Of a stretch of 64,000 nt of DNA, positions 1 to 64,000 are shown piece by piece. Positions within the stretch are counted from its first letter, which is position 1. Each line of letters begins with the position of its first letter. The notes under the pieces are model-generated. The model did not search any database, was not told the origin of the DNA, and saw only the letters and a list, made by a program, of their open reading frames with translations. Both the position numbers and the translations under genes were made by a program. Location: the NCBI GenBank assembly GCA_022844125.1, contig JALHMI010000014.1, positions 62,001 through 126,000 on the forward strand. The letters run 5' to 3'. The DNA comes from Pirellulales bacterium. GTDB taxonomy: Bacteria > Planctomycetota > Planctomycetia > Pirellulales > PALSA-1355.

Positions 1-1995
1 GCCATCGGCGTCTTCATGGAAATCAAGCACGCGGAAGCAACCCATCAGCCCCGAGCCACCGGAGAGCGGCAAATCGACCGGGCCCTTGCGGAAGCGGTGC
101 GTGTCGCCCCAGGCCACGTCGATCGTGCCGAACCGCCGCTTCAAGTTGTCCATCGCTTCACGGAAAGTGGTCCGTGCAAGGTCCGGGTCAGCCAGCCCGC
201 GCGGCGTCTTCGTCGGCTCATCCGTGTTCCAAGCCACCGCGAACTGTCCTTTCGCCTTCTCATAGCGCTTCCACCACTCGGTGAACAGCGTCGCCCCCCG
301 GCTGCCGGCCGCGACCTGATTGTCCCAGGCCTTCAGCAGCGCGGCTGCCGCTGCGAACTCTTCGCTCTCCGACGAATCGCCAAGTGCCGCGAGCAAGTCA
401 TCCTTCACACGGTCCGCCACCAGGATCCTGGGGCTGTGCTTTCGCTCGCGAATCTCCTCCAGCGAAAGCTTGTCGTCGCCGCCGATCAACTCCAGGCTGT
501 GCTGCGTGCGCAGGCTGACAGAGTTTTCTCGCAAGTATTGCGGAAACTTCTCTGGATCCAGGAGCGACTTCAGGTTCGTGTAGTACGGCGGCGAATTGCA
601 GTTCTGCACGTATCCGCCCGCGGGATTCACCAACTGCGGCAACTCTTCGGTGTGCAAGAAATCCGTCCAGATGTCGTCCGTGCATTTCGCCGGAATCGCC
701 TTCGTCGTCTGTCGCTCGTGCGGCAGCTTGGGCACCGTGCCGTTAAACAGGTAATAGATGTTCCCCGCCCGGTCCGCATAGCAGATGTTAAACATCGGAA
801 TCTGGTTCATCGCCACGACCTGGCGAAACTCGTCGAAGCTCTTCGTCTGCATCATCTTCAGCCACTGCTCGTACGCCCGGTAGTTCTCCCAGCAGGCGCT
901 CCGCAGCACGAATGCCTTGTGCGCGGTCTTGTGAATCACCGGTCCCAGCGGCGTGTGCCAGAACGTGAACTTCTCGATCTTTCGCGGCGCATTGCCGTCG
1001 CGCACGGCAATCTCGACCTTCTCGCGCTCGAGCGGCACCGACCCGCCATCGAACAAATAGTGATCCGGCCGATCGGCGTCGAGCTCCAACTCATAAATCT
1101 CCTCCATGTCCGGATAGTTTACCGTATGCGACCAGCCAAGATACTCATTCCAGCCGGAAGTGAGCACGGGCCGGCCGATAAACGTCGAGCCATAAAAGTT
1201 CATCTTTCCCGGCACGATCAAATGGGCTTCGTAGTAAGTCGAGACTGGCGCCCACGGCTGATGCGGATTTCCCATCAGCAGCGCGCGGCCCGACTGGCTC
1301 CGGCTCGGTGCGAAGGCCCACATGTTCGAACCGACCTCGGCTTCGCTCCCATGTCCGAATGTTCCTTCGAACGCTGGGTGCCGCGGCTCACCCGTGCTCA
1401 TCGCGGCCGTCTCGACACCTTGCTCCTTCAAGAAGCCCTCGATGATCTTGCCGCGATTGAACGCAAACCGCATTACCCCCGCTTGTCCATAAGCCACGAC
1501 GTCGTGCCCCGTCACCTTCGGAGCCCAGGCCGGAGCGTTCTGCGGATGACGTGCAACGTACTCGTTGATCCCTGCCGCGAAGCCCTCGCACATCGTGCGA
1601 TAGTCCGGATCGAGCTTGTGATACGTGTCAACCGCGCGGCGATAAATGCGAAACTGCCGACTGAAGCGATCCGCCGCCACATGCTTGCCGTCGCCCGGCT
1701 CGCGTTCGTCGGCGCCAAAGGTGATCGCCAGCTCCCCGCGCGCCCCGACGATCCCGCGCAGAATGTTCGGCAGATGATCCTCTGCCTGGCAGTACCCGAA
1801 ACCGAACGCCACGGCCTCCAGCGTGTCGCCCTGGATGTGGGGCACGCCGTACTCGGTCCGGCGAATTTCGACCTGCTTGGCCAGGTCCTTGGCATCCGCC
1901 GCCAGCGCGGTCGTCGCGCTCGGCGAGATTGCCACCAGCGCCGTTGCTAAGAGCAAAACAGACCAGGTAACGTATCGCTTGATTCGCGTGATCAT
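1..1995 (-). CDS. Penicillin acylase family N-terminal-nucleophile hydrolase, partial
   Basis: The minus-strand frame is open from an ATG at 1995 to the window edge, giving 665 codons with the C-terminus missing. It starts with a hydrophobic signal peptide (about residues 9-32, ending ALA), so the enzyme is probably periplasmic. The motif VGSNMWAF places the probable autocatalytic serine near residue 223, as expected for penicillin and acyl-homoserine-lactone acylases, which cut themselves to expose an N-terminal Ser. NPHQPW and WSHTVNYPD further support the family. It hydrolyses amides of unknown substrate; penicillin, acyl-homoserine lactone and lipopeptides are all possible in the family. 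No strong Shine-Dalgarno is seen. Confidence 0.9.
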   Translation of the reverse strand, partial: MITRIKRYVTWSVLLLATALVAISPSATTALAADAKDLAKQVEIRRTEYGVPHIQGDTLEAVAFGFGYCQAEDHLPNILRGIVGARGELAITFGADEREPGDGKHVAADRFSRQFRIYRRAVDTYHKLDPDYRTMCEGFAAGINEYVARHPQNAPAWAPKVTGHDVVAYGQAGVMRFAFNRGKIIEGFLKEQGVETAAMSTGEPRHPAFEGTFGHGSEAEVGSNMWAFAPSRSQSGRALLMGNPHQPWAPVSTYYEAHLIVPGKMNFYGSTFIGRPVLTSGWNEYLGWSHTVNYPDMEEIYELELDADRPDHYLFDGGSVPLEREKVEIAVRDGNAPRKIEKFTFWHTPLGPVIHKTAHKAFVLRSACWENYRAYEQWLKMMQTKSFDEFRQVVAMNQIPMFNICYADRAGNIYYLFNGTVPKLPHERQTTKAIPAKCTDDIWTDFLHTEELPQLVNPAGGYVQNCNSPPYYTNLKSLLDPEKFPQYLRENSVSLRTQHSLELIGGDDKLSLEEIRERKHSPRILVADRVKDDLLAALGDSSESEEFAAAAALLKAWDNQVAAGSRGATLFTEWWKRYEKAKGQFAVAWNTDEPTKTPRGLADPDLARTTFREAMDNLKRRFGTIDVAWGDTHRFRKGPVDLPLSGGSGLMGCFRVLDFHEDADG

Positions 1996-2286
1996 GACTG
2001 CGCCGCCTGTGTTGCTGATGGTGTGCCGCCTGTTCGGTCCGAATCGAACCTGTCCGGCAGCTTATCTTGCCCGAGCGTGCCATTCAAGAATGTCAGGCCC
2101 GCGCAGAAACGGCTGGCCCGTTAAAAGGCCTGCATTCCCCCAGCGAGTTCGCCGAGAGTTGGCAGAGAAACTGACCCGATAGCTCGCTTGAACTAGCCGT
2201 TCACGGCCGCAGCCGCTCGCATTGGCAGCCGCTCGGCTCGCGGGTACGATTGATTCGCCCGGCGACATCAGCGTGAGTTGCCTGTG

Positions 2287-2372
2287 GGCCGGATGGCGAA
2301 ACTGGCAGACGCACGGGACTTAAAATCCCGTGGAGGGAAACCTCCGTGCGGGTTCGATCCCCGCTCCGGCCA
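2287..2372 (+). tRNA. tRNA-Leu(UAA)
   Basis: A complete cloverleaf with long variable arm is visible. Acceptor strands GGCCGGA (2287-2293) and TCCGGCC (2365-2371) pair over 7 bp, followed by discriminator A2372. The anticodon stem is CGGGA/TCCCG around loop CTTAAAA, giving anticodon TAA. The T arm is GCGGG-TTCGATC-CCCGC. CCA is not encoded. The 3' 58 bases also form one end of the 61-bp repeat that bounds the integrated element, so this gene is the integration target and was kept intact. Confidence 0.97.
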
Positions 2373-2375
2373 CTT
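2315..2375 (+). repeat. Attachment site attL inside tRNA-Leu
   Basis: This 61-bp stretch, from the anticodon stem through the tRNA 3' end plus CTT, is repeated without mismatch at 13642-13702. Flanks differ on both sides (C2314 versus A13641; A2376 versus G13703). It adjoins the integrase gene. A tRNA 3'-end identity block is the standard attachment core of tyrosine integrases. Confidence 0.95.
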
Positions 2376-2430
2376 ACTTACGGCGATTCGTCGCCACCAG
2401 GAAATTCCCCAACATGCGTTTAACATTCAA

Positions 2431-3543
2431 TTAGCTCGCCGTGCCGACCTTTGGCACGAATAGCGCCGCAACCGTGGCTTCGTGCTGCGGGGCGAGATTG
2501 ATGTACTTGAGCGTTGTCGTGTAGGACTTGTGTTGCATCTGGCTTTGCAACGCTGCCGCCGTCAGCCGTGACGCGTTCATCGTGGCAAACCCACGCCTAA
2601 AGTCGTGAAAGCCATACGCTCGCCCATCCTCGCGCCGAACCTTGGCCGCTTTCTGAATCTCCGCAAACTCGGCATATAGCGTGCGTCGCGAGTAATTCCA
2701 GGGGAACACCAGCGGGCCGAACCCCTTGATCTTGCGCAGGTGCTCCACGGCCAGCGGATGCAACGGGATTCGATTGTCACGCTTGCCCTTGTTGTCCGCC
2801 GCTCGACTTAACGCGAAGCCAGATTCTAGATTCACGTCATCCCAGCGAAGCGACAGCAGCGAGCCGATACGCCAGCCGGTCATCATCGCGAGCACTAGCA
2901 GAGCTTGCCACCAATCGGCAGCCGTGTAGTGTCCACCATCGGGGCGAGCGGCCGCGTTTGCGTTCGCGTACATACTTTCAAAATGCTCGGGCGTTGCATA
3001 AGTCGGAATCTTGCCCGGTTCGCGTAGGAACTCAAAGCACACTGTTCGCGAGCAGTATCCCCACTTCGCCGCTTTGCGAATCGCCGCGCGAACATGGCGC
3101 AACTCTTTATTCACGGTCGCCGCCGCAACTAGGGGCGTGTCTTTCGCGGCATTCTTGCTCCGCTTGGCGAACTCCGCGCTGCGCTTCGCAACGAACTCAT
3201 CCAGCGTGCGAGCGGAAATTGAATCCACGCGGGCCGGCGAGACTAGCCGCTGGAAGTGGTCCAGGGCTTGAGTGTATGCGCCCCGTGTCGCGGATGACCG
3301 CCCGGGCAAACCACGGTCGAAAAACTCTTTCCGAAAATCTGCCCACGCCTTGCGGCTGGTTGATTCATACGTGCCCGCCGCTAGTTGCCCTTCGATCTTG
3401 CGAGCGAACTTTTGTGCCCGGCTCTTCGCGCCGAGTGATTTCGATTTTCGCTTGCCCTCTGGATCGATCCAGCCGACCGACCACGGCGCATCGTCGCCCA
3501 ACTTTTGCTTTTGCCGGGGATCTTGGAAAAGCCATGCCTTCAT
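2431..3543 (-). CDS. int: Tyrosine-type site-specific integrase
   Basis: 370 aa. The N-terminal arm-binding part (about 1-70) is followed by a core-binding SAM-like domain (about 75-180) and a catalytic domain (about 205-360). Catalytic residues are visible: Arg225 in TGWRIGSLLSLRW, His313 and Arg316 in FHDFRRGF, His338 in MQHKSYTTT and the nucleophile Tyr347 in LKYINL. The stop lies 56 bp from attL, the usual position of an integrase that recombines at the adjacent tRNA. It should catalyse integration and, with a directionality factor (candidates at 12040-12494), excision. Confidence 0.96.
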   Translation of the reverse strand: MKAWLFQDPRQKQKLGDDAPWSVGWIDPEGKRKSKSLGAKSRAQKFARKIEGQLAAGTYESTSRKAWADFRKEFFDRGLPGRSSATRGAYTQALDHFQRLVSPARVDSISARTLDEFVAKRSAEFAKRSKNAAKDTPLVAAATVNKELRHVRAAIRKAAKWGYCSRTVCFEFLREPGKIPTYATPEHFESMYANANAAARPDGGHYTAADWWQALLVLAMMTGWRIGSLLSLRWDDVNLESGFALSRAADNKGKRDNRIPLHPLAVEHLRKIKGFGPLVFPWNYSRRTLYAEFAEIQKAAKVRREDGRAYGFHDFRRGFATMNASRLTAAALQSQMQHKSYTTTLKYINLAPQHEATVAALFVPKVGTAS

Positions 3544-3565
3544 AACGTCCTCCCTTGGAATGAAT

Positions 3566-3874
3566 TCACCCCGAGCGAGAGAGACGGGATAGCGGCGCGC
3601 GAGCGCGTTTCGCTAAACTGGCAGAATGCCATGACGTTCCCTCGCAAACAGGGTCGTTGTGGAACAGGGCCGGCCCGGTGTTATCAGCACTTGGCCGGCT
3701 CGCTTTATTATTGCGACTCGCGACCGTGTTTGCCATCGAATTCATTTCGCTTTTGCCGTGATTCTCAAGTGAAAAACGATGGTTTTCGGGCATGCCACCA
3801 GAGCCACTACGAGCCCCGTAGCCGCTAGGCAATCGCCAGCCTATTGCGAGCCAGTGACGCCGTTTCATGCTCAC
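3566..3874 (-). CDS. Possible small protein upstream of integrase (doubtful)
   Basis: A 102-codon frame whose GTG (3874-3872) overlaps the TGA of the preceding gene as GTGA, the arrangement used repeatedly in this element. An internal ATG at 3868 is an alternative start. The product is rich in Ser, Asn and Arg, has no recognisable domain and unconvincing composition. If it is not real, 3545-3870 is a 326-bp noncoding gap upstream of int that could hold its promoter. Confidence 0.3.
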   Translation of the reverse strand: MSMKRRHWLAIGWRLPSGYGARSGSGGMPENHRFSLENHGKSEMNSMANTVASRNNKASRPSADNTGPALFHNDPVCEGTSWHSASLAKRARAPLSRLSRSG

Positions 3875-4089
3875 CGTGAGCCGCTCCGTGGCTTGCTCAC
3901 TTCAAGCATCGCTGCCAGTTCATCATTTAGAGCGTCGAGCGTGCTTTTGAGTTGCTTCGCGTGCCGTTCGGCTTGCGATAGGCTCGCCTCGACGCTGGAA
4001 ATATCTTGACGCAACCGCTCGACCGTTTTTGCTGGCGTCAGTTGCCGGGCAACGTAGGCTCGCGCGTACTTGTCATCGGGCGCTGTCAT
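3871..4089 (-). CDS. Small coiled-coil protein of the element
   Basis: 72 aa from the ATG at 4089, which overlaps the TGA of the upstream gene as ATGA. An upstream in-frame ATG at 4104 is possible, but the overlap favours 4089. Residues about 20-60 form a heptad-like helix (ERLRQDISSVEASLSQAERH). I do not recognise a family. It sits downstream of the packaging genes, so a structural accessory or regulator is possible, but nothing in the sequence decides this. Confidence 0.65.
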   Translation of the reverse strand: MTAPDDKYARAYVARQLTPAKTVERLRQDISSVEASLSQAERHAKQLKSTLDALNDELAAMLEVSKPRSGSR

Positions 4090-4361
4090 TCTGCCTCGCT
4101 CCATTCACGCAACGACGCGATCAGCTCCACGCGTAGACGTAAAAGGTTCGCCAGATCGTCATTCGTGATCAGTTCCGACTGCGGATAGATTTCACCGAGC
4201 ATCCGGCAGTCAAGCCTATGCATCTCGATCGCAACCAGCACGCGACGTATAGACTCGGCCACGATCTCGCGATGCGACATACGCGCCAGCCGGCGAACGT
4301 CAGCCAGGGCTGTTGCCACGGACCGCGCCCCACTCTCAAGCACCTCATCGCGCGTGATCAT
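4086..4361 (-). CDS. Hypothetical helical protein of the element
   Basis: 91 aa beginning MITRDEVLESG. The ATG at 4361 is preceded by AAGGGGAA, a good Shine-Dalgarno. The same frame continues upstream without stop, but that part is a shadow of the neighbouring gene. The sequence is all-alpha in appearance, without signal peptide or recognised motif. It is translationally coupled to the 72-aa gene by ATGA. Confidence 0.7.
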   Translation of the reverse strand: MITRDEVLESGARSVATALADVRRLARMSHREIVAESIRRVLVAIEMHRLDCRMLGEIYPQSELITNDDLANLLRLRVELIASLREWSEAE

Positions 4362-4435
4362 CGGGTTCCCCTTAAAATGCCGGGCACCGACGCCAACGGC
4401 CCGCATACCGTCGACGCCAGCGCCCGAGCTATTTG

Positions 4436-5185
4436 CTACGAGTCGTTTTTCGGAATACTTCGAAACTGCATGTTTTCGGCCACCATTCGCTCCGCATCGT
4501 TCGCGGCTTGCTTGCGTTCGATCTTGGCAATCTCCGTGGTGATCCTGTCCACTTCCGCTTGCCGCTTGGCGAACTGTTTCAGATCCGAGCGAGCCGCTGC
4601 CAGGTGTGCCAGCATCACCGGGCGCTCGTCCAAGGGCGCAGCTTCGATCTTCGCTGGTAACGTGGCCACCAGCGCTTCGCATTCGGCGCGGCGCTTTAGC
4701 TCGGCGTCTTTCAGGGCGACACGGTCGCGAGCATGCGCCAAATTGTTGATCTCACCGCCGAACCCTGATGCCTTCGTGTCGATCCACTTGGCAGCCGTTC
4801 TGAACAGGAAGTTTCGCGCCTGCGAAAGCTGTGTGCTGTGAAAGTTCCGGGCCGTTACTGCCCGCACCTTGGCTGATTCAACGTCGCGCTGACGTTGTTC
4901 GTATACGGTCAGCATTTTGAAAAAAGGATCGTCGGCCAGCGCCTTTTGCGCTTTCGCTAACTCAGCATCAGCAGCTTCGGCGGCTTGCTTCTCCGCGCTG
5001 TTCTTGTCTGCCAGGATTGCGGCACAGCGCCGACGCTCGCCGAGCGTTTCAACATCCTTTTGCACGTCGGCCGGATCGCGATTGTCGCAATCGTCCGGCG
5101 TCAACGTGCCCTTGCAGATTCCCTTTTGATAGCCGAACTGACTCTGCGGGCTCGGGCCGCGTAACCTGTTGAGTAACTCAAGCAT
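4436..5185 (-). CDS. Long helical coiled-coil protein of the element
   Basis: 249 aa from the ATG at 5185, preceded by AAAGGACA at suitable spacing; an ATG ten codons upstream (5215) lacks this support. The N-terminal 50 residues contain three cysteines (CKGTLTPDDCDN and RRRC further on). The rest is strongly helical and rich in Ala, Glu, Lys and Arg. It lies just after the prohead-protease-like gene, where many phages carry a scaffold or capsid gene. The composition is more like a scaffold or size-determination protein than a major capsid protein, but this is inference from position and composition only. Confidence 0.7.
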   Translation of the reverse strand: MLELLNRLRGPSPQSQFGYQKGICKGTLTPDDCDNRDPADVQKDVETLGERRRCAAILADKNSAEKQAAEAADAELAKAQKALADDPFFKMLTVYEQRQRDVESAKVRAVTARNFHSTQLSQARNFLFRTAAKWIDTKASGFGGEINNLAHARDRVALKDAELKRRAECEALVATLPAKIEAAPLDERPVMLAHLAAARSDLKQFAKRQAEVDRITTEIAKIERKQAANDAERMVAENMQFRSIPKNDS

Positions 5186-5227
5186 TGAAATTGTCCTTTG
5201 TGTTGAATCGAACATTGAGAAAACAAC

Positions 5228-6115
5228 TTATCTGTACCGCTTTACCAGCGGCTCAAATGGATTCACCGAGCCCGTTCGGTCGATCGTTTTGCCACAGACC
5301 AGCGAGACGAACTCACCCGTGCTCATCGGCCGGGCGGATCGCTTGGGAGTCTGCTCAAGTAGGTACTGCCGCAGATCAGGACGTGCCGCGAGAATTTCGT
5401 CCGTCGTCGCCGCGTACACGTCGACCCCTTCGCGCTGTTCAGAGGCCACTGGACTTTTCGTCATTCCGGCAAGTGCCTTGCGGACTTCAGCCAAGCTGAA
5501 AATTTCCGCCATGCCGAGCTTCGCCACGGCGACGCCAGCACGTACGAGCCCATCAATCACGGAGTCATGGACGTTAAGCATCCCCCGCAGCTCTTGCCGC
5601 GTGACGAACTGATCGGCGCCGTCGGCAGAGATCGACTCGTACAGGCCGTTCGTCGTCGCCGCGTCGGCCACCACGTCGACGCTCACCACCTTCTCGATGG
5701 CTTCGACGACAAGCTTGCCGCCGGGGCCGCGACTGGTGCGAGCCTGCACGTTATGCGACAAGCCGACGTTCGCGGGCGAGTGCTCCGCGTCGTAAGCCAG
5801 CATCTCCGCGACAGGATGCTTCGGGTTGAAACGCAAGTCGCCGTACAAGCCGCCGCCCTTGACGTGCACGTTCTCAAGATGGCCGAGCCGGTCCTGGTAA
5901 TCGCGGGGACTACCTGGCGAGCCCTTGGCATGGTTCACGTTCACTTTGGCGCCTTCGTAGAGGGCCGCCGACCGCTCGATTGTCGCCAGCGGATACGTGC
6001 GACCGTTCTTCGATTCCGTTCCAAGAATCTTAACGTTGCGAATGACGTGATTTGCCACGTCGACGCGTCCGCCGCTGAATGCAATTCGTTCGGTGAGAAA
6101 TTCCAGGTTTTTCAT
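5228..6115 (-). CDS. Prohead protease-like protein
   Basis: 295 aa; ATG at 6115 preceded by CGGAGTG. The N-terminal 160 residues resemble phage prohead maturation proteases of the herpesvirus-assemblin/T4 gp21 type. They show SKNGRTYP (36-42), a candidate catalytic His in VNVNH (His62), a candidate nucleophile in NVGLSHNVQ (Ser120) and the conserved strand VVSVDVVADAATTNG (143-157). In phages this enzyme trims scaffold and capsid proteins inside the prohead. The C-terminal 130 residues are helical and could be a self-cleaved scaffold part. Here it lies directly after terL with no portal between and no capsid gene after it, which is unusual. Confidence 0.75.
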   Translation of the reverse strand: MKNLEFLTERIAFSGGRVDVANHVIRNVKILGTESKNGRTYPLATIERSAALYEGAKVNVNHAKGSPGSPRDYQDRLGHLENVHVKGGGLYGDLRFNPKHPVAEMLAYDAEHSPANVGLSHNVQARTSRGPGGKLVVEAIEKVVSVDVVADAATTNGLYESISADGADQFVTRQELRGMLNVHDSVIDGLVRAGVAVAKLGMAEIFSLAEVRKALAGMTKSPVASEQREGVDVYAATTDEILAARPDLRQYLLEQTPKRSARPMSTGEFVSLVCGKTIDRTGSVNPFEPLVKRYR

Positions 6116-6135
6116 AGTTTCACTCCGTTCCAGGG

Positions 6136-7560
6136 TTAAAGATCAAACACAGTTTCGGGCATCGGGGGCAGAGGGGGCTGATACTCTGTGATTGCCGCGA
6201 ACGCGTCGGGCAGGCAAAGCATCAGCGCGCTTGCCCGGTCGCAATGCCCCGAGCGATCGCGCGGCGCACTCGCTTTAACGCCCGTTTGCGTTTCGACCAG
6301 TTGCAGCTTGCCCAGGTCCGCAATCAATTCCGGCTCGCGATAGAGCTTGATTTGCCGGTCGCGAAACACCGTGATAAGCGAAGTCGCAAAACGGCTCAGA
6401 TTCGTCGGAGTCGATGGCGTCTCCCACACTGGATAGCCCGCGCGAATCAGTCGCTGCGCGAGCCCCGCGCAGTTCCACGGGTCAAAATAGCAGCAACGCA
6501 GGCGATACTGCCAGAATGCTTGTTGCACAGCGACTTCGATATCGTCGAGTTGAACATCGGCACCCGGTAGCGGCTTCCACGATTCACAGTTCGCCAAGCG
6601 AATCAGCCCCCGAGCCGGGTCGACGCCAAGCACCACTAACGCGCTATGGTCGCGACGAATCCCCAGATCGAGCCCGGCAATAAATAGATAGTCGGGCTCA
6701 TCGCCATTCATCGGGCCCAGCGTCGTGTCAATTGCCGCTTCGATATCCGCCGCTTCAAGTAGGTCGCCAGCTTGCGAAAGCCATTCGTTGAGCCAGTAGC
6801 GGCGAAACGTGCTCGACGGCAAGAGCCGCTCTTGCTCGGCGAGAATCTTCGGCGTGATCCAGCTTGCTTGCGGACCGTCGAGCCGTGAGAAATACCAATC
6901 AGCATCCGTCCGCGCGGCTTCGCGCACCTTCCATTGCCAACTAGTGCCCATGCCAAGCCCGGCATTCGAGATAATGCAGAGCAAGCACTTCGCTTGCTTC
7001 GCCGCTGAACTGAACAGCGAATGCCAAAGCGACTCGCCAGCATCTTTCCAATGACTTAATTCGTCCGCCACGACGAAATGCGGCAGGAGCCCGAAGCTGG
7101 TGGGCGCATCACTGCTAATGACCGATAACTCGCTGCCCGTGCGTCGGTTCACCACGGCACCGCGTTGCACGTCGAGCACTTCGCCGATCGGGGGATTGAG
7201 CCGACAAAGCGAGTCGATTGCGTTGAGCACCAGCCGCGCTTGATCGGCATCGCCAGCCGCAGCCACGCCACGGATACGCGACGGGGCAGCGTAGATTGCC
7301 CACGAAGCCATTAGCGCAATGTCGCTCGTTTTGCTGTGACCACGGGGCCGCTCAAGGTAGCCTCGCAACGTCGGGGGCGACTTCGGTTTGACGCCTGCCA
7401 CAACTTGCCAGCCAGGGTCGAGCGCGGCGAAGTCTGCCTCTTGCCAGGGGTCGAGCACGTCGACCAGCCGGCGAGGCTCGCCGTTGCATTCCACAATCAG
7501 GCGTTTGCGGAACTCGGCGGGGTCCGCCTTTACGGCCGCTTCGGTCGGTTGCTTGCTCAT
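6136..7560 (-). CDS. terL: Phage terminase large subunit
   Basis: 474 aa. The ATG at 7560 is supported by GGAGG nine bases upstream and by an ATGA overlap with the 43-aa gene; longer readings run into neighbouring genes. The ATPase domain has a variant Walker A RPRGHSKT (71-78), the alternative form seen in some TerL proteins, and Walker B VVADEL (163-168). The nuclease domain has acidic residues in GLDLG (Asp298), YFDPWN (Asp360) and GHCDRAS (Asp441). All motifs needed for packaging and headful or cos cutting appear intact, so the gene is probably functional. It would translocate DNA into a procapsid together with a small subunit. Confidence 0.93.
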   Translation of the reverse strand: MSKQPTEAAVKADPAEFRKRLIVECNGEPRRLVDVLDPWQEADFAALDPGWQVVAGVKPKSPPTLRGYLERPRGHSKTSDIALMASWAIYAAPSRIRGVAAAGDADQARLVLNAIDSLCRLNPPIGEVLDVQRGAVVNRRTGSELSVISSDAPTSFGLLPHFVVADELSHWKDAGESLWHSLFSSAAKQAKCLLCIISNAGLGMGTSWQWKVREAARTDADWYFSRLDGPQASWITPKILAEQERLLPSSTFRRYWLNEWLSQAGDLLEAADIEAAIDTTLGPMNGDEPDYLFIAGLDLGIRRDHSALVVLGVDPARGLIRLANCESWKPLPGADVQLDDIEVAVQQAFWQYRLRCCYFDPWNCAGLAQRLIRAGYPVWETPSTPTNLSRFATSLITVFRDRQIKLYREPELIADLGKLQLVETQTGVKASAPRDRSGHCDRASALMLCLPDAFAAITEYQPPLPPMPETVFDL

Positions 7561-7688
7561 CGTCCGCGCCTCCGTTGCTTGCGTGCTTGCCTTGCTTCGC
7601 GCCGATAGCGCTCGCGGTCGAGCCGGGCTTGCGTGACGTGCGTCGGGTGAAAGCACTTGCCCGCGTTTCTCTTTCGTGTTGTGGTCAC
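7557..7688 (-). CDS. 43-aa arginine-rich protein between terS-like and terL
   Basis: A GTG at 7688 overlaps the upstream TGA (GTGA), and its own TGA overlaps the terL ATG (ATGA). GGGAGG lies eight bases before the GTG. This double coupling plus a strong ribosome binding site is good evidence that the small frame is translated. The product begins MTTTRKRNAGKCFHPTHVTQ and ends in a highly basic tail (KQRRRGR). It may bind DNA or RNA, or act with the terminase; no family is recognised. Confidence 0.75.
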   Translation of the reverse strand: MTTTRKRNAGKCFHPTHVTQARLDRERYRREARQARKQRRRGR

Positions 7689-8332
7689 TGGTTGCCTCCC
7701 TGCGGCTCTGTGTGGCTTGCTGGTGCGTCCGCCTTGCCGAGAGTAGGCTGCCTATTGTTACAACTTGGAGAATTCCAAGTTGTCTTTTCAACCAACTCTC
7801 GCACCGACTTCACTAGGTGGTTGCTTTCGCCTTGCGTCGGGTCGGCTTCCACAATGCGGGCGTCTATGAGCGCCCACGGGTCGGCGTTCGCCTTGCTGCC
7901 GATGTTCAGTTCGCGGATCGCTCGGTCGCGGGCTTCGCTTGCTCGGGCCGTTTCCCGCGCGAAAGCCAGCCGCTCACTAGCGTTCAGCTTGTCGCATTCG
8001 AGCCGCAGCCAGCGGTTTGCCAGTTGGGCGACGCGTTCCCATCGTCCGGCGGTTTGGATAATCGCCGCGTTCACCAGATCGACTTCGCCGTGAGCCGCGA
8101 TCGTGGCAACCGTCAACGCCCGCGTGAGAGCCTGAACACGACGTTGCTCGCGAACCGCATCCTTTGGCCAGCCACCCCCGCGCAAGAAATGCTTGCCAGC
8201 GTTGCCGTTCTCAAGGGGTGCCCCCGGCTTGCTTGTACAAGTCCGCGAAACCTCGCTCGGCGCGTCGGTCGTTGCATGTTCAGTGAATGTCGCGGGGGTC
8301 GTGTCGCCGCAACTCGTTACGTGTTCATTCAT
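7685..8332 (-). CDS. Putative terminase small subunit-like protein
   Basis: 215 aa; ATG at 8332 with AGGGG about 11 bases upstream. The N-terminal 45 residues are Thr/Ser-rich and look disordered. Residues about 55-175 are helical and contain conserved-looking segments (FLRGGGWPKDAVREQRR, GEVDLVNAAIIQTAGRWER). I see no decisive motif. The TerS assignment rests on its place just upstream of terL and a size and helical content compatible with small terminases, which recognise pac or cos DNA. Confidence 0.55.
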   Translation of the reverse strand: MNEHVTSCGDTTPATFTEHATTDAPSEVSRTCTSKPGAPLENGNAGKHFLRGGGWPKDAVREQRRVQALTRALTVATIAAHGEVDLVNAAIIQTAGRWERVAQLANRWLRLECDKLNASERLAFARETARASEARDRAIRELNIGSKANADPWALIDARIVEADPTQGESNHLVKSVRELVEKTTWNSPSCNNRQPTLGKADAPASHTEPQGGNQ

Positions 8333-8444
8333 TAGGTTTCAGTCCCCTAGGATTGACAATCCAGTCCGGCCGTTTCGGGCCCGTTTCGACGCGTTCCGTT
8401 GACCGTGCTCGGGTCGGTAGGTGATCCAGGTGCTCGGGTACTCC

Positions 8445-8636
8445 AAAGGACACAAAGGACGCTTGGGACACTTTCCCTAGAGAGTCTCTCCGTGCGCGTG
8501 TGCGTGTGCGTGTATGCAATGGATATAAAAAAGCGTCCTAACCGTCCTTTGGTGCATTGAATCTGTTTGCTGCTGCTGGTTTGCGTCATTTTCAAAAGCG
8601 TCCTAGAAGCGTCCTTTTAAGGACACTTAGGACACT
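8445..8636. repeat. Iteron-like cluster, candidate replication origin
   Basis: The roughly 290 bp between the TerS-like gene and the PrimPol-helicase gene has no convincing gene. It carries nine copies of a GGACRC hexamer (one variant, CCGTCC) in both orientations. Plus-strand copies start at 8448, 8457 and 8466 (9-bp steps), and at 8621 and 8630 (9-bp step). Complementary copies start at 8533 and 8542 (9-bp step), and at 8598 and 8609. An AT-rich tract, GGATATAAAAAAG (8521-8533), lies in the middle. Phased direct repeats with an AT-rich segment next to a replication gene are typical of iteron origins. The last copies overlap the primase stop codon. Confidence 0.6.
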
Positions 8637-11053
8637 TGCCCTCGCCAAGAATGCTCGCGGATGCGTTGTTCCAGGTCGTAAGCGACTGCCGTGAAGCCCG
8701 CCATTGCCCACAGCACGCCGCGCCCATGTGTCCTTGAGGGGTTCAACTTCAGGCCGTGCAACGTGCCCTCGGTCGCCGCTTGGTTGATGGCTCGCATCGC
8801 GCCCGTCGTGCTGGTTTGAATGCCGGTCGCTTTGACGTACCACTCGCGAGCGATCACGTTCGGAATATGAACGGCGTCGCTGTCCGGGTCGTAGCCAAGT
8901 CGCTCTAGCTCTTGGCGAAAAGCATCTTCAATGATCCGGCTTTCCTCGTCGTCCACGTCGACGGCCGCTTGACGCTCCGCGATGACCGTTTGCGCTTCGG
9001 TCGGCTCGGGTAGTCGCGCGAGAATATCGCGTTCCCATTTGCCCCAGCGCGTGTGCTTGGCGAGGGGTTCGGCTGGCCCGTTCAGAAATGCCGCCAGGTC
9101 GCCCATGATTCGCCAGCGGTGCGTCTCGATAAAGTCGCGCAAGCCATCTTCCCAGTCGCCGGTGTGCGTCGGCTTGGCCAGCTTGATAATCACGGAACGC
9201 TGCGCCATATCTTTCGATAGCGCCGGCCCGTTGAGCGTGATGCACCAGAGAAGCGTGTTCGGTCGCGTTCGCTCGCCGGAATACATTTGGTGCCCGCTGA
9301 TCTCGCGGGCCGTGATAAAGGCCTCTAGCTCGCCCCAGGAAAGCTTGTTCTGCTTGACGTTATCAAACCCCACGACGCGCTTGGTCGCGGCCTCTGGCGT
9401 CAGCAGTCGCTTTGCAATGTCTCCTGCCCGGTCATCTTTTGAGATTGCGAACATGCCGCCCATTAGCTGCCCCACGGCTTCGACCAGGGTCGTTTTGCCC
9501 ACGCCTCTGCCATCATCCGACGCGACCACGAATGCCGGCCGTGATCCACCATCGCCGCCCCAAACAGCTGATGCGAACATCGCTTGAATCAAGTCGCGGT
9601 CAATTGGCGTTGCTGGTGCGAAGCGATCCAGCAGGGCGCGAAGATACTCACCGCCGCCAAGCTTGATTTGCGGGTGCCGATAGTAGTGATCGGCGAACGG
9701 CGGAAAGTGCGGGAACGCCTCGATCGCTCGATAGGCTTGTGCCGTCCGTTGCAGCTCCGCGAACACTTCGCCGCGCGAAACGCAGCCCGTCGACTTGTAC
9801 CATTCGACGGCGGCCGTGCTCGACAGCCACCCGAACAACTGATCGATCTTGGTGAAGTGCCCCAGGCCGTGTGCGGGATCGTCGATAAACAGAGTCGCGC
9901 CAACTCGACGCGGCCAGCCGCCCGTGATTTGCTGAATGTTGCCCAGGATTTCGGCGAGCGATTTGGGGATCGTCTCTTGATCTTGCCCCTCGCCGACGCG
10001 TTCAGCGTTCGACAGTACGCCCTTCTTTAATTCCGCAAAATTTTGCGGCTTTTCTGCCGGCTTGCGTTTACCCCGCGTTGCCGGTGCCCGTTCCGCAACC
10101 AGCAAGTGCCCGCGTTCGCCGTCTGCCCGCATCGCGCTGGCGATCTTGTGCTCTAGATCGTGATCGCCCCACGGCGGTTCGCAGCGTTCGTTGTACTCGC
10201 GCAGCAAGTCGAGCGCGTCATCGGGCCCCAGGTCGAAACCGATGCATAGAGCGCAGGCCACGGCGAACGTCCGATCATGCCCACCCGAGCCGCTAATGGC
10301 CGCGGGCATTTTCGCGATGTACTTGCGGGCGCGTTCGAGTCGCTTGCTGGAAATTGGTCCCAATTGGGACGAATTAGGCCGGTCGATAATCCCGGCAGAA
10401 TTGCCGGAATTAGGTCGGCTGCTAATTCCGGAATATTTTCCGGGATTGGAACCTGTGCAATTTTTTGCACAAGTCCGCTCCGGCCAGTAGCGATTCACCA
10501 GCGCCGTCAGTTCGGCTTGCCGTTCTTGCGGCTCACTCGGGCAGCCGTCGAGAATCAATCCCGTGACCGCGAAGTATCGGCCACGATCATAGACCTCGAT
10601 CGCTGGCGACTTGTCCGCGATGCGTTCCACTTCCGGCAATAGTTTTTTCTTGCCGCTCGACAGCGGAGATTCGCCGCGCAGGAACAACTTGACGCCCGTT
10701 TGGCTCGGGCTGATTTCGGTGTACGTATCAAACTGCTGGATTACTTCTCGCGCCCAGTTCGCAATCTCGCCAGTCTGCGGATTTCGGCAGCCGTCCAGAT
10801 CCATGCCGACCAGCCCGCCGCCCGCTACGAACACGAAGCCAGGCCCGTCGTATCCTTCGGCCCCCGCTGCTGATTTGAAACCAGTCCAGGTGTTTGCCGC
10901 CGTGGAACTAGCACGCTTGCCGGTCGCCGGGCTATACGGAACTTTCGTCGCCGCGCCGTCATCGCGCGATTCGCTGCGCCACGCGACCCATTGATCGAGT
11001 TGACGCAGCGTGTCGGGCACGTTTTGCAGCGGGTTAGTCGGTGCGTCGATCAC
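8627..11053 (-). CDS. PrimPol-helicase fusion, replication protein of the element
   Basis: 808 aa from a GTG at 11053 that overlaps the preceding TGA as GTGA; longer in-frame readings cross the upstream genes. Residues about 10-190 are an archaeo-eukaryotic-type primase-polymerase domain similar to phage NrS-1 polymerase: metal site GMDLDGC (83-89), SPSQTG (115-120), YFAVTG (160-165). Residues 240-312 resemble a PriCT helical domain. Residues about 480-700 form a helicase-like ATPase with Walker A DGRGVGKTT (514-522) and Walker B VVGFDN (560-565). The C-terminal 100 residues may be a winged-helix DNA-binding part. It probably primes and unwinds at a dedicated origin, as P4 alpha and PICI Rep proteins do. 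Confidence 0.88.
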   Translation of the reverse strand: MIDAPTNPLQNVPDTLRQLDQWVAWRSESRDDGAATKVPYSPATGKRASSTAANTWTGFKSAAGAEGYDGPGFVFVAGGGLVGMDLDGCRNPQTGEIANWAREVIQQFDTYTEISPSQTGVKLFLRGESPLSSGKKKLLPEVERIADKSPAIEVYDRGRYFAVTGLILDGCPSEPQERQAELTALVNRYWPERTCAKNCTGSNPGKYSGISSRPNSGNSAGIIDRPNSSQLGPISSKRLERARKYIAKMPAAISGSGGHDRTFAVACALCIGFDLGPDDALDLLREYNERCEPPWGDHDLEHKIASAMRADGERGHLLVAERAPATRGKRKPAEKPQNFAELKKGVLSNAERVGEGQDQETIPKSLAEILGNIQQITGGWPRRVGATLFIDDPAHGLGHFTKIDQLFGWLSSTAAVEWYKSTGCVSRGEVFAELQRTAQAYRAIEAFPHFPPFADHYYRHPQIKLGGGEYLRALLDRFAPATPIDRDLIQAMFASAVWGGDGGSRPAFVVASDDGRGVGKTTLVEAVGQLMGGMFAISKDDRAGDIAKRLLTPEAATKRVVGFDNVKQNKLSWGELEAFITAREISGHQMYSGERTRPNTLLWCITLNGPALSKDMAQRSVIIKLAKPTHTGDWEDGLRDFIETHRWRIMGDLAAFLNGPAEPLAKHTRWGKWERDILARLPEPTEAQTVIAERQAAVDVDDEESRIIEDAFRQELERLGYDPDSDAVHIPNVIAREWYVKATGIQTSTTGAMRAINQAATEGTLHGLKLNPSRTHGRGVLWAMAGFTAVAYDLEQRIREHSWRGQVS
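10357..10471. other. Run of five palindromes inside the PrimPol gene
   Basis: In 115 bp there are: a perfect 14-bp palindrome GTCCCAATTGGGAC (10357-10370); CCGGCA/TGCCGG with a 4-base loop (10392-10407); ATTCCGGAAT (10425-10434); an overlapping CCGGAA/TTCCGG hairpin (10428-10443); and TGTGCAA/TTGCACA with a TTTT loop (10454-10471). The segment encodes a Ser/Asn/Gly-rich linker between the primase and PriCT-like domains, so it is free of strong protein constraint. Confidence 0.75.
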
Positions 11054-11304
11054 TTCGCGATTCCTTGCTTTCCGGTTCCGGGGTAGTAGGTCCGCGTCGA
11101 GCCGCCAGCCGCGATGGCTTCGTTGTCCAGGTGAGCGCGGACACGATCGACGCTGCTTGCCATCTTCAATGCGTTGCGTCCGACGCTCGACGCTTTCGGG
11201 TGCGTGTTCGCAATCTCGCCGCCGAGTGTCAGCAGTCGGTTTCGAATCTCGAACAACTCCGCGCCAATCCGTTCGTGATCGGTGAGTGTCAGTCGCTTGT
11301 TCAT
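11050..11304 (-). CDS. 84-aa hypothetical protein of the replication operon
   Basis: Start ATG 11304 overlaps the stop of the ERCC4 gene (ATGA) and its TGA overlaps the primase GTG. The product begins MNKRLTLTDHERIG and is helical through residue 65. No family is recognised. Its place between a nuclease and the primase-helicase suggests a replication accessory role, which is inference only. Confidence 0.75.
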   Translation of the reverse strand: MNKRLTLTDHERIGAELFEIRNRLLTLGGEIANTHPKASSVGRNALKMASSVDRVRAHLDNEAIAAGGSTRTYYPGTGKQGIAK

Positions 11305-11792
11305 AGCACGGGTTCCACAATGTTCTGATGAAACGTCCGCAGCTCGCGCCAACGACGCCGAGCCGCACTAAACAGAATGCGAGCCGTCGCACGCTGCGCG
11401 GCCTCGCGATCGCCAGCAAACAAAAACGGCACGCCCCCGCCGATCCACGACAGGACCGATCCCGTTGCCGCTTGTGGCGTGAGCTTCGATCGCCAGTCGC
11501 CCGTCTCAAGATCGAGCCAACTAGCCTCGACCACGACGCATCGCGTTGGATACGCCAGCAGCCGTTGCAACTCACGTTCAAAGCGTTCACGTTCAACGCC
11601 GCAACATGCGACCAGATCGGGGAGCGATTTCCGCTCGATCGCGACAAGATGTTCCAGGCCACGAATCGAATAGTCGCCAGCCTGCAAAGTGCCGGGCTCG
11701 ATATTGAGCGGTGCCAGGTCAAACGCGAGTTGTTCGCGCGTGTCGACGATCGCCGTAACTTGCTCGGGTTTCAGTTCCGCGAGGAGCTTCAC
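11301..11792 (-). CDS. ERCC4-domain nuclease
   Basis: 163 aa. The XPF/ERCC4 nuclease core is clear: IVDTREQ (15-21), GDYS (39-42) and VAIERKSLPDL (50-60), matching the GDX(n)ERKXXXD signature. The C-terminal part (about 105-160) is helical and lacks an obvious helix-hairpin-helix pair, so this is a compact stand-alone nuclease. The family cuts branched or flap DNA. Here it lies in a replication operon, suggesting a job in processing replication or recombination intermediates. It overlaps both neighbours by four bases (ATGA). Confidence 0.9.
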   Translation of the reverse strand: MKLLAELKPEQVTAIVDTREQLAFDLAPLNIEPGTLQAGDYSIRGLEHLVAIERKSLPDLVACCGVERERFERELQRLLAYPTRCVVVEASWLDLETGDWRSKLTPQAATGSVLSWIGGGVPFLFAGDREAAQRATARILFSAARRRWRELRTFHQNIVEPVL

Positions 11793-12043
11793 AGCGAGCC
11801 TCCCGTGCGAGACTCGAAAACGAGTCGCAAGTAAGCGAGAATAACGGGATGGAAGGGCCGAAGTCGCTCATTGCGATCAATCAGCTTCAGCGCCCGAATT
11901 GAAGCGAGCCGCCAATGTTGCTCTTGAGCGCCGGGCCTCGCGGGCATTCGCTGGATTAGCCACGACTCAAGTTCAAGCAACCGATGCTGGATCACAGCGG
12001 CGTCGCGAAAACGCAAGAGTAGGTCATCTTCCGGCGCGGTCAT
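11789..12043 (-). CDS. 84-aa hypothetical protein of the replication operon
   Basis: Begins MTAPEDDLLLRFRDAAVIQH; ATG 12043 overlaps the previous stop (ATGA) and its own stop overlaps the ERCC4 start. It is helical and rich in Leu and Arg. No recognised family or motif. Coding status is supported mainly by the overlapping start and stop signals on both sides. Confidence 0.75.
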   Translation of the reverse strand: MTAPEDDLLLRFRDAAVIQHRLLELESWLIQRMPARPGAQEQHWRLASIRALKLIDRNERLRPFHPVILAYLRLVFESRTGGSL

Positions 12044-12303
12044 CGGTCCCCCAAAAATCGCAGTAACTCACCGCGGCTGTAGATGATTTTTTTGCCTAAC
12101 AATCGGCCGTGAATCTTGCCGTCGAGCCTCGCATCGCGCAAAACGTGCTTAGGCACGCCGTAGAGCGCCGCGGCCTCGGCCTCGGGATATCCCAGCCGGT
12201 CGTCGAGCTTGGCTTCATCGGCTTTGATCTCGGCGATCGTGGCGCGAACCACGGCAGTAATCAGCGGTTTCAGATCATCGATGTCGCGCGCGTCGAGCCT
12301 CAT
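12040..12303 (-). CDS. Excisionase-type HTH protein (2)
   Basis: 87 aa. Residues about 38-85 form a winged helix-turn-helix of the excisionase/MerR-like HTH_17 type (YPEAEAAALYGVPKHVLRDA, then a wing KIIYSRGELLRFL). The N-terminal 35 residues are an acidic helix. It may act as recombination directionality factor for the integrase or as an operon regulator. ATGA overlap on both sides shows it is co-translated with its neighbours. Confidence 0.8.
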   Translation of the reverse strand: MRLDARDIDDLKPLITAVVRATIAEIKADEAKLDDRLGYPEAEAAALYGVPKHVLRDARLDGKIHGRLLGKKIIYSRGELLRFLGDR

Positions 12304-12494
12304 TTCGTGCCCCCCGATGTTTGGGCAGCACGTTCAGCTAGAACACTCTCGACGATTGCCGGCGAGAATAGATAGCGGTCGCCCGCTTTCAGGCAGGGGA
12401 CGCGTCCGGCTTCCGCTTCAGCCTTCAGCCAGCGAGCCGGCACGCGGACTTGTCGGGCCATTGGGCCCAGCGGTAAGAGAGCGTTGTTTTCCAT
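12300..12494 (-). CDS. Excisionase/AlpA-type HTH protein (1)
   Basis: 64 aa and first gene of the overlapping operon. The sequence LGPMARQVRVPARWLKAEAE is a helix-turn-helix recognition unit of the same type as the next protein, followed by a wing (KAGDRYLFSP). P4-like satellites encode a comparable AlpA/Vis regulator that controls int and excision. The start codon lies inside a nested inverted repeat (12483-12526), which suggests autoregulation. Confidence 0.78.
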   Translation of the reverse strand: MENNALLPLGPMARQVRVPARWLKAEAEAGRVPCLKAGDRYLFSPAIVESVLAERAAQTSGGTK

Positions 12495-12526
12495 ACCCTC
12501 ATTTTCGAGGGCACGCGGAAAACAAC
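12483..12526. promoter_or_regulatory. Nested inverted repeat over the operon start
   Basis: Outer arms GTTGTTTTCC (12483-12492) and GGAAAACAAC (12517-12526) are perfectly complementary. Inner arms CCCTC (12496-12500) and GAGGG (12507-12511) pair around ATTTTC. The structure spans the start codon (12494-12492). It could be a repressor operator in DNA or a hairpin in the mRNA that hides the start. Confidence 0.65.
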
Positions 12527-12545
12527 CAGGAAAGGATGATGCAAA

Positions 12546-13343
12546 CTAGATGCAACTATCCGCAATATAGCGAGCCGCGAGTGCTTTCCCCTTTTCCGTA
12601 AGTGCTGCTCCCGACTTCGGACCTTGGGGACGATCGCACCAGCCTTTGCTTATCATGCGTTTCACAATGTCAGTGATGGTCCGATCGCTCGGTGCCGTTT
12701 TGGGGTTCTCCTTCCGCAAGCGCTCTTCGATGGCGTTATTCGTCATCGTGTGGCCAGCATCGAGAAGTGCCCGCAAGACCATCGCTTCGTGCTTACCAGG
12801 CGTTTCGACCTCGTTGTCCTCGACCCTCGATTCGCTCGCTGCTTCGCGCTCACTTGCGATATCGTGCAGGACGGCTGATTCCAGCACTAGCCGTTGTGCG
12901 ATTCGGCGTGCCGGAACTTCCCGGGTACGAGCCAGGGCGTTCCATATATCCTGCCAGTGATCGCGCACAAGCATTATTCGCAGCCCGCCGTGACGGTCCG
13001 CAGAAGCGGGCCCGGGCGTTTCGATTTCGCACGCTTCGCGCACGCAATGCCACTTTGCTCTCGCATGGAAAACGGCAGCCTCATACGCTGAAACAGCCGG
13101 CGTTGTGGTCTCGAACTGCCCCAGCCGCACCGCCGCCTCGATCAGTTCGCCACGGAAGTGCTCAACTTCGTAGAACAATTTCTGCATCTTCGAGCGAATT
13201 TCGGACACGAACGCCGTGAACTCCACGGGGTTCCAGCTCAGCCCGTCGCCCGTTGCGGCCGCCGTCTGAAGGCAACATGCAGAATCGGCTAGCTTAGCGT
13301 GCTCCCGCCAATTGTCGGCCAAAGCCCAGAGTGGGTCGCCCAT
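12546..13343 (-). CDS. Winged-helix protein, probable regulator of the element
   Basis: 265 aa, first gene next to attR. Residues 1-165 are helical with no family I recognise. Residues about 183-262 form a winged-helix domain: KHEAMVLRALLDAGHTMTNN, then ITDIVKRMISKGWCDRP, then a wing GAALTEKGK. This is typical of MarR/ArsR-like folds. Its position as the outermost gene suggests a lysogeny or induction regulator. It is separated from the HTH operon by about 51 bp that hold a palindromic site. Confidence 0.7.
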   Translation of the reverse strand: MGDPLWALADNWREHAKLADSACCLQTAAATGDGLSWNPVEFTAFVSEIRSKMQKLFYEVEHFRGELIEAAVRLGQFETTTPAVSAYEAAVFHARAKWHCVREACEIETPGPASADRHGGLRIMLVRDHWQDIWNALARTREVPARRIAQRLVLESAVLHDIASEREAASESRVEDNEVETPGKHEAMVLRALLDAGHTMTNNAIEERLRKENPKTAPSDRTITDIVKRMISKGWCDRPQGPKSGAALTEKGKALAARYIADSCI

Positions 13344-13373
13344 CCGTGAATCCCCCGTTAATAGAACCGGGGA

Positions 13374-13419
13374 AGCCCGAGCGGCTTGACGCGACGGGGG
13401 TCACGAAGCCGATCGGGCT
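13374..13419. promoter_or_regulatory. Inverted repeat upstream of the winged-helix gene
   Basis: AGCCCGAGCGGCTT (13374-13387) and AAGCCGATCGGGCT (13406-13419) are near-perfect inverted copies with an 18-bp spacer, 31 bp upstream of the start codon at 13343. It is a possible operator or 5'-leader hairpin. The rest of 13420-13641 has an AT-rich tract (AAAAATATTATTG near 13460) that could hold the promoter, but no gene. Confidence 0.5.
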
Positions 13420-13641
13420 CACTTTGTCGGTCGCGTTGCAATCGCGAGTCGACGCCCGGTAAAAATATTATTGCGGGTCGCGGGCGTTTGGGAAAGTTAC
13501 CCGCCAGCCGCACGCCGTAACATTCATACAACATTCATCGCGTAGTCTAGAAACGACTACGATGCCCGATACTCACTGTTGAGAAACCTCGTAAAAACAA
13601 GGGTAGCTGTAGGTGAGCGTAGGGCCGCATAGGGTAAGGTA

Positions 13642-13702
13642 GGGACTTAAAATCCCGTGGAGGGAAACCTCCGTGCGGGTTCGATCCCCGCTCCGGCCAC
13701 TT
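13642..13702 (+). repeat. Attachment site attR, tRNA-Leu 3' fragment
   Basis: Exact second copy of the 61-bp block. Here the 5' half of the tRNA is missing (preceded by GGGTAAGGTA), so it is not a functional tRNA. It marks the distal boundary of the element. Confidence 0.95.
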
Positions 13703-13793
13703 GGAGAGAGTGTGATTCAGGGCCGGCTGCGCACAAACACGTACCGGCGCCCGGCATTCATCGGCGGGCGGTTCGGCAGAGCAGCGCATCCGC

Positions 13794-13850
13794 GCCGCGT
13801 CAGTTAAAACAAGCCGCGTCAGTTAAAACAAGCCGCCTCAGCTAAACAAG
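13794..13850. repeat. Three 19-bp tandem units at the ychF 3' end
   Basis: Units 13794-13812 and 13813-13831 are identical (GCCGCGTCAGTTAAAACAA). The third, 13832-13850, is diverged and contains the ychF stop region. The array lies about 90 bp from attR. It looks like a local slip duplication of the gene end. Confidence 0.75.
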
Positions 13851-14926
13851 AAGTGGCAGATGTCGCCGTCCTGCATGACGTAGGCTTTGCCCTCGACACG
13901 CAGCTTCCCGGCTGCGCGAATCTCTTTTTCGCTCTTGAACTGCTCCAAGTCCTCGAGCGAATAGACCTCCGCGCGGATGAAGCCTTTCTCGAAGTCCGAG
14001 TGAATCACGCCGGCCGCCTGCGGCGCGGTCGCGCCGACCGGCACGGGCCAGGCCCGCACTTCCTTTTCGCCGGCGGTGAAGTAGCTTTGCAGCCCCAGCG
14101 TGCGATAGGCTTCGCGCGCGAGCACCGCCAGCGCCGGCTCGGTCAGCCCGCTCTCGGAAAGCATCATCTCGCGATCGGCTTCGTCGAGCTCGGCGATCTC
14201 GGCTTCGAGCTTCGCGCACACCGGCACCACGCCCGCGCCAACCTTTTCGGCAAACGCACGAACTTTTTGCACCATCGGACCTTCGCCGCGCAGATCAGTC
14301 TCGTCGACATTGGCCACGTACAGCACCGGCTTGGCGCTCAGCAGTCCATACGACGCGATGATCTTCGCTTCGCCTTTGTCCCACTCCCCCTTGCGCAGCG
14401 GCTGGTCGCGGGCGATCACTTCCTGACACTTCTTGAGCACGGCAACCCGAGCCGCCATCTCCTTGTCGCCCCCTTTGGCCGCGCGTTCGGCCTTCGGCAG
14501 GGCCGTGTCGATCGTTTGGGCGTCGGCCAGCATCAGCTCGATCTCCACCGTCTCGATGTCCGACACGGGGTCAACCTGGCCGGTCACGTGGATTACGTCC
14601 GGGTCTTCGAAGCAGCGGACGACCTGCAAGATCGCGTCGACTTCGCGAATGTGCGTGAGGAACTTGTTGCCCAGTCCCTGGCCTTCGCTCGCGCCTTTGA
14701 CGATCCCGGCGATGTCGACCAGCTTGAGCGCCGTGGGAATGATCTTCTGCGGCACGATGTATTGGCAGATCCGCTGCAGCCGTTCATCCGGCACGGGCAC
14801 GATGCCTTCGTTCGGCTCGATCGTGCAGAACGGATAGTTGGCGCTCTGCGCCAGCTTCGACTGCGTGAGGGCGTTAAACAGCGTGCTTTTGCCGACGTTG
14901 GGCAGACCGACGATACCAGCTTCCAT
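13838..14926 (-). CDS. ychF: Redox-regulated ATPase/GTPase YchF (OLA1 family)
   Basis: 362 aa, normal length for the family. G1 is GLPNVGKST (7-15), the switch-II-like motif is [17 protein letters not shown], and the G4 position reads NVDETD, the atypical form that gives YchF its ATP preference. A C-terminal TGS domain covers about residues 278-361. YchF binds the ribosome and affects translation of leaderless and stress genes in other bacteria. It is the first chromosomal gene after the integrated element. Confidence 0.97.
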
Positions 14927-15774
14927 GGTTGTTCCGAAATCGAGTGAAACCGCAAAAGCCTAAGCATACCGACTTTACGGTGATTCGTCAGCGGGGGACA
15001 GGGCGCGGCTCTAACCCGCTCCGCGGCCGCAGCCGCAACCTGGCGAAACTCCGGGCATGCAAATAAACCGCGGACTTCGCAGAGTTTCGCAGAGGCCAGG
15101 GCAGGGGGGCTGCCCCGCGTTTCAATTATCAAAGAGCTTGCTGATGGAAGGCCAAAAACTTTCCCTGGCTGTTTCCCGCGTTCGCATTTTTCGCGCGTGT
15201 GGATTTAAAAACTCGTGCAAATGATGTTTCACGCGCACACTCCATGGTCGACATGCCACACTTCGGCCCAGGCAGGGGGCGTTCAGATTTCGCGGCTCCT
15301 CCAGCTTTCCAGCAGCACACTCACTCGTCGCCGCGCGGCCACGAGCGAGACACAATTCGGCCTCAACGTACCCTATCCGAACTGCTGGCCTGATTTCAAT
15401 TCCTGGTGGACACTTGAGCGGTGTGGCGCGTGCATCGCCGAGCACCCTGATCGGAAACGACTTGCGGCGACCGCGCGGCACACACCGCGTCAAGTCTCTA
15501 AAGTCGTGCGATTTTTTCTCATGCTGTTTCTCCGTCAGCAGCCTTTCGCAAGACTCCGAGCACCGCACAGACGCACCCCGCGGCGCCTGTTCTGTGGATA
15601 TAATCCGATGAGTCTAGCCTACGGCATGGGCTGGCCACATTTCAAGCGACGCTGGCCTCATTTCCAATTTGGCCAGTGCTTGTGGCCGGCGGCTTGTCGT
15701 GCGTGAGTAAGGGCAACCACTTACGCAGCAGTGCGGCCACACGATAAACGCGCGCGAACCGCTGGAGAGTCACG
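14927..15774. other. Gene-free region holding a conserved noncoding element
   Basis: 848 bp without a convincing gene. Several short open frames exist on both strands but lack homologous protein features. The middle (15130-15525) is copy 1 of the conserved element described separately. The last 60 bp contain the phosphatase promoter region and its ribosome binding site GGAGAG. Confidence 0.6.
15130..15525 (-). ncRNA. Conserved noncoding element, copy 1 (candidate RNA)
   Basis: This stretch matches 56310-56670 in a series of ordered blocks. Shared on the plus strand are CGTTCGCATTTTTCGCGCGT (15180 region), TCGTGCAAATGATGTTTC (15213 region), GGTGGACAC (about 15405), GCGGTGTG (about 15420), CACAC-GCG-GTCAAG-like text (about 15480) and GATTTTTTC (about 15510). 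Blocks are separated by diverged, length-variable text, and different reading frames are kept in the two copies. This suggests nucleotide rather than protein conservation. The transcribed strand is not certain; minus is my guess, because the conserved blocks read there as GAAACATCATTTGCACGA and GCGCGAAAAATGCGAACG. Confidence 0.45.
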
Positions 15775-16641
15775 ATGAGCCATGAATCGCAGCTGCCCGC
15801 CCACGGTTCGCCACGGACCTTGCAGTGCATGGAGATCTGGGGCGGCAGTTCCGCCGTCCAGCGCAACGTCACCACGCCGGGACTCGACCTCTGGGTTTGG
15901 AGCCAGCCCTATCAGCAGGCCGATGGCGGCGGCGACGTGCACTACGTCTCGCTGTGCGGCGGCGGGATCATCACCCGGCTGATCCTGGCAGACATCTCCG
16001 GTCACGGTGCGAGCGTCGCCGAGCTGGCCGGTTCGCTGCGCGAGATCATGCGGCGGAACATCAATCGCAAGAGCCACGACCGGCTGATGCGCGAACTGAA
16101 CCTGCAGTTCAGCGAGCTCGCCAGGCTCCGCCGCTTTGCCACCGCCGTGGTCGTCACCTACCTGGCCGATCGCAACCAGCTCACGCTCTGCAATGCGGGC
16201 CATCCGCGGCCGCTGTGGTATCGGGCGCGGGACCAGACCTGGCAGGTGGTCGATGCCAGCGAATCGGAACCGCAGGACGCGCTGACCAACCTGCCGCTGG
16301 GGATCGACGACACGACGACCTATCCGCAGCTGCGGCTGAACCTGGCTCCTGGCGACATGCTGCTGCTGTACACCGACGCGCTCACCGAGGCGGCCGGCGC
16401 CGATGAGCAGATGCTGGGCGAACAGGGCCTGGTGAACCTGATGCGTTCGATCGCTGCCGACCAGCCCGGCGCGATCGCCAGCACGCTCGCCGGTCGACTT
16501 GCGGACTATCGCGGCGGCCGCCCGGCCGATGACGACGAGACGTTTCTGCTGCTGCACCACAACGCCCGTGGCCCGAAGCGGCTCTCGCTGGGCGAAAAGC
16601 TGGACGTGTATGCCAAGGTGTTCGGGCTGAAACAGGTGTAA
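15775..16641 (+). CDS. SpoIIE/PP2C-type protein phosphatase
   Basis: 288 aa; start ATG after GGAGAG. The PP2C-SIG core shows metal-binding motifs GGDVHYV (52-58) and ADISGHG (73-79), then CNAGHPRPLWY (144-154), LLLYTDALTEA (about 201-211) and the final DDDETFLLL. It lacks a sensory domain, so it is a stand-alone phosphatase, likely of the RsbU/SpoIIE group that dephosphorylates anti-anti-sigma factors. No antagonist or kinase gene is adjacent, so its partner is unknown. Confidence 0.92.
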   Translation: MSHESQLPAHGSPRTLQCMEIWGGSSAVQRNVTTPGLDLWVWSQPYQQADGGGDVHYVSLCGGGIITRLILADISGHGASVAELAGSLREIMRRNINRKSHDRLMRELNLQFSELARLRRFATAVVVTYLADRNQLTLCNAGHPRPLWYRARDQTWQVVDASESEPQDALTNLPLGIDDTTTYPQLRLNLAPGDMLLLYTDALTEAAGADEQMLGEQGLVNLMRSIAADQPGAIASTLAGRLADYRGGRPADDDETFLLLHHNARGPKRLSLGEKLDVYAKVFGLKQV

Positions 16642-16817
16642 CCGTTCCTGAGCGTCCGGTATCGGGAATGCCAACCAGTCCTCTGCACTAGGCAGGCTTG
16701 GTGTTGTGGTCTTTCTTTCGGCCGTAGGCCGGCAACATGTGAGCCTCGGGCATCGCCCGAGGGAAACGTGCGATCCACACGTCGACTAATAGCCCGATGC
16801 ATTCCGCCTCTGCCTTT

Positions 16818-16900
16818 CCTGTCCTGCTCCCTCCGCCCGCCGTGGGAAGGGTCGGGGAGGGGGGCCGCGCTCTTGTGTGCCATGGGTGCTGCGGAGCAGT
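16818..16900. repeat. 83-bp direct repeat, copy 1
   Basis: Begins CCTGTCCTGCTCCCTCCGCC and ends GCTGCGGAGCAGT; repeated at 17399-17481 with few changes. The two copies bracket the paired 150-bp elements. Region 16642-17495 contains only repeats and no supported gene. Confidence 0.8.
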
Positions 16901-17027
16901 GTTGCTCACATTGGCACCCGTGCTGATGGTGCCGGTGCGAGACGACCGTGTAAACGGAGTGGAATCGTGCCAATCACTCCGAGCACAGGTGAGCCGCTGG
17001 CGCGGCCACCTGTGGCACCGCAGCACT

Positions 17028-17171
17028 GGGTAGCACCGACAACTGTCGGTGTGCGCAGCACCAGAGGGATCTGCGAACGCGTGAACAAATCGAAAGGCTT
17101 GCTCTTGGCAGCCCGCGACCTGATCCCTCTTGGGCCAAGGCCCACTGACAAGCAAGTTGCCAGTGCCACCC
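17028..17171. repeat. 150-bp hairpin-rich dispersed repeat, copy A
   Basis: Starts GGGTAGCACCGACAACTGTC and ends with GTGCCACCC. It contains inner complementary arms AGAGGGATC and GATCCCTCT. Adjacent copy B follows at 17216. Lies between the 3' ends of two convergent genes. Confidence 0.85.
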
Positions 17172-17215
17172 AGCAACTCCGTGCCACCCGTTCTTTCGGC
17201 ACCCGTGCATCGACC

Positions 17216-17358
17216 GGGTAGCACCGACAACTGTCGGTGTGCGCAGCACCAGAGGGATCTGTGAAAGCGTGAACAAATGGAAAGGCTTACTCTCAGGATC
17301 GCGCGACCTGATCCCTCTTGGGCCAAGGCCCACGGACGGGCAAGTTGTCCGTGCCACC
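17216..17358. repeat. 150-bp hairpin-rich dispersed repeat, copy B
   Basis: Tandem second copy, nearly identical to copy A over its whole length (CGACAACTGTCGG hairpin near the start, AGAGGGATC and GATCCCTCT arms, closing GTGCCACC). The A/B identity is much higher than that to the other three copies, so this looks like a recent local duplication. Confidence 0.85.
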
Positions 17359-17398
17359 TAAAAACTCCGTGCCACCCAGCAGCTCATTGACCCGTTCC

Positions 17399-17481
17399 CC
17401 TGTCCTGCTCCCTCCGCCCGCCGTGGGGAGGGCCGGGGAGGGGGGCCGGGTCCTTGGGTGCCATGGGTGCTGCGGAGCAGT
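17399..17481. repeat. 83-bp direct repeat, copy 2
   Basis: Second copy of the 16818-16900 sequence, in the same orientation. Confidence 0.8.
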
Positions 17482-17495
17482 CACCCGTGCTTCTT

Positions 17496-17981
17496 CTAAC
17501 CCCTCACCGCTTTCTCAATCGCCGCGACGTCGATTTTCTTCATCGTCATCATCGCGTCGAAGGCCCGCTTGGCGACGGCCGGATCGGAGCTGGTGAAGGC
17601 CCCAGTGAGCACGAGGGGCGTGATCTGCCAGGAGAGTCCCCATTTGTCTTTGCACCAGCCGCACTGGCTTTCCTCGCCGCCGCCTCCGACGATCGCGTTC
17701 CAGTAGCGATCGGTTTCTTCCTGCGAGTCGGTGGCGACCTGAAACGAGAAGGCTTCGCTGTGCTTGAACATCGGTCCGCCGTTGAGCCCGATGCAGGGGA
17801 TCCCCAGCACGATGAACTCGACGGTCAGGACGTCGCCTTGCTTGCCAGAGGGATTGTCACTCGGCGCGCGGTGCACGGCCGTGACCTTCGAATCCGGGAA
17901 CGTCTCGGCATAGAACCGCGCCGCCTCCTCAGCGTCGCCGTCGTACCACAGGCAGATGGTGTTTTTGGGTTGGGGCGCCAT
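17496..17981 (-). CDS. VOC-superfamily protein, PhnB/3-demethylubiquinone methyltransferase-like
   Basis: 161 aa beginning MAPQPKNTICLWYDGD. I chose the ATG at 17981 because GGGAG lies about seven bases before it; an ATG at 18002 overlapping the upstream gene is possible. The pattern FYAETFPDSKV, GLNGGPMFKHSEAFSF and CGWCKDKWGLSWQI is that of the PhnB-like glyoxalase fold, misnamed '3-demethylubiquinone-9 3-methyltransferase' in many annotations. Its substrate is unknown. Confidence 0.88.
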   Translation of the reverse strand: MAPQPKNTICLWYDGDAEEAARFYAETFPDSKVTAVHRAPSDNPSGKQGDVLTVEFIVLGIPCIGLNGGPMFKHSEAFSFQVATDSQEETDRYWNAIVGGGGEESQCGWCKDKWGLSWQITPLVLTGAFTSSDPAVAKRAFDAMMTMKKIDVAAIEKAVRG

Positions 17982-17998
17982 GGCATTCTCCCGAGTCA

Positions 17999-18691
17999 TC
18001 ATTTGGCCGAAATGTTTGTATCTTCGGCAAGTTCTTTCCCTTTGGAAGTCAAGTAAGTGGCAAGCCGATCACGCGAGACGGATGGAGAATAACTGACCGC
18101 AAAACTTATCCCATCTTCGGTCCATGACATCCTCTCATTGCGATTTTTCATCTGCTTCGTTTGTAGCCCGGGCCTACGGCAGAATGCACTATCATGCACG
18201 AGAGTACCGAGCTGCTCTCTCGCCGCCTTTCGCTTGTCAGATTCGTCCGGCCAAAGCGAGTCGTTCTCTAGTGCGAGCCATACGGCCGTTGCTAATCGTT
18301 GAATCCAATCTACAGGAAACCCCAGAGGCGTTCCGAGCTGAAGCACTGTTTTAGGCTGCCCATGTTCCACCACCGGCTCAATCAGGTTGATATCCTCGGG
18401 TAAATCGGCCTCGTGTAGCAACTGACACCTGAAGTGCGCGTAGAGAATATCTTCTAACGGGACTGTTCGTCCGCGAAATGGTAAAGCGACGTCGTACTTG
18501 GGGCCACCGGTTATCACGCCCATCTCGTCATAAACATAATTGCGGAACGATTCGCTATCGTCCCATTCGTCTCGCGAGTATCTCTTGCGCGACGTGGCCG
18601 CAACAGCGATCAGAATCTGCACGAAGGCGCCTTCCTTGCGGCCAGCAGTCCACAAGGCCGTGGCATCTTCCAAGCGACTTCGAATGCTCAT
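17999..18691 (-). CDS. Hypothetical protein with predicted leaderless start
   Basis: 230 aa beginning MSIRSRLEDATALW. The N-terminal half is helical. The centre (VPLEDILYAHFRCQLLHEAD) resembles helical folds of uncharacterised proteins, and no catalytic motif is evident. The start is preceded by TGGAAT exactly six bases before ATG and lacks a Shine-Dalgarno. It lies 18 bp downstream of the next unrecognised gene and may be expressed independently of it. The base composition is less GC-rich than the neighbouring housekeeping genes, hinting at transfer. Confidence 0.75.
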   Translation of the reverse strand: MSIRSRLEDATALWTAGRKEGAFVQILIAVAATSRKRYSRDEWDDSESFRNYVYDEMGVITGGPKYDVALPFRGRTVPLEDILYAHFRCQLLHEADLPEDINLIEPVVEHGQPKTVLQLGTPLGFPVDWIQRLATAVWLALENDSLWPDESDKRKAAREQLGTLVHDSAFCRRPGLQTKQMKNRNERMSWTEDGISFAVSYSPSVSRDRLATYLTSKGKELAEDTNISAK

Positions 18692-18697
18692 GATTGA

Positions 18698-18703
18698 ATT
18701 CCA
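18698..18703 (-). promoter_or_regulatory. -10 box TGGAAT, six bases before ATG
   Basis: Read on the minus strand, TGGAAT is followed by TCAATC and then the ATG at 18691. This fits a transcript starting at or near the start codon. Confidence 0.5.
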
Positions 18704-18709
18704 TTGACA

Positions 18710-19897
18710 TCATTTGCGGACGGTTTCATTAGCAAGAAACGACTCGGCTTCCGCGAGGAACTTCTCCGGACCTCCCGCCGGACACCCTGCCTCTTGCCAC
18801 AAGTCGCCAGCAAGCTGTGAAGCACGCTCCTTGATCTTCGTAGCATCCAACTCCGCTTTCGTAAGCCGACTCCCGCGCCCACCTTGGTTGACGAAAGGAC
18901 TCGTCGCAAGGCTGGAGGGAGTTCCGCCAAGTTTTACGTACGCCTTATACTCTTGCGCAAGGACCTGGTGTGCGTTTCGGTATCGCCTAGCCAAATCGCA
19001 CAGTGCCCGATAGAACATCCACTCAAAATAAGGTTCGCTCCCAACCTCCCTCTGATAGGCCGCAAACTTTCGCGATTGCTCCTCGTTTGGCTGGTGGGCA
19101 AATCGTGTGTAGAGAAACGCGTCGACCAGCTCTTCAATGGTGAACGAGCAATCGCGGTCAGTTAATGGCCAACAACTCGCCTTCGCTCTCAACACTTTCG
19201 AGCACTCCTTCTTCTCCGCGAGGATCCAATTGGTCAAGCGCTTGTTGAGAAAATGTCTGACATACGCATTACATGCCTTGAAATAGTTGCCGGGCTCTTT
19301 CTCCATGTATATGCGACGAAACACCAAAACGAATGATCGAATCAGATCCACCGAAATGGATTCCACGCGCTCACCAGCTGGCCCCGTACAGTATTGAGGA
19401 ACGTTGCAATACATCGGACTCTGCACTAACTCTTCGACATCACGCACAAAAAGGGCAAGTGCGTCAGTTTCATGTGCGGACAACTTGATGTGTTCAAGTG
19501 GATCGTCTGGGAGTGGCGAGTTGGCAGACAGCGCGAGCTCAATGCTATGCGGCCGAGAGTACGGCGGAAACGTGACGGCAGTATCGTCCCCCGTTTCGAT
19601 TCGGACTATCTGCGTGTATGTAATCGACTGACCGGCATCATCTTCAAAGTAGTCTTCGACAGACGTTATCCGCGGAACCTCGCCCGGCAGCAGTCCGTTC
19701 CAACGCGAACCAGAGTCCTCACTCTCCGTGAATAAGTCGCGATATCGCACAATCTCGCGGTCACGATCACGCTCCACACATAGCTCAACCGAATGCCTTA
19801 GGCGGACAGGAAGAGTATTCGTATCAAGCACGAGAAAGCGGTCAAAGAATTCCTTTTGGTCGCGGTTGAAACATCGTACCTTCCAAATCACAAGCAT
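18710..19897 (-). CDS. Hypothetical protein with DUF2934-like C-terminus
   Basis: 395 aa. The C-terminal helix pair (about 358-393, RASQLAGDLWQEAGCPAGG then KFLAEAESFL) resembles the short DUF2934 domain found in many bacteria. The rest shows no family I know. Residues about 160-300 are helical with several Cys and Trp, and QPNEEQSRKFAAYQREVG is a likely surface helix. There is no signal peptide or membrane segment, so it is probably cytoplasmic. Composition is less GC-rich than its neighbours. No functional call is justified. Confidence 0.75.
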   Translation of the reverse strand: MLVIWKVRCFNRDQKEFFDRFLVLDTNTLPVRLRHSVELCVERDRDREIVRYRDLFTESEDSGSRWNGLLPGEVPRITSVEDYFEDDAGQSITYTQIVRIETGDDTAVTFPPYSRPHSIELALSANSPLPDDPLEHIKLSAHETDALALFVRDVEELVQSPMYCNVPQYCTGPAGERVESISVDLIRSFVLVFRRIYMEKEPGNYFKACNAYVRHFLNKRLTNWILAEKKECSKVLRAKASCWPLTDRDCSFTIEELVDAFLYTRFAHQPNEEQSRKFAAYQREVGSEPYFEWMFYRALCDLARRYRNAHQVLAQEYKAYVKLGGTPSSLATSPFVNQGGRGSRLTKAELDATKIKERASQLAGDLWQEAGCPAGGPEKFLAEAESFLANETVRK

Positions 19898-20332
19898 GAC
19901 GCGGCACCTCCAACTGCTTCTTCCGAGACTCGGCGTTGACTCATCCTATCCTTTCCTTAGTCTCAGCACGAAGTGCCCACCGCTCCCCCTGGACTGAACC
20001 TCGTCACTCTTCGCCGGGGGTGTGCGGCAGCGTCGAATATCGTCGGCCAGCATTCGCCTAAAAGATTTGTCACGATTCGTCGAACTTTCAATCGTGTATC
20101 TTCCGAGGCGGTTGGCCGGCTACACGTCGCGCACGCCGCAACTGTTCCACACGCATAGTGTTGCAGGAGAACGAGGATTGGTTCGCGCCGGCGAAGCAGA
20201 TCTCAACTTAAACTACCCACCTGCTACCCGAAGTTCGATTCTGACTCCTCGCCCCCACCCACCCCTTGCCCACCCGCCCCCGAACCACGAAAATGATTCG
20301 TTTCCCCCAACTCTCACTCGGAATAGCGTGAC
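19898..20332. other. Intergenic region, nothing recognised
   Basis: 435 bp between divergent genes. No convincing small gene, repeat or RNA is seen. It must hold the argG promoter; a GGAAT-like box lies at about 20320, just upstream of the argG start. Confidence 0.5.
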
Positions 20333-21550
<1,218 letters not shown>

Positions 21551-21552
21551 GA

Positions 21553-21670
21553 CCGCAGAGGGAAGACAGAGGAAGAAGAGGTTAAACACAAAGGCACGAA
21601 GAACACAAAGGGGAAGGGAGTAGGAAGGCAGAAGAGAACCACAGATGAACACAAATAGACACAGATAAGA
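21553..21670. repeat. 'ACCGCAGAGG/ACCACAGATG' repeat, forward arm 1
   Basis: Contains GCAGAGGGAAGACAGAGG, AAAGGCACGAAGAACACAAA and ACCACAGATGAACACAAATA. A matching inverted arm lies at 21786-21925. Noncoding. Confidence 0.75.
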
Positions 21671-21785
21671 AGAAGAATTGGGGAGGGGGAAGGCGGACGA
21701 GTAGGACCAATTAGAAAATACGGAGGACGGGCGAGGTGATGTCCAGCGAGGATGGGCTCGGAAGACTGCTTCCCAATCTCTCTCC

Positions 21786-21925
21786 TATTTGTGTGAATCT
21801 GTGTCCATCTGTGGTTCCTGCCTTCGAATTCTCTTTCCCCTCTGCCTTTTTCCTCTGCGTCCCTCTGCGTCCTCTGCGGTTAATCTTGTTTGCCTGCCTG
21901 CCTCTGCGGTTAGTCTTCTGCGTTT
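21786..21925. repeat. 'ACCGCAGAGG/ACCACAGATG' repeat, reverse arm 1
   Basis: Contains GTGTCCATCTGTGGTTCCTG and CCTCTGCGTCCTCTGCGGTT, the complement of the forward arm motifs. With 21553-21670 it makes an imperfect palindrome of about 370 bp in the argG-purD gap. The purD frame runs open back through it, but that part is not coding. Confidence 0.75.
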
Positions 21926-21993
21926 TCCCTTCCGTCTTGGTAGAATCACAGTTGGTTGGCAATTCGAGTTTGAGCGAGCGAAAGCAGGTTGCG

Positions 21994-23277
21994 ATGAACG
22001 TCCTGATCGTGGGTAACGGTGGCCGCGAGCATGCCTTGGCATGGAAGATCAAGCAAAGCCCGCGCGCCGGCCGTGTGTTCGTCGCCCCCGGCAACGCCGG
22101 CACCGAGATCGACGCCGAGAACGTCGACATCTCGGCCACTGATTTTCCGCGGCTGATCAAGTTCGCCCAGCAGAACGACGTCGGCCTGACCGTCGTCGGG
22201 CCCGAGCTGCCGCTGACCAAGGGCATCGTCGACGCCTTCAGCGATGCCAAGCTACGCGTGTTTGGCCCGCGGAAGAATGCGGCCGAGCTCGAAGGGAGCA
22301 AGGTCTTCTGCAAGAACCTGCTGCGGCATGCCGACGTGCCGACGGCCGATTACCGCGTGTTCCGCAACGCCGATCACGCGACGACGTTCCTGAAGGATCG
22401 CGAGGACGTGCCCGTCGTGGTGAAGGCCGATGGCCTGGCCTCGGGCAAAGGCGTGTTCGTCTGCGCGACCCGGGCGGAGGCGATTGAAGCGGTGCGCCGC
22501 ATTGGCCGGAACAAGGAATTCGGCGACGCGGGCAACCAGATCGTGATCGAGGAGCGGCTCGACGGGCAGGAAGCAAGCGTGCTGGCGATCACCGACGGCC
22601 GCACGATCGTGACGCTGCCCGCCGCGCAGGATCATAAGCGCGCCTATGACGGCGACACCGGCCCCAACACGGGCGGCATGGGCGCGTATAGCCCGGCCCC
22701 GCTGATCGATGAAGAGAAGTTGCACCTGATCGAAGAGCAGGTGCTGGTGCCAACCGTGCATGCGATGAAGCGCGGCCGCCGACCGTTCCGCGGCGTGCTG
22801 TATGCCGGCATCATGATGACCAACCAAGGGCCGAAGGTGCTGGAGTACAACGTGCGGTTCGGCGATCCGGAGTGCCAGCCGATTCTGATGCGGCTCGAGA
22901 GCGACCTTTTGGATCTGCTCGAAGCGACGGTCGATGGCCGGCTCGACGAGATTCAGCCGCTGAAGTGGGACCAGCGGGCGGCGGTGTGCGTGGTGATGGC
23001 CAGCGAAGGCTATCCCGGCAGCTACGAGCGCGAGTTCCCGATCCGCGGCCTAGACGAGGCGGCGAAGATTCCGGACGTGAAGGTGTTTCACGCGGGCACC
23101 ACGACGGTGAACGGCCAGGTGGTGACCAGCGGCGGCCGCGTGCTGGGCGTCACGGCCCTGGGCAGCTCGATTCCGGCCGCGAAGCTGCAAGCGTACACCG
23201 CGGTGAAGCAGATTCGCTGGAACGGCGCCTGGTGCCGCAAGGACATCTCCGACAAGGCGCTGGCTTCGGTGCGGTAG
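21994..23277 (+). CDS. purD: Phosphoribosylamine-glycine ligase
   Basis: 427 aa from MNVLIVGNGGREHALAWKI. The start is set by homology and AGG before ATG; a much longer frame upstream is repeat sequence. The family signatures are GNGGREHAL, an ATP-grasp domain with VVVKADGLASGKGVFV, and NVRFGDPECQ near residue 290. It makes glycinamide ribonucleotide in purine synthesis. A TAGAAT box at about 21951 may be its -10 element. No other pur gene adjoins. Confidence 0.98.
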   Translation: MNVLIVGNGGREHALAWKIKQSPRAGRVFVAPGNAGTEIDAENVDISATDFPRLIKFAQQNDVGLTVVGPELPLTKGIVDAFSDAKLRVFGPRKNAAELEGSKVFCKNLLRHADVPTADYRVFRNADHATTFLKDREDVPVVVKADGLASGKGVFVCATRAEAIEAVRRIGRNKEFGDAGNQIVIEERLDGQEASVLAITDGRTIVTLPAAQDHKRAYDGDTGPNTGGMGAYSPAPLIDEEKLHLIEEQVLVPTVHAMKRGRRPFRGVLYAGIMMTNQGPKVLEYNVRFGDPECQPILMRLESDLLDLLEATVDGRLDEIQPLKWDQRAAVCVVMASEGYPGSYEREFPIRGLDEAAKIPDVKVFHAGTTTVNGQVVTSGGRVLGVTALGSSIPAAKLQAYTAVKQIRWNGAWCRKDISDKALASVR

Positions 23278-23295
23278 CTCTTCAGACCGAAGAGA

Positions 23296-23370
23296 TTTAC
23301 CGCGGAGGGCGCGGAGGGAAGACAGAGGCAGGACGAAAACAACCGCAGATGAACACAAATAACATAGATC
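23296..23370. repeat. 'ACCGCAGAGG/ACCACAGATG' repeat, forward arm 2
   Basis: Contains ACCGCGGAGGGCGCGGAGGG and AACCGCAGATGAACACAAAT, just after purD. Confidence 0.7.
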
Positions 23371-23419
23371 GGGAAGAGTGAGAAAAGCTCGTCGAGGGGC
23401 ATTCTGAGCTTCCCTCATT

Positions 23420-23516
23420 TGTGTGCATCTGTGTTCATCTGTGGTTCGCATTCTCTCCCCCGACTCTTTCCCGCTTCCTTGGTATTTCCTCTGCGTCCTC
23501 TGCGGTTAGTCAATCA
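23420..23516. repeat. 'ACCGCAGAGG/ACCACAGATG' repeat, reverse arm 2
   Basis: Contains GTGTTCATCTGTGGTTCGCA and CCTCTGCGTCCTCTGCGGTT. Pairs with 23296-23370 as an inverted copy between two convergent genes. Confidence 0.7.
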
Positions 23517-23527
23517 TTTCTGCGGTA

Positions 23528-24778
23528 CTAATCAAGCGCGGCCAGCACGCCGAGCAGTGCGTCGACTTCGGCCGGCGTGTTGTAGTGCAAGAGCCCCAGC
23601 CGCAGCATCCCTTCAGGCTCTTGCCCGAGTGACTCGCTCAGCTCCAGGGCGTAATAGTTGCCGTGCCAGGCGAAGATGTTTCGTGCGGCCAGATAGTCGG
23701 CCAGCTCCACGGGCGAGCGGTGGGCATGCGTGATCGACAGCGTCGGCACGCGCTGAGCGAGCCGCTCGCGATTGGTGATACCCCACACGTGATACTGCGG
23801 TAGCGCGGCCAGGCCGTCGAGCAGCTGCTCGCAGAGCGTGCGTTCGTAGCGGACGATCTCCGTGAACGCCCGATCGAGGGCCGCGGGTCGGTCGGTGAGC
23901 GAGGCATCGAACGTGCGGCCCAGGTCGGCCAAGTAGTCGATCGCCGCCAGCACGCCGGCGATGCACTCGTGATTCTGCGTGCCGGTCATCCAGCGATCGG
24001 GAATCTGGTCCGCGGCAGGGCGCACCTTGTACGGTGTGAGCGTTTCCAGGTTCTCCGCGCGGCCCCACAAGATGCCCACGTGCGGGCCGAAAAACTTGTA
24101 GGCCGAGCAAGCGAGATAGTCGCAATCCCACTCGCCGACGTTGATCCGCCCGTGCGGAGCGTAATGCACGGCGTCGACATACACCTGGCTGCCGAAGTCG
24201 TGGGCCCAGCGGCAGATGTCCGAGAGCGGGTTGATCGTGCCCACCGAGTTCGACGCCGCGCCAACCGCGACCAGCCGCGTGCGACTATTGAGCAGCGACT
24301 TCAGCTTCGCCAGATCGAGCGTGCAATCCTCGACGCGCACCGGCACGAAGTGGACCTTCACACCGGCATCGGCTGCGGCCATCACCCAGGGACGGACGTT
24401 CGCGTCGTGATCGAGCCGGGTGACGATGATTTCGTCGCCCGCGGCCCAAGTTTTGGCTAGTGCCCGGCTGAAGGCGAACGTCAGCGTCGTCATGTTCGCG
24501 CCGAAGACGATCGAGCGGGGGTCGGGGGCACCGAGCAGATCGCCCGCCGCGGCGTGCGCTTTCGCCAGCAGCGCGTCACTTTCGACGCTCGTGTCAAATC
24601 GCCCGCCGTGGTTGGCGTTCATCTCGATCAGGTAGCGGCTGATCGCATCGATCACGCGGTCGGGCACCTGGCTGCCTGCCGGCCCGTCGAGAAACAATGC
24701 CGGCTGTCCTTCGAACAATTGCTCGAGCGCGGGAAACTGCGAGCGGCACCAGTCGATGGGGAAGGTCGGTTCGGTCAT
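23528..24778 (-). CDS. Cysteine desulfurase-like class-V aminotransferase
   Basis: 416 aa; ATG at 24778 after AGAGAG (a longer frame to 24901 is unsupported). The fold type I PLP pattern is clear: VDAVHYAPHG (PLP-binding Asp and His) and SAYKFFGPHVGILWG with the Schiff-base Lys in AYK. It resembles the SufS/CsdA-related 'cysteine desulfurase-like' proteins found outside suf operons. Whether it acts on cysteine is not shown by sequence. It lies 31 bp after the DUF1445 gene in the same direction, so the two are probably co-transcribed. Confidence 0.9.
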   Translation of the reverse strand: MTEPTFPIDWCRSQFPALEQLFEGQPALFLDGPAGSQVPDRVIDAISRYLIEMNANHGGRFDTSVESDALLAKAHAAAGDLLGAPDPRSIVFGANMTTLTFAFSRALAKTWAAGDEIIVTRLDHDANVRPWVMAAADAGVKVHFVPVRVEDCTLDLAKLKSLLNSRTRLVAVGAASNSVGTINPLSDICRWAHDFGSQVYVDAVHYAPHGRINVGEWDCDYLACSAYKFFGPHVGILWGRAENLETLTPYKVRPAADQIPDRWMTGTQNHECIAGVLAAIDYLADLGRTFDASLTDRPAALDRAFTEIVRYERTLCEQLLDGLAALPQYHVWGITNRERLAQRVPTLSITHAHRSPVELADYLAARNIFAWHGNYYALELSESLGQEPEGMLRLGLLHYNTPAEVDALLGVLAALD

Positions 24779-24809
24779 AGCTCTCTGTCGCGTGGGATGA
24801 AGTGTTGAG

Positions 24810-25628
24810 TCAAGTCGCGATTGACTCGCAATCGGAGTCGAGCACATCGGTAATGAACATACAGCCGGGGCTGTGCGTGATTGCGATCGGCGGCCGGGCA
24901 CTGAGCAGCGCCACTTGCGGAGTGACGCCGCAGGCCCAAAACACCGGCACTTCGCCCTGACGAATCGTCACCGCCTCGCCGAATTCCGGCCGGCCGATGT
25001 CGTGAATCCCCAGCGCCGCGGGATCGCCCACGTGTACCGGTGCGCCGTGCATCGTGGGAAAGCGGCTCGTAATCTCAATCGCGCGCTCGACATGCTCCGG
25101 CGCCAGCGGCCGCATGCTCACGACCAGATCGCCCGCGAAACGTCCGGCCGGCTTGCAGGGAAGGGCGGTGCGATACATCGGCACGTTGCGGCCTTCGTCG
25201 ATATGCCGCACCGGCAGTCCCGCGGCTTGCAGTGCGTTCTCGAAGGTGAACGAACAGCCGAGCAGGAAGCCCACGAAGTCGTCGCGCCAGAGCGAAGTCA
25301 CGTCCGTCGGTTCAACCGCCTCGGGAACTCCTTCGCGAAACACCCGATAGCGCGGCACGTCGGTGCACAGGTTCGCGCCGGGCGCAGTGTGCTTGGGCTC
25401 GAAGCTGCCGACCGCGGTTTGCTCGGCCAGCGGACACGGCCGCGCGTTGAGTCGGCAGAACTCCCCGAACTCGCCAGCCCAATCGGCCGGCAGGATCACG
25501 AGGTTCGTCTGCACGAATCCGCGCGCAAGCCCTGCCGTCGGCTGCGTCCAGCGTCCCGCACGAATCTGTGCGCGCACCTCGCCCGCGGTCGCATTAGCAA
25601 GTTCAACGGATGATGGTTGGTTCTTCAT
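24810..25628 (-). CDS. DUF1445 protein, D-glutamate cyclase/putative hydro-lyase family
   Basis: 272 aa, normal family length. Recognisable segments are RGFVQTNLVILP, DVPRYRVFREG, DFVGFLLGCSFTFE, NVPMYRT and the C-terminal THSPGCMFITD. The family includes mammalian mitochondrial D-glutamate cyclase and bacterial proteins annotated as hydro-lyases; the bacterial substrate is generally unknown. It is first in a likely two-gene operon with the class-V aminotransferase, suggesting amino-acid metabolism. Confidence 0.92.
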   Translation of the reverse strand: MKNQPSSVELANATAGEVRAQIRAGRWTQPTAGLARGFVQTNLVILPADWAGEFGEFCRLNARPCPLAEQTAVGSFEPKHTAPGANLCTDVPRYRVFREGVPEAVEPTDVTSLWRDDFVGFLLGCSFTFENALQAAGLPVRHIDEGRNVPMYRTALPCKPAGRFAGDLVVSMRPLAPEHVERAIEITSRFPTMHGAPVHVGDPAALGIHDIGRPEFGEAVTIRQGEVPVFWACGVTPQVALLSARPPIAITHSPGCMFITDVLDSDCESIAT

Positions 25629-25639
25629 AGAAATCTAAG

Positions 25640-25760
25640 CAGAAAGATAACCGCAGAGGACGCGGAGGTACGCAGAGGGAAGGCAGTGGGAGAAAGAGAA
25701 TGAGAATGACAAAGATTAGAACCACAGATACACACAGATAAACACGAATGAAGTGAACCT
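25640..25760. repeat. 'ACCGCAGAGG/ACCACAGATG' repeat, forward arm 3
   Basis: Contains ACCGCAGAGGACGCGGAGGT and ACCACAGATACACACAGATA. The inverted arm is at 25928-26036. Confidence 0.75.
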
Positions 25761-25927
25761 ACCCACGTTCTGTGGGCGCGCTGTGGAATTAAATGAGGGA
25801 CATTGGTGTTAGGGATGAAGTTACGATCAATTGTCAAGTTTACCTCGTCAAGTCGGTAAAAACTCTCAGTTCTGTCGCGCGCCCACGAATCGTGGGGAAG
25901 GTCATCCTGCCTGATTTTTCTGTTACT

Positions 25928-26036
25928 AAGATCTGTGTTCATTTGTGTTCATCTGTGGTTCTCTTCCCTTTCTTCCCCTGTGTTTTTTCTCTGCCTTCCC
26001 TCCGCGTACCTCCGCGTCCTCTGCGGTTAATTCTTC
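25928..26036. repeat. 'ACCGCAGAGG/ACCACAGATG' repeat, reverse arm 3
   Basis: Contains GTGTTCATCTGTGGTTCTCT and CCTCCGCGTCCTCTGCGGTT. About 170 bp of unique sequence (25761-25927), lower in GC, separates it from its partner. No gene is supported in 25629-26041. Confidence 0.75.
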
Positions 26037-26041
26037 CGGTG

Positions 26042-27349
26042 TCACTTCCGACTCCCGCGTTCATCCAAGAATCGCTTTCCTTTGCCCTCCACGCGCGGTA
26101 GCGTCCCCAGCGGCACGCAGCGAATTTCCATCTTTAGCCCCAGCCGCAAGCGCAACTCAATCTCCACGCGCTCAGGCGACTCCAGCCGATCTTCAATATC
26201 CACCACCAGGTGATCCATCTCACCCAGCTTCGTCGCCGTCATCCGAAACTCGATCACCTCAGGAAAGCTCCTCAGCACCTGCTCGACCGAGCTGGGAAAA
26301 ACGTTCACGCCGCGGATCACCATCATGTCGTCCGTCCGGCCGACCACGCCGCCGTTCAGGAACACAAATCGGTTCTCGCCGCCATGCTGCCAACTCGGCC
26401 GCACCAGGTCGCCCGTGCGATAGCGAACCACAGGACTGCCCGTGCGTCCCAGATTCGTGAGCACAAGCTCGGCCAGTTGTCCTTCGGCGGCGCTCGTGCC
26501 GGTCTCCACGCTGAGGAACTCGGCGATGAAGTCGTATTCGTTGATGTAAAGGCCTTTGCCCTCGACATCGCCATAGCCCCACGGACCAACCTCCGACGCG
26601 CCGCTGTGATCGAGCACGCTCGCTTGCCAGGCGTTCTCAATCCGAGCGCGGGTGGCCGGTACCGATCCGCCCGGTTCGCCGGCCAGGATCAACATCTTGA
26701 CGTCGAGTTCGCCGACGTCGATTTGATGTTCGGCGCCGACCTCGGCCATGTGCAGGGCATAGCTGGGCGTGCATAGCACGGCCGAGCATCGCATCGTGCG
26801 CATCAGCTCCAACCGCCCGAGCGTCGAGATCCCGCCGCCGGGCACCGCCAGGCAACCCCGCGCAATCGCCGCGTCGAACGCGCTCCAGAATCCGATGAAC
26901 GGCCCGAACGAAAACGCCATGAACACCGAGTCGCCCGCCTCGAGCCCCGCAGCGTCAAGCACGAACTGCCAACAGTCCATCCACCACGCCCAATCCTCGG
27001 GCGTGTCCAGCACGATCAAGGGCCGGCCGTGCGTACCGCTGGTCTGGTGCATCCGCACATAGCGCTCGCGCGGCCAGGTGAGATGCGGCGGCAGGCGATC
27101 GCCACCCGAGATCAGCAGCTCTTCTTTGAACGTGTACGGCAGCTCCGCGAACTCATCCAGCGAGTGCAGCGGCCCGTGCTCGTCGGCCAGCAGCTCGTCC
27201 GAGATGTCCGGCAGCTTCTCGGCATAGAACTTGTTGTGCGGCAGGATCGTCTTCAGCAACCGGTTCAGCCGCTTGAGCTGATGTTCGGCCAGCCGATCCG
27301 CATCGAGGCGTTCCAGAGCGCGACGTTCGTCGAAAGTCATGGTCGTCAT
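26042..27349 (-). CDS. Phenylacetate-CoA ligase-like adenylate-forming enzyme
   Basis: 435 aa from MTTMTFDERRALERL (ATG 27349). PaaK-type features are the ATP loop HQTSGTHGRPLIV, the YRTGDLV motif and GGVVGRTDDMMVIRGVNVFP leading into the C-terminal AMP-dependent ligase domain. It would activate an aryl or other carboxylic acid as acyl-AMP then acyl-CoA. No phenylacetate catabolism genes are nearby, so the substrate is open. Confidence 0.9.
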   Translation of the reverse strand: MTTMTFDERRALERLDADRLAEHQLKRLNRLLKTILPHNKFYAEKLPDISDELLADEHGPLHSLDEFAELPYTFKEELLISGGDRLPPHLTWPRERYVRMHQTSGTHGRPLIVLDTPEDWAWWMDCWQFVLDAAGLEAGDSVFMAFSFGPFIGFWSAFDAAIARGCLAVPGGGISTLGRLELMRTMRCSAVLCTPSYALHMAEVGAEHQIDVGELDVKMLILAGEPGGSVPATRARIENAWQASVLDHSGASEVGPWGYGDVEGKGLYINEYDFIAEFLSVETGTSAAEGQLAELVLTNLGRTGSPVVRYRTGDLVRPSWQHGGENRFVFLNGGVVGRTDDMMVIRGVNVFPSSVEQVLRSFPEVIEFRMTATKLGEMDHLVVDIEDRLESPERVEIELRLRLGLKMEIRCVPLGTLPRVEGKGKRFLDERGSRK

Positions 27350-27496
27350 GCCAGAATCATAAAGTTCACCGGCCCCGCCGACCAGCCGAGCGGTTTGGCC
27401 CACGGTTTTTGGCCTGCGGTGGCGGACATTCGGCTGTTAAGATACCGATCTAACAACTTGCCACTTTCGCACAGCGAAATACAGTAGCCCGCGCCC

Positions 27497-28792
27497 ATGA
27501 CCGAAGAAGCTCGCAAAGGTTCGCTGCTGGTCATCTTCCTGACGGTCTTTATCGACCTGTTGGGTTTCGGCATCGTGCTGCCACTGCTGCCGATCTATGC
27601 CAAGGACATCGCGGCCCAGATGAACCTGGAAGCCGACCACATGCAGGTCGGCATCATCATCGCGCTCTTGATGTCGAGCTTCTCGGCGATGCAGTTTCTG
27701 TTCGCGCCGCTGTGGGGTCGACTTTCCGACCGCATTGGCCGGCGGCCCGTGCTGATCGTGGGCCTCGCCGGATCGGTCGTGTTCTATGCGATGTTTGGCG
27801 TCGCCACGGTGATGAAGAGTTTGCCGCTCCTGTTCATCTCGCGCATCGGAGCGGGCCTCGCTGGCGCCACGATCTCGACCGCGCACGCCTACATCGCCGA
27901 CGTCACCAGCAAGGAGAACCGCGCGCGAGGGATGGCCCTGATCGGCGCGGCCTTCGGCCTTGGCTTCACGTTTGGTCCGCTCTTGGGTTACCTGGCCGTG
28001 CCCAGCGGAACGGGCGATCCCGGCCCGGGTCCTGGCTACGCCGCCGCGGCGCTCTCGGCGGTCGCGCTCGTGCTCGCAATCTTCAAGCTGCCCGAAAGCC
28101 TGAAGCCGGGTACGGCTGGCGAACATGGCCGCCGCCGCTGGTTCGATCGACGGGCCCTGTCCGATGCGGTCGCCACGCCGGGCATCTTCGTGTTGTTGCT
28201 CGCTTCGTTCATCTGCGTGTTTTCGTTCGCGAATCTCGAATCGACGCTGTCGTTGATCCTCAAGAATGTCGACTTCGGCTACGACTTCACGTTCCAGCAG
28301 ATCTGTCTGACGTACGCCTTCATCGGCATCGTGCTGGCGATCGTGCAGGGGGGAATCGTCCGCCCGCTCGCCAAGCGAGTCCGCGAACCGGTGCTCGCTT
28401 CGGTCGGCACGCTGATCGAGATCGTGGGCTTCGGCATCCTGGTCTATTCGACGACGCGTCCGACGCTGCCGCTCTTGCTCGGCGGCCTGGCGATCGTCGT
28501 CAGCGGCTTCGCGTTCATGACGCCATCGCTCAACGCGATGCTCTCGCGGTGGACCGATCCCGAGAAGCAAGGCGGCATCCTCGGACTCGGCCAGAGCATG
28601 TCGTCGCTGGCCCGCATTCTTGGCCCCTTGGCCGGCGTGCCGCTGGTGGAGAATCGCGCACTCGCCGAAACGATGGGCGTGAAAGCCGCCGTCCTGCCGC
28701 TGGGGCTAGCGGCGTCGATGATGGCCGTGGGGCTGGTGTTGATCGTGCTCGCGGCGTCGAGAGGCCGCGACTACGGGACTTCAACTAGCTGA
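27497..28792 (+). CDS. MFS transporter, TetA-like drug/proton antiporter
   Basis: 431 aa inner-membrane protein with about 12 hydrophobic segments. The MFS motif A GRLSDRIGRRPVLI lies between segments 2 and 3, and GAGLAGATISTAHAYIADV corresponds to the antiporter region of segments 4 and 5. The TetA-type family exports drugs in exchange for protons, but substrate cannot be told from sequence. It is divergently transcribed from the PaaK-like ligase over a gap of about 150 bp. Confidence 0.92.
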   Translation: MTEEARKGSLLVIFLTVFIDLLGFGIVLPLLPIYAKDIAAQMNLEADHMQVGIIIALLMSSFSAMQFLFAPLWGRLSDRIGRRPVLIVGLAGSVVFYAMFGVATVMKSLPLLFISRIGAGLAGATISTAHAYIADVTSKENRARGMALIGAAFGLGFTFGPLLGYLAVPSGTGDPGPGPGYAAAALSAVALVLAIFKLPESLKPGTAGEHGRRRWFDRRALSDAVATPGIFVLLLASFICVFSFANLESTLSLILKNVDFGYDFTFQQICLTYAFIGIVLAIVQGGIVRPLAKRVREPVLASVGTLIEIVGFGILVYSTTRPTLPLLLGGLAIVVSGFAFMTPSLNAMLSRWTDPEKQGGILGLGQSMSSLARILGPLAGVPLVENRALAETMGVKAAVLPLGLAASMMAVGLVLIVLAASRGRDYGTSTS

Positions 28793-28814
28793 GTCGCTGA
28801 GCAGCATGAGCGTT

Positions 28815-28961
28815 GGGTGGCAGCGACAACTTGTTGTCGGTGCCCTCGCAGCAACAAGAGGGATCGCGGAACACGTAACGTACGCGGATGCTCCGTTTCG
28901 AGTAACGCTTTGCCTGAGCCTTCTTGTGCCGCAGGCACCCTGACAATTGTCTGGGCTACCC
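28815..28961. repeat. 150-bp hairpin-rich dispersed repeat, copy C
   Basis: Starts GGGTGGCAGCGACAACTTGT and ends TGACAATTGTCTGGGCTACC. It has CAACAAGAGGGATC but a diverged right inner arm. Lies between convergent genes; its right end supplies the stop codon of the 5-oxoprolinase gene. Confidence 0.85.
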
Positions 28962-31900
28962 GGCATTTCCGAACCCGCCGCCGCCGGGCGTTTCGACCCT
29001 CAGCACATCGCCGGGTTGCACGCGGAACTGTGCGCGGCCCGCGAGTGACTCCTGCGAGCCACCGGCGCGCGTGAGCGTGTTGCGGCCCAACTCGCCCGCT
29101 TCGCCGCCGGCCAGTCCATACGGCGGATACGGTCCGCGGCGCTGCGAGAGGATCGACACTTCCAGCGGCGTCAGGAACTCCAGCTCGCGCACGATACCAT
29201 CGCCGCCGGGATTGGCGCCCGCTCCGCCGGAGCCGCGACGAATCGAAAACGACCGCACCCGCACCGGGTAGCGCCGCTCCAGCACCTCGGGATCGGTCAG
29301 CCGGGTGTTCGTCATGTGTGTGTGTACCGCGTCCGCGCCGGGGCTCTCGGCCGTCGCGCCCGAGCCGCCGCAGATCGTCTCGTAATAGCCGAACGTCGCA
29401 TCGCCGAAGAGCAGGTTGTTCATCGTCCCCTGGCTGGCCGCCGCCACGCCGAGCGCCCCCAACAGCACGTCGACCACCCGCTGCGAAGTCTCCACATTCC
29501 CGCCGACCACCGCTGGGCAGTCCTCGGCCTTGGCGGCCTCCGGCGGATTTAGCAGCCCCTCGGGAATCCGGATCTCGACCGGCGCGAGCACGCCCTGGTT
29601 GAGCGGAATGTCTTCGTCCAGCAGCGCCCGCAGCACGTACATCACGGCCGACATCGTGATCGCGCGGTTGGCATTCAGGTTGCCCGCGGATACCGGTCCT
29701 GTGCCGGCGAAGTCGATCGTAGCGCCGTCACCTTCGATCGTAATCGTCACGGCGATCGGCGTCCCATCATCGAGATGGTCCGTGAACGTATGCGCTCCGT
29801 GCGGCAACCGCGCGAGCGCTCGCCGCACCTTGCGCTCGGCCGCGTCTTGGATGTGCCGCATGTAAGCCTGCACCACGGGGAGCGTGTAGCGCTCGACTAG
29901 CCTGAGCAGGTCGCCCGCCCCGCGATGATTCGCCGCCACCTGGGCAGCCACGTCAGCCAAATTCGCTTCAGGACTGCGCGTGGGATACCTGCCCGAGGTG
30001 AGCAGCGTGCGGAACGCGTCCCATCGCTCGCGGCCCGCGTCGATCAATTTGAAGTTGCGAATCAACACGCCTTCTTCGGCCAGGTTCCTGGAGAACGGCG
30101 GCATCGAGCCCGGCGTGATTCCACCCAGCTCGGCATGATGCGCCCGACTGGCCGTGAAGAACAAGAGCTGCCCCGCCCCGTCATGCACGGGCGTGATCAC
30201 CGTGATGTCCGGCAGGTGCGAACCACCGCGATACGGATCGTTCATCACGAACACGTCGCCGGGCTTGATGACCGGGTTATCGACGATCGTCCGCTTCACC
30301 GTCTCGGCCATCGCCCCCAGGTGCACCGGGATGTGCGGCGCGTTGACGACCAGGTCCCCCTGCGGCGTGAACAGCGCGCAACTGAAGTCGAGCCGCTCCT
30401 TCACGTTCACGCTGCTCGAAGTGTTTCGCAGCGTGATCCCCATCTGCTCGGCGATCGCGGCGAACTGGTTGTTGAAGATTTCCAGCATCACCGGATCGGC
30501 CTCGACGGAAACGGCCGCGGCCACCGGCAGATCGGCGGTCGGCTCGACGAGCAATTCCCCGCCACTCAAGACCGCGGCCTGCCAATGCGGATCGATCACC
30601 GTCGTCGAAGCCGCTTCGCACACGATGGCTGGCCCGACGAGCACATCTCCCGGCACGAGCTCGCCACGTGTGAACACGGCCGTCTCGACCAGCTCGCCAC
30701 CAAAATACGTTTGCGTCTTGCCGCCGGCTTTCGCATTTCGCACGGGCAGTCGCTGCGAAGTTTCCACCTTCTGCGCCGAACGTCCGCGGGCTTCCACGCG
30801 CGCCGCGACGATCTCCAGCGGCCGCCCGGCATGCACGTAACCGTACAGCCGCTCGTGATCGGCTTCAAAGTCGCGCTTTAGACTTGCGGCACTCGGCTCG
30901 GCAGGGCAGGGGACCAGCAGCGAGGCATCGACGCCCTGATAGCGCAACTCGAGAAAGTACGCCACCTCGATCCGCTCGCGCTCGATCCCTTCGGCCAGGA
31001 CGCCAGCCACGGCCGCCGCGGCAAGCTGCGCGAACGAATCACGCACCGCGGCGAGCGACTCTTCCGACAAGAGCTGATAGACGCCCGCCACCTCATGCCG
31101 CTCGACGTCCGCCAGTCCGATGCCGAACGCACTCAAGAGGCCCGCCACCGGATGATGCAGAATCTGCCGCATGCCGAGCTCGCTCGCCACGGCACAAGCG
31201 TGCTGCCCCGCCGCGCCGCCGAACGGCACGAGCACGTAATCGCGCGGGTTGCACCCCTTGGCCACCGAGATCGACCCGATCGCCTTGGCCATATGAGCAT
31301 TCGCCACCTGCACGAAGCCCTCGGCCAAATCCAGCGGCTCATAGCGGCGGCCCGTCTCGCGGGCAATCTCTTCGATCAATTCGCCAAGTCGCGTTTCCGC
31401 CGCCGACCGATCGAGCGGAAACGGAAACCGCTCGGGCGGAATCTTGCCGAGCAAAAAGTTGACGTCCGTCACGGTGAGCGGTCCGCCGCGCCCGTAGCAG
31501 GCGGGGCCCGGATCGGCGCCGGCGCTATCCGGCCCGACGACCAGCTTCACGCCGTCAAAGTGGCAGATCGAACCGCCGCCGGCCGCCACGGTTTCAATCG
31601 CCATCATCGGCGCGACGACGCGCACGCCCGCCTTTTCGGTTTCGAACTCGAGCTCGTAGCGTCCGTCGAATCGCGAGACGTCGGTGCTGGTGCCTCCCAT
31701 GTCGAAGCCCAGCGAACGCGAGAAACCCGCCGCGGCGGCAACGCGCGAGAAACCCACCACGCCGCCGGCCGGGCCCGAGAGAATGCTGTCCTTGCCGACG
31801 AACTTGTCGGCATCCACCAGTCCGCCGGCCGAAGTGAGCAATCGCAACGAACTGTCGGCCAGGTGCCTCCGCAGCCCGCCGACATACTGCCGCAGAATCG

Positions 31901-32762
31901 GATTCAAGTACGCATCGGCCACGGTCGTATCGCCGCGCGAGACGATCTTCACCAGCGGCGCGATCCGGCTGGAAACGCTCAGCTCCTCGAAGCCAATCTC
32001 CCGGGCGATCCGCGCGACGAGCTCCTCGTGCTCCGCATTCACGAAGCCGTGCAACAGGCAGATCGCCAGCGACTGGATGCCGGCGTCGCGCAATGACTCC
32101 AACTGCCGCCGAACCGCCGCTTCGTCCGGCACGCACAAAACACGTCCTTCCGCATCCACACGCTCGTCGATCTCCACGACCGCTGAAAACAGCGGCACAC
32201 GTTTCTTGATCGCCAGCTCGAACAGCCGTGGGCGATTCTGATAACCAATATGCAGGATGTCGCCAAAGCCGCGCGTCGTGACCAATGCCGTCCGCGCGCC
32301 GCGTCGCGTGATCAGGGCGTTCGTCCCGCGCGTGGTTCCCAGCCGCACGGTAACTGGCGGAATTGGCCGTGCGAGCGGCACGCCCAAGAGATACCGAATC
32401 GCGACAATCGGCGCTTCGGCATCGCAACTCAATTCATAGCGATCGCCAGGCTGCGGCGCAAAGGGCAGGGGAGTCGCCAGCGCGAGCGTACCCGACGCCG
32501 GTTCGAACGCCGAGACGCTCGTCTCCGCGCGAGTGCTTCCCGTGGCATCCAGCACGCGCAGGCGGAAGCCCGTCCAGATGTTTGCCGGATCGCTGGCGCG
32601 GCCTGGATCGACAATCTGAGTAATCGATGAGCCCGTCGCGGCGGCGCCTTTCACGACGCCGGAGCTGAGCACCTTGTAGTTCCGCACCGAGCCGTCCGGG
32701 GCGCAGCCGAAGCTATCGGTGAACGTGCCGCCAACGTCGATCCAGAATTCCCAGCGACTCAT
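28956..32762 (-). CDS. Hydantoinase/5-oxoprolinase, fused HyuA-HyuB
   Basis: 1268 aa; start MSRWEFWIDVGGTFTD at 32762. Longer in-frame text upstream belongs to the next gene. Residues about 1-690 are HyuA-type: actin-like phosphate motif DVGGTFTD, then LGFDMGGTSTDVSRF and LVPFGGAAGQHA. Residues about 730-1265 are HyuB-type: EIFNNQFAAIAEQMG, FVMNDPYRGGSHLPD, GGNVETSQR and the final VETPGGGGFG. The ATP-dependent enzyme opens 5-oxoproline or hydantoins. The two halves are often separate genes in bacteria; the fused form is the eukaryotic-like arrangement also known in some bacteria. Confidence 0.95.
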   Translation of the reverse strand: MSRWEFWIDVGGTFTDSFGCAPDGSVRNYKVLSSGVVKGAAATGSSITQIVDPGRASDPANIWTGFRLRVLDATGSTRAETSVSAFEPASGTLALATPLPFAPQPGDRYELSCDAEAPIVAIRYLLGVPLARPIPPVTVRLGTTRGTNALITRRGARTALVTTRGFGDILHIGYQNRPRLFELAIKKRVPLFSAVVEIDERVDAEGRVLCVPDEAAVRRQLESLRDAGIQSLAICLLHGFVNAEHEELVARIAREIGFEELSVSSRIAPLVKIVSRGDTTVADAYLNPILRQYVGGLRRHLADSSLRLLTSAGGLVDADKFVGKDSILSGPAGGVVGFSRVAAAAGFSRSLGFDMGGTSTDVSRFDGRYELEFETEKAGVRVVAPMMAIETVAAGGGSICHFDGVKLVVGPDSAGADPGPACYGRGGPLTVTDVNFLLGKIPPERFPFPLDRSAAETRLGELIEEIARETGRRYEPLDLAEGFVQVANAHMAKAIGSISVAKGCNPRDYVLVPFGGAAGQHACAVASELGMRQILHHPVAGLLSAFGIGLADVERHEVAGVYQLLSEESLAAVRDSFAQLAAAAVAGVLAEGIERERIEVAYFLELRYQGVDASLLVPCPAEPSAASLKRDFEADHERLYGYVHAGRPLEIVAARVEARGRSAQKVETSQRLPVRNAKAGGKTQTYFGGELVETAVFTRGELVPGDVLVGPAIVCEAASTTVIDPHWQAAVLSGGELLVEPTADLPVAAAVSVEADPVMLEIFNNQFAAIAEQMGITLRNTSSSVNVKERLDFSCALFTPQGDLVVNAPHIPVHLGAMAETVKRTIVDNPVIKPGDVFVMNDPYRGGSHLPDITVITPVHDGAGQLLFFTASRAHHAELGGITPGSMPPFSRNLAEEGVLIRNFKLIDAGRERWDAFRTLLTSGRYPTRSPEANLADVAAQVAANHRGAGDLLRLVERYTLPVVQAYMRHIQDAAERKVRRALARLPHGAHTFTDHLDDGTPIAVTITIEGDGATIDFAGTGPVSAGNLNANRAITMSAVMYVLRALLDEDIPLNQGVLAPVEIRIPEGLLNPPEAAKAEDCPAVVGGNVETSQRVVDVLLGALGVAAASQGTMNNLLFGDATFGYYETICGGSGATAESPGADAVHTHMTNTRLTDPEVLERRYPVRVRSFSIRRGSGGAGANPGGDGIVRELEFLTPLEVSILSQRRGPYPPYGLAGGEAGELGRNTLTRAGGSQESLAGRAQFRVQPGDVLRVETPGGGGFGNAG

Positions 32763-32794
32763 TCGCAGCTCGTCCGTCTGGCTGTTGCTCGGAG

Positions 32795-33583
32795 TTAACC
32801 CGCCGGAACTTCTACCGGAACCAGGCCGTTCAACTGATGCGGCGTGGTGCTGTGGATGCAAACCATGTTCAGCGACACAATGTTGCCGAACACGTTCTCT
32901 GGGTTGCCCAGGAAGTTCTGCGTGTTGAAGTACGGCGGACGATGCCAGTACAACTTGTAGCCGAGCGAGTTCAGGTGGCGAATCAGGGCGGCCGACTTCT
33001 CGGGCCGATCGTTCTCCAGGTAGATCACGGGGCGAAACTGCCGGACCAGCCGATCGGCGCCCTGGAGCACGTCGAGTTCCATCCCTTCGACATCGATCTT
33101 CAGAAAGCTGCACGCGGGGAAGTTGAAGCCATCGAGCGTGGCCAGCGGCACGCCTTCCCCGTTTTCGTAGTTGCCGAGCGAGAGGCCGCCGAAGTTGTTT
33201 TCCTGCGTGTAGTCGATCGAGGGAATCACGACTGAACCGGCCTTGGCGCCGACGGCCTGCTGCAGCGTATATACGTTGGGCACGCTGTTGAGTGCCAGAT
33301 TCGCACACATGGTCTGAAACAGAATCCGCTGCGGCTCGAAGGCGATCACCACCCCGCTGCGCCCCACCTGCTGGGCGATGAACAGCGTGTGGGCCCCGAT
33401 GTTCGCGCCAACTTCGATCACGACGTTGCCGGGCTGGATCACTTGCCGAAACAGCTCGACTTCGCCTTCGGAATACTCGCCGTACAGGTCCAGCGAACGG
33501 CCGATGTAGGTATCGTTCTTGTTGTACAGCATCTGCCCATGGCGGCAGACTTTCTGGCGATTAAACGGTTCGAATGGAGGCAC
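32795..33583 (-). CDS. FkbM-family methyltransferase
   Basis: 262 aa from a GTG at 33583 with GGAGA seven bases upstream; a longer frame to 33685 is less likely. The SAM-binding motif I is VIEVGANIGAHTLFIA, followed by VIAFEPQ (motif II) and FLKIDVEGMELDVL, the FkbM hallmark. Such enzymes O-methylate sugars or small molecules. It is followed at 32 bp by the 5-oxoprolinase gene and preceded by the TPR-glycosyltransferase, so a role in glycan modification is plausible. Confidence 0.92.
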   Translation of the reverse strand: MPPFEPFNRQKVCRHGQMLYNKNDTYIGRSLDLYGEYSEGEVELFRQVIQPGNVVIEVGANIGAHTLFIAQQVGRSGVVIAFEPQRILFQTMCANLALNSVPNVYTLQQAVGAKAGSVVIPSIDYTQENNFGGLSLGNYENGEGVPLATLDGFNFPACSFLKIDVEGMELDVLQGADRLVRQFRPVIYLENDRPEKSAALIRHLNSLGYKLYWHRPPYFNTQNFLGNPENVFGNIVSLNMVCIHSTTPHQLNGLVPVEVPAG

Positions 33584-33821
33584 GTCGAGTCTCCGCGAAG
33601 AAGCGAGCAGCGAACGGTCAACAGATCCAACAACAAGCGCCCGTATTCTAAACGATCGGGCGAAGACTTCGCGAGAGGGCGGCACGCCGCGTTCAGTAGA
33701 TATCCTTCACGTCGCCAGCTTGCCAATCTGGAGACATCACGCCGAACCTCTCGCGAGCGGCAGCAATCACATCTGCCTCGGTCTGGAACCGATCATCTAC
33801 AACAAAGCAAAACCGGCGCCC

Positions 33822-36008
33822 CTACCGCGCGACTCCCCGCTCGGCCACCTTCCGCTGCAGCTCCTGCTTCATGCGCTTGAACACATCCGACCAATCGCCG
33901 ACTTTCGCCTGCCGGAACAGCCGCATCGTCGGATACCAGGGGTTGTCCGAACGCTCGAGCAGCCAGCGCCACTCGGGACTCTTGGCCGTCGCCAGCCAGA
34001 TCGGCACCCCCAGCCCACCGGCCAGGTGCGCCGCCGCCGTGTCGCTGCTCACCACCAGGTCGAGATTGCTCATCACGGCCGCCGTGTCGACAAAAGCTCC
34101 GCCCGCATCAAGCTGCGGCGCCAGGTCGAGCACTGGGAAGCTTCCCGCGAGCTCGGCCAGTTGCTCCGATCCAAAACCCTTCTGCAAGCTGATCAGCGTC
34201 ACGCCCGGCACGTCGGCCAGCGGCGCATACGCGGCCAGCGGAATCGAACGGAACCGATCAAACGCATAGTCGCGGTTCCCCTGCCAGACGAGTCCCACCT
34301 TGAAGCCCGGCAGGTGACGAATCTGCGTGCGCCAATGTTTCACCAGCCGCGTCTCAGCCGACAGGTACGGCACCTGCGCGGGAATGTTCTCCAGAGTCGT
34401 CCCCACCGCGCCGGGCACGCTCAGCAGCGGAATCTCCAGGTCGAACTTAGGCAGCGGCGATCCGCCGGGAATGATCCCCGTCACGCCGGACGTGCGTAGC
34501 AGCGGCGCGAGCGCCGGCGGCACCTCGACATACACCGTGCCGCCGCGCTGCTGGATGATTCGCACATAGCGGATGAAGTGCAGCGTGTCGCCCAGCCCCT
34601 GTTCGGTATGAATCAGCAGCGTCCGGCCATTGAGCGGCCCGCCATCCCACCGCGGCACGTTGAACCGCCGCCCCTTGTAGTCGTTGCACTTCAGCCGCCA
34701 CTCGTAGTCCGCCCAACCCTTGGCCAGCTCACCCCGGGCCAGGTACACGAAGCCGCGGTTGTAGTGCGCCTCGGGATAATCCGGCTTCAGCCGCAGGGCT
34801 TCGGCATACGACTCCAGCGCCTCGTCATCGCGCGAGAGCGTGTGCAGCGCCGCCGCCAGACAGTAATGCGCCCGGGCGAGCTGCGGATCGGCTGCGATCG
34901 ACTTGTGATACAGCTCGACCGCTTCGTCCGTCTTGCCGAGCATCTGCAGCGCGGAACCGACGTTCAGAATCGATTCCGCCGACTCCGGCTCCAGCTCCAG
35001 CGCCCGCTGATAACAGGCGAGCGCCTCTTCATACTTCCGCTGATCGTGATAGACCGTGCCCAGGTTGTTGTGCGCCTGGGTGAAGTCCGGCTTCGCGGCC
35101 AGCGCGCGGCGGAACAGGTCGGCCGCTTCCTCGTGGCGCTTGCGATCGTGCAACACGCTTCCCAGGTTGCTCAGCGTCTCGGGAAAGTCCGGCCGCGCGT
35201 CGAGTGCGATCCGGAAGCACTGCTCGGCCTGATCCAGCTTCTTCTGAGCGCGGAAGATGCAGCCCAGGTTATTCTGCGATTCGACGTGCCGGGGATTGAG
35301 CACGACCGCGGCCTGCAGTTCCGCGGCCGCTTCTTCCAACCGCCCTTGCGATTGCAACAGCGAGCCGAGCCAGTAGCGCGCATCGACGTTGTTCGGCTCC
35401 ATCTGCAGCGCCAGCTTATAGGTCGACTCGGCCGCCGTCTGTTTGCCCAGCCGGAGCTGCGTGTTCGCCAGCGCCATCGCGCCTTTGACGTACGTCGGTC
35501 GGGCAGCGAGCGCGGCGGCATAGCACGTTTCGGCCTCGGCCAATTCGCCCGCTTCGCGCAGCAGGTTGCCGAGGTTGAACTGCGCTTCGGCAAACTTCGG
35601 CGCGAGCGTGACCGCGCGGCGATAGACGACGATCGCTTCTTCCTTCTGCTCCCGCAAGGCCAGCAGCGCCGCCAGGTTGTAGTGCACTTGCGGATCATTG
35701 GGCGCGATCTCGGCCGCGCGGCGAAAGGTCGCCTCGGCATCGTCGAGCCGCTGCAGGCTCGCATACGCCGCGCCCAGGTGATTCATGAACAGGGCGTTTG
35801 GCCCGCCGATCGCCAGCGCCCGTTCGATGTGTTCGACGGCCTCCTGATGCCGGCCGGCCTGATGCGCGGCCACTCCCCACAGATGCCAGGCATCCGCGTG
35901 GTTGGGCTCGTGCTGGATGATCTGGCGATAGATGCTCTCGGCTTCGGCCAACTGGCCGCGCTGATGATGCTGGAACGCCAGCGACAGGGCTTCAGGGATC
36001 GTGGGCAC
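33822..36008 (-). CDS. TPR protein with C-terminal glycosyltransferase-like domain
   Basis: 728 aa. Residues about 5-440 hold roughly twelve tetratricopeptide repeats (for example DAWHLWGVAAHQAGRHQEAV, QAHNNLGTVYHDQRKYEEAL). Residues about 470-720 look like a GT-B glycosyltransferase of the ADP-heptose type: HTEQGLGDTLHFIRYV, VGLVWQGN and VVSSDTAAAHLAGGLGVPIW. This architecture is widespread in planctomycetes. It may glycosylate protein or cell-surface targets, with the TPR part choosing the partner. No signal peptide is seen. Confidence 0.9.
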   Translation of the reverse strand: MPTIPEALSLAFQHHQRGQLAEAESIYRQIIQHEPNHADAWHLWGVAAHQAGRHQEAVEHIERALAIGGPNALFMNHLGAAYASLQRLDDAEATFRRAAEIAPNDPQVHYNLAALLALREQKEEAIVVYRRAVTLAPKFAEAQFNLGNLLREAGELAEAETCYAAALAARPTYVKGAMALANTQLRLGKQTAAESTYKLALQMEPNNVDARYWLGSLLQSQGRLEEAAAELQAAVVLNPRHVESQNNLGCIFRAQKKLDQAEQCFRIALDARPDFPETLSNLGSVLHDRKRHEEAADLFRRALAAKPDFTQAHNNLGTVYHDQRKYEEALACYQRALELEPESAESILNVGSALQMLGKTDEAVELYHKSIAADPQLARAHYCLAAALHTLSRDDEALESYAEALRLKPDYPEAHYNRGFVYLARGELAKGWADYEWRLKCNDYKGRRFNVPRWDGGPLNGRTLLIHTEQGLGDTLHFIRYVRIIQQRGGTVYVEVPPALAPLLRTSGVTGIIPGGSPLPKFDLEIPLLSVPGAVGTTLENIPAQVPYLSAETRLVKHWRTQIRHLPGFKVGLVWQGNRDYAFDRFRSIPLAAYAPLADVPGVTLISLQKGFGSEQLAELAGSFPVLDLAPQLDAGGAFVDTAAVMSNLDLVVSSDTAAAHLAGGLGVPIWLATAKSPEWRWLLERSDNPWYPTMRLFRQAKVGDWSDVFKRMKQELQRKVAERGVAR

Positions 36009-36199
36009 GTCGGTCTCTTCCTTGGCTCTTCTATATTCGCGATCAGGCTGTGTTTTTCTTGCCGCCGTGTTCCCCGCCGGCGCGCACAGATACCCTTAAT
36101 CTTACGGCGCGGAAGCCGATGTCGAGCGGGGGAAACCGCGAAAATTCCGCGGCCTCATCCTAGCCCGCCACGCAAGCCTGGGTACCGTGTTGCGCGGGT

Positions 36200-36593
36200 C
36201 TCATCGTATCCTGGTAGCCCGGCGCGTGAGCGAGGGAGCTCTGCCGAAAGACACCAGCCAGTGCATCAATACGTGCGAATCTTCCGGGTCACACTCTCCT
36301 CACAACCCGACGGCGTGAGCGAGGCGAACCATCGAGTCGCTCGGCACTCCCTCCTCGCTCACGCGCCTCACGCGTTGGGCTACTACGGCCTGCCGAGCCC
36401 GTTCGAATAGTAGCCCGTAGCGCCAGCGAGGGTGCCGGCCGATGGACCTGACCATGCAACGAGGTCTAGCATGCGGCCGCAATGTGCTGACGCTCCGCGA
36501 TCATTGAGCCACACGCTCATAACCCGACGCGTGAGCGAGGCGAATCGCCAGACCGCGCGAGAATTCCCCCTCGCTCACGCGTCGGGTTGTGAT
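36200..36593. repeat. GTGAGCGAGG hairpin repeats (NPTRERG type)
   Basis: Several inverted arms occur: CCCGGCGCGTGAGCGAGGGA (36220 region); CCGACGGCGTGAGCGAGGCG with CCTCGCTCACGCGCCTCACG (36307-36385); and ACCCGACGCGTGAGCGAGGC with CCTCGCTCACGCGTCGGGTT (36523-36593). Translated in one frame the motif reads NPTRERG. The 36009-36516 stretch has no gene. Confidence 0.75.
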
Positions 36594-36882
36594 TCGAAAA
36601 ACTCGTCATCGGCAGGATCCCGAGGCCCATGGCGCACAGAAGCAGCATCTGAACAGCGATCCCCACGACAATCCCAATCAACAGACCGACCAACTGGCCG
36701 ATCCAAGCATTGCGATACAGAGCGCCGCAGGCGGCAAACGGACTCACAAACGTCAGGACGAGCATCAGCACCGAAAGTCCCTCGTGCTGCCTCCGATCCA
36801 TCGTCGCAAACGCGATTCCAGCAGCGAGACATACGCCGAACCAGAAGGTCGAAGAGAACAATGATCGAAGAGGGATCTGCAT
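36517..36882 (-). CDS. Small membrane protein with repeat-derived C-terminal tail
   Basis: 121 aa from MQIPLRSLFSSTFWF. Three hydrophobic segments (about 7-25, 37-57, 62-85) predict an inner-membrane protein. From about residue 92 the frame enters the dispersed hairpin repeat, giving the tail NPTRERGGILARSGDSPRSR, so the native end of the gene was probably replaced or extended by repeat insertion. It follows two small genes in the same direction at short spacing. No family recognised. Confidence 0.55.
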   Translation of the reverse strand: MQIPLRSLFSSTFWFGVCLAAGIAFATMDRRQHEGLSVLMLVLTFVSPFAACGALYRNAWIGQLVGLLIGIVVGIAVQMLLLCAMGLGILPMTSFSNHNPTRERGGILARSGDSPRSRVGL

Positions 36883-36916
36883 GGACGGGCAGTGTCCTGA
36901 AGTTGCCGCGATACAG

Positions 36917-37144
36917 CTACGTTTCCCCATCCAATTCCGCTTTGCGCCGATAAAGGGCATCGAAGTCTGGGAGATTCGTCCCCTGTCGCTCCACCCATGC
37001 GCGCATCCACTCTTTGTACGGTCCCGTCGACAGACCATCCAAGATGCTCCGCCGTTCTGAAACCGTCAACGCGCGCCCTGCTTGCACTTCCAAGGCACGA
37101 ACAACGAAGTCGAGATGTTTTTGTAGCTCGGAATCACCCTTCAC
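36917..37144 (-). CDS. Small soluble hypothetical protein
   Basis: 75 aa starting at a GTG (37144), 15 bp downstream of the previous stop. The sequence KHLDFVVRALEVQAGRALTV followed by LDGLSTGPYKEWMRAWVERQ is amphipathic and helical. The close spacing to both neighbours supports an operon. The start is uncertain because no Shine-Dalgarno is seen. Function unknown. Confidence 0.55.
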   Translation of the reverse strand: MKGDSELQKHLDFVVRALEVQAGRALTVSERRSILDGLSTGPYKEWMRAWVERQGTNLPDFDALYRRKAELDGET

Positions 37145-37158
37145 GTTTGTCTCGCGAG

Positions 37159-37617
37159 CTAGTCAAGCTGCATGTCGTATTGTGCTGCGTACCAGTACTG
37201 TTCTAGTTCCGACCACTTGCGCAGAACATAATGGCAGGTAACGCTCCCGAGCGGGTCCCAGTAACGACGCGAGTGAGTCTGAGGCCGGCTTCCGTCGGGC
37301 CGATTTTCCACGGTCACGCCGTGGTTTCCGGCGGCGACAAAGAAATCCAATCCATCTCCAGAAGAACGATGCGTAAAGCCAAGTATCGAGACTTGGCCAA
37401 ACGTTCCCATACGGCTAACCGAAATCACCGACGGATCATTCGCCCATACCCTCACCTTGAATCCGCCTGGCAACTCAGTGTTTTCTACAGGCCAGTTTGC
37501 TCGCAACTGATCTGCAAGGCATTTCAGTTCAGGCAGAGTGCGCCGCAAGCGCCAACGGAACAGGGGCTTAGTTGCCCATTTGTTCAGGCGATGCCGGGTT
37601 CTGAGGAATAGTTCCAT
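37159..37617 (-). CDS. Hypothetical protein with leaderless-type start
   Basis: 152 aa beginning MELFLRTRHRLNKWATK. The N-terminal 45 residues are basic and helical; the rest is beta-rich (GGFKVRVWANDPSVISVSRM, LDFFVAAGNHGVTVENRP), ending in an aromatic helix. TAGAAT lies exactly six bases before ATG on the same strand and no Shine-Dalgarno is present. The size and island context would suit an immunity protein, but no family match supports that. Confidence 0.65.
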   Translation of the reverse strand: MELFLRTRHRLNKWATKPLFRWRLRRTLPELKCLADQLRANWPVENTELPGGFKVRVWANDPSVISVSRMGTFGQVSILGFTHRSSGDGLDFFVAAGNHGVTVENRPDGSRPQTHSRRYWDPLGSVTCHYVLRKWSELEQYWYAAQYDMQLD

Positions 37618-37623
37618 GTGGGC

Positions 37624-37629
37624 ATTCTA
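37624..37629 (-). promoter_or_regulatory. -10 box TAGAAT, six bases before ATG
   Basis: Minus-strand TAGAAT, then GCCCAC, then the ATG at 37617. Confidence 0.6.
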
Positions 37630-37717
37630 CCGCGCGTCGAAAAGCCTCGTCAAAGCTGGGGTTTGTCCGCTGCTGGCAGCCGTTGCTGGCCGCGCTCCTT
37701 CTTTTGCCCTCACCGGC

Positions 37718-37723
37718 TATACT
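37718..37723 (+). promoter_or_regulatory. -10 box TATACT, six bases before ATG
   Basis: TATACT, then GCCCCT, then ATG at 37730. The next gene has the closely similar TGGAAT-GCCCCC-ATGAGCGA. Confidence 0.6.
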
Positions 37724-37729
37724 GCCCCT

Positions 37730-37903
37730 ATGAGCGAATCGAGTACAACACGCTGGTCGAGTCTGAATCTTCGCTGGATCGTCGTTATCGCTCTGGCAAT
37801 GTTGTGGCTTCCGTTGAACTGGTACTTCAACACGATCTGGTGGAACGACTTCGTCACCTTCGAACTGAAAGTCATCGATAAGCTCGCCAAGGATTTCTGG
37901 TAG
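37730..37903 (+). CDS. 57-aa single-pass membrane protein
   Basis: Begins MSESSTTRWSSLNLRWIVVI; one transmembrane helix (about 16-37) and a charged C-terminus. A longer frame to the left exists, but the -10 box and the shared ATGAGCGA start context with the following genes mark this ATG. No family recognised. Confidence 0.6.
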   Translation: MSESSTTRWSSLNLRWIVVIALAMLWLPLNWYFNTIWWNDFVTFELKVIDKLAKDFW

Positions 37904-37926
37904 CCTCTGTCCATTCGTTGCTCGGC

Positions 37927-37932
37927 TGGAAT
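37927..37932 (+). promoter_or_regulatory. -10 box TGGAAT, six bases before ATG
   Basis: TGGAAT, then GCCCCC, then ATG at 37939. Confidence 0.6.
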
Positions 37933-37938
37933 GCCCCC

Positions 37939-38592
37939 ATGAGCGAACAGCCCGATACCCTTCCGAAAGCTGCCCGCCTGCGCAGCTCCTTACGCCTGGC
38001 GCTTTACGCCGCGGGAGCATTCCTCGCTTTGCTAGTCTTGTGGCGCGTTGTGGGCATTCCGCTGATGACGCATTACCCCTACCAGCGCGTTTTGAGCGAA
38101 GCGGAAATTGGGGATGGCCCGATTCCTGCAATCAATGAAACCGCCATGTCGCCTGGTTCGACGATCACCGCCACAACGGCGACTGGGACCATTTCTATCA
38201 AGGCTGGCGATGGCCTGAAACGTTCCTACACCTGGGAAGGCGACACTCGCTCGGTCGAAATGGTGCCGCGTGAAAAGCGGTGGTACGGTAGCTTGGGGCT
38301 GTGGTTTCCTGGGCCCGGGCATCACTGGGAGCCACACAACGGCATCACGCGGGGAGTGGTCGAGGAAGGACAGCAGCACTTCAAGACCGTTGATGACGCG
38401 ATGAAATGGATCGACGATGACAGCAACAAGTCGGTGCCGCTGGTCTATCGCAACGACGCACTGGCGGTTGGCTGGTCCAAGAATCTTGAGCGATCCCAAC
38501 TCAACGTCACTGTATGGCAAATCTACGTTGACGGCCAAAAGCCCTCGTTGCTCCCCGGAAGCCAGGATGACTTGATAAACGTGACGCCTTGA
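37939..38592 (+). CDS. Membrane-anchored hypothetical protein
   Basis: 217 aa from MSEQPDTLPKAARLRSSLRL. One N-terminal transmembrane helix (about 20-42) precedes an extracytoplasmic domain of about 170 residues with beta-rich text (ATTATGTISIKAGDGLKRSY) and Trp-rich segments (EKRWYGSLGLWFPGPGHHWE). The start is fixed by the six-base -10 spacing and ATGAGCGA context rather than the earlier in-frame ATG at 37918. Function unknown. Confidence 0.65.
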   Translation: MSEQPDTLPKAARLRSSLRLALYAAGAFLALLVLWRVVGIPLMTHYPYQRVLSEAEIGDGPIPAINETAMSPGSTITATTATGTISIKAGDGLKRSYTWEGDTRSVEMVPREKRWYGSLGLWFPGPGHHWEPHNGITRGVVEEGQQHFKTVDDAMKWIDDDSNKSVPLVYRNDALAVGWSKNLERSQLNVTVWQIYVDGQKPSLLPGSQDDLINVTP

Positions 38593-38628
38593 GCGTCCCG
38601 ACCCTCGTGTGGCCTTGTCTATGCGCGG

Positions 38629-38634
38629 TAGAAT
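38629..38634 (+). promoter_or_regulatory. -10 box TAGAAT, six bases before a short ATG frame
   Basis: TAGAAT, then GGTGGC, then ATG at 38641. The frame encodes only 11 residues (MSQAGCTYPPK) before TAG at 38676. Confidence 0.5.
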
Positions 38635-38640
38635 GGTGGC

Positions 38641-38676
38641 ATGAGCCAAGCAGGTTGCACTTACCCACCTAAGTAG
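38641..38676 (+). other. Possible 11-codon leader peptide
   Basis: This short frame shares the box-ATGAGC start pattern of the real genes around it and ends 20 bp before the 71-aa membrane gene. It could be a leader peptide, a decayed gene, or a promoter whose start codon is unused. Confidence 0.3.
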
Positions 38677-38696
38677 CCGCTAATAGACATCACAAT

Positions 38697-38912
38697 ATGA
38701 GAAGCCGCAGGCGAATCTTATTTGTCGCGACGACTGCAATTGCCGCTCATGCCGCTCTTATTTGGATGATGTTTAGTTTTCCCCCGCTGATGTTCGCGAT
38801 CCCCGCGCTGCTCGCGGCCATTTGGCTGGCGGCTTTCGTTATCTCGCTAATTGTCTTGATTTTCTTCGTGGTTGACAAAGCCAGGGGTGTACTCCGGCGG
38901 ACGCGCGATTGA
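38697..38912 (+). CDS. 71-aa membrane protein
   Basis: Begins MRSRRRILFVATTAIAAHAA. Two hydrophobic segments (about 7-27 and 31-59) and basic ends (MRSRRR and RGVLRRTRD) fit a small inner-membrane protein. No Shine-Dalgarno or exact box lies before it; it may be transcribed from the 38629 promoter. Family unknown. Confidence 0.6.
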   Translation: MRSRRRILFVATTAIAAHAALIWMMFSFPPLMFAIPALLAAIWLAAFVISLIVLIFFVVDKARGVLRRTRD

Positions 38913-38927
38913 TTACTGACAATACCC

Positions 38928-39041
38928 ATGAGCATCTTCGCAGCAGCCTACGGAGTCTCTTGGCCGGTCGCGTTAGTGACCGTTGGACTACTGGCCCTGT
39001 TCGTGTTCTGGCTTTCCAGACGTGGACCAACTCAGCACTAG
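38928..39041 (+). CDS. 37-aa single-pass membrane peptide
   Basis: Sequence MSIFAAAYGVSWPVALVTVG continues to LLALFVFWLSRRGPTQH. One clear transmembrane helix (about 13-31) followed by a positive end. A weaker box GACAAT lies four bases before ATG. Its TAG stop overlaps the TAGAAT box of the next gene. Confidence 0.5.
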   Translation: MSIFAAAYGVSWPVALVTVGLLALFVFWLSRRGPTQH

Positions 39042-39044
39042 AAT
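39039..39044 (+). promoter_or_regulatory. -10 box TAGAAT, six bases before ATG
   Basis: TAGAAT (its TAG is the stop of the previous small gene), then GATCTC, then ATG at 39051. Confidence 0.6.
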
Positions 39045-39050
39045 GATCTC

Positions 39051-39425
39051 ATGAGCGACCTTGGCAGCAACTACGAAGCGCAGGGGCATCTGATGCTCAA
39101 CCACCTCAACCCAGCCTCACAGCGCGTCGTCCACTGGATTGGCGCCTTCGCGGGAGCACTTTGCCTTCTGACCGGCGGTCTCGCCCTGGTCGGCGGACAA
39201 CGCGACTTTAGTGTCTTCGCGTTGCTCTTCTCGGGCGTCTGGGTCTTGGTCAGTTCAATCGTCGGCCTGCGCCAGCCAATTGCCGACTTACAAATGCCCG
39301 CTGGCAGCAAGCTGCCGTGTCTGAGCGGGGAAGAATTGGAGCGGCTTCTGGACGAGGAGTCGAGCAGCGAATCGACCTACGCTGGCACCTATACTCGAGC
39401 CGATACCTACCGTGACCACGATTGA
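39051..39425 (+). CDS. Two-helix membrane protein with acidic tail
   Basis: 124 aa beginning MSDLGSNYEAQGHLMLNHLN. Two transmembrane helices (about 26-47 and 52-72) are followed by a cytoplasmic or periplasmic tail rich in Glu and Ser (EELERLLDEESSSESTYAGT). The start is set by the box. Unknown family. Confidence 0.65.
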   Translation: MSDLGSNYEAQGHLMLNHLNPASQRVVHWIGAFAGALCLLTGGLALVGGQRDFSVFALLFSGVWVLVSSIVGLRQPIADLQMPAGSKLPCLSGEELERLLDEESSSESTYAGTYTRADTYRDHD

Positions 39426-39445
39426 TGGGATCGTGGATGACGTCC

Positions 39446-39451
39446 TGGAAT
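39446..39451 (+). promoter_or_regulatory. -10 box TGGAAT, six bases before ATG
   Basis: TGGAAT, then ACTCGC, then ATG at 39458. It decides this start over the in-frame ATG at 39422. Confidence 0.6.
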
Positions 39452-39457
39452 ACTCGC

Positions 39458-39733
39458 ATGAGCGAAGGCCGAAAAATCGCGGCTTGGACCGCCTTTGGGG
39501 CGATCGGCGGAGGCGCGCTAAACGTTTTATTTAACTGGCTGATTTGTCTAGCGCTGAATGCGGTTAGAGAGGGTGATCACTTTGAGTCTGATCCCCTGCG
39601 GTCATTTGCCTTAGGCGCGATTGCCTGCGCAACGGCCATCGGCGGTTCGTGGTTGTGGCAAATGAAACGCCGCTGGTGGGCGGCCCTCGCAGTTGGTGTC
39701 GGATACGCGATGCTCGGCGTCTTGTTCCAATAG
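39458..39733 (+). CDS. 91-aa membrane protein
   Basis: Begins MSEGRKIAAWTAFGAIGGGA. Three hydrophobic segments (about 7-33, 51-66, 73-90) predict an integral membrane protein. The upstream ATG at 39422 is rejected because the -10 box would then lie inside the gene. Unknown function. Confidence 0.65.
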   Translation: MSEGRKIAAWTAFGAIGGGALNVLFNWLICLALNAVREGDHFESDPLRSFALGAIACATAIGGSWLWQMKRRWWAALAVGVGYAMLGVLFQ

Positions 39734-39743
39734 CGGCTTTTTC

Positions 39744-40103
39744 ATGCGCGGCGAACAATTCACAACCTCCTGGCTGCGACATGTCCCCGCGCTGCTGATC
39801 GCGATGGTCGCTGCGCTCGGCGCGGGATTCTTGTTCGCCCTCTACGTCCCGATCACGACCAACTATGTGGTTCAGGCGACGTTCGATTCCATGCCGCAGG
39901 ACGATGTCGCGTTGCTGAAATGGATGGCAAACCAGCCTGGGGCTGTGGGGCCATCCGCTCAAATCGAGAGGCCACCAGGCACGAAGCTCCTGAAGGTCCA
40001 TTTCCGGATGACCCGTCCCCTCTTGGGCGAGCCATCGCTTCCCGATGTCGATCAAGCCTGGGCTCACCTGGGCTACACGATGTCGGCTGAGGTTTATCCC
40101 TGA
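39744..40103 (+). CDS. Membrane-anchored hypothetical protein
   Basis: 119 aa from MRGEQFTTSWLRHVPALLIA. One N-terminal transmembrane helix (about 13-36) and an outer domain with ATFDSMPQDDVALLKWMANQ and KLLKVHFRMTRPLLGEPSLP. It follows the previous stop by 10 bp, so it is probably co-transcribed. No exact -10 box precedes it. Confidence 0.65.
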   Translation: MRGEQFTTSWLRHVPALLIAMVAALGAGFLFALYVPITTNYVVQATFDSMPQDDVALLKWMANQPGAVGPSAQIERPPGTKLLKVHFRMTRPLLGEPSLPDVDQAWAHLGYTMSAEVYP

Positions 40104-40119
40104 GCCGTTGCCGCGCCAC

Positions 40120-40596
40120 TCATGACTTGATCGATCGGCGTAGCAGCGAAAAGAAGTGCTCGATGTTATCGGCCAGATAATAGCAATCGCCGAACGCCTG
40201 TTTGAAATAGATGTTGCCGAAGCCGTCCTCATCGCGAACGACATCGAGCAGAATCAGGCTCCCCAAGGGCGTCGCTCCGATAGGCAGTAGCTGCGGCGGA
40301 TCGTTGTCTTCAAACACTTCCAGATCGACGTCACTTCCAAGCTCTGCCTCGGGATGCGAAGGATGCAACCCGGAGATGAAGATCAACGCATCTTCGGGAC
40401 AGCCCTCGGTCGTCGGAGTGATGACTGGATCGCTAAAGTAGCCGCCATTGTACGCGAGCAGGAACTTTCGGAAGTCATCCGGAAAGCGCACCTTGATCTT
40501 CGCTTCCAGCGCAGCCACCTCGGATTCCGTCGGCAGCGGAAAGCGTTCCCGGCAGAACTTTTGATACGCGGATTCGATGGAGTTGAACGCGGCCAT
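40120..40596 (-). CDS. SMI1/KNR4 (SUKH) family protein, intact copy
   Basis: 158 aa from MAAFNSIESAYQKFCRERFP. SUKH features are ESEVAALEAKIKVRFPDDFR-KFLLAYNGG near the N-terminus, PIGATPLGSLILLDV in the middle and YYLADNIEHFFSLL at the end. SUKH proteins often serve as immunity proteins against polymorphic or contact-dependent toxins, though other roles exist. The ATG overlaps the TGA of the upstream paralogue (TGATG), implying coupled translation. No toxin gene is visible in the window. Confidence 0.88.
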   Translation of the reverse strand: MAAFNSIESAYQKFCRERFPLPTESEVAALEAKIKVRFPDDFRKFLLAYNGGYFSDPVITPTTEGCPEDALIFISGLHPSHPEAELGSDVDLEVFEDNDPPQLLPIGATPLGSLILLDVVRDEDGFGNIYFKQAFGDCYYLADNIEHFFSLLRRSIKS

Positions 40597-41071
40597 CAGG
40601 AGCCCGGTTGAGCGCGAAGCAGGGAAAAGAAGTGCTCGATGTTGTCGGCCAGCGGATACCAATCGCCGAAGGCCTTCTTGAAATAGATGACGCCGCGTTC
40701 TTCACCGTCCTCGACGTCGAGCACGATCAGGCTCCCCAAGGGCGTTGCGCCGATCACCACGACCACGGGCGGATCATTGTCGTGAAAAGTGTGAAGTACA
40801 ATTCACGTCCAATGTCAGCTTCTTCGTGAGAGGCATGCAGTCCACAGATAAAGATCAAGGCATCCTCGGGACAGCCTTCGGTCGTCGGAGTGATGGCTGG
40901 GTCGTTGAAATAGCCGCCGTTGTACTCAAGCAGAAACCGGCGGAAGTCGTCCGGGAATCGCACGTTAATCTTTGCCTCTAGCGCCGCCACCTCGGATTCC
41001 GTTGGCCGCGGGAATCGTTCCCGGCAGAACTGCTGATATGCGGATTCGATAGAATCGAGCGCCGCGCTCAT
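40596..41071 (-). pseudogene. SMI1/KNR4 (SUKH) paralogue, frameshifted
   Basis: Starts MSAALDSIESAYQQFCRERF and matches its neighbour closely. At about 40788-40800 (plus-strand text GTCGTGAAAAGTGTGAAG) the frame shifts, and the first frame ends at 40754 after 105 residues. The next frame then continues the family sequence (DNDPPVVVVIGATPLGSLIV through DNIEHFFSLL) to a TGA at 40596-40598. A one-base loss in a CTTTTC run would explain it. It could be a real pseudogene, a phase-variable gene or a sequencing error. Confidence 0.8.
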
Positions 41072-41074
41072 GGT

Positions 41075-41587
41075 TCAGCCAGTTCCTTCCTCACGCTTCC
41101 CAAGGTACTTTCCCTGCAATTGCCATAACAGGCGACCGTCCGCGCTTTCGACAATCCACACGTCGGCAACTTCCGACAACCTCTCGTAGCGAATCTGACG
41201 ACGGTGTCGCCAAGTCGAAGGCTTGCCATCTTGTTCTTCTTGCCGAATTCCAGCATAGCCGTCAAAGTCCGGCGTGCCAAGCAATGCCAGCGCATCTTGG
41301 ATCGTCCGGATCGGGGCCAAGATTTCTTCGAGGCGTTCCCCTTCGCTTCTCGATACGACTTCGAATAGCAGCGCTCGTTTTGACTCAGGTGCCGCCCCGC
41401 CGCAAAACGGGCAGTGGTAGATCACGAGCATCGACCGACCCTCGTGGTTTGCTTGCTGATACGTGAACTGAAATTCACCCGTCCGTTCGTGAAACACGAT
41501 CGGATTGTCTGGGTCCTCGGCCGCGTGCCGCAAGTAACTGCACGTGCAAGCTTGCTCAGTCACAGAGGCATACGTCGGCTTTGGCAT
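41075..41587 (-). CDS. Hypothetical protein with CPFCGG motif, SUKH-linked
   Basis: 170 aa; ATG 41587 after GAGGTGAG. The N-terminal half has CTCSYLRHAAEDPDNPIVFH, and IYHCPFCGGAAPESKRALL suggests a zinc-binding CxxC. The C-terminal half (ERLSEVADVWIVESADGRLL) is beta-rich. It ends 3 bp before the first SUKH start and thus leads a three-gene operon with the SUKH pair. Similar CPFCG proteins of unknown function occur beside immunity genes, but I cannot name the family. Confidence 0.7.
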   Translation of the reverse strand: MPKPTYASVTEQACTCSYLRHAAEDPDNPIVFHERTGEFQFTYQQANHEGRSMLVIYHCPFCGGAAPESKRALLFEVVSRSEGERLEEILAPIRTIQDALALLGTPDFDGYAGIRQEEQDGKPSTWRHRRQIRYERLSEVADVWIVESADGRLLWQLQGKYLGKREEGTG

Positions 41588-41652
41588 GAATCTCACCTCG
41601 CCTTCTGCCGCACTGTAGCGCGTCGCGTCGCATACCACCACTTGAGCCCGAG

Positions 41653-42888
41653 CTACTTCTTCCCCACCGCCGTCAGTCGCGACTGCGTGCGCAGGTACAT
41701 CCGCCCGTTCGCGATCGCGGGCGTGGAACGGCTCACGTCGCCCAACGGGCTCTTGCCAAGCAGCTCGAACTTGTCGCTCGCACGCACCGCGGCAACTTCC
41801 CCTTCGCTCGAGATGCAATACACCGCGTCGGCCACGCGCACGGGCGAACCAAAATAATCGCCACCCACGCGGTTGCGCCACAGGATCTCGCCGGTCGCGC
41901 CGTTCATGCAGCTCACGATGCCGCGGTCGCCCCACAGGAAGACCAACTCCCCCTTGGCCACCAGCGAGGGCACATACGGAGCATTCGTCTTGTCCACCTG
42001 GTACACCACCTTCGGCTCGCCGCCGTCGGCCTGCGGATCGACCGCCACCAGGTTGTTGTTGCCGCCGCCTTGCCCGCACGTGGCCAGCACGAGTCCGTCG
42101 ACGATGATCGGCGAGCTCACCGGCCGCTGCTTGAACACGCCGGCCAATTCCCAGAGGGTCTTACCGGTCTTGGGATCGAGCGACGTCACGCCGTGTACGC
42201 GACTGCACAGGATCAGCTCGGCTGGCTTGCCTTGCGGCTGCAGAATGCACGGCGTCGAATAGCTTGTGTTCTGCTCGGGCAGCCGCTCGCGAGCGATCTT
42301 CCACTTCGTCGCCCCGCTCGTGCGATCGACGGCCACGATAAAACTGTCAGCATCCTGATCGTTGGCGATGATCACCAGGTCGTCCACAATGATCGGCGAA
42401 GTGCCGAACCCATGCTGGCTGACAAACGGCCCGAGGTTCGCCTTCCACACCGGCTCGCCATCGTGCGAGAGCGCGAGCAGCGTGAACTCTTCCGGTGTGC
42501 TCCAGGCGCAGTACACATGATCGCCATCGACCACCGGCGTGCTGGAGGCCAGCGAGTTGAGCTGGTGAATATGATGCGCGCTCGAGGGATACTCCTTCTG
42601 CCAGAGCAGCTTGCCATCGGTTGCACTGACGCACAGCACATAGCGCGTGCCTTTCTCGGCGTCGGCACTCAAGAGAAAGATCTTCTCGCCCCACAGCACC
42701 GGCGAGGAATGTCCCACGCCCGGCAGCGTCGTGCTCCACAGTTCATCGCTCGCGGTCCACACGGCCGGGATGGTCGTCGCCTCGCTTTCGCCACTGCCGT
42801 TCGGTCCGCGGAAGCGCGTCCATTCCTGAGCGGTTGCGGCGGATGTGAGGAGCAGTGCTGCTAAGCCGCAAACGATTGCACGTGTCAT
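41653..42888 (-). CDS. Secreted PQQ-like beta-propeller protein
   Basis: 411 aa from MTRAIVCGLAALLLTSAATA, with a signal peptide cut after ATA or TAQ. The mature protein starts WTRFRGPNGSGESEATTIP, the common opening of planctomycete PQQ-like repeat proteins. Blade motifs follow (GEKIFLLSADAEKGTRYVLC, LDPKTGKTLWEL, GATGEILWRN). PQQ dehydrogenase active-site residues are not evident, so it is probably a structural or binding propeller in the periplasm. Confidence 0.92.
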   Translation of the reverse strand: MTRAIVCGLAALLLTSAATAQEWTRFRGPNGSGESEATTIPAVWTASDELWSTTLPGVGHSSPVLWGEKIFLLSADAEKGTRYVLCVSATDGKLLWQKEYPSSAHHIHQLNSLASSTPVVDGDHVYCAWSTPEEFTLLALSHDGEPVWKANLGPFVSQHGFGTSPIIVDDLVIIANDQDADSFIVAVDRTSGATKWKIARERLPEQNTSYSTPCILQPQGKPAELILCSRVHGVTSLDPKTGKTLWELAGVFKQRPVSSPIIVDGLVLATCGQGGGNNNLVAVDPQADGGEPKVVYQVDKTNAPYVPSLVAKGELVFLWGDRGIVSCMNGATGEILWRNRVGGDYFGSPVRVADAVYCISSEGEVAAVRASDKFELLGKSPLGDVSRSTPAIANGRMYLRTQSRLTAVGKK

Positions 42889-42923
42889 CAGGTGGGCTCC
42901 GAAGGGCAGGGGGGCGGGCAACG

Positions 42924-44741
42924 TCAGGCGGGCGTCAATCCGTATTGCTTGATCTTATAGTACAGCGTCGCGCGGCCGAGGCCCAGCAGATTCGCCGCCT
43001 CGGGCACGTTGCCGCCGGTCCGCCGCAGGGCCTCGCCAATCAGCCGCTTCTCCCAGTGCTTGAGCTGCAGTGAATCCAGCTCGTCGCCGACCGGTTCGCG
43101 CAAGCCGAGATCGGCCACCTGAATCTCGTCGTCATCGGCCAGCACCACGGCGCTGTCGATCACGTTTCGCAGTTGCCGCACGTTGCCCGGCCAGTTGTAG
43201 GCCAGCAGTTTTTCGCGGGCCTGCTTCGAGAGCTTAAGATGCGGCCGCCCATGCTGCCGGCGGAAGTGCTCCAGGAAGAACTCGACCAGGTGCGCGATGT
43301 CGGGCCCGCGCGCTCGCAGCGGCGGCGCTTGCAGCTCGAACACCGCCAGGCGATAGAACAAGTCCTCGCGAAACTTCCGCTCCTTCACATACGTCTTCAG
43401 ATCCTGGTTCGTCGCGGCGATCACGCGCACGTCCACGCTGACTTCCTTCTGCGCACCGACGGGCAGAAACGGGTGCCCCTCCAGGATGCGCAGCAGCCGA
43501 GCCTGTCCTTCGAGCGTCATCTCGCCGACTTCATCCAGAAACAGCGTGCCGCCGTCGGCCTGCTGGAAGTAACCATCGTGGTCGCGATCGGCGCCCGTGA
43601 AAGCGCCCGCCTTGTGACCAAAGAGCTGGCTGTCCATCAGGTCGGGCGGAATCGCCGCGCAGTTCACGCACAGCATCGGCCGATCGGCCCGCAAGCTCGC
43701 GTGATGCACGGCCCGAGCGATCAGTTCCTTGCCGGTTCCGCTTTCGCCGGTGATCAGCACGCAGCCGCCGGAGCGGCCGATGCGCAGGATGCGGTTCTTC
43801 AGCTCCTTCATCGGCGTGCATTCACCGATAATCTCGCCGCGATCCGGCAGCTTCGCCATCAGGTTCTGATAATCGGTGCTGATTGTGCGTTCGCGCAGTG
43901 CGCGCATCAGGGCGACCGTCGTGATGCTGGCGACCGAGATCGCGAAGTCGAAATCGCTTTGGCGAAACCGCCCGTGCTCGAGATACACGTGCAGCGCGCC
44001 CAGCACCGTGCCATCGGAGACCAGCGGCACGCACAGCGCATCGGCATAATGCTCGAGGCTGTCGGTCGTGGTGCCGGCCCGCTGGTTCGCAATCCAGATG
44101 GCTTGCTTCTGCTCGCAGACCAGCTCGGTCAGTCCTTTGCTAAGCTCGGCGTGCGGCGCCGAGTCCTGCGGCACTACGAGCTTCGGTTTCAGATCGCCTT
44201 GATCGGTCAGCGAAAGATATCCCGCCACGGTCGCCTTCGTGCATTCATGCACCAGCTCGAGCGACGTGCGGACGACGGTCTCTGGCTTATCGCACCCCAA
44301 GAGCTTGATGCTGAACTGATAGAGCAGGAGCAGCTCTTGCGCGCGGCGCGTGTCTGAGAGCGCGGCCAGCGGCTGCGGCTCGACGGCGCCGCCGTGAATC
44401 GGAAAGTTCTTGATGACCGTTTCGGTCAGCTCGCCTTCGAACTGCGAGGCCAGCGTCGGCGGCTGATCGGTCAGGTGAAACTCAAACTCGGTGGAACCAA
44501 CGCGCAGCGAGTGGCCATCGGCCAGCACCGCGGTGTCAATCTTCTGATCGTTCACGAACGTGCCATTGCGGCTCTCGCAATCGCGCAGATGCCAGACGCC
44601 GTGTTCCTGCCAGAGGATCGCATGCACGCGCGAGCACAGCGGATCGCCCAGCGCGACCGTGCATTCCGGATCGCGACCCAGGCGATTCTCCTCGGTCGGG
44701 TCGAGCAGAAAGCTGGTGCCCGCTCGACTGCCGACGGTCAT
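42924..44741 (-). CDS. FHA-GAF-sigma54 activator with Fis-type HTH
   Basis: 605 aa from MTVGSRAGTSFLLDP; upstream in-frame text is a dispersed repeat. Domains in order: FHA (about 5-95; NRLGRDPECTVALGDPLCSR, SRNGTFVND), GAF (about 140-290), AAA+ sigma54-interaction domain (about 305-540; Walker A GESGTGKE, loop GAFTGA, Walker B GGTLFLDEVGE), Fis-like HTH at the end (NVPEAANLLGLGRATLYYKI). It would activate sigma54 promoters, with phosphothreonine binding by the FHA domain coupling it to Ser/Thr kinases. A TATATC box five bases before ATG suggests a very short leader. Confidence 0.95.
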   Translation of the reverse strand: MTVGSRAGTSFLLDPTEENRLGRDPECTVALGDPLCSRVHAILWQEHGVWHLRDCESRNGTFVNDQKIDTAVLADGHSLRVGSTEFEFHLTDQPPTLASQFEGELTETVIKNFPIHGGAVEPQPLAALSDTRRAQELLLLYQFSIKLLGCDKPETVVRTSLELVHECTKATVAGYLSLTDQGDLKPKLVVPQDSAPHAELSKGLTELVCEQKQAIWIANQRAGTTTDSLEHYADALCVPLVSDGTVLGALHVYLEHGRFRQSDFDFAISVASITTVALMRALRERTISTDYQNLMAKLPDRGEIIGECTPMKELKNRILRIGRSGGCVLITGESGTGKELIARAVHHASLRADRPMLCVNCAAIPPDLMDSQLFGHKAGAFTGADRDHDGYFQQADGGTLFLDEVGEMTLEGQARLLRILEGHPFLPVGAQKEVSVDVRVIAATNQDLKTYVKERKFREDLFYRLAVFELQAPPLRARGPDIAHLVEFFLEHFRRQHGRPHLKLSKQAREKLLAYNWPGNVRQLRNVIDSAVVLADDDEIQVADLGLREPVGDELDSLQLKHWEKRLIGEALRRTGGNVPEAANLLGLGRATLYYKIKQYGLTPA

Positions 44742-44816
44742 GGTGAGATATACGTACACAGGCCCGGGCTCGCGAAGGAATGTCTGCGCCAAAGCATGTC
44801 GATAGTCGTTCCAGCC

Positions 44817-44969
44817 GGGTAGTACCGACAACTCGTTACCGGTATTGCGCAGCAAACAAGAGGGAACTCGCAAACCGTGAACGAACCTCTTCGGTCATTC
44901 TCGGTGCAACGTTTACCCGATCCCTCCTGCACCGGAGGCACCCTGACTGGCGAGTCGGCAGGGCCACCC
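44817..44969. repeat. 150-bp hairpin-rich dispersed repeat, copy D
   Basis: Starts GGGTAGTACCGACAACTCGT, ends GGCAGGGCCACCC. Contains AACAAGAGGGA and CGATCCCTCCTGCACCGGAG. The most diverged copy, lying between divergent genes. Confidence 0.8.
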
Positions 44970-45081
44970 AGGCGTCGACTACGAACGCCCCAAGTATATC
45001 AGCCGCAATTGTCGCCACCCACTGGGCCGCCGTAGAATCAAGCGGTTATCTGCTTGTGACACTTTGCGGTTCGTCTGCGGC

Positions 45082-45885
45082 ATGCACTCTTTCCCCGAAC
45101 CCAGTGACCTGAAAAACAGCGGACTGCTCGTCGTCGGCCACGGCTCGCGCGAAGCGGTCGGCCTGCGCGAATTCCTCGAGACGGTCGACCTGATGAAGTC
45201 GCTCGTCGGGCCAACTCCCATCGAACCCTGCTTCCTGGAGTTCGCCGAACCATCGATTGCCGAGGGCTTCCGCCGCCTGGTCGAGCGAGGCGTCCGCGAC
45301 GTGATCGTCTCGCCCGTGCTGCTGTTTGCCGCGGGGCATGCCAAGCGCGACATTCCCGACGCGGTCGCCGCCGTCGCGGCGCAAGCTCCGGCCATCACCA
45401 CGCGCCAGGCCGAGCACCTGGGCTCAGAGCGCAGTCTGCTCGCGCTCTCCAAACAGCGTTACGACGAGGCCGTTGCCAGCGCAGCGAGCCGGTTTGACCA
45501 GTCGCTACTCGTTCTCGTCGGCCGCGGCAGTCTCGATGCCGAGGCCACGGCCGAGATGCACGCTTTCGCCCGCCAGCGCGAGCAAATTATGCATCCTGGC
45601 AGTACATCATCTGCCGTCGAGGTCGCCTTCGTGGCCATGGCCGAGCCGCGCCTGCCCGACGTGCTCGAGCGCGCGGCCGCCGGCCCTCCTAGGCGGATCG
45701 TCGTTCAGCCGCATCTGCTGTTCGGCGGCGTGCTGCTCGATCGCATCGCCGACACGGTGCGCGAGTTCGCCACCCGCCATCCACAACACGAGTGGCTTAC
45801 GACTGGCCACCTCGGCGCGCACACCCGCGTGGCCGAGGCGCTGCTGGACCGCGCCGCCGCAACGCTCGCAAATGACCTGCATTAA
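45082..45885 (+). CDS. cbiX: Sirohydrochlorin cobaltochelatase-like protein, two CbiX domains
   Basis: 267 aa from MHSFPEPSDLKNSGLLVVGH; an ATG at 45064 is an alternative. Two CbiX-like halves are visible. The first has VVGHGSREAVGL (metal-binding His) and VSPVLLFAAGHAKRDIP; the second has VLVGRGSLD in place of GHGS, then VVQPHLLFGGVLLDRI. The family inserts Co or Fe into sirohydrochlorin for cobalamin or siroheme synthesis. Loss of His in the second domain leaves one canonical site plus the HLLFGG histidine. No other cob gene adjoins. A TAGAAT box lies at about 45030. Confidence 0.85.
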   Translation: MHSFPEPSDLKNSGLLVVGHGSREAVGLREFLETVDLMKSLVGPTPIEPCFLEFAEPSIAEGFRRLVERGVRDVIVSPVLLFAAGHAKRDIPDAVAAVAAQAPAITTRQAEHLGSERSLLALSKQRYDEAVASAASRFDQSLLVLVGRGSLDAEATAEMHAFARQREQIMHPGSTSSAVEVAFVAMAEPRLPDVLERAAAGPPRRIVVQPHLLFGGVLLDRIADTVREFATRHPQHEWLTTGHLGAHTRVAEALLDRAAATLANDLH

Positions 45886-46270
45886 CCACATTCGCCATGG
45901 ATCCTAAAGCCTGGGAATACTTTCCCCTGGAAGTCACCTGGCCGCATTCGATTCACCTGGAACGATCCGCACAACCGATCAAAGCTGAAGCCGCCCGAGC
46001 GCACCCCGCGCGCGACGGCCGAACCCATCGCTGCCATGTGCGGCATTTTTCACGTCAATTTCATCGAACGGGCGATCCAAATCCGACGGCACCCGTAAGG
46101 ATGCACTAGGGCGCCCAACTGTCTGCCACATGGGCAGTTGAGTCCCGTGTGCCGGCCGCCTGACGGGGCCCGCTGATATTGCATTCACCGCCTGAGGCGT
46201 ATACGATCTGTTTAAACCTTTTCGTTTGCGGAACTTAGGTCTTCCAGGGAATCCTTTCCGAGAGGTTGCG
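45886..46270. other. Intergenic region before the processing protease
   Basis: 385 bp. A 70-codon frame at 45897-46109 lacks protein-like features and overlaps hairpin-like text (CCTGGGAATACTTTCCCCTGG region), so I do not call it. The last 15 bp hold the ribosome binding site GAGAGG of the next gene. Confidence 0.5.
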
Positions 46271-48367
46271 ATGAGCCAGTTGATCGCCCAAATGTGCCGG
46301 ACCCGCGGACTTAAGTGGGGCCTTCGTGCCGCGGCTCTCGCGGCCGTCACGGCGACGCAACTCGCCGCCCCGCAGAGCCTGCTGGCCGAACCGACCGGTC
46401 CGACCACGACCGACCGTCACGTCACTCGGGCGATCACGTTCCTGATGAACCGCGAGCATCTCACGCGGCATCCGCTGGATAACGAGATCAGCGGCCGTTG
46501 GATGGACAACTACCTGAAGATGCTCGACCCGCGCAAGGTCTTCTTCACCCAGGCGGACGTCGATTCCTGGAACGCCTATCGCGACCAACTCGACGACATG
46601 GCTCTCAAGGGCGACACGTCGTTTGCGTATCGCGTGTTCCAGCAGTTTCTGGAGCGCATCGATCAGCGCGTGAAGACGGTCAACGAACTGGTCCGCGAAC
46701 CGCACGATTTCACCGTCGAAGAAGTCCTGGAAACCGATCCCGATACGATCGGCTGGGCCAAGAACGACGCCGAGATGCGCGACCGTTGGCGCAAGCGCGT
46801 TAAGTACGAGCTGCTCGACCTCGAAGCCGACAAGAAAATGACCGGCAAAGAGGCACAAGACAAAATCGCCAAGCGCTACACGCACCTGGCCAAGCGGATG
46901 CGTCAGACCGATAACGACGAGCTGCTCGAGATGTATCTCACCGCGCTCACGACCGGCTACGATCCGCACACCAGCTACATGGCGCCCTCCACGCTGGAGA
47001 ACTTCGAGATTCAGATGCGTCTGAACCTGGAAGGAATCGGCGCGGCTCTGGAAGCTCCGGACGGAGAGACCGTCGTCAAGAAGATCATTCCCGGCGGCGC
47101 CGCGGCGAAAGACGGCCGCCTGAAGATCGACGATCGCATCGTCGGCGTGGGCCAGGGCAACGAAGGCGCCATCGTCGATGTCAGCGAAATGAAGCTGAAC
47201 GACGTGGTGAAGCTGATCCGCGGACCGCAAAACAGCACCGTCCGCCTGAAGGTTCTCCCGAAAGACTCCAAAGAACCGACGATTTACAACATCGTCCGCC
47301 AGCAGATCGCGCTGACCGATCAGGAAGCCCGCAGCGAGATTCTCGAAGCCGGCAAAAAGCCGAACGGCCAGCCCTACAAGGTCGGCGTGATCAATCTGCC
47401 CAGCTTCTACATGGACATGAGCGGTGCTCGCAACGGCCGCGACGACTTCAAGAGCACCACCCGCGATGTCGCCCGGCTGCTCGGCGAATTCAAGCAGAAG
47501 GGCGTGGACGCCGTCGTGGTCGATCTCCGCTTCAACGGCGGCGGTTCGCTCACCGAGTCGATCAACCTGACCGGTCTGTTCATCGACACCGGCCCGGTCG
47601 TCCAGGTGAAGGACTTCGACGGTCAGAAGACCCAGTATGACGACACCGAACGCGGCGTCGCCTGGGATGGCCCGCTGGTCGTGCTGACCAGCAAGTTCAG
47701 CGCCAGCGCCAGCGAGATCTTTGCCGGCGCCATCCAGGATTACCACCGCGGACTCATCGTCGGCGACGAATCCACCCACGGCAAAGGCACCGTTCAGAGC
47801 CTGCTCGACCTCAGCCAGCGGATGTTCCGCGGCCTGGCCAACGCTCCGGCCCTGGGCGCTCTGAAAATCACGATGCAGCAGTTCTATCGCCCCGACGGCG
47901 ACAGCACGCAGAATCGTGGCGTGCTCTCGGACATCGTGCTCCCGTCGCTCATTGGTCAGTTGGATGTCGGCGAAGCGAGCCTCGACCATGCCATGAAGTT
48001 CGACAAGGTCGCGCCAGCCGAGTACGCCCGCTACAACATGGTCACGCAGGGCCAGCTCGAAGAACTGCGCAAGCGGTCGAATGCTCGCATGACCAGTTCG
48101 GACGATTTCAAGAAGGTGGTTGCCGACATCAAACGGTTCAACGACCAGAAAGAAAAGAAGGCCATCTCGCTCAATCGCGAGAAGTTCCTGGCCGAGCGCA
48201 GCGAACTGACGCCCGAGAAGCATGAAGAAGAAACCTTCGAAGAGCTGAACGACCCGCAGCGTCCGGTCGTGAAGCGAGACTATTACTTCGAAGAAGTGCT
48301 CGGCATCACGACCGACTATGCCAACATGCTCGGCGGAGCCCCGCAGGCCGCCGCCGTGAAGCGGTAA
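46271..48367 (+). CDS. prc: Carboxy-terminal processing (tail-specific) protease
   Basis: 698 aa from MSQLIAQMCRTRGLKWGLRA, with a signal peptide of about 38 residues ending LLAEP. An N-terminal helical domain (DUF3340-like partner regions) flanks a PDZ domain (about 250-335; GIGAALEAPDG, IIPGGAAAKDGRLKIDDRIV) and the S41 catalytic core. The nucleophile Ser is in KFSASASEIFAGAIQDY, and the general-base Lys in STHGKGTVQSL. This is the large periplasmic Prc type. It degrades or trims periplasmic proteins. A strong terminator follows. Confidence 0.95.
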   Translation: MSQLIAQMCRTRGLKWGLRAAALAAVTATQLAAPQSLLAEPTGPTTTDRHVTRAITFLMNREHLTRHPLDNEISGRWMDNYLKMLDPRKVFFTQADVDSWNAYRDQLDDMALKGDTSFAYRVFQQFLERIDQRVKTVNELVREPHDFTVEEVLETDPDTIGWAKNDAEMRDRWRKRVKYELLDLEADKKMTGKEAQDKIAKRYTHLAKRMRQTDNDELLEMYLTALTTGYDPHTSYMAPSTLENFEIQMRLNLEGIGAALEAPDGETVVKKIIPGGAAAKDGRLKIDDRIVGVGQGNEGAIVDVSEMKLNDVVKLIRGPQNSTVRLKVLPKDSKEPTIYNIVRQQIALTDQEARSEILEAGKKPNGQPYKVGVINLPSFYMDMSGARNGRDDFKSTTRDVARLLGEFKQKGVDAVVVDLRFNGGGSLTESINLTGLFIDTGPVVQVKDFDGQKTQYDDTERGVAWDGPLVVLTSKFSASASEIFAGAIQDYHRGLIVGDESTHGKGTVQSLLDLSQRMFRGLANAPALGALKITMQQFYRPDGDSTQNRGVLSDIVLPSLIGQLDVGEASLDHAMKFDKVAPAEYARYNMVTQGQLEELRKRSNARMTSSDDFKKVVADIKRFNDQKEKKAISLNREKFLAERSELTPEKHEEETFEELNDPQRPVVKRDYYFEEVLGITTDYANMLGGAPQAAAVKR

Positions 48368-48394
48368 ACGCTGCTTCGACCACGCTTAAATCTT

Positions 48395-48426
48395 AAAGCC
48401 CCGAGGATCTTCCTCGGGGCTTTTTT
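48395..48426 (+). terminator. Rho-independent terminator of the prc gene
   Basis: AAAGCCCCGAGG, short loop, CCTCGGGGC followed by TTTTTT: a perfect GC-rich stem with U tract 28 bp after the stop. Confidence 0.93.
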
Positions 48427-48508
48427 CATTGGTAGAGAGTTGTCGTTTGCTGGAGAGTGCCACGGTTGGCCGCGTCGCGGCTCACCCGTGCGATACGAAT
48501 CAGACAAC

Positions 48509-48595
48509 TCTAAGGCCCGGGGAATACCTTCCCCTGGACTTTCTGCATTGCCCCTCGACGTTCAAGCCCAGGGAATGCTTTCCCTGGGCTTAATC
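48509..48595. repeat. Two GCCC-GGGAA hairpin repeats
   Basis: GGCCCGGGGAATACCTTCCC and AAGCCCAGGGAATGCTTTCC (running on to CTGGGCTT) each fold back on themselves. Related text occurs at about 45907. They lie between convergent genes and may also end the minus-strand transcript. Confidence 0.6.
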
Positions 48596-48601
48596 AACCG
48601 T

Positions 48602-49405
48602 TTACGTCAACCTCAACCTCAGCCCGTCGAACGCCAACTCCATGCCGGCTGGCAGCCTGGCATTCGTCGCCTCGTGCTCCAGATCGTGCGACATGTGCGT
48701 GAACAGCGTCCGCTTGGCGCCAATCTCTTCAGCGACGGCCACGGCCTCATCCAGACAGTAGTGGGTCGGATGGGGCGTCAACCGCAGCGCATCCACGACG
48801 AGCACGTCGAGCCCGGCGAGCAGCGCCTTGCTCTCTGGCGGAATCCGATTCGTGTCCGTGCAATAGGCGATGTTGCCGAAGCGAAACCCCAGCACGCGGA
48901 ACTTGCCGTGCTCCAGACGCAAGGGAATCACAAGCTTGTCGAGCACTTCGAATGGCTCCGACTCGATCGGATGAAACTCGATCTGCGGCACCCCACCGGC
49001 ATAGTTCTTCGCCTCGTGGGCAAAGGCGTAATCGAACGACTTGCGGATCCGGGCCTCGACCTGGGCCTCACAGTAAACCGGCATCGCGTGACCCAGGTAG
49101 TAGGGGAACAGCCGCAGGTCATCAAGCCCAAACACGTGATCGGCGTGATCGTGCGTATAGAGAGTCGAGTGAATGATGCCGATCCCCTCGCGCAGCAATT
49201 GCGAGCGGAGGTCGGGCGTCGTGTCCACCAGCAGGTTGCCCCCTGGCAGCCCCAGCACTAGCGAACAGCGAAAACGCTTGTTCCGTGGGTCGGTGCTGGT
49301 ACACACGTGGCAGCCGCACCCCACCACCGGCACACCCACGCTGGTCCCGGTCCCCAGAAAGATCAGCTCGCCCGAGATATCCGCGGAGAGGATCGACTTG
49401 GCCAT
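48602..49405 (-). CDS. Metallo-beta-lactamase-fold hydrolase, PhnP-like
   Basis: 267 aa from MAKSILSADISGELIFLGTG. MBL motif THDHADH (about 94-100) gives the first metal site; further ligands are in YCTDTN (Asp) and LFTHMSHDLEH. The cysteines in GCGCHVCTS near residue 30 match the structural zinc cluster of PhnP-type cyclic phosphodiesterases. The substrate is likely a cyclic or phosphodiester compound, but no phosphonate genes are nearby. Confidence 0.9.
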   Translation of the reverse strand: MAKSILSADISGELIFLGTGTSVGVPVVGCGCHVCTSTDPRNKRFRCSLVLGLPGGNLLVDTTPDLRSQLLREGIGIIHSTLYTHDHADHVFGLDDLRLFPYYLGHAMPVYCEAQVEARIRKSFDYAFAHEAKNYAGGVPQIEFHPIESEPFEVLDKLVIPLRLEHGKFRVLGFRFGNIAYCTDTNRIPPESKALLAGLDVLVVDALRLTPHPTHYCLDEAVAVAEEIGAKRTLFTHMSHDLEHEATNARLPAGMELAFDGLRLRLT

Positions 49406-49671
49406 GATCATGCAAACCCGCGCGGAAGGCAAAGAAGAGGGTAACGGCGAGCGAAAGAACTTACAGGCTTGGTGGTTACGTACAGAGTGAGGGGACGATT
49501 GGCGGGGCGAACCGTTATTGACCCCCCGGAATAATCGCTATAAATTATGATGCTTACAAATCTTACGCCTCTTTGACCTTCGCTCGCCCGAAGTCGGCTG
49601 CCCACCTTGGCAGCCACTCGGGGCCGTCGCTCTTTCAGGGGCTTATCAGCAGCCACTACCTCGGGCCTGAC

Positions 49672-52600
49672 ATGGAACTGTTGGAACGAATCTGGGAGAT
49701 CATCAGCGGCATCTTTGGTGCCATCGGGCGCGGCATCGAACGCTCGATCACGTCGCTGTTTGGTTCTTCCAATGCCAGATACGTAAAGAAGTTACAGCCA
49801 AGAGTAGACGCGATCAACGCCCTGGAGGCAAAATTCCAGGCGATGAGCAACGACGAGCTCCACGGGCTGACCGCCCACTTTCGTAAGCGGCTGGCCGAAG
49901 GCGAAACGCTCGACGACCTGCTGATCGAGGCCTTCGCCGCGGTTCGCGAGAGCGGCCGCCGCCACCTCGGCATGCGCCACTACGACGTCCAACTCATGGG
50001 CGGCATGATCCTCCACGGCGGCAACATTGCCGAAATGGTCACCGGCGAAGGTAAAACCCTGGTGGCCACGCTCCCTGCTTACCTGAACGCGCTCGTGGGC
50101 AAAGGCGTCCACGTCATCACCGTGAACGACTACCTTGCCCGCCGCGACATGGAGTGGATGGGCCCGCTCTATATGGGCCTGGGCATGACGGTCGGCAACA
50201 TCCAGAGTGGCATGGATTCGGGCGAGCGACAGAAGTCATACGCCTGCGACATCACTTACGGCACGAACAACGAGTTCGGCTTCGACTACTTGCGCGACAA
50301 CATGCGCCCCGCCGCGCGCGATGACGACCGCTATCCCAAGCACTTGCAGCAAGCCCAGGGCTGGCTGCACTATGCCATCATCGACGAAGTCGACAACATT
50401 CTCATCGACGAAGCTCGCACGCCGCTGATCATAGCCGGCCCCGCGCATGACGACGTGACCCGCTACGGCCGGGCGGACAAGATCGCCCGCCAGCTCGTCA
50501 AGGACACGCACTTCGAGGTCAAGGAGAAGGAGCACACCGTCCACCTGACCGACGAAGGCGTCCGCGCCGCCGAGAAGCTCGCGGGAGTGGAGAGCTTCTA
50601 CACCTCGGGCAACATGGAGTGGCCGCACCTGATTGATAATGCGCTCAAGGCCCACTTCCTCTACAAGCGCGACGTGAACTACGTGGTGATGGACGGCGAG
50701 ATCGTCATCGTCGACGAGTTCACCGGCCGCTTGATGCCGGGCCGCAACTGGAGCGACGGCTTGCACCAGGCCGTCGAAGCCAAAGAAGGCGTCAAGGTCA
50801 AGGAAGAGAACCAGACCCTGGCCACGATCACGCTGCAGAACTTCTTCAAGCTGTACGACAAGCTGTGCGGCATGACCGGCACGGCCATGACCGAGGCCTC
50901 GGAATTCTGGAAGATCTACCAGCTCGACGTGATCACCGTGCCCACGAACCGGGGCATGCAGCGGCTCAACCACCCCGACGTGATCTATCGCTCCGAGCGC
51001 GAAAAGTTCCAGGCGATTGCCGAAGAGATCGAATGCCTCAACCGTTGGGACACGCTCGACATGGCCGACGGCGGCCAGCTCGTTGGCGAAATCACCAACG
51101 AAACACCCGAGAGCGTCGAGCTCAGTCTCCGCGGCAACACGCGTCAGCGCGAAATCGTGCCCAAGTCGAAAATCAAGCACATCCAGAAGCGCGGCCGCCC
51201 GGTGCTGGTCGGCACCGTCTCGATCGAAAAGAGCGAGCGGCTCAGCGACCTGCTCGGCAAGCGCGGCATCAAGCACGAGGTCTTGAACGCCAAGCATCAC
51301 AAGCGTGAGGCCGAGATCGTGGCCCAGGCCGGACGCCTGGGCGCGGTGACCATCGCCACGAACATGGCCGGCCGCGGTACCGACATTATCCTTGGCGGCA
51401 ATGCCGAGACGATGGCCTGGGCCCTCCTGCAAGACAAATACGCCACGCGCCTCGATGTGCCGCAGGAAGAGTGGACCGCGCTCATCAAGGAAATCGAAAC
51501 CCGCGAAAAGATGAAGGAAGAAGGCCAGGTCGTGCGCGGTCTGGGCGGATTGCACATCATCGGCACCGAGCGGCACGAAGCCCGCCGCATCGACCTTCAG
51601 CTCCGCGGCCGTTGCGGTCGCCAGGGCGATCCCGGTTCGAGCCGCTTTTATCTTTCGCTCGAAGACGACCTGATGCGGATCTTCGCCGGCGAGTGGGTCA
51701 AGAACATCTGGACCAAGCTGGGCATTAAGGAAGGCGAGGCCATCACCAGCCGAATGGTCAGCAATCGCGTCGAGGGCGCTCAGAAGAAAGTCGAAGAACG
51801 CAACTTCGACGTCCGCAAGAATCTGCTCGAATACGACGAGGTGATGGACGAACAGCGCAAGCGCGTGTATAGCTACCGCCAGCGCATTCTCGACGGCGCC
51901 AACTGCAAGCAGCTCATCTTCGAGATGATCGACAAGCAGGTCGAGCGCTACATGGACGAGTTCCTCGCGCCCAACTACGGTAGCGACACGTTCACCACCT
52001 GGGCCGGCAGCAAGCTCTCGGTCGAGCTCGACCCGCGTGATTACCGCGGACTCGACTATCAGACCGCGGCCAGCGTGGCCAAGGATACCGCCGAGCGCCA
52101 GGCCGAAAGCCAGATCTTCGAAGCCATTGAAGAGAACCTGCCCGAAGAGGAAGATCCGGCTGAGTGGAACTGGGAGGCTCTGGCTCGCACGCTCAACACC
52201 CGCTGGAAGTTGAACGTCCGCGATCGCGACCTGAAGAAAATCGGCCGCGACCAGCTTTCCGAAGACCTGATTGCCAAGGCCCGCGAAGCGGTCGCCGCCG
52301 TTGACCTTTCCGAAGGCGCTCGCTTCCTGAGTGAAGACTTCGCCGTCAAGACGGCCTGCGACTGGGTGCAGTATAAGTTTGGCATCACCCTCGATGCTAA
52401 AGAGATGGCCGAGCTCGAGCCCGCCGCCTTCAAGCGGCTCGTCTCCGAGCGCGCGGCCAAGGCTTACGAAATGCGCGAAGTTGAGTATCCGGTCCTCGCC
52501 GGCATCTCGCACTTCACCACGCAGGACTCCAGCGGCCACAAAAAGGTCGACCGCGACGGCCTCGCCAAGTGGGCCAGCGACCGCTTCAACGTCGCGCTCG

Positions 52601-53361
52601 ATGCCGAGGATCTCAAAACCCGCCAGCGCGACGAAATCGCGGGCATCCTGCTCGAACACAGCAAAGCCCAGACGCATCAAGCTGCGGCCGCGCTCAAGGA
52701 AGCCCACGAGCAGGTCGAGAAAGTCTTCCGCTCGGCCGATCCCGGCGAAACCGTGGCCATCGCCACCGGCGGCAACGGCGCGCTCAAGTCGCTCACCGAC
52801 TGGACTCGCAATAGTCTGCAAATCACCGTGCCGATCGAATCGCTCGAACGGCTCAATCGCGAGCAGCTCGAACGCCGCCTGGAAATGGCCGTCGAGGATC
52901 GCTATCGCCCCGAGATGACCCGCATGGAGCGGCAGCTCGTGCTGCAGATTCTCGACACCGCCTGGAAAGACCACCTGCTGGCGATGGACCACTTGAAGAA
53001 TAGCGTGGGCTTGCGCGGCTATGCCCAGGTCGATCCGAAGGTCGAGTACAAGCGCGAAGGCATGCGGACCTACGACCTGATGTGGAGCAGCGTGGCCGAA
53101 CGCGTCACCGACCTGATCTTTCGCATGGAGCAGGTCGACGAATCGGCCGTCGCCGCCAACTTCACCGAAGGCACTGCTATTCACGATGAAGCCCCCGGCG
53201 CCAGCGAGATCGCCGATCAGCAGCAGGCCGCCATCGACGGCACACAAGCGGACAGGAAAGTCGAGCCGATCCGCAATCGCGACGCCAAGGTCGGCCGCAA
53301 CGATCCCTGCCCCTGCGGCAGCGGCAAGAAGTTCAAGAACTGCCACATGCGAAACGGGTAG
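49672..53361 (+). CDS. secA: Protein translocase ATPase SecA, large form
   Basis: 1229 aa from MELLERIWEIISG; an upstream in-frame extension to 49573 is unsupported. Walker A is GEGKTLVA, DEVD the Walker B, with GRGTDIILGG and GRCGRQGDPGSS in NBD2. The C-terminus has the zinc/SecB-binding motif CPCGSGKKFKNCH. It is about 330 residues longer than the 901-aa E. coli protein. Extra segments are visible near residues 455-520 (NRWDTLDMADGGQLVGEITN) and near 830-1070 (NWEALARTLNTRWKLNVRDR, with related repeats). It drives preproteins through SecYEG. Confidence 0.97.
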   Translation: MELLERIWEIISGIFGAIGRGIERSITSLFGSSNARYVKKLQPRVDAINALEAKFQAMSNDELHGLTAHFRKRLAEGETLDDLLIEAFAAVRESGRRHLGMRHYDVQLMGGMILHGGNIAEMVTGEGKTLVATLPAYLNALVGKGVHVITVNDYLARRDMEWMGPLYMGLGMTVGNIQSGMDSGERQKSYACDITYGTNNEFGFDYLRDNMRPAARDDDRYPKHLQQAQGWLHYAIIDEVDNILIDEARTPLIIAGPAHDDVTRYGRADKIARQLVKDTHFEVKEKEHTVHLTDEGVRAAEKLAGVESFYTSGNMEWPHLIDNALKAHFLYKRDVNYVVMDGEIVIVDEFTGRLMPGRNWSDGLHQAVEAKEGVKVKEENQTLATITLQNFFKLYDKLCGMTGTAMTEASEFWKIYQLDVITVPTNRGMQRLNHPDVIYRSEREKFQAIAEEIECLNRWDTLDMADGGQLVGEITNETPESVELSLRGNTRQREIVPKSKIKHIQKRGRPVLVGTVSIEKSERLSDLLGKRGIKHEVLNAKHHKREAEIVAQAGRLGAVTIATNMAGRGTDIILGGNAETMAWALLQDKYATRLDVPQEEWTALIKEIETREKMKEEGQVVRGLGGLHIIGTERHEARRIDLQLRGRCGRQGDPGSSRFYLSLEDDLMRIFAGEWVKNIWTKLGIKEGEAITSRMVSNRVEGAQKKVEERNFDVRKNLLEYDEVMDEQRKRVYSYRQRILDGANCKQLIFEMIDKQVERYMDEFLAPNYGSDTFTTWAGSKLSVELDPRDYRGLDYQTAASVAKDTAERQAESQIFEAIEENLPEEEDPAEWNWEALARTLNTRWKLNVRDRDLKKIGRDQLSEDLIAKAREAVAAVDLSEGARFLSEDFAVKTACDWVQYKFGITLDAKEMAELEPAAFKRLVSERAAKAYEMREVEYPVLAGISHFTTQDSSGHKKVDRDGLAKWASDRFNVALDAEDLKTRQRDEIAGILLEHSKAQTHQAAAALKEAHEQVEKVFRSADPGETVAIATGGNGALKSLTDWTRNSLQITVPIESLERLNREQLERRLEMAVEDRYRPEMTRMERQLVLQILDTAWKDHLLAMDHLKNSVGLRGYAQVDPKVEYKREGMRTYDLMWSSVAERVTDLIFRMEQVDESAVAANFTEGTAIHDEAPGASEIADQQQAAIDGTQADRKVEPIRNRDAKVGRNDPCPCGSGKKFKNCHMRNG

Positions 53362-53376
53362 TTGATGTGACCTGTT

Positions 53377-53520
53377 GGGTAGCACCGACAACTTGTCGGT
53401 GTTGCGAAGCAACAAGAGGGTTCAGGACGTGCGTTGCCGAAGTGCCGACTCAAGCTCCCGGTAGCGCCTTGCCCGATCTCTCTTGTGCCGGAGGCACCCT
53501 GACAATTGCCAGGGCCACCC
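53377..53520. repeat. 150-bp hairpin-rich dispersed repeat, copy E
   Basis: Starts GGGTAGCACCGACAACTTGT, ends GACAATTGCCAGGGCCACCC. The CCGACAACTTGTCGG and CCCTG/CAGGG hairpins are complete here. Lies between secA and waaA. Confidence 0.87.
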
Positions 53521-53577
53521 ATTCGGCGACTTGGACATTTCAAATCCTCGGCCACTGGGAAAAGGAGTTCCCTCAGG

Positions 53578-54888
53578 ATGCCGTACCTCTTGAACCTCAT
53601 CTACGCCGCGCTGCTGCTCGTGGCCGCGCCGTGGCTCGCCTGGCAAGCCGCCCGCACCGGCAAGTATCGCGAAGGCTGGCTCAGCAAACTGTTCGGACAG
53701 GTGCCGCTTCGAACATCCGATGCCCGCTGCGTCTGGATTCATGCCGTCAGCCTGGGCGAAGTTGCCCTGATCCGTTCGCTGGTCGATGAACTCCGTCGCC
53801 GCCATCCCACGTGGGACATCGTCATCAGCACCACCACGCTCACGGGCCACGACCTGGCCAAGACGCGCTACGCCGATCTGCCGGTCTTCTACTTCCCGCT
53901 CGACTTCACCTGGGCGGTCGGCCGCGCGCTCGACCGCATCCGGCCTGACGTGCTGGTCCTGGCCGAACTCGAGCTCTGGCCGAACCTGATCCGCGCCGCC
54001 CGCCGCCGCGAAGTGAAGATCGCGGTGGCCAACGGCCGCCTCAGCGACAAGAGCTTCGGCGGCTACGCGCGGCTCGGCCGGCTCGTGCGTCCGATGTTCG
54101 CCCAACTTGACCTCGTCGCCACGCAGAACGCGGCCTACGCTGAGCGCTTCACGGCCCTCGGCACGCCCGCCGATTGCGTCCACGTCACCGGCTCGCTCAA
54201 GTTCGACGGCGCCGAGACGAATCGCCACAACCCCGGCACCGTAAAGCTCCGCACGCTCGCCGGCTTTGAAGCTTCGGACATCGTCCTGCTCGCCGGCAGC
54301 ACGCAAGAGCCCGAGGAACAATTGGCGATCGATGCCTACAAAAAACTCTCGCAGCGCTATCCGCACCTCCGGCTGGTAATCGTGCCGCGCCATCCCGAAC
54401 GATTCGCCGAGGTCGGCCGCACGCTCTCGGCCAGCGGCCTGATCTGGGAGAGACGTAGCGGCTGGGGCCCGCGGGGCGGCAATCGCCAGGTCCGCGTGCT
54501 CCTGGTCGATCAGGTTGGCGAACTCGCCGCCTGGTGGGGCGCCGCCACGATCGCCTATGTCGGCGGCAGCATGGGCGAGCGGCAAGGCCAGAACATGATC
54601 GAGCCCGCGGCCTACGGTTGCGCCGTCTCTTTCGGCCCGAAGACACGCAATTTCCGCGACGTGGTGAGCGCGCTGCTCGCCGCCGAAGCCGCCACGGTCG
54701 TGCTCGACGGGCGCGCGCTCACGGCCTTCGTCGAGCGCTGCCTCGGCGAACCCACGTTTACCGCCGAGCAAGGCCGACGCGCGGCCGCGGTCGTCGCCTC
54801 GCAGCTCGGCGCCACCGCCCGCACCGTCGACCTGCTCGAGTCACTCTTCACCGCACCAAATACGATCCCGATGCGCACCGCGGCGTAG
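53578..54888 (+). CDS. waaA: 3-deoxy-D-manno-octulosonic acid transferase
   Basis: 436 aa from MPYLLNLIYAALLLVAAPWL, with AAGGAG about 13 bases upstream. An N-terminal membrane anchor (about 4-22) precedes a GT-B fold. Family motifs are VWIHAVSLGEV, LAELELWPNL, ANGRLSDKSF and the C-terminal GGSMGERQGQNMIEPAAYG. It adds Kdo to lipid A precursors, implying an LPS-type outer membrane. It follows secA after a dispersed repeat. Confidence 0.96.
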   Translation: MPYLLNLIYAALLLVAAPWLAWQAARTGKYREGWLSKLFGQVPLRTSDARCVWIHAVSLGEVALIRSLVDELRRRHPTWDIVISTTTLTGHDLAKTRYADLPVFYFPLDFTWAVGRALDRIRPDVLVLAELELWPNLIRAARRREVKIAVANGRLSDKSFGGYARLGRLVRPMFAQLDLVATQNAAYAERFTALGTPADCVHVTGSLKFDGAETNRHNPGTVKLRTLAGFEASDIVLLAGSTQEPEEQLAIDAYKKLSQRYPHLRLVIVPRHPERFAEVGRTLSASGLIWERRSGWGPRGGNRQVRVLLVDQVGELAAWWGAATIAYVGGSMGERQGQNMIEPAAYGCAVSFGPKTRNFRDVVSALLAAEAATVVLDGRALTAFVERCLGEPTFTAEQGRRAAAVVASQLGATARTVDLLESLFTAPNTIPMRTAA

Positions 54889-55157
54889 CCGATCAGCACC
54901 AACCGCCAGCTGTGCCGCCCGCCTCCCCCTCCGCGCGTCTCCCGCAATTTCCCCGCGGGCGTTTCCCTCCGCCTCCCCCCAACGGGCGCGAAGCAAAATC
55001 GCAACACGCCCTCCATGCGTGTCGCCGCAGGCCCGCCGCTCCCCACGCATTCCCCCGCACTGGTCAAAGATCGACCGCGTTGGCCCCCCCGCGCCCTGCC
55101 GTTTCGAATGTTATGGTTCATGAGCGATTTATTCCTTCACTCTCGGGGGGCAGTCCT

Positions 55158-55553
55158 ATGCTCGAGGTGCAAGTTGCCGACAGTCACGGCAGCGTCCTGT
55201 TCGACATCCTCTCCGCCGCCGCGATTCGCGACCGCGACTCGCGCGGAGACGTCCGCTATCCACTCAACCGGCCCGTCGTCGTTCACACCGGCAATCAGAC
55301 CGTCAAGGCACTCACCCGCGAAATCTCGCGCTCCGGCATCGGGCTCACGCACCGCTCGCCGCTCGAGCGCGGCGAGTGCCACCTCACGGCCGCCTTGCAA
55401 ACCGGCCACGTCGCCCGCATTCCGATCTCCGTCCGCTGGTGCCAGCGTCTCGACGAGGAGTGGTACATCAGCGGCGCGATGTTCCTCATCGACGATGCCG
55501 CCGAGAAACTCGGCGCTGCCGAAAAGCTCGCCCCGCCGGAGGCTCCCCTCTAA
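55158..55553 (+). CDS. PilZ-domain protein
   Basis: 131 aa from MLEVQVADSHGSVLFDILSA. The PilZ signature is present: RYPLNRPVVVHTG (the family's RxxxR-like opening, here R...R) and REISRSGIGLTH (D/NxSxxG). It probably binds cyclic di-GMP and acts through protein partners. GGGGGGCAG before the start may be its ribosome binding site. The 54889-55157 gap has no gene and is strongly C-rich. Confidence 0.85.
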   Translation: MLEVQVADSHGSVLFDILSAAAIRDRDSRGDVRYPLNRPVVVHTGNQTVKALTREISRSGIGLTHRSPLERGECHLTAALQTGHVARIPISVRWCQRLDEEWYISGAMFLIDDAAEKLGAAEKLAPPEAPL

Positions 55554-55659
55554 CAGTACCGCCACCCGCAAACACCGGATCCACTGAATCGCAGCAGGCC
55601 GAGCTCAACCGGGAGACGAGCTCGGCCCGCCGCACACGACAGAACGAAGGGGCAACTAC

Positions 55660-56115
55660 ATGCGTTGGGGCTTAAGCTGGGGTGCGCAGGCGCCGCACCA
55701 CATCGAAGTGATGGGTATCCGTTACGAACTTCGCACCACCAAGATCGCCGGTGTCTGGACCGCCTATGCCACCGTGCGCGGCGTCTGCGTCGAAGCCACC
55801 GGCACAAGCGAACGCGAAGCCCGGCAGAAGTGGCAGAAGACCGTCGAAGCGATGACGCCGCTGCTCGCGATCGAACGCCGCGTCGAACGGTCGCTCGACG
55901 ACGCGACGTCCGCTCTAGATACGGCCGCTCTGGGTGCGGCCGCGCTCGACGATGCCACACTGCAGCGCGTCGCCCGCGATCTTGCCGCGGAAAGAATCAC
56001 CGCCGCCGACTCGGCCAGTACTGCCGCCGAGATCCCGCCGCTCCATCCAGAAACTTGCGAGATCCGCCGCAGCGCCGACCGCCGCCTTCGCCCGCGCCTC
56101 CCCCGCGAGCTGTGA
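55660..56115 (+). CDS. Hypothetical protein with Ala-rich helical tail
   Basis: 151 aa beginning MRWGLSWGAQAPHHIEVMGI, with AAGGGG upstream. Residues 15-60 are beta-rich (YELRTTKIAGVWTAYATVRG), resembling small HicB-like strand patterns, and the rest is an Ala/Arg-rich helix. No family confirmed. It lies 106 bp after the PilZ gene in the same direction. Confidence 0.65.
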   Translation: MRWGLSWGAQAPHHIEVMGIRYELRTTKIAGVWTAYATVRGVCVEATGTSEREARQKWQKTVEAMTPLLAIERRVERSLDDATSALDTAALGAAALDDATLQRVARDLAAERITAADSASTAAEIPPLHPETCEIRRSADRRLRPRLPREL

Positions 56116-56309
56116 AACGTTAGGTTTGGGTTGCCAGGTTGGTGACCCGTGAGACCCCTTCCCAGGTCTCGCGCGGTCACGATGCTCGTTGACAGGTTCC
56201 TCATCTCAAGTCTACCACGCGCTGGGAGGAGGGTTCGTCGACTGGTTCTGCCACTTGCCGGCACTACTTGAACTGGTAACCACCAACCTGGTGTGCGTCA
56301 CACGGGCGG

Positions 56310-56670
56310 CCATGGACTCAAGCGAACTTTTTGCCCCGGATGTTTTTAGCGTTCGCATTTTTCGCGCGTGTGCGCTGAGAAATTCGTGCAAATGATGTTT
56401 CGCCGCCACACACACGCCCCCGCGGGGCATGTTTTGAGGTCCGAGGTTTCTCCAGGTTTCCAAGTGCGTCTGCATGTTCGCGTTCATCGCTCGGCCAGTA
56501 CACATTCATCTGAACGTACCATAGCTCAAATCGTGGCCACATTTCTAGAGTTGGTGGACACGTGGGCGGTGTGCGCCGTGCGCACGGGAGTGCGTTGGAG
56601 ATGAACGAGTTGCGCCGGCAGCGCGCCACACACGCGGTCAAGGGCGCTTGGAAGGTGTGATTTTTTCAGG
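56310..56670 (-). ncRNA. Conserved noncoding element, copy 2 (candidate RNA)
   Basis: Matches 15130-15525 in order and spacing: GCGTTCGCATTTTTCGCGCG (56349), TTCGTGCAAATGATGTTTCG (56383), GGTGGACACGTGGGCGGTGT (56553), CCACACACGCGGTCAAGG (56626) and GATTTTTTC (56659). On the minus strand CGCGTGTG near one end can pair with CACACGCG near the other, which would close the element. Short frames across it differ between the copies. Strand is a guess. Confidence 0.45.
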
Positions 56671-56755
56671 TGCGGTCGTCCCGGGGTGGGCAGCAAAAAA
56701 AACGCCGTTACATTCGCTGAGCGGCTTTGCCGGTGGGGTTGTTGCATGCACAGGC

Positions 56756-56890
56756 GTAGGGTGCCACTGCGTAGGGTGCCACTGCGTAGGGTGCCACTGC
56801 GTAGGGTGCCACTGCGTAGGGTGCCACTGCGCAGGGTGCCACTGCGCAGGGTGCCACTGCGCAGGGTGCCACTGCGCAGGGTGCCACTGC
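56756..56890. repeat. Nine-unit 15-bp tandem repeat
   Basis: Five units of GTAGGGTGCCACTGC (56756-56830) are followed by four of GCAGGGTGCCACTGC (56831-56890). The last unit runs into the REP hairpin that shares GGGTGCCACTGC, so the array probably grew by slippage from the REP edge. An open frame through it would encode repeating VGCHC, which I consider noncoding. Confidence 0.95.
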
Positions 56891-56912
56891 TGGCCCAGCC
56901 CAGCAGTGCTTC
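56879..56912. repeat. REP hairpin, upstream of RAYT
   Basis: GGGTGCCACTGCTGGCCCAG followed by CCCAGCAGTGCTTC: a palindrome with CACTGCTGG/CCAGCAGTG arms. Inverted relative to the two copies downstream of the transposase. Confidence 0.85.
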
Positions 56913-57063
56913 CTCTCCAGGTCTTGCCTTGCTACTTACACCGAGAAGCAGCCCACACCGAGCAGGGCCAGGAGCAGTGCTTCCCCAGCCAACGGCAACC
57001 TCCCACCAGTCCGAAACAGCCAGTTGTTTGCTCGGCTTTGAGGCGGCAGTTTAGCTTGAGGGC

Positions 57064-57660
57064 ATGACCGCCGAGCCTCATCGAAGGCGAGTCCGTCATC
57101 ACAACGAGCCAGGTCACTGCCATGAGCTGACCTTCTCGTGCTACCGCAAGCTCAACCTGCTTACAAACGATGCGTGGCGGGCGATGCTCAGTGAGTCGAT
57201 CGATGCAGCCACACTTCGTCACGGCTACTGTCTTTCGGCATTTGTTTTTATGCCGAATCATGTTCACTTGCTGATCTATCCTGAGCACAAGCGGGCGAGT
57301 GAAATTAGTCGCCTGATTTGGGCAATTAAGCGGCCGTTCTCCACTCGGGTCAAAGAGTCTTTAGAGAAGAGTCCGGGCACTTTGCTCCAACGGTTGACGG
57401 TTAAGCAACGTCCCGGAGTTTGTTCGTTCAGATACTGGCAGGAAGGGCCAGGCTACGATCGAAACATCGACAATGCCCGGACGGCGTGCCTGGCCATCAA
57501 CTACATTCATCTCAATCCGGTCCGACGAGGACTTGTCGATCGAGCTGATGCTTGGCAGTGGTCAAGCTGCAGGTGGTATCAAGAGTTACCGTATTCCAAG
57601 AACGTCCTGAATCCAAGACTGACCGCACTGCCGGCTGCCTTTCTCGATGCTGGTCGGTAA
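57064..57660 (+). CDS. REP-associated tyrosine transposase (RAYT)
   Basis: 198 aa, IS200-like Y1 transposase fold. HUH motif MPNHVHLLIYP (about 63-73), preceded by ELTFSCYRKLNLL and followed by RYWQEGPGYDRNI and NYIHLNPVRRGLV, all hallmarks of the RAYT group. RAYT proteins process single-stranded REP hairpins in their own locus and are thought to spread them. The gene is flanked by inverted REP copies (56879; 57760 and 57885), a typical REPtron layout. It has no flanking target-site signature of a full insertion sequence. Confidence 0.93.
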   Translation: MTAEPHRRRVRHHNEPGHCHELTFSCYRKLNLLTNDAWRAMLSESIDAATLRHGYCLSAFVFMPNHVHLLIYPEHKRASEISRLIWAIKRPFSTRVKESLEKSPGTLLQRLTVKQRPGVCSFRYWQEGPGYDRNIDNARTACLAINYIHLNPVRRGLVDRADAWQWSSCRWYQELPYSKNVLNPRLTALPAAFLDAGR

Positions 57661-57759
57661 TTCTCAACCGAGCTCGTTGATTGCCGATAACAGACAGATT
57701 CGGCCGGTACGAGGCAGCACCAATCGGCTCCGGAAGCAGCAAGGCAAGACCAGAAGAAG

Positions 57760-57791
57760 AGCACTGCTGGGCTGGGCCAGCAGTGGCACCC
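57760..57791. repeat. REP hairpin, first downstream copy
   Basis: AGCACTGCTGGGCTGGGCCA followed by GCAGTGGCACCC; complement of the upstream REP. Confidence 0.85.
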
Positions 57792-57884
57792 AGAAGAAGC
57801 CAACTGGGGGAAGCATTACTCCAGGCCGTTCTCGGAATCGACTGTTCTTAGCGAGCAAGCAAGCAAGGCAAGCCCAAGGGAGGA

Positions 57885-57916
57885 AGCACTGCTGGGCTGG
57901 GCCAGCAGTGGCACCC
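57885..57916. repeat. REP hairpin, second downstream copy
   Basis: Same sequence as 57760-57791, followed by a small CACCCGG tandem (57912-57932). The rest of 57661-58176 has no gene. Confidence 0.85.
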
Positions 57917-58176
57917 GGCACCCGGCACCCGGAAAGGGAAGGGATTTTCCTGCTAATTCCCTGCAGATTAGGCACTTAGGGAGCCCCGTCGCATCCAGTA
58001 CGAGCCACATCAAGAAATAATTTGCGTTTCCGCGCAGCCGTAGCAACAATACCCTTCTATCGTGTGTGCCAGTTTCCGCCTGCGAGGTGCTAATGCCCTG
58101 ACGGTAACGCTCGACTCTTCTTAGTCCATCGCCGAACTGTTTTTCGGCGAGTCAAAGCAACCGTTTGGAGTTCATT

Positions 58177-58890
58177 ATGCTTCGTTTCGCGATTGGCTTT
58201 TGCCTCATTAGTCTCACCACCTTGTCGCCAAGCGCTTCGGCCGCTGTCGTCGGATATCAGTACTCGGGAATCATCAACTTTGTCAACCCGGTGCCTCCGC
58301 CGCCGTTCGGCGTAACGGTGCCGAGTACTGCCACTGCCAGTGGAACCTTCTGGTACGACACGGACGCCGTCGGTACGCCCCTGAATGGAAACACGGTTCG
58401 GTACGCGCAAAATCACTGGCTGACATTGAGTCTTTCGGCGCCCGGCTTCGGTGGATTGACCGCCGAGACCTGCGGGTACGTGATGGACGTCAGCAACGAT
58501 CTTGCCCAGCCGGCTGGCGGCCCGGCCGACATCGTTTCGTTCATGTTCCAATCGAGCCTGGAAGTGGATCCGATGTGGATGGTCAACGACGTCGTCCAAA
58601 ACAGCGGCCTGTTGCTTTTGAACTTTAAAGCAGGATCCGGGGCGCGAGCGGACACCAGCATTCCGCCGAACCTGTCGTTTGCCTCGCTGCCACAACCAAA
58701 CCAGCTATTCGCGGATACGCCCAGCGGGAATGTCGACGTGCTCTTCATGATCACCAGCCTGACGGCGCTGCCGGAGGGTTCGGAACCGCCGCGACCGTGC
58801 CCTGAGCCTTCGAGCCTGGTGCTCCTCGGTTTGGGAGCAGCGTTTGTCGGCGTCGTTCGCCGCAGGCGACGGGCGTCTGCCGGGGTGTGA
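58177..58890 (+). CDS. PEP-CTERM sorting-domain protein
   Basis: 237 aa from MLRFAIGFCLISLTTLSPSA; GGAG lies before this ATG. A signal peptide (1-23, ending SASA) opens an extracellular beta-rich protein. The C-terminus is the PEP-CTERM tripartite signal: PEPSSLVLLGLGAAFVGVV then RRRRRAS. Exosortase systems cut and sort such proteins to the surface. No exosortase gene is in the window. Binding partner or function of the main domain is unknown. Confidence 0.92.
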   Translation: MLRFAIGFCLISLTTLSPSASAAVVGYQYSGIINFVNPVPPPPFGVTVPSTATASGTFWYDTDAVGTPLNGNTVRYAQNHWLTLSLSAPGFGGLTAETCGYVMDVSNDLAQPAGGPADIVSFMFQSSLEVDPMWMVNDVVQNSGLLLLNFKAGSGARADTSIPPNLSFASLPQPNQLFADTPSGNVDVLFMITSLTALPEGSEPPRPCPEPSSLVLLGLGAAFVGVVRRRRRASAGV

Positions 58891-59048
58891 ACGTCTGTTG
58901 TAGCCCCGGCCTTTGGCCGGGCGCTGGTCTCCAGCAGCAAAGGGCCGGTTTCCGTCAGGAGTCGACTCAGTCGTGTGTGGTAAGCGGACCCCGGGTAGAG
59001 AGGCCCGGATCCCGCCGTCGAAATGCCAACGTGGCCGGAGGTAAACGC

Positions 59049-60014
59049 ATGCGCAAGGGATTTACGCTCGTTGAGCTGCTCACGTCGATGGGCATCGTGG
59101 GTGTGTTGGCGGGGATCCTGCTGCCGGCGATTCAAGCCTCGCGGGAGTCGTCGCGCCGGGCAGCATGCGCCAGCAATCTGCGGCAGGTGGGGGTCGCGTT
59201 TGCGCAGCATGAGCAGGCGCAAAGGGCGCTCCCCGTCGGGGCGGCGAACGTGGCGAGCGGCACCTACGGCTTTTCGTGGTGGGTGGATCTGCTACCGTTT
59301 CTCGAGGAAGGCGCGCTGTTCGATCGCCTCGATCGCCGATCGGCTTACTGCGGATCGCCGATCCTGGGGATCAATGGCAGAACCGTCGACCGGGTGATGC
59401 TTGATTTCATGCTCTGCCCTTCGAGCCCCCTGCCGCCGTTCTGGCAGACGGGGTCGTTCGAGACGTTGATGCCGTCGTATGTCGGGATCAGCGGCGCCAC
59501 GAACCATGACGGTTTTCCAGAAACGCGCGTCGAGACGTGTTGCACCGGAAAGAACGACGGCCAGATCTCGGCCGGCGGCGTGCTGGTTCCCAACCTGCAG
59601 ATTTCGAGCCGGCAGGTGAGCGACGGCCTGAGTAAGACCGTGGCCGTCGGCGAATGTTCGGACTACAGCTATGCGAGCAACGGCCGCGCGTACCGCATCG
59701 ATGGCGGCTTCGCTTACGGCTGGTTGACCGGCACGTTCATGACCGGCATTCCGCCCAAATACGCCACGATGGTCTCGGGGAGGCCGTTCAACCTGACAAC
59801 GGTTCGCTATCCGCCAAACCTGAGCGGATACCATCATCCCGGCGTCAATTCGGGGTATGGGATTAACAATCCGTTGAACTCAGCGCATCCGGGCGGCGTG
59901 CAAGTGCTGAAGCTGGATGGCTCGGTCGAATTCCTGGAGGACAGCGTTTCGGTGCGCGTGCTGAAATTGCTGGCCACACGCGACGATGGGATCGTACTGG
60001 ACGCCATCCCATAG
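59049..60014 (+). CDS. DUF1559 type II pseudopilin-like protein
   Basis: 321 aa from MRKGFTLVELLTSMGIVGVL with GGAGG upstream. The class III prepilin signal MRKGFTLVELL is cut after Gly. The following helix leads to SRRAACASNLRQVGVAFAQH, the DUF1559 (SBP_bac_10) start. The C-terminus has SAHPGGVQVLKLDGSVEFLE, the 'H-x9-DG' motif. This family is greatly expanded in planctomycetes. It is probably a pilus- or secretion-linked surface protein. Confidence 0.95.
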   Translation: MRKGFTLVELLTSMGIVGVLAGILLPAIQASRESSRRAACASNLRQVGVAFAQHEQAQRALPVGAANVASGTYGFSWWVDLLPFLEEGALFDRLDRRSAYCGSPILGINGRTVDRVMLDFMLCPSSPLPPFWQTGSFETLMPSYVGISGATNHDGFPETRVETCCTGKNDGQISAGGVLVPNLQISSRQVSDGLSKTVAVGECSDYSYASNGRAYRIDGGFAYGWLTGTFMTGIPPKYATMVSGRPFNLTTVRYPPNLSGYHHPGVNSGYGINNPLNSAHPGGVQVLKLDGSVEFLEDSVSVRVLKLLATRDDGIVLDAIP

Positions 60015-60142
60015 TCGAAATGCTTGTTTGGGACTCACTTGGGAGGGTGGTTCCAAGCTACAGCCGTTGAGTCCCGTTTGGAGCTGCGATGGCGCGAGAT
60101 GTTTGAGACCTTTTCGATTTTTCAATTGTTTAGCGAGAAACC

Positions 60143-60946
60143 ATGATGATGACCCGCTGGACCTGTTCCATGTCCCTGCTGTTTGCCCTCCTCGCGGTCT
60201 TCCTGATTTTCGAGACTTCGCACGGCCAGATCGCATTGGCTGATGAGGTGGCGCCAGACAAAGCCGACCGAGAACCCCAAGAAGAGGAAACCACGGGTCC
60301 AAAGAGATGCCCCACGATTCCGATTGCGGTTTATGGCGGCGGATCGCTCTATGAAGCGCTGGAACATGCGGACGAAACTTGTCCCTCACCGACTCTGACT
60401 TACGTTTTTGGCGTTTTCAACTACCCACAGACGTGTCCGGCCTGCACGGCATACAAGGACACACCGCAAAAGTTTTATGGTTTGGCTATGCCCGTACCGG
60501 CCGACTACGAGCATAGGATGCCGGCCGGTAAGCCTCGCAAGTACTCCAAGAAAGCACTGACTCCCAATCGCGTCCGGCACCTGTACCTGGACGAGCAAAG
60601 AGTTTATATCAGGGTCATCTCGTTTGTCGTGAATCGCGTTGATATGGCCAATGGCACTGAGCCAGACGACCCCAATTTCAAAGAGACGATTCACTTCGCA
60701 TTCGAGTGCTCCGATCCCGCGAGCATCGGAGCCGATCCGGCCCAAATCGAAGTGATCTACAAGAATAAGATGAGGAAGATACCGGATCCGTGCGGTGCGC
60801 CCGCAACTGTGTACGAGGTGACCTACGAATTCGCGGGTGGGAAAGAGCACATCCTCACATTTACATGCGGAGATCCGGAACCGCCGACAGATATCGGGAC
60901 GAAGCCGACGCCGACAGATCAGACGCCGACACCAGCGGCTCAATAG
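60143..60946 (+). CDS. Secreted hypothetical protein
   Basis: 267 aa. MMMTRWTCSMSLLFALLAVF has three ATGs in a row; any may be used. A signal peptide ends near residue 33 (IALADEV). The mature part has eight or so cysteines in pairs (CPTIPI, ETCPSP, QTCPACTAYKD), possible disulphides, and a Pro/Thr tail (PTDIGTKPTPTDQTPTPAAQ). Family unknown. Its stop overlaps the convergent kinase gene by 7 bp. Confidence 0.75.
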   Translation: MMMTRWTCSMSLLFALLAVFLIFETSHGQIALADEVAPDKADREPQEEETTGPKRCPTIPIAVYGGGSLYEALEHADETCPSPTLTYVFGVFNYPQTCPACTAYKDTPQKFYGLAMPVPADYEHRMPAGKPRKYSKKALTPNRVRHLYLDEQRVYIRVISFVVNRVDMANGTEPDDPNFKETIHFAFECSDPASIGADPAQIEVIYKNKMRKIPDPCGAPATVYEVTYEFAGGKEHILTFTCGDPEPPTDIGTKPTPTDQTPTPAAQ

Positions 60947-63303
60947 TCAAGAAATCGGGGCACCGGGCTGCGGACACAACGGAAACCAATGTCCGCCCGT
61001 TGTTCAGAGCGCGGGACGAAAATGCGTTCATGGCGGGCATCGGAGTCCGGAGCACCCAGGGATGTGTTCGACGCCACGCCACGCACGACGCGCAGGTCGG
61101 GGGGGGCGACCAAGCTTTTTTGCTGGACGGTCAGCCCCGACGTGGTGGTCCACTCCGCCAGGCCCGTGAAGAGATTTGCAAGCTCGCTTGGCTGCTTGCC
61201 ACTGCGGGGAGCGGTTTGTAGCGTCGAATTCTCTGTGGCGTCCATATAATTGGCAGCCATGCATTCGAATTCCGACTCGGAGGGCAAGCGTTTTCCGATG
61301 TCCTCGGCAATCCAGAGGGCGTCGTCGTAGTCAAGCGATTTGCGAATCCTCGCTAGCAGTTCGGATTTTGTGCTCTTGTCGATCGAAGTCCGAGCGAGCT
61401 GGCTAGACAGGTTGTCGGCGGTCATTTCATCGCGATCGACACAGAGGACCGGGCTTTCTCCTCGCCGCTTGTCGGCCGCACTTGCCATGTCGGGACACTG
61501 AATTTCAACCATCTCCTGGGTCGCGACCTCACTGTGAATTGGGACGATCGGCATGAGAACGGTGCCGTCCCTGTCGAACTGCGACGAAAGATGCGGCCAT
61601 GAGATTCCGACCTTGTGATCGCGCGTGGGCACCCGCCGGTAAACCTCGTGAAACCGCTCCTTATCCAGTGCGGCCACCACCAGGTAATCGCCCGGCTTCA
61701 AGCGCACGGTGAGGGGCGTGCGTCCGGATGGCCGCGTGACCTGCGATGGGTCGGGCTCCGCAGTCTGATCATTCAGACGCACGATCGCCAGTTCGGCGCC
61801 GGCCGGTTCGGTCGTGAAAGTGACATTCCGGTAGCCTTGCAGGGCGTAGTTCGCGTCTGACAGGCGGCGGGCCGAGGCCAGCGCCGTCGCCGCCACGATT
61901 GCCATCACCGCGATCCCCGCCACGAGCGGACGGCGCTTCAGCCACCGCCAACTCCGCTCGACGGGATGCATGCGGCGGGCCAGGATCGGCTCGTGCTCGA
62001 GGAACCTATGCAGGTCGGCCGCCAGTTCGCCCGCAGTTTGATAACGCGCGCGTGTCTCCCTGGCCAGGGCCTTCAGGCAGATCGTCTCCAGGTCGCGGGG
62101 GATGTTTTTCCGCAGCTTGCGCGGAGGGTCCGGCTCTTCGAACATCACGCGCCGCAGCGCGTCGATCTCGGATTCGCTGGCGAACGTGCGGCGGCCCGTG
62201 AGCATTTCGTACAGGATTGCTCCCAGCGCGTACACGTCCGCCCGCTCGTCGACGGTGCGGACTTCGCCGCGGGCCTGTTCGGGGGCCATGTAGGCCGGGG
62301 TGCCCACGATGGCGCCGGTGCGGGTGAGGTCGCCCGTGCTCTCCAGCAGTTTCGCCATGCCGAAGTCTGTGAGCTTCGGCGAGAGGCGATCGGCATTGCG
62401 GGAACTGGTTGGGTCTTGGGAGCTGGCTGCGTTGGCTTCTGAGTGACTGTCGTCGATAGGTTTATCGACGTGCTGATCATCTGGCGAGCACATCAGCACG
62501 TTGCTGGGCTTGATGTCGCGATGCAGGACGCCGCGGCCGTGGGCATGCTGCACCGCTTCGGCCAGCTGCTTGACGATGCGGGCTGCCGTAGCGACGGGGA
62601 CGGGCGCCTCGCGGTCTTTCAGCCAGCCGGCCAGCGTGGGCCCGGGACAGAACTCGGCGGCGATGTAGCAGATCGGGCCGTCTTCGCCCGCGTCGTAGAT
62701 GCTGACCAGGTGGGGATGGTTGAGGCGCGCCGCGGCCTCGGCTTCGAGCAGGAAGCGGCGGCGCAGGTCGCGACTGGCGAGCGCTTCGAGGCGCGGGACC
62801 TTGAGGGCTACCTGGCGACGAAGCTGGGGATCGTAAGCGAGGTAGACGATTCCCAGGCCGCCGCGACCGAGTTCGCGAAGAACACGAAACCGCCCGAGCT
62901 CGGTGCCGGCCGGATCGTAGGGAGTATCGAGGAGCGAGCCGGCGGTGACCAGCGAGTGCTGCGGCGGCGGGGTCGACGGGAATGGTGTGCGCGGTGGGGA
63001 CGGTGTTTGCAGTGGGGACGGTGTTTGCAGTGGGGACGGTGTTTGCAGTGGGGACGGTGTTTGCAGTGGGGACGGTGTGTGCGGTGAGAAGGGGGCGTCA
63101 TCGTCCGGCGACCACTGCTGGCGCACGCGGTGCAAGAGCTCCAGGCACCGGCGGCCGCGCTCCCACTCGGGCGGCAGGTCCGCGGGATCGGCGATGGCCG
63201 AGGTGTCGACCGAGCGAGCGTCGGTGCCGTCGGCGAGTTGCTCGTCGACTTTGACCAGGAGCTCGGCCAGCAGCTCGTCGCGATCTCGCTCACCGGCGTT
63301 CAT
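60940..63303 (-). CDS. Ser/Thr protein kinase with FGE-sulfatase-like C-terminus
   Basis: 787 aa from MNAGERDRDELLAELL. A 90-residue N-terminus ends in four TPSPLQ repeats. The Hanks-type kinase domain (about 137-455) shows LGRGGLGIVY, VALKVPR, LHRDIKPSNV, LTDFGMA and MAPEQARG; an insert rich in Ser/Asp (about 285-325) separates HRD and DFG. One transmembrane helix (about 478-497) follows, then an extracytoplasmic part with PEGA-like strands and a C-terminal formylglycine-enzyme-like domain (KRLPSESEFECMAANYM, RVVRGVASN, IGFRCVRS). Paired with an ECF sigma factor gene 114 bp upstream. Confidence 0.93.
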   Translation of the reverse strand: MNAGERDRDELLAELLVKVDEQLADGTDARSVDTSAIADPADLPPEWERGRRCLELLHRVRQQWSPDDDAPFSPHTPSPLQTPSPLQTPSPLQTPSPLQTPSPPRTPFPSTPPPQHSLVTAGSLLDTPYDPAGTELGRFRVLRELGRGGLGIVYLAYDPQLRRQVALKVPRLEALASRDLRRRFLLEAEAAARLNHPHLVSIYDAGEDGPICYIAAEFCPGPTLAGWLKDREAPVPVATAARIVKQLAEAVQHAHGRGVLHRDIKPSNVLMCSPDDQHVDKPIDDSHSEANAASSQDPTSSRNADRLSPKLTDFGMAKLLESTGDLTRTGAIVGTPAYMAPEQARGEVRTVDERADVYALGAILYEMLTGRRTFASESEIDALRRVMFEEPDPPRKLRKNIPRDLETICLKALARETRARYQTAGELAADLHRFLEHEPILARRMHPVERSWRWLKRRPLVAGIAVMAIVAATALASARRLSDANYALQGYRNVTFTTEPAGAELAIVRLNDQTAEPDPSQVTRPSGRTPLTVRLKPGDYLVVAALDKERFHEVYRRVPTRDHKVGISWPHLSSQFDRDGTVLMPIVPIHSEVATQEMVEIQCPDMASAADKRRGESPVLCVDRDEMTADNLSSQLARTSIDKSTKSELLARIRKSLDYDDALWIAEDIGKRLPSESEFECMAANYMDATENSTLQTAPRSGKQPSELANLFTGLAEWTTTSGLTVQQKSLVAPPDLRVVRGVASNTSLGAPDSDARHERIFVPRSEQRADIGFRCVRSPVPRFLDY

Positions 63304-63416
63304 AGGCTTACTAGCTAGAAGCGATTTCAAAACCAAAGCAGCAGGGGACAGTCCCCGTTTTGCTTTTCTGGGCAGCGGCAAAATCGGGATAGCCCCCGAT
63401 GGATTTGAAACTGCCG

Positions 63417-64000
63417 CTACTCGATTTTTGCCAGCAACTGTTCGACGGTGCAGACGGCCCGGGTCCAGGTTTTGCGAGCGGCTTCGGCCGAGCACCCCAC
63501 GAGGGCGCCGATCTCGGCGAAGCTAGCGCCGTTCCAGGTGCGCTGGATGAGCACGGTGCGATGGGGCTCGCCTAATTGTGCCAAGGCCAGTCGCACGCGC
63601 CGCTGTTCCTCATTGGAGATGAACCTGGTGCCGGGGGTGGCCGCTTCGTCACGAAAATGGGCGAGTGCCGCATCGACCGAGGCCAACGGCAATTCGCAGT
63701 CGATGTTGCGTCGTTTGGTTTTTCGGAAGTGCCGGACCCGGTCGGCGAGGCGATTGGCCATGATCGCCATCAACCAGCCGTAAAACTCTCGTTCGGTCTG
63801 TCCGCGGAATTCGCGAAAGTCGCGGTGGGCATCGACGAAGGTGTCTTGAACCAGATCGGATGCGCCGACTTTGACCTTCAGCTTGTCGTCGAGCGCCCGA
63901 TTGGCGGCCAGCAGCAGGAACTTGCGGGCCGCGTTGAGCGCATGACCGAGGGCCGAATTGGAGCCATTGCGAGCTTCGCGCAGCCAAAGGTCGACTGGCG
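63417..64000 (-). CDS. ECF-type RNA polymerase sigma factor, partial
   Basis: The frame is open to the window edge (194 codons; N-terminus missing). Region 2 reads ASDLVQDTFVDAHRDFREFR followed by YGWLMAIMANRLADRVRHFR; region 4 has AQLGEPHRTVLIQRTWNGAS and FAEIGALVGCSAEAARKTWT. The lack of an anti-sigma gene and the neighbouring Ser/Thr kinase match planctomycete ECF groups thought to be controlled by phosphorylation. Confidence 0.93.
   Translation of the reverse strand, partial: PVDLWLREARNGSNSALGHALNAARKFLLLAANRALDDKLKVKVGASDLVQDTFVDAHRDFREFRGQTEREFYGWLMAIMANRLADRVRHFRKTKRRNIDCELPLASVDAALAHFRDEAATPGTRFISNEEQRRVRLALAQLGEPHRTVLIQRTWNGASFAEIGALVGCSAEAARKTWTRAVCTVEQLLAKIE

Follow-up and report, generated by a model that had tools for sequence, protein, structure and literature searches.

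An element of about 11.3 kb, integrated at a tRNA-Leu gene in the window (the whole stretch of 64,000 nucleotides that was analysed), is likely to be an integrative phage satellite that would hijack the capsids of a helper by means of its own terminase and by interference with the helper's scaffold, the likeliest helper being a temperate phage with the same head module. The element, hereafter W, carries a predicted prohead protease that is related to those of phage-like head modules found in many genomes of its bacterial order.

Borders and gene content of the element

The exact 61-nt direct repeats that enclose W, recognised in an earlier note as the 3' part of a tRNA, were confirmed, and both ARAGORN and Rfam identified the target as tRNA-Leu (Table 1). 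The gene set consists of 14 ORFs, called with our own simple ORF caller and all lying on the minus strand. The integrase gene adjoins attL, as had been stated, and profile searches likewise bore out the PrimPol-helicase, the ERCC4 nuclease, the excisionase-like and HTH proteins and TerL. Profile scans of all 14 ORFs gave no match to portal, capsid, connector, tail or lysis families, in agreement with the note, and detected no HNH endonuclease, an ERCC4 nuclease being present instead; Sid, Psu and P4 alpha were not among the names of the profile matches, and PADLOC returned no match. Judged on genes by general satellite criteria, W has an integrase and att sites and lacks a full virion gene set. 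The empty insertion site could not be aligned, because the flanking YchF-like GTPase finds matches of only 34-35% in G001-G003.

Table 1. Features of W, with positions counted along the window.
Feature	Position	Strand	Evidence or remarks
tRNA-Leu(UAA) (anticodon TAA)	2287..2373	+	integration target, kept intact; ARAGORN + Rfam RF00005
attL	2315..2375	+	61-nt exact repeat = 3' part of tRNA-Leu
Tyrosine integrase, 370 aa	2431..3543	-	PF00589 E 2e-14; phrog_1 E 1e-37
77-aa coiled-coil protein	3871..4104	-	
91-aa protein	4086..4361	-	no profile matches
P259, coiled-coil, 249 aa from ATG 5185	4436..5185	-	C-terminal VAENMQF
PRO, predicted prohead protease, 295 aa	5228..6115	-	His62 + Ser120; tail motif GEFVSLV
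TerL, 474 aa	6136..7560	-	phrog_9 E 1e-27; PF03354
TerS-like (putative), 215 aa	7685..8332	-	place upstream of TerL conserved in related elements
PrimPol-helicase, about 808-815 aa	8627..11074	-	phrog_13901 E 2e-41; DUF5906
100-aa protein	11050..11352	-	
ERCC4-type nuclease, 163 aa	11301..11792	-	PF02732 E 1e-7; phrog_3490
84-aa protein	11789..12043	-	
HTH_17 DNA-binding protein, 87 aa	12040..12303	-	PF12728 E 3e-6
Excisionase-like (Xis-like) protein, 64 aa	12300..12494	-	phrog_1840 E 1e-4
Winged-helix regulator candidate, 265 aa	12546..13343	-	PF03965 E 0.004, under cut-off
attR	13642..13702	+	61-nt exact repeat

The TerL motor and nuclease residues K77, E167, D298, D360 and D441 are present and are invariant across 12 homologues. 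The 215-aa protein encoded upstream matched no profile family and, at an E of 0.001, no fold. We call it putatively TerS-like because related elements keep a protein just upstream of TerL (12 proteins, forming one family), so that the name given in the earlier note stands on conserved position but not on family or structure, and this is a weaker point of our reading.

The protease and its head module

PRO has no Pfam match. In a Foldseek comparison its AlphaFold model, mostly of high confidence over residues 1-150, found gp21, the prohead protease of T4 (5jbl; E 1.4e-7), and this predicted fold agrees with the prohead-protease-like reading of the earlier note. His62 and Ser120 are invariant in a 27-row alignment of the PROs of W and of viral contigs, and the GxS site is found in all six satellite PROs. 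Among 50,697 records of cultured phages, no PRO homologue was detected.

Searching with PRO gave matches in 151 of 396 genomes, with one copy in most. The 13 loci first examined all lay in phage-like gene clusters (one of them, L072, was later recognised as belonging to a prophage), and the genes of this head module are ordered ParB-like, ABC-ATPase/GNAT, TerS, TerL, portal, PRO, cement and capsid, with tail genes in some. The chromosomal cluster is syntenic, with shared neighbouring genes in G000, G002, G080 and G085 (families f1 and f7), and has no integrase nearby; in G080 and G085 (f7) it ends soon after the capsid gene, with no recognised tail genes. Of 296 genomes searched for the capsid gene of the cluster, 129 have it, almost always as a single copy and mostly at 55-86% identity, a pattern that fits vertical descent. 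We regard this conserved head-tail cluster as GTA-like in gene content and as a candidate helper; no paper on a GTA-like cluster in this order was found in the open-access literature searched.

The genome that harbours W carries the cluster on contig C27 and, on C1, a 50.1-kb prophage that lies between 39-bp tRNA-type repeats and combines this head module with an integrase. The protease domain of W is about 60% identical to PRO of its own chromosomal cluster and likewise to PRO of phage L111, versus 41% for PRO of the own-genome prophage; because this prophage also has a TerL of another type than that of W, it may not be the helper. The IMG/VR contigs L111 and L112 encode a W-type TerL, portal, PRO and capsid, the portal lying between TerL and PRO, and the contig stretches examined hold no relatives of the W integrase, PrimPol or ERCC4 nuclease. 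In the PRO tree W stands beside L111 (94/72) within a 95/90 branch, inside the clade of clusters and phages. Homology and tree show that the W protease derives from a Planctomycetota head module. Five changes are required to account for the five satellite rows, and well-supported branches force at least four of these, in a tree whose placements are rough (bootstrap unsettled, several long rows) and which was built before L275 was known and does not place it; the protease appears to have been captured by satellites in several separate events.

PRO of the helper type combines, in one protein, a protease, a coiled-coil scaffold region and the C-terminal motif [DN]A.[SA]F[VA].[AS][IL]. Most of the coiled-coil region is absent from W PRO. 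The tail motif has at least one match in each of the five satellite PROs tested (W, L021, L091, L094 and L096; L275 was left out of the motif and coiled-coil tests), with one copy in W and one in L021, each weak alone, three in L091 and two each in L094 and L096. The single motif of W has a shuffle P of 0.065-0.125, and motif copy number is higher in satellites with a P of 0.017, a value obtained on five proteins with a pattern written post hoc, when the sequences had already been seen. The longest tail run free of P and G measures 15 in W, 19 in L021, 15 in L091, 27 in L094 and 33 in L096, the cluster median being 34 (range 15-59). Loss of the coiled coil is thus clear in W, L021 and L091 but not in L094 or L096, that is, in some satellites and not all, and the cluster range itself begins at 15.

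P259, whose gene adjoins that of PRO, looks helical by sequence and, by inference, may be scaffold-like. Its only homologue outside the window genome among 396 genomes searched lies in the L021 element of G002, and IMG/VR gave no match. The TerL element L270 encodes a protease-like protein that by eye reads like DUF2213 and has three PLVAPxLxF copies in its tail. A pattern related to these copies, written after the sequences had been seen, stands at the end of P259 and of the corresponding proteins of L021 and L091, and 4 of 3093 proteins contain it. That P259 and the L270 protein have a motif in common was noticed after the fact.

Related elements in Planctomycetota

TerL homologues were found at two further places in the window genome and in 11 of 97 genomes, and a profile search detected the W-type TerL in 23 of the 396 genomes of the order. 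Nearly all matches in a profile search of genome contigs with TerL were titled Planctomycetota, and those in cultured phages (50,697 records) were below 30% identity. Repeat-flanked elements with a W-type TerL, other than W itself, measure 9.8-17.8 kb. Exact repeats of tRNA-Phe flank L020 (14.9 kb, in the window genome), and those of tRNA-Cys, tRNA-Ser, tRNA-Leu, tRNA-Met and tRNA-Lys flank L021 (9.8 kb), L024, L028, L029 and L030 respectively; L139, L140 and L269 also have exact tRNA repeats, and the repeats of L270 and L275 are of 46 and 24 bp. Many of these relatives are MAG contigs, and the full capsid-gene check covers W alone. The ERCC4, HTH and primase genes are common to other satellites, and the whole TerS-TerL-PRO-P259 block is repeated in L021, in a second genus, with 53-56% identity to W for TerL and PRO.

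Several relatives encode virion proteins: L029 has a PF05065 capsid and a PF04860 portal, L025 has PF04860 and a capsid relative, L139 and L269 have capsid and portal genes, and a tape-measure gene is present in L029 and L023. A capsid-forming branch therefore exists, and W is, by gene content, one of a varied set of Planctomycetota elements, capsid-less and capsid-forming. W is joined with L021 in one clade of the TerL tree (100/98), which has phage L112 as its neighbour (96/79). The elements that form capsids mostly group together and the capsid-less ones are scattered over several places, so that terminases have likely been exchanged between phages and satellites. Six elements have a PRO gene that lies outside head modules (W, L021, L091, L094, L096 and L275), and copies occur in elements that have no TerL. 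In two TerL elements the protease is of an unrelated kind, Peptidase_S78 in L103 and DUF2213 in L140. These results go beyond the earlier note, in that the protease is part of a head module represented in the same genome by both a GTA-like cluster and a full prophage, that several satellites have captured it separately, and that a capsid-forming branch exists among the relatives of W.

Packaging, helpers and known satellites

A possible life cycle can be proposed from these annotations. Xis and Int would excise the element, and the PrimPol-helicase and ERCC4 nuclease would replicate and process it. Since W has no portal, capsid or tail genes, those of a helper would be needed; its TerS:TerL would replace the helper terminase and select satellite DNA. 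The satellite PRO, keeping protease and motif with most of the coiled coil lost, and the adjoining, separate coiled-coil P259 would most likely compete with the helper scaffold for capsid protein, by analogy with SaPI1 CpmB, a competitor for capsid protein whose C-terminal capsid-binding motif also occurs in the phage scaffold (PMC5644958); Rcm is thought to work like CpmB (PMC12409344). The PRO/P259 pair would then seed satellite-sized procapsids and mature them. Packaging would probably be into the shells of a planctomycete virus family whose capsid genes are fixed in many hosts, and a temperate phage with the same head module is the likeliest helper. The earlier note had posited a satellite family bringing its own terminase and protease to a helper phage; the family is borne out by the block in two genera and by other intact tRNA-flanked relatives, and its packaging is inferred.

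A possible but doubtful alternative is that W is a satellite of the GTA-like chromosomal cluster and not of a phage, its own terminase loading host-made particles. The clusters are syntenic, PRO of the own cluster is closer to that of W than is PRO of the own prophage, and each of the six genomes that have PRO-satellites also contains a chromosomal head module, a count biased by the choice of most of these genomes for having two PRO matches; however, particle formation by the cluster is presumed, the nearest PRO in the tree is that of phage L111, and the G080 and G085 clusters have no recognised tail genes. We likewise consider it unlikely that W parasitises a domesticated GTA in such a way that its TerS-TerL fills the particles of the host cluster after the truncated PRO and P259 have displaced the scaffold.

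That W is the decaying deletion remnant of an L111-type prophage of 30-50 kb seems very unlikely. Phages do have homologues of TerL and PRO, and W lacks lysis and structural genes, but its ORFs are open and its att repeats exact, the same block recurs at 53-56% TerL/PRO identity in another genus and at another tRNA, the early genes are common to satellites and not to L111/L112, and in W as in L021 the portal is missing from the very place between TerL and PRO. A recent deletion was rejected on the occurrence of the block in a second genus and the match of the early genes to satellites. The same genes within a full prophage, named in the earlier note as the contrary result, were not found: L111 and L112 have a capsid gene and a portal between TerL and PRO and, in the stretches examined, no relatives of the W PrimPol, ERCC4 nuclease or integrase. 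It is highly improbable that W is a non-packaged anti-phage island whose TerL and PRO only interfere with phages; such interference is frequent among satellites and PRO copies occur in elements without TerL, yet the TerL catalytic residues are retained, PADLOC found no match, and a TerS-TerL pair beside a DNA replication module would be left unexplained. Although P259 and a number of small ORFs lack known relatives, W can scarcely be a complete minimal phage with portal, capsid and tail too divergent to recognise, as P259 looks helical by sequence, the other unassigned ORFs are of at most 100 aa except the 265-aa winged-helix candidate, and capsid-making relatives carry recognisable PF05065 and PF04860.

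As a presumed satellite, W can be compared with known systems. P4, like W, is integrative, has a primase-helicase and lacks capsid genes. We know of no PICMI or PLE with a TerL-protease set of its own, which by description sets them apart from W. They resemble it in being integrative satellites of small size that have few genes for packaging (PMC11389934); P4 differs in being packaged by the P2 terminase and in its use of the Sid scaffold (PMC10690885). SaPIs, which are PICIs with CpmA/CpmB, hijack capsids, as is proposed for W, but by description supply TerS or a cos site and not TerL or a protease (PMC10690885); a SaPI-like PICI relies on the TerL of the helper, whereas W encodes its own. 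cfPICIs are defined by portal, capsid and connector genes (PMC10690885). W is like them in its integrase, TerL, head maturation protease and small size, and perhaps in its putatively TerS-like protein, but lacks major capsid, portal, connectors and an HNH endonuclease for packaging; the relatives L029, L139 and L269 are like them in having capsid and portal genes, though L029 differs in its tape-measure gene. According to the accessible part of its description, the 16.8-kb capsid-less Pseudomonas element AH14b is found in capsids of the co-resident prophage AH14a, but its host is another and that part reports no TerL-protease block of its own (PMC4936722). Likeness to RcGTA and other GTAs belongs to the chromosomal cluster, a syntenic and mostly single-copy head-tail set without a nearby integrase; the cluster is the candidate helper and not W.

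If our reading is true, W would be an intermediate between satellites that supply only TerS and those that encode a whole capsid, having its own motor and protease and taking the shell from a helper. Separate captures of a protease that has kept its motif and often has a reduced coiled coil would make interference with capsid assembly directly testable, and the finding draws attention to a conserved, GTA-like set of clustered genes in a large bacterial order.

Prophage and terminase elements in the same genome

Besides the window's element, the genome from which the window comes carries two further elements with a large terminase gene (TerL): L020 on contig C10, which occupies a tRNA-Phe site and is 14.9 kb long, and L019 on contig C17, which has serine-recombinase-like genes and in which a search for a repeat found none. 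A prophage of the same genome (L232-L072-L233) combines the head module found in the chromosomal cluster described below with integrase, tail and replication genes. Since additional phage capsid genes (PF05065, PF25209) lie at three other sites, the genome also holds other prophages or remnants.

Coordinates of phage-related features
Feature	Location	Length	Boundaries
Prophage	C1:101965-152088	50.1 kb	39-bp tRNA-type repeats
Capsid gene	C10:165957		
Capsid gene	C5:341574		
Capsid gene	C18:14315		
Coiled-coil protein P259	window 4436-5185 (-)		

Features of related and small elements

P259 and the related elements L021, L091 and L270 share a short motif, [LMFIV]V[AP][EP]x[LM]x[FW], placed at the ends of coiled-coil proteins or within a protease-like tail, and occurring three times in the DUF2213-like protein of L270. 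Capsid genes accompany a tape-measure protein in the small elements or contigs L029, L113, L110 and L023, despite which other recognised tail genes are few.

A conserved chromosomal head-tail cluster

A syntenic and mostly single-copy phage head-tail cluster occupies a conserved chromosomal locus (L062/L076 on contig C27 of the genome from which the window comes, L063-L070 and L073-L075), with no integrase in its vicinity. Its capsid gene is present in 129 of 296 genomes, and the cluster is a candidate for a gene transfer agent belonging to this order. In several planctomycete genomes (L149, L150, L152-L157) a k2-type ATPase gene adjoins a TerL of the type found in the window's element, sometimes together with a portal gene; the conserved cluster may thus exist in two forms, these loci being the second.

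Follow-up and report, generated by a model that had tools for sequence, protein, structure and literature searches.

A tRNA-Leu-integrated element of a Pirellulales bacterium, very probably a phage satellite, encodes a terminase and a predicted T4 gp21-like prohead protease with no recognised capsid or portal gene

We describe an 11.3-kb integrase element in a 64,000-nucleotide stretch of Pirellulales DNA (the window, by which we mean the whole stretch analysed), in which the gene for a terminase large subunit (TerL) is followed directly by that for a predicted prohead protease. The element is very probably an integrated phage satellite. The fuller reading, that it packages into heads of another element and brings to them the protease and possibly a helical scaffold, draws on sequence comparison and structure models, and we put its chances at about even.

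The ends of the element are marked by a 61-bp perfect direct repeat, the two copies of which are 11,327 bp apart; the first lies inside the 3′ part of a tRNA-Leu gene at 2287-2373 (ARAGORN). With both ends intact, this is a complete mobile element at tRNA-Leu. Its features, in window coordinates, are as follows.

2315..2375, plus strand: att copy, 61 bp; perfect direct repeat, within tRNA-Leu
2431..3543, minus strand: tyrosine integrase, 370 aa (Pfam Phage_integrase, 2.1e-14)
4086..4361, minus strand: 91-aa protein, no assigned function (gene call; no PHROG match)
4436..5185, minus strand: 249-aa protein, all-helical in its AlphaFold2 model, candidate scaffold; relative in locus L034
5228..6115, minus strand: 295-aa predicted prohead protease, T4 gp21-like fold (Foldseek and VIA-align of the model)
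6136..7560, minus strand: terminase large subunit (TerL), 474 aa (Pfam 4.8e-6, PHROG 1.1e-27)
7685..8332, minus strand: 215-aa probable small terminase subunit (TerS), from its position upstream of TerL, which relatives share
8627..11053, minus strand: primase/helicase, 808 aa (PHROG DNA primase/helicase, 2.1e-41, scanned from an upstream start)
11301..11792, minus strand: ERCC4-type nuclease, 163 aa (Pfam ERCC4, 1.1e-7)
12040..12303, minus strand: AlpA-like HTH protein, 87 aa (Pfam HTH_17, 3.4e-6)
12546..13343, minus strand: 265-aa protein, no assigned function (gene call; no NCBIfam match)
13642..13702, plus strand: att copy, 61 bp; perfect direct repeat

The small ORFs of the element that have no assigned function encode 91, 84, 215 and 265 aa. 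Family searches over the whole element recognised no portal, capsid or tail gene between the repeats; within it neither a major capsid nor a portal family was matched in Pfam or PHROG, and capsid and portal profiles found no match in the contig that holds the window (C14). Because the ends are known from the perfect repeats, the lack of a recognisable portal or capsid gene is genuine. An earlier note on this DNA had proposed a satellite with TerL, a protease-like gene and a coiled-coil protein in succession and with neither portal nor capsid; the gene coordinates are correct, the third protein is helical in its model, the missing genes are borne out, and a satellite-like element is supported. 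Its 11.3-kb length, 61-bp att repeats, integrase and primase are general traits of phage satellites, for which the abstract of PMC13376191 gives sizes of about 7-20 kb.

TerL was recognised by both Pfam (TerL_ATPase, above the family cut-off) and PHROG (terminase large subunit). It is separated by 20 bp (6116-6135) from the protease gene, which starts with an ATG at 6115 on the same (minus) strand. In a phage database TerL matches 28 records, with 22-25% identity among the matches listed, phiC31-type phages included. At the level of the order 28 of 396 genomes encode its family and at that of the phylum 24 of 392; it spans several kinds of small element, some of which carry an HK97-type capsid and a portal. 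The latter (L094, L095, L098 and L100) combine a TerS-like gene, TerL, capsid and portal, with no protease or tail recognised. Two further TerL-bearing, satellite-like elements, both without the protease, reside in the window's own genome: L088 on contig C17 and L102 on contig C10, L102 having 47-bp repeats 14.9 kb apart. The 215-aa protein is a probable TerS, since its relatives hold the same position upstream of TerL in other elements; a TerS family was matched by 1 of the 16 members of its family (E 0.0075) and not by the window's own protein. With TerL and the probable TerS, the element would package its own DNA.

Sequence searches of Pfam, NCBIfam and the PDB gave no match to the 295-aa protein. 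None of the 70 members of its family matches a protease model, its PHROG match, to a family without assigned function, is weak (7.5e-8), and the phage database returned no match to it or to the 249-aa helical protein. Its assignment comes from a structure model built from 70 sequences (pLDDT 79, pTM 0.54). In a Foldseek search of the PDB the top match was 5jbl, T4 gp21 (E 9.2e-8), and all three matches with E<0.001 were chains of that entry; VIA-align gave 5jbl a Z of 13.6 over 146 residues (rmsd 3.0), followed by a herpesvirus protease with a Z of 5.8. On this model the protein is almost certainly a prohead protease of the T4 gp21/assemblin fold. S120 and H121 do not vary among the 70 relatives, conservation of H62 is 90% or higher, and all three are present in the window's protein; from the family pattern we infer that they have a catalytic role. 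The comparison thus returned a prohead protease and not a fold of some other kind, in agreement with the earlier note. That note had also drawn its parallel with HK97-like phages: the order TerL-portal-protease-decoration-capsid does hold in related phages, but the protease fold is gp21/assemblin-like and the portal lambda-type. A stretch of the protease tail (residues 165-220) that by eye resembled an inserted excisionase HTH was rejected as such, having no Pfam match and forming one long helix in the model.

We searched 196 related genomes with protease, capsid and portal profiles and compared positions within a 15-kb radius. The protease is encoded in 107 of the 196 by profile, or 108 by single sequence, mostly once each, and its usual setting is a phage-head cluster of TerS, TerL, lambda-type portal, protease, decoration protein and capsid. 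The 124 protease rows reduce to 120 places, 112 of which have a capsid or portal within 15 kb (both in 75, capsid only in 30, portal only in 7). The other 8 have neither: the window, L034 (G002:C1), L042 (G009:C1:2358715), L230 (G015:C8), L245 (G062:C11:249627; its protease divergent, E 6.5e-6), L232 (G076:C108), L103 (G110:C6) and L104 (G138:C43; a 7.1-kb contig with the upstream side unseen). Att-like repeats of 44, 25 and 24 bp were found at L034, L042 and L103, spaced 9.8, 13.0 and 11.2 kb apart, respectively; at L230 and L232 the fetched stretches hold none of at least 16 bp. TerL is absent from L042, where the protease also lacks a clear helical partner. Locus L087, considered as a further capsid-less case with an S78-like protease, was dropped when an HK97-type capsid gene proved to be present.

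The pair occurs in other genomes too, a check that the earlier note had proposed, and L034 repeats the full order of TerL, protease and helical protein, with 53% identity in TerL and a different replication module. Since several genomes have the protease gene with neither capsid nor portal nearby, the arrangement does not go back to one random deletion, which that note had also considered unlikely. The elements that bear the protease and lack a capsid do not form one group in the TerL tree: the window stands with L034, and L103 with L104 in another place. Viral contigs gave a similar background: among the best 80 loci kept from 253 protease relatives, 79 have portal and/or capsid in the stretch fetched (both 64, portal only 6, capsid only 9), and the single locus with neither, L159, lies in a stretch where gene calling failed. 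Judged against these gene neighbourhoods, the missing portal and capsid beside the window's protease are more than chance.

The 249-aa protein was modelled by AlphaFold2 from two sequences as helices only (pLDDT 77, pTM 0.39). Matches in the PDB are to helical structures of a generic kind (best Z 9.1), and a search of BFVD gave no match at E 0.001; one BFVD row named major capsid protein (E 0.10, 108 columns) was taken as a helix match. Since the model is all helix, the protein is predicted to be neither an HK97-type capsid nor a portal, and a structure match to a capsid or portal, which the earlier note would have taken as a refutation, was not obtained. Among the 196 genomes it is present only in the window's and in G002, where the L034 relative holds the same position with 30% identity. 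From the model, a role as scaffold can be proposed tentatively. Helical proteins likewise adjoin the protease at L230 and L232, and an iterated search ties these together with those of L090, L101 and L099. We do not claim a single family of satellite helical proteins, as those of the window and L034 are linked to the others only marginally (profile comparison, 7% probability). Short proteins near the protease at L042 (8823-9251), L230 (10424-10612) and L232 (9871-10122) share, by eye, the motif AW..FCD....WP and possibly form a small satellite family.

A matching capsid is encoded elsewhere in the genome in 8 of 8 capsid-less cases, as against 111 of the 196 genomes overall. The chance of this is 0.566^8 = 0.011, or 0.566^5 = 0.058 at 5 lineages, and because the 8 cases represent about 5 lineages the co-occurrence is suggestive only. 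In 7 of these 8 genomes a single head cluster is the only capsid match among the matches listed. The window's genome has two clusters with the same protease family, on contigs C27 and C1, to which the window's protease is 59% and 38% identical, respectively, over roughly the first 175 residues. Such similarity to a resident cluster makes shared substrates plausible, and the protease might then be a weapon, which inside helper procapsids would cleave scaffold or coat at the wrong time and lower the yield of the helper. This is unlikely, we think, given that the gene lies next to the TerL of the element itself within a single run of genes, an arrangement that suits packaging of its own DNA. The earlier note had proposed that a satellite protease might, through the helper's scaffold, alter capsid size or stop the helper from maturing; both would be possible effects.

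Flanks of the head cluster were compared, on one or both sides, in 31 genomes selected for their long contigs, among them the window's own. A conserved host flank, defined as at least 2 of five markers (Exo_endo_phos, MoaB-like, HEAT-repeat, a 126-aa protein and a 451-aa protein) beside the cluster, was found in 19 of the 31 (families f1, f2, f3, f7 and f13), at loci that include L032/L250 (C27 of the window's genome), L035/L269, L038/L254, L037/L275, L043/L271 and L289. Fewer markers were seen in the other 12 (G009, G019, G026, G006, G021, G098, G022, G012, G054, G105, G125 and G008), with a single one in G026. The cluster is at the conserved locus both in G002 and in the window's genome. Identities to the window's genome in G002, G004, G039, G043 and G080 are 86, 75, 75, 76 and 72% for the capsid and 60-82, 45-66, 44-64, 42-70 and 33-51% for the flank genes. 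Within-genus dN/dS is 0.05-0.27 (18 gene pairs from three genome pairs), with dS often near saturation. These values fit a cluster that diverges in step with host genes through long vertical inheritance under selection, as in gene transfer agents (GTAs), and its locus is the same in 19 of 31 genomes; from its genes, it is a candidate for a GTA-like element in this order. Most head clusters are accompanied by a gene that fuses an ABC-type ATPase with a GNAT acetyltransferase (L032 14222-15331 and relatives).

One viral contig (L106/L186) is a full phage with relatives of both TerL and the protease. When the protease tree was restricted to 39 of its 97 rows, with most long branches left out, the window, this phage and L034 formed one group (support 96/82), and the test did not reject a topology that keeps L034 with the window (p 0.33); the full tree is limited by the long branches L103, L104 and L091. 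The satellite pair and the phage therefore share ancestry and, because L106/L186 has both relatives, the pair may have arisen when such a phage lost its portal and capsid but retained these two genes. The existence of this phage also lends itself to reading the element as a prophage in decay, its portal and capsid gone and its TerL-protease pair kept as a neutral remainder. Decay of this kind is improbable where the att repeats are perfect and the integrase, the replication gene and the active-site region intact. G002 keeps the same gene order at 53% TerL identity beside a different replication module, and six more capsid-less cases exist besides these two.

The several small ORFs with no assigned function could be taken to mean that the element is a small self-sufficient virus with a coat and portal that have diverged beyond recognition. 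This is very unlikely: the 249-aa model is all helix, and the other unassigned proteins (91, 84, 215 and 265 aa) are, judged by size, small for a portal and coat. Nine loci of a related family, f21 (L213-L215, L217-L221 and L226), carry a TerL relative beside an ABC-GNAT gene, and nothing in the stretch is labelled portal or capsid; this relative is perhaps a scattered or domesticated packaging gene. Domestication of the window's own TerL-protease pair by the host for a role other than packaging, for which these loci offer a precedent, is extremely unlikely in a mobile element with intact ends, as opposed to a fixed host locus.

We return to the satellite reading. Upon induction the element would replicate, and its TerL and probable TerS would load its DNA into heads made elsewhere. 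As it has neither coat nor portal, the shell must come from another source, and both proteins would most naturally be supplied by a head cluster, or a phage, whose protease belongs to this family; that the element uses heads of these related types is somewhat favoured. That the element specifically parasitises the vertically inherited, GTA-like cluster through its own terminase, protease and scaffold is rather unlikely. The borrowed heads would be assembled and matured by its protease and separate helical scaffold. The tail of the protease varies in length among helper-type clusters, is helical-looking in most and may be the helper's scaffold; if so, a scaffold-swapping satellite would need a tail-free protease as well, a plausible reason for it to bring one of its own. 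Replacement of the helper's protease-plus-scaffold by a protease and a separate scaffold of the satellite's own is the least supported step of this scheme. Loss of the tail in satellites only is weakened as a pattern, and with it the scaffold-swap argument, because short protease tails occur in capsid-bearing clusters too (L037 and L046).

We found no satellite with TerL and protease and without coat and portal in the open-licence literature, and we know of no described satellite that combines these features. Among the papers that our searches of this literature listed, none deals with planctomycete satellites, a planctomycete GTA or satellites of GTAs; the two planctomycete passages of PMC7947584 concern a Zavarzinella prophage TerL. 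The design suggested here, a satellite with its own packaging motor and maturation protease and a borrowed shell and portal, is not described in the papers that we consulted. Should satellite heads depend on the protease, it would mark the steps of assembly that a satellite has to provide for itself; should the conserved cluster be the source of the heads, the element would parasitise a GTA-like system. The cluster itself appears to be an undescribed, vertically inherited phage-head cluster in a bacterial order.

Among known systems, the predicted protease shares its fold with T4 gp21 and herpesvirus assemblin, from which it differs in its identity of about 20%, its long helical tail and the absence of its capsid. 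The candidate helper cluster, and not the element, resembles GTAs, with head genes at a fixed host locus, host-paced divergence and purifying selection; it differs in being known here from genes alone, GTA-like by locus and divergence. The cf-PICIs, as passages of PMC10690885 describe them, are integrated satellites that encode capsid, portal, connectors, head maturation protease and terminase. The window's element has in common with them TerL and a predicted head maturation protease; capsid, portal and connectors are theirs and were not recognised in it, and because it is without capsid and portal it is not a cf-PICI. P4, SaPI and PLE, in the relevant passages of PMC10945586, borrow the coat and contribute a scaffold or a variant coat protein (Sid, CpmB, TcaP). 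The element would likewise borrow its coat, and the 249-aa candidate, if its modelled form is a guide, would parallel their satellite scaffold. To our knowledge P4, SaPI and PLE satellites encode neither TerL nor a prohead protease, whereas the window's element has TerL together with a predicted prohead protease.
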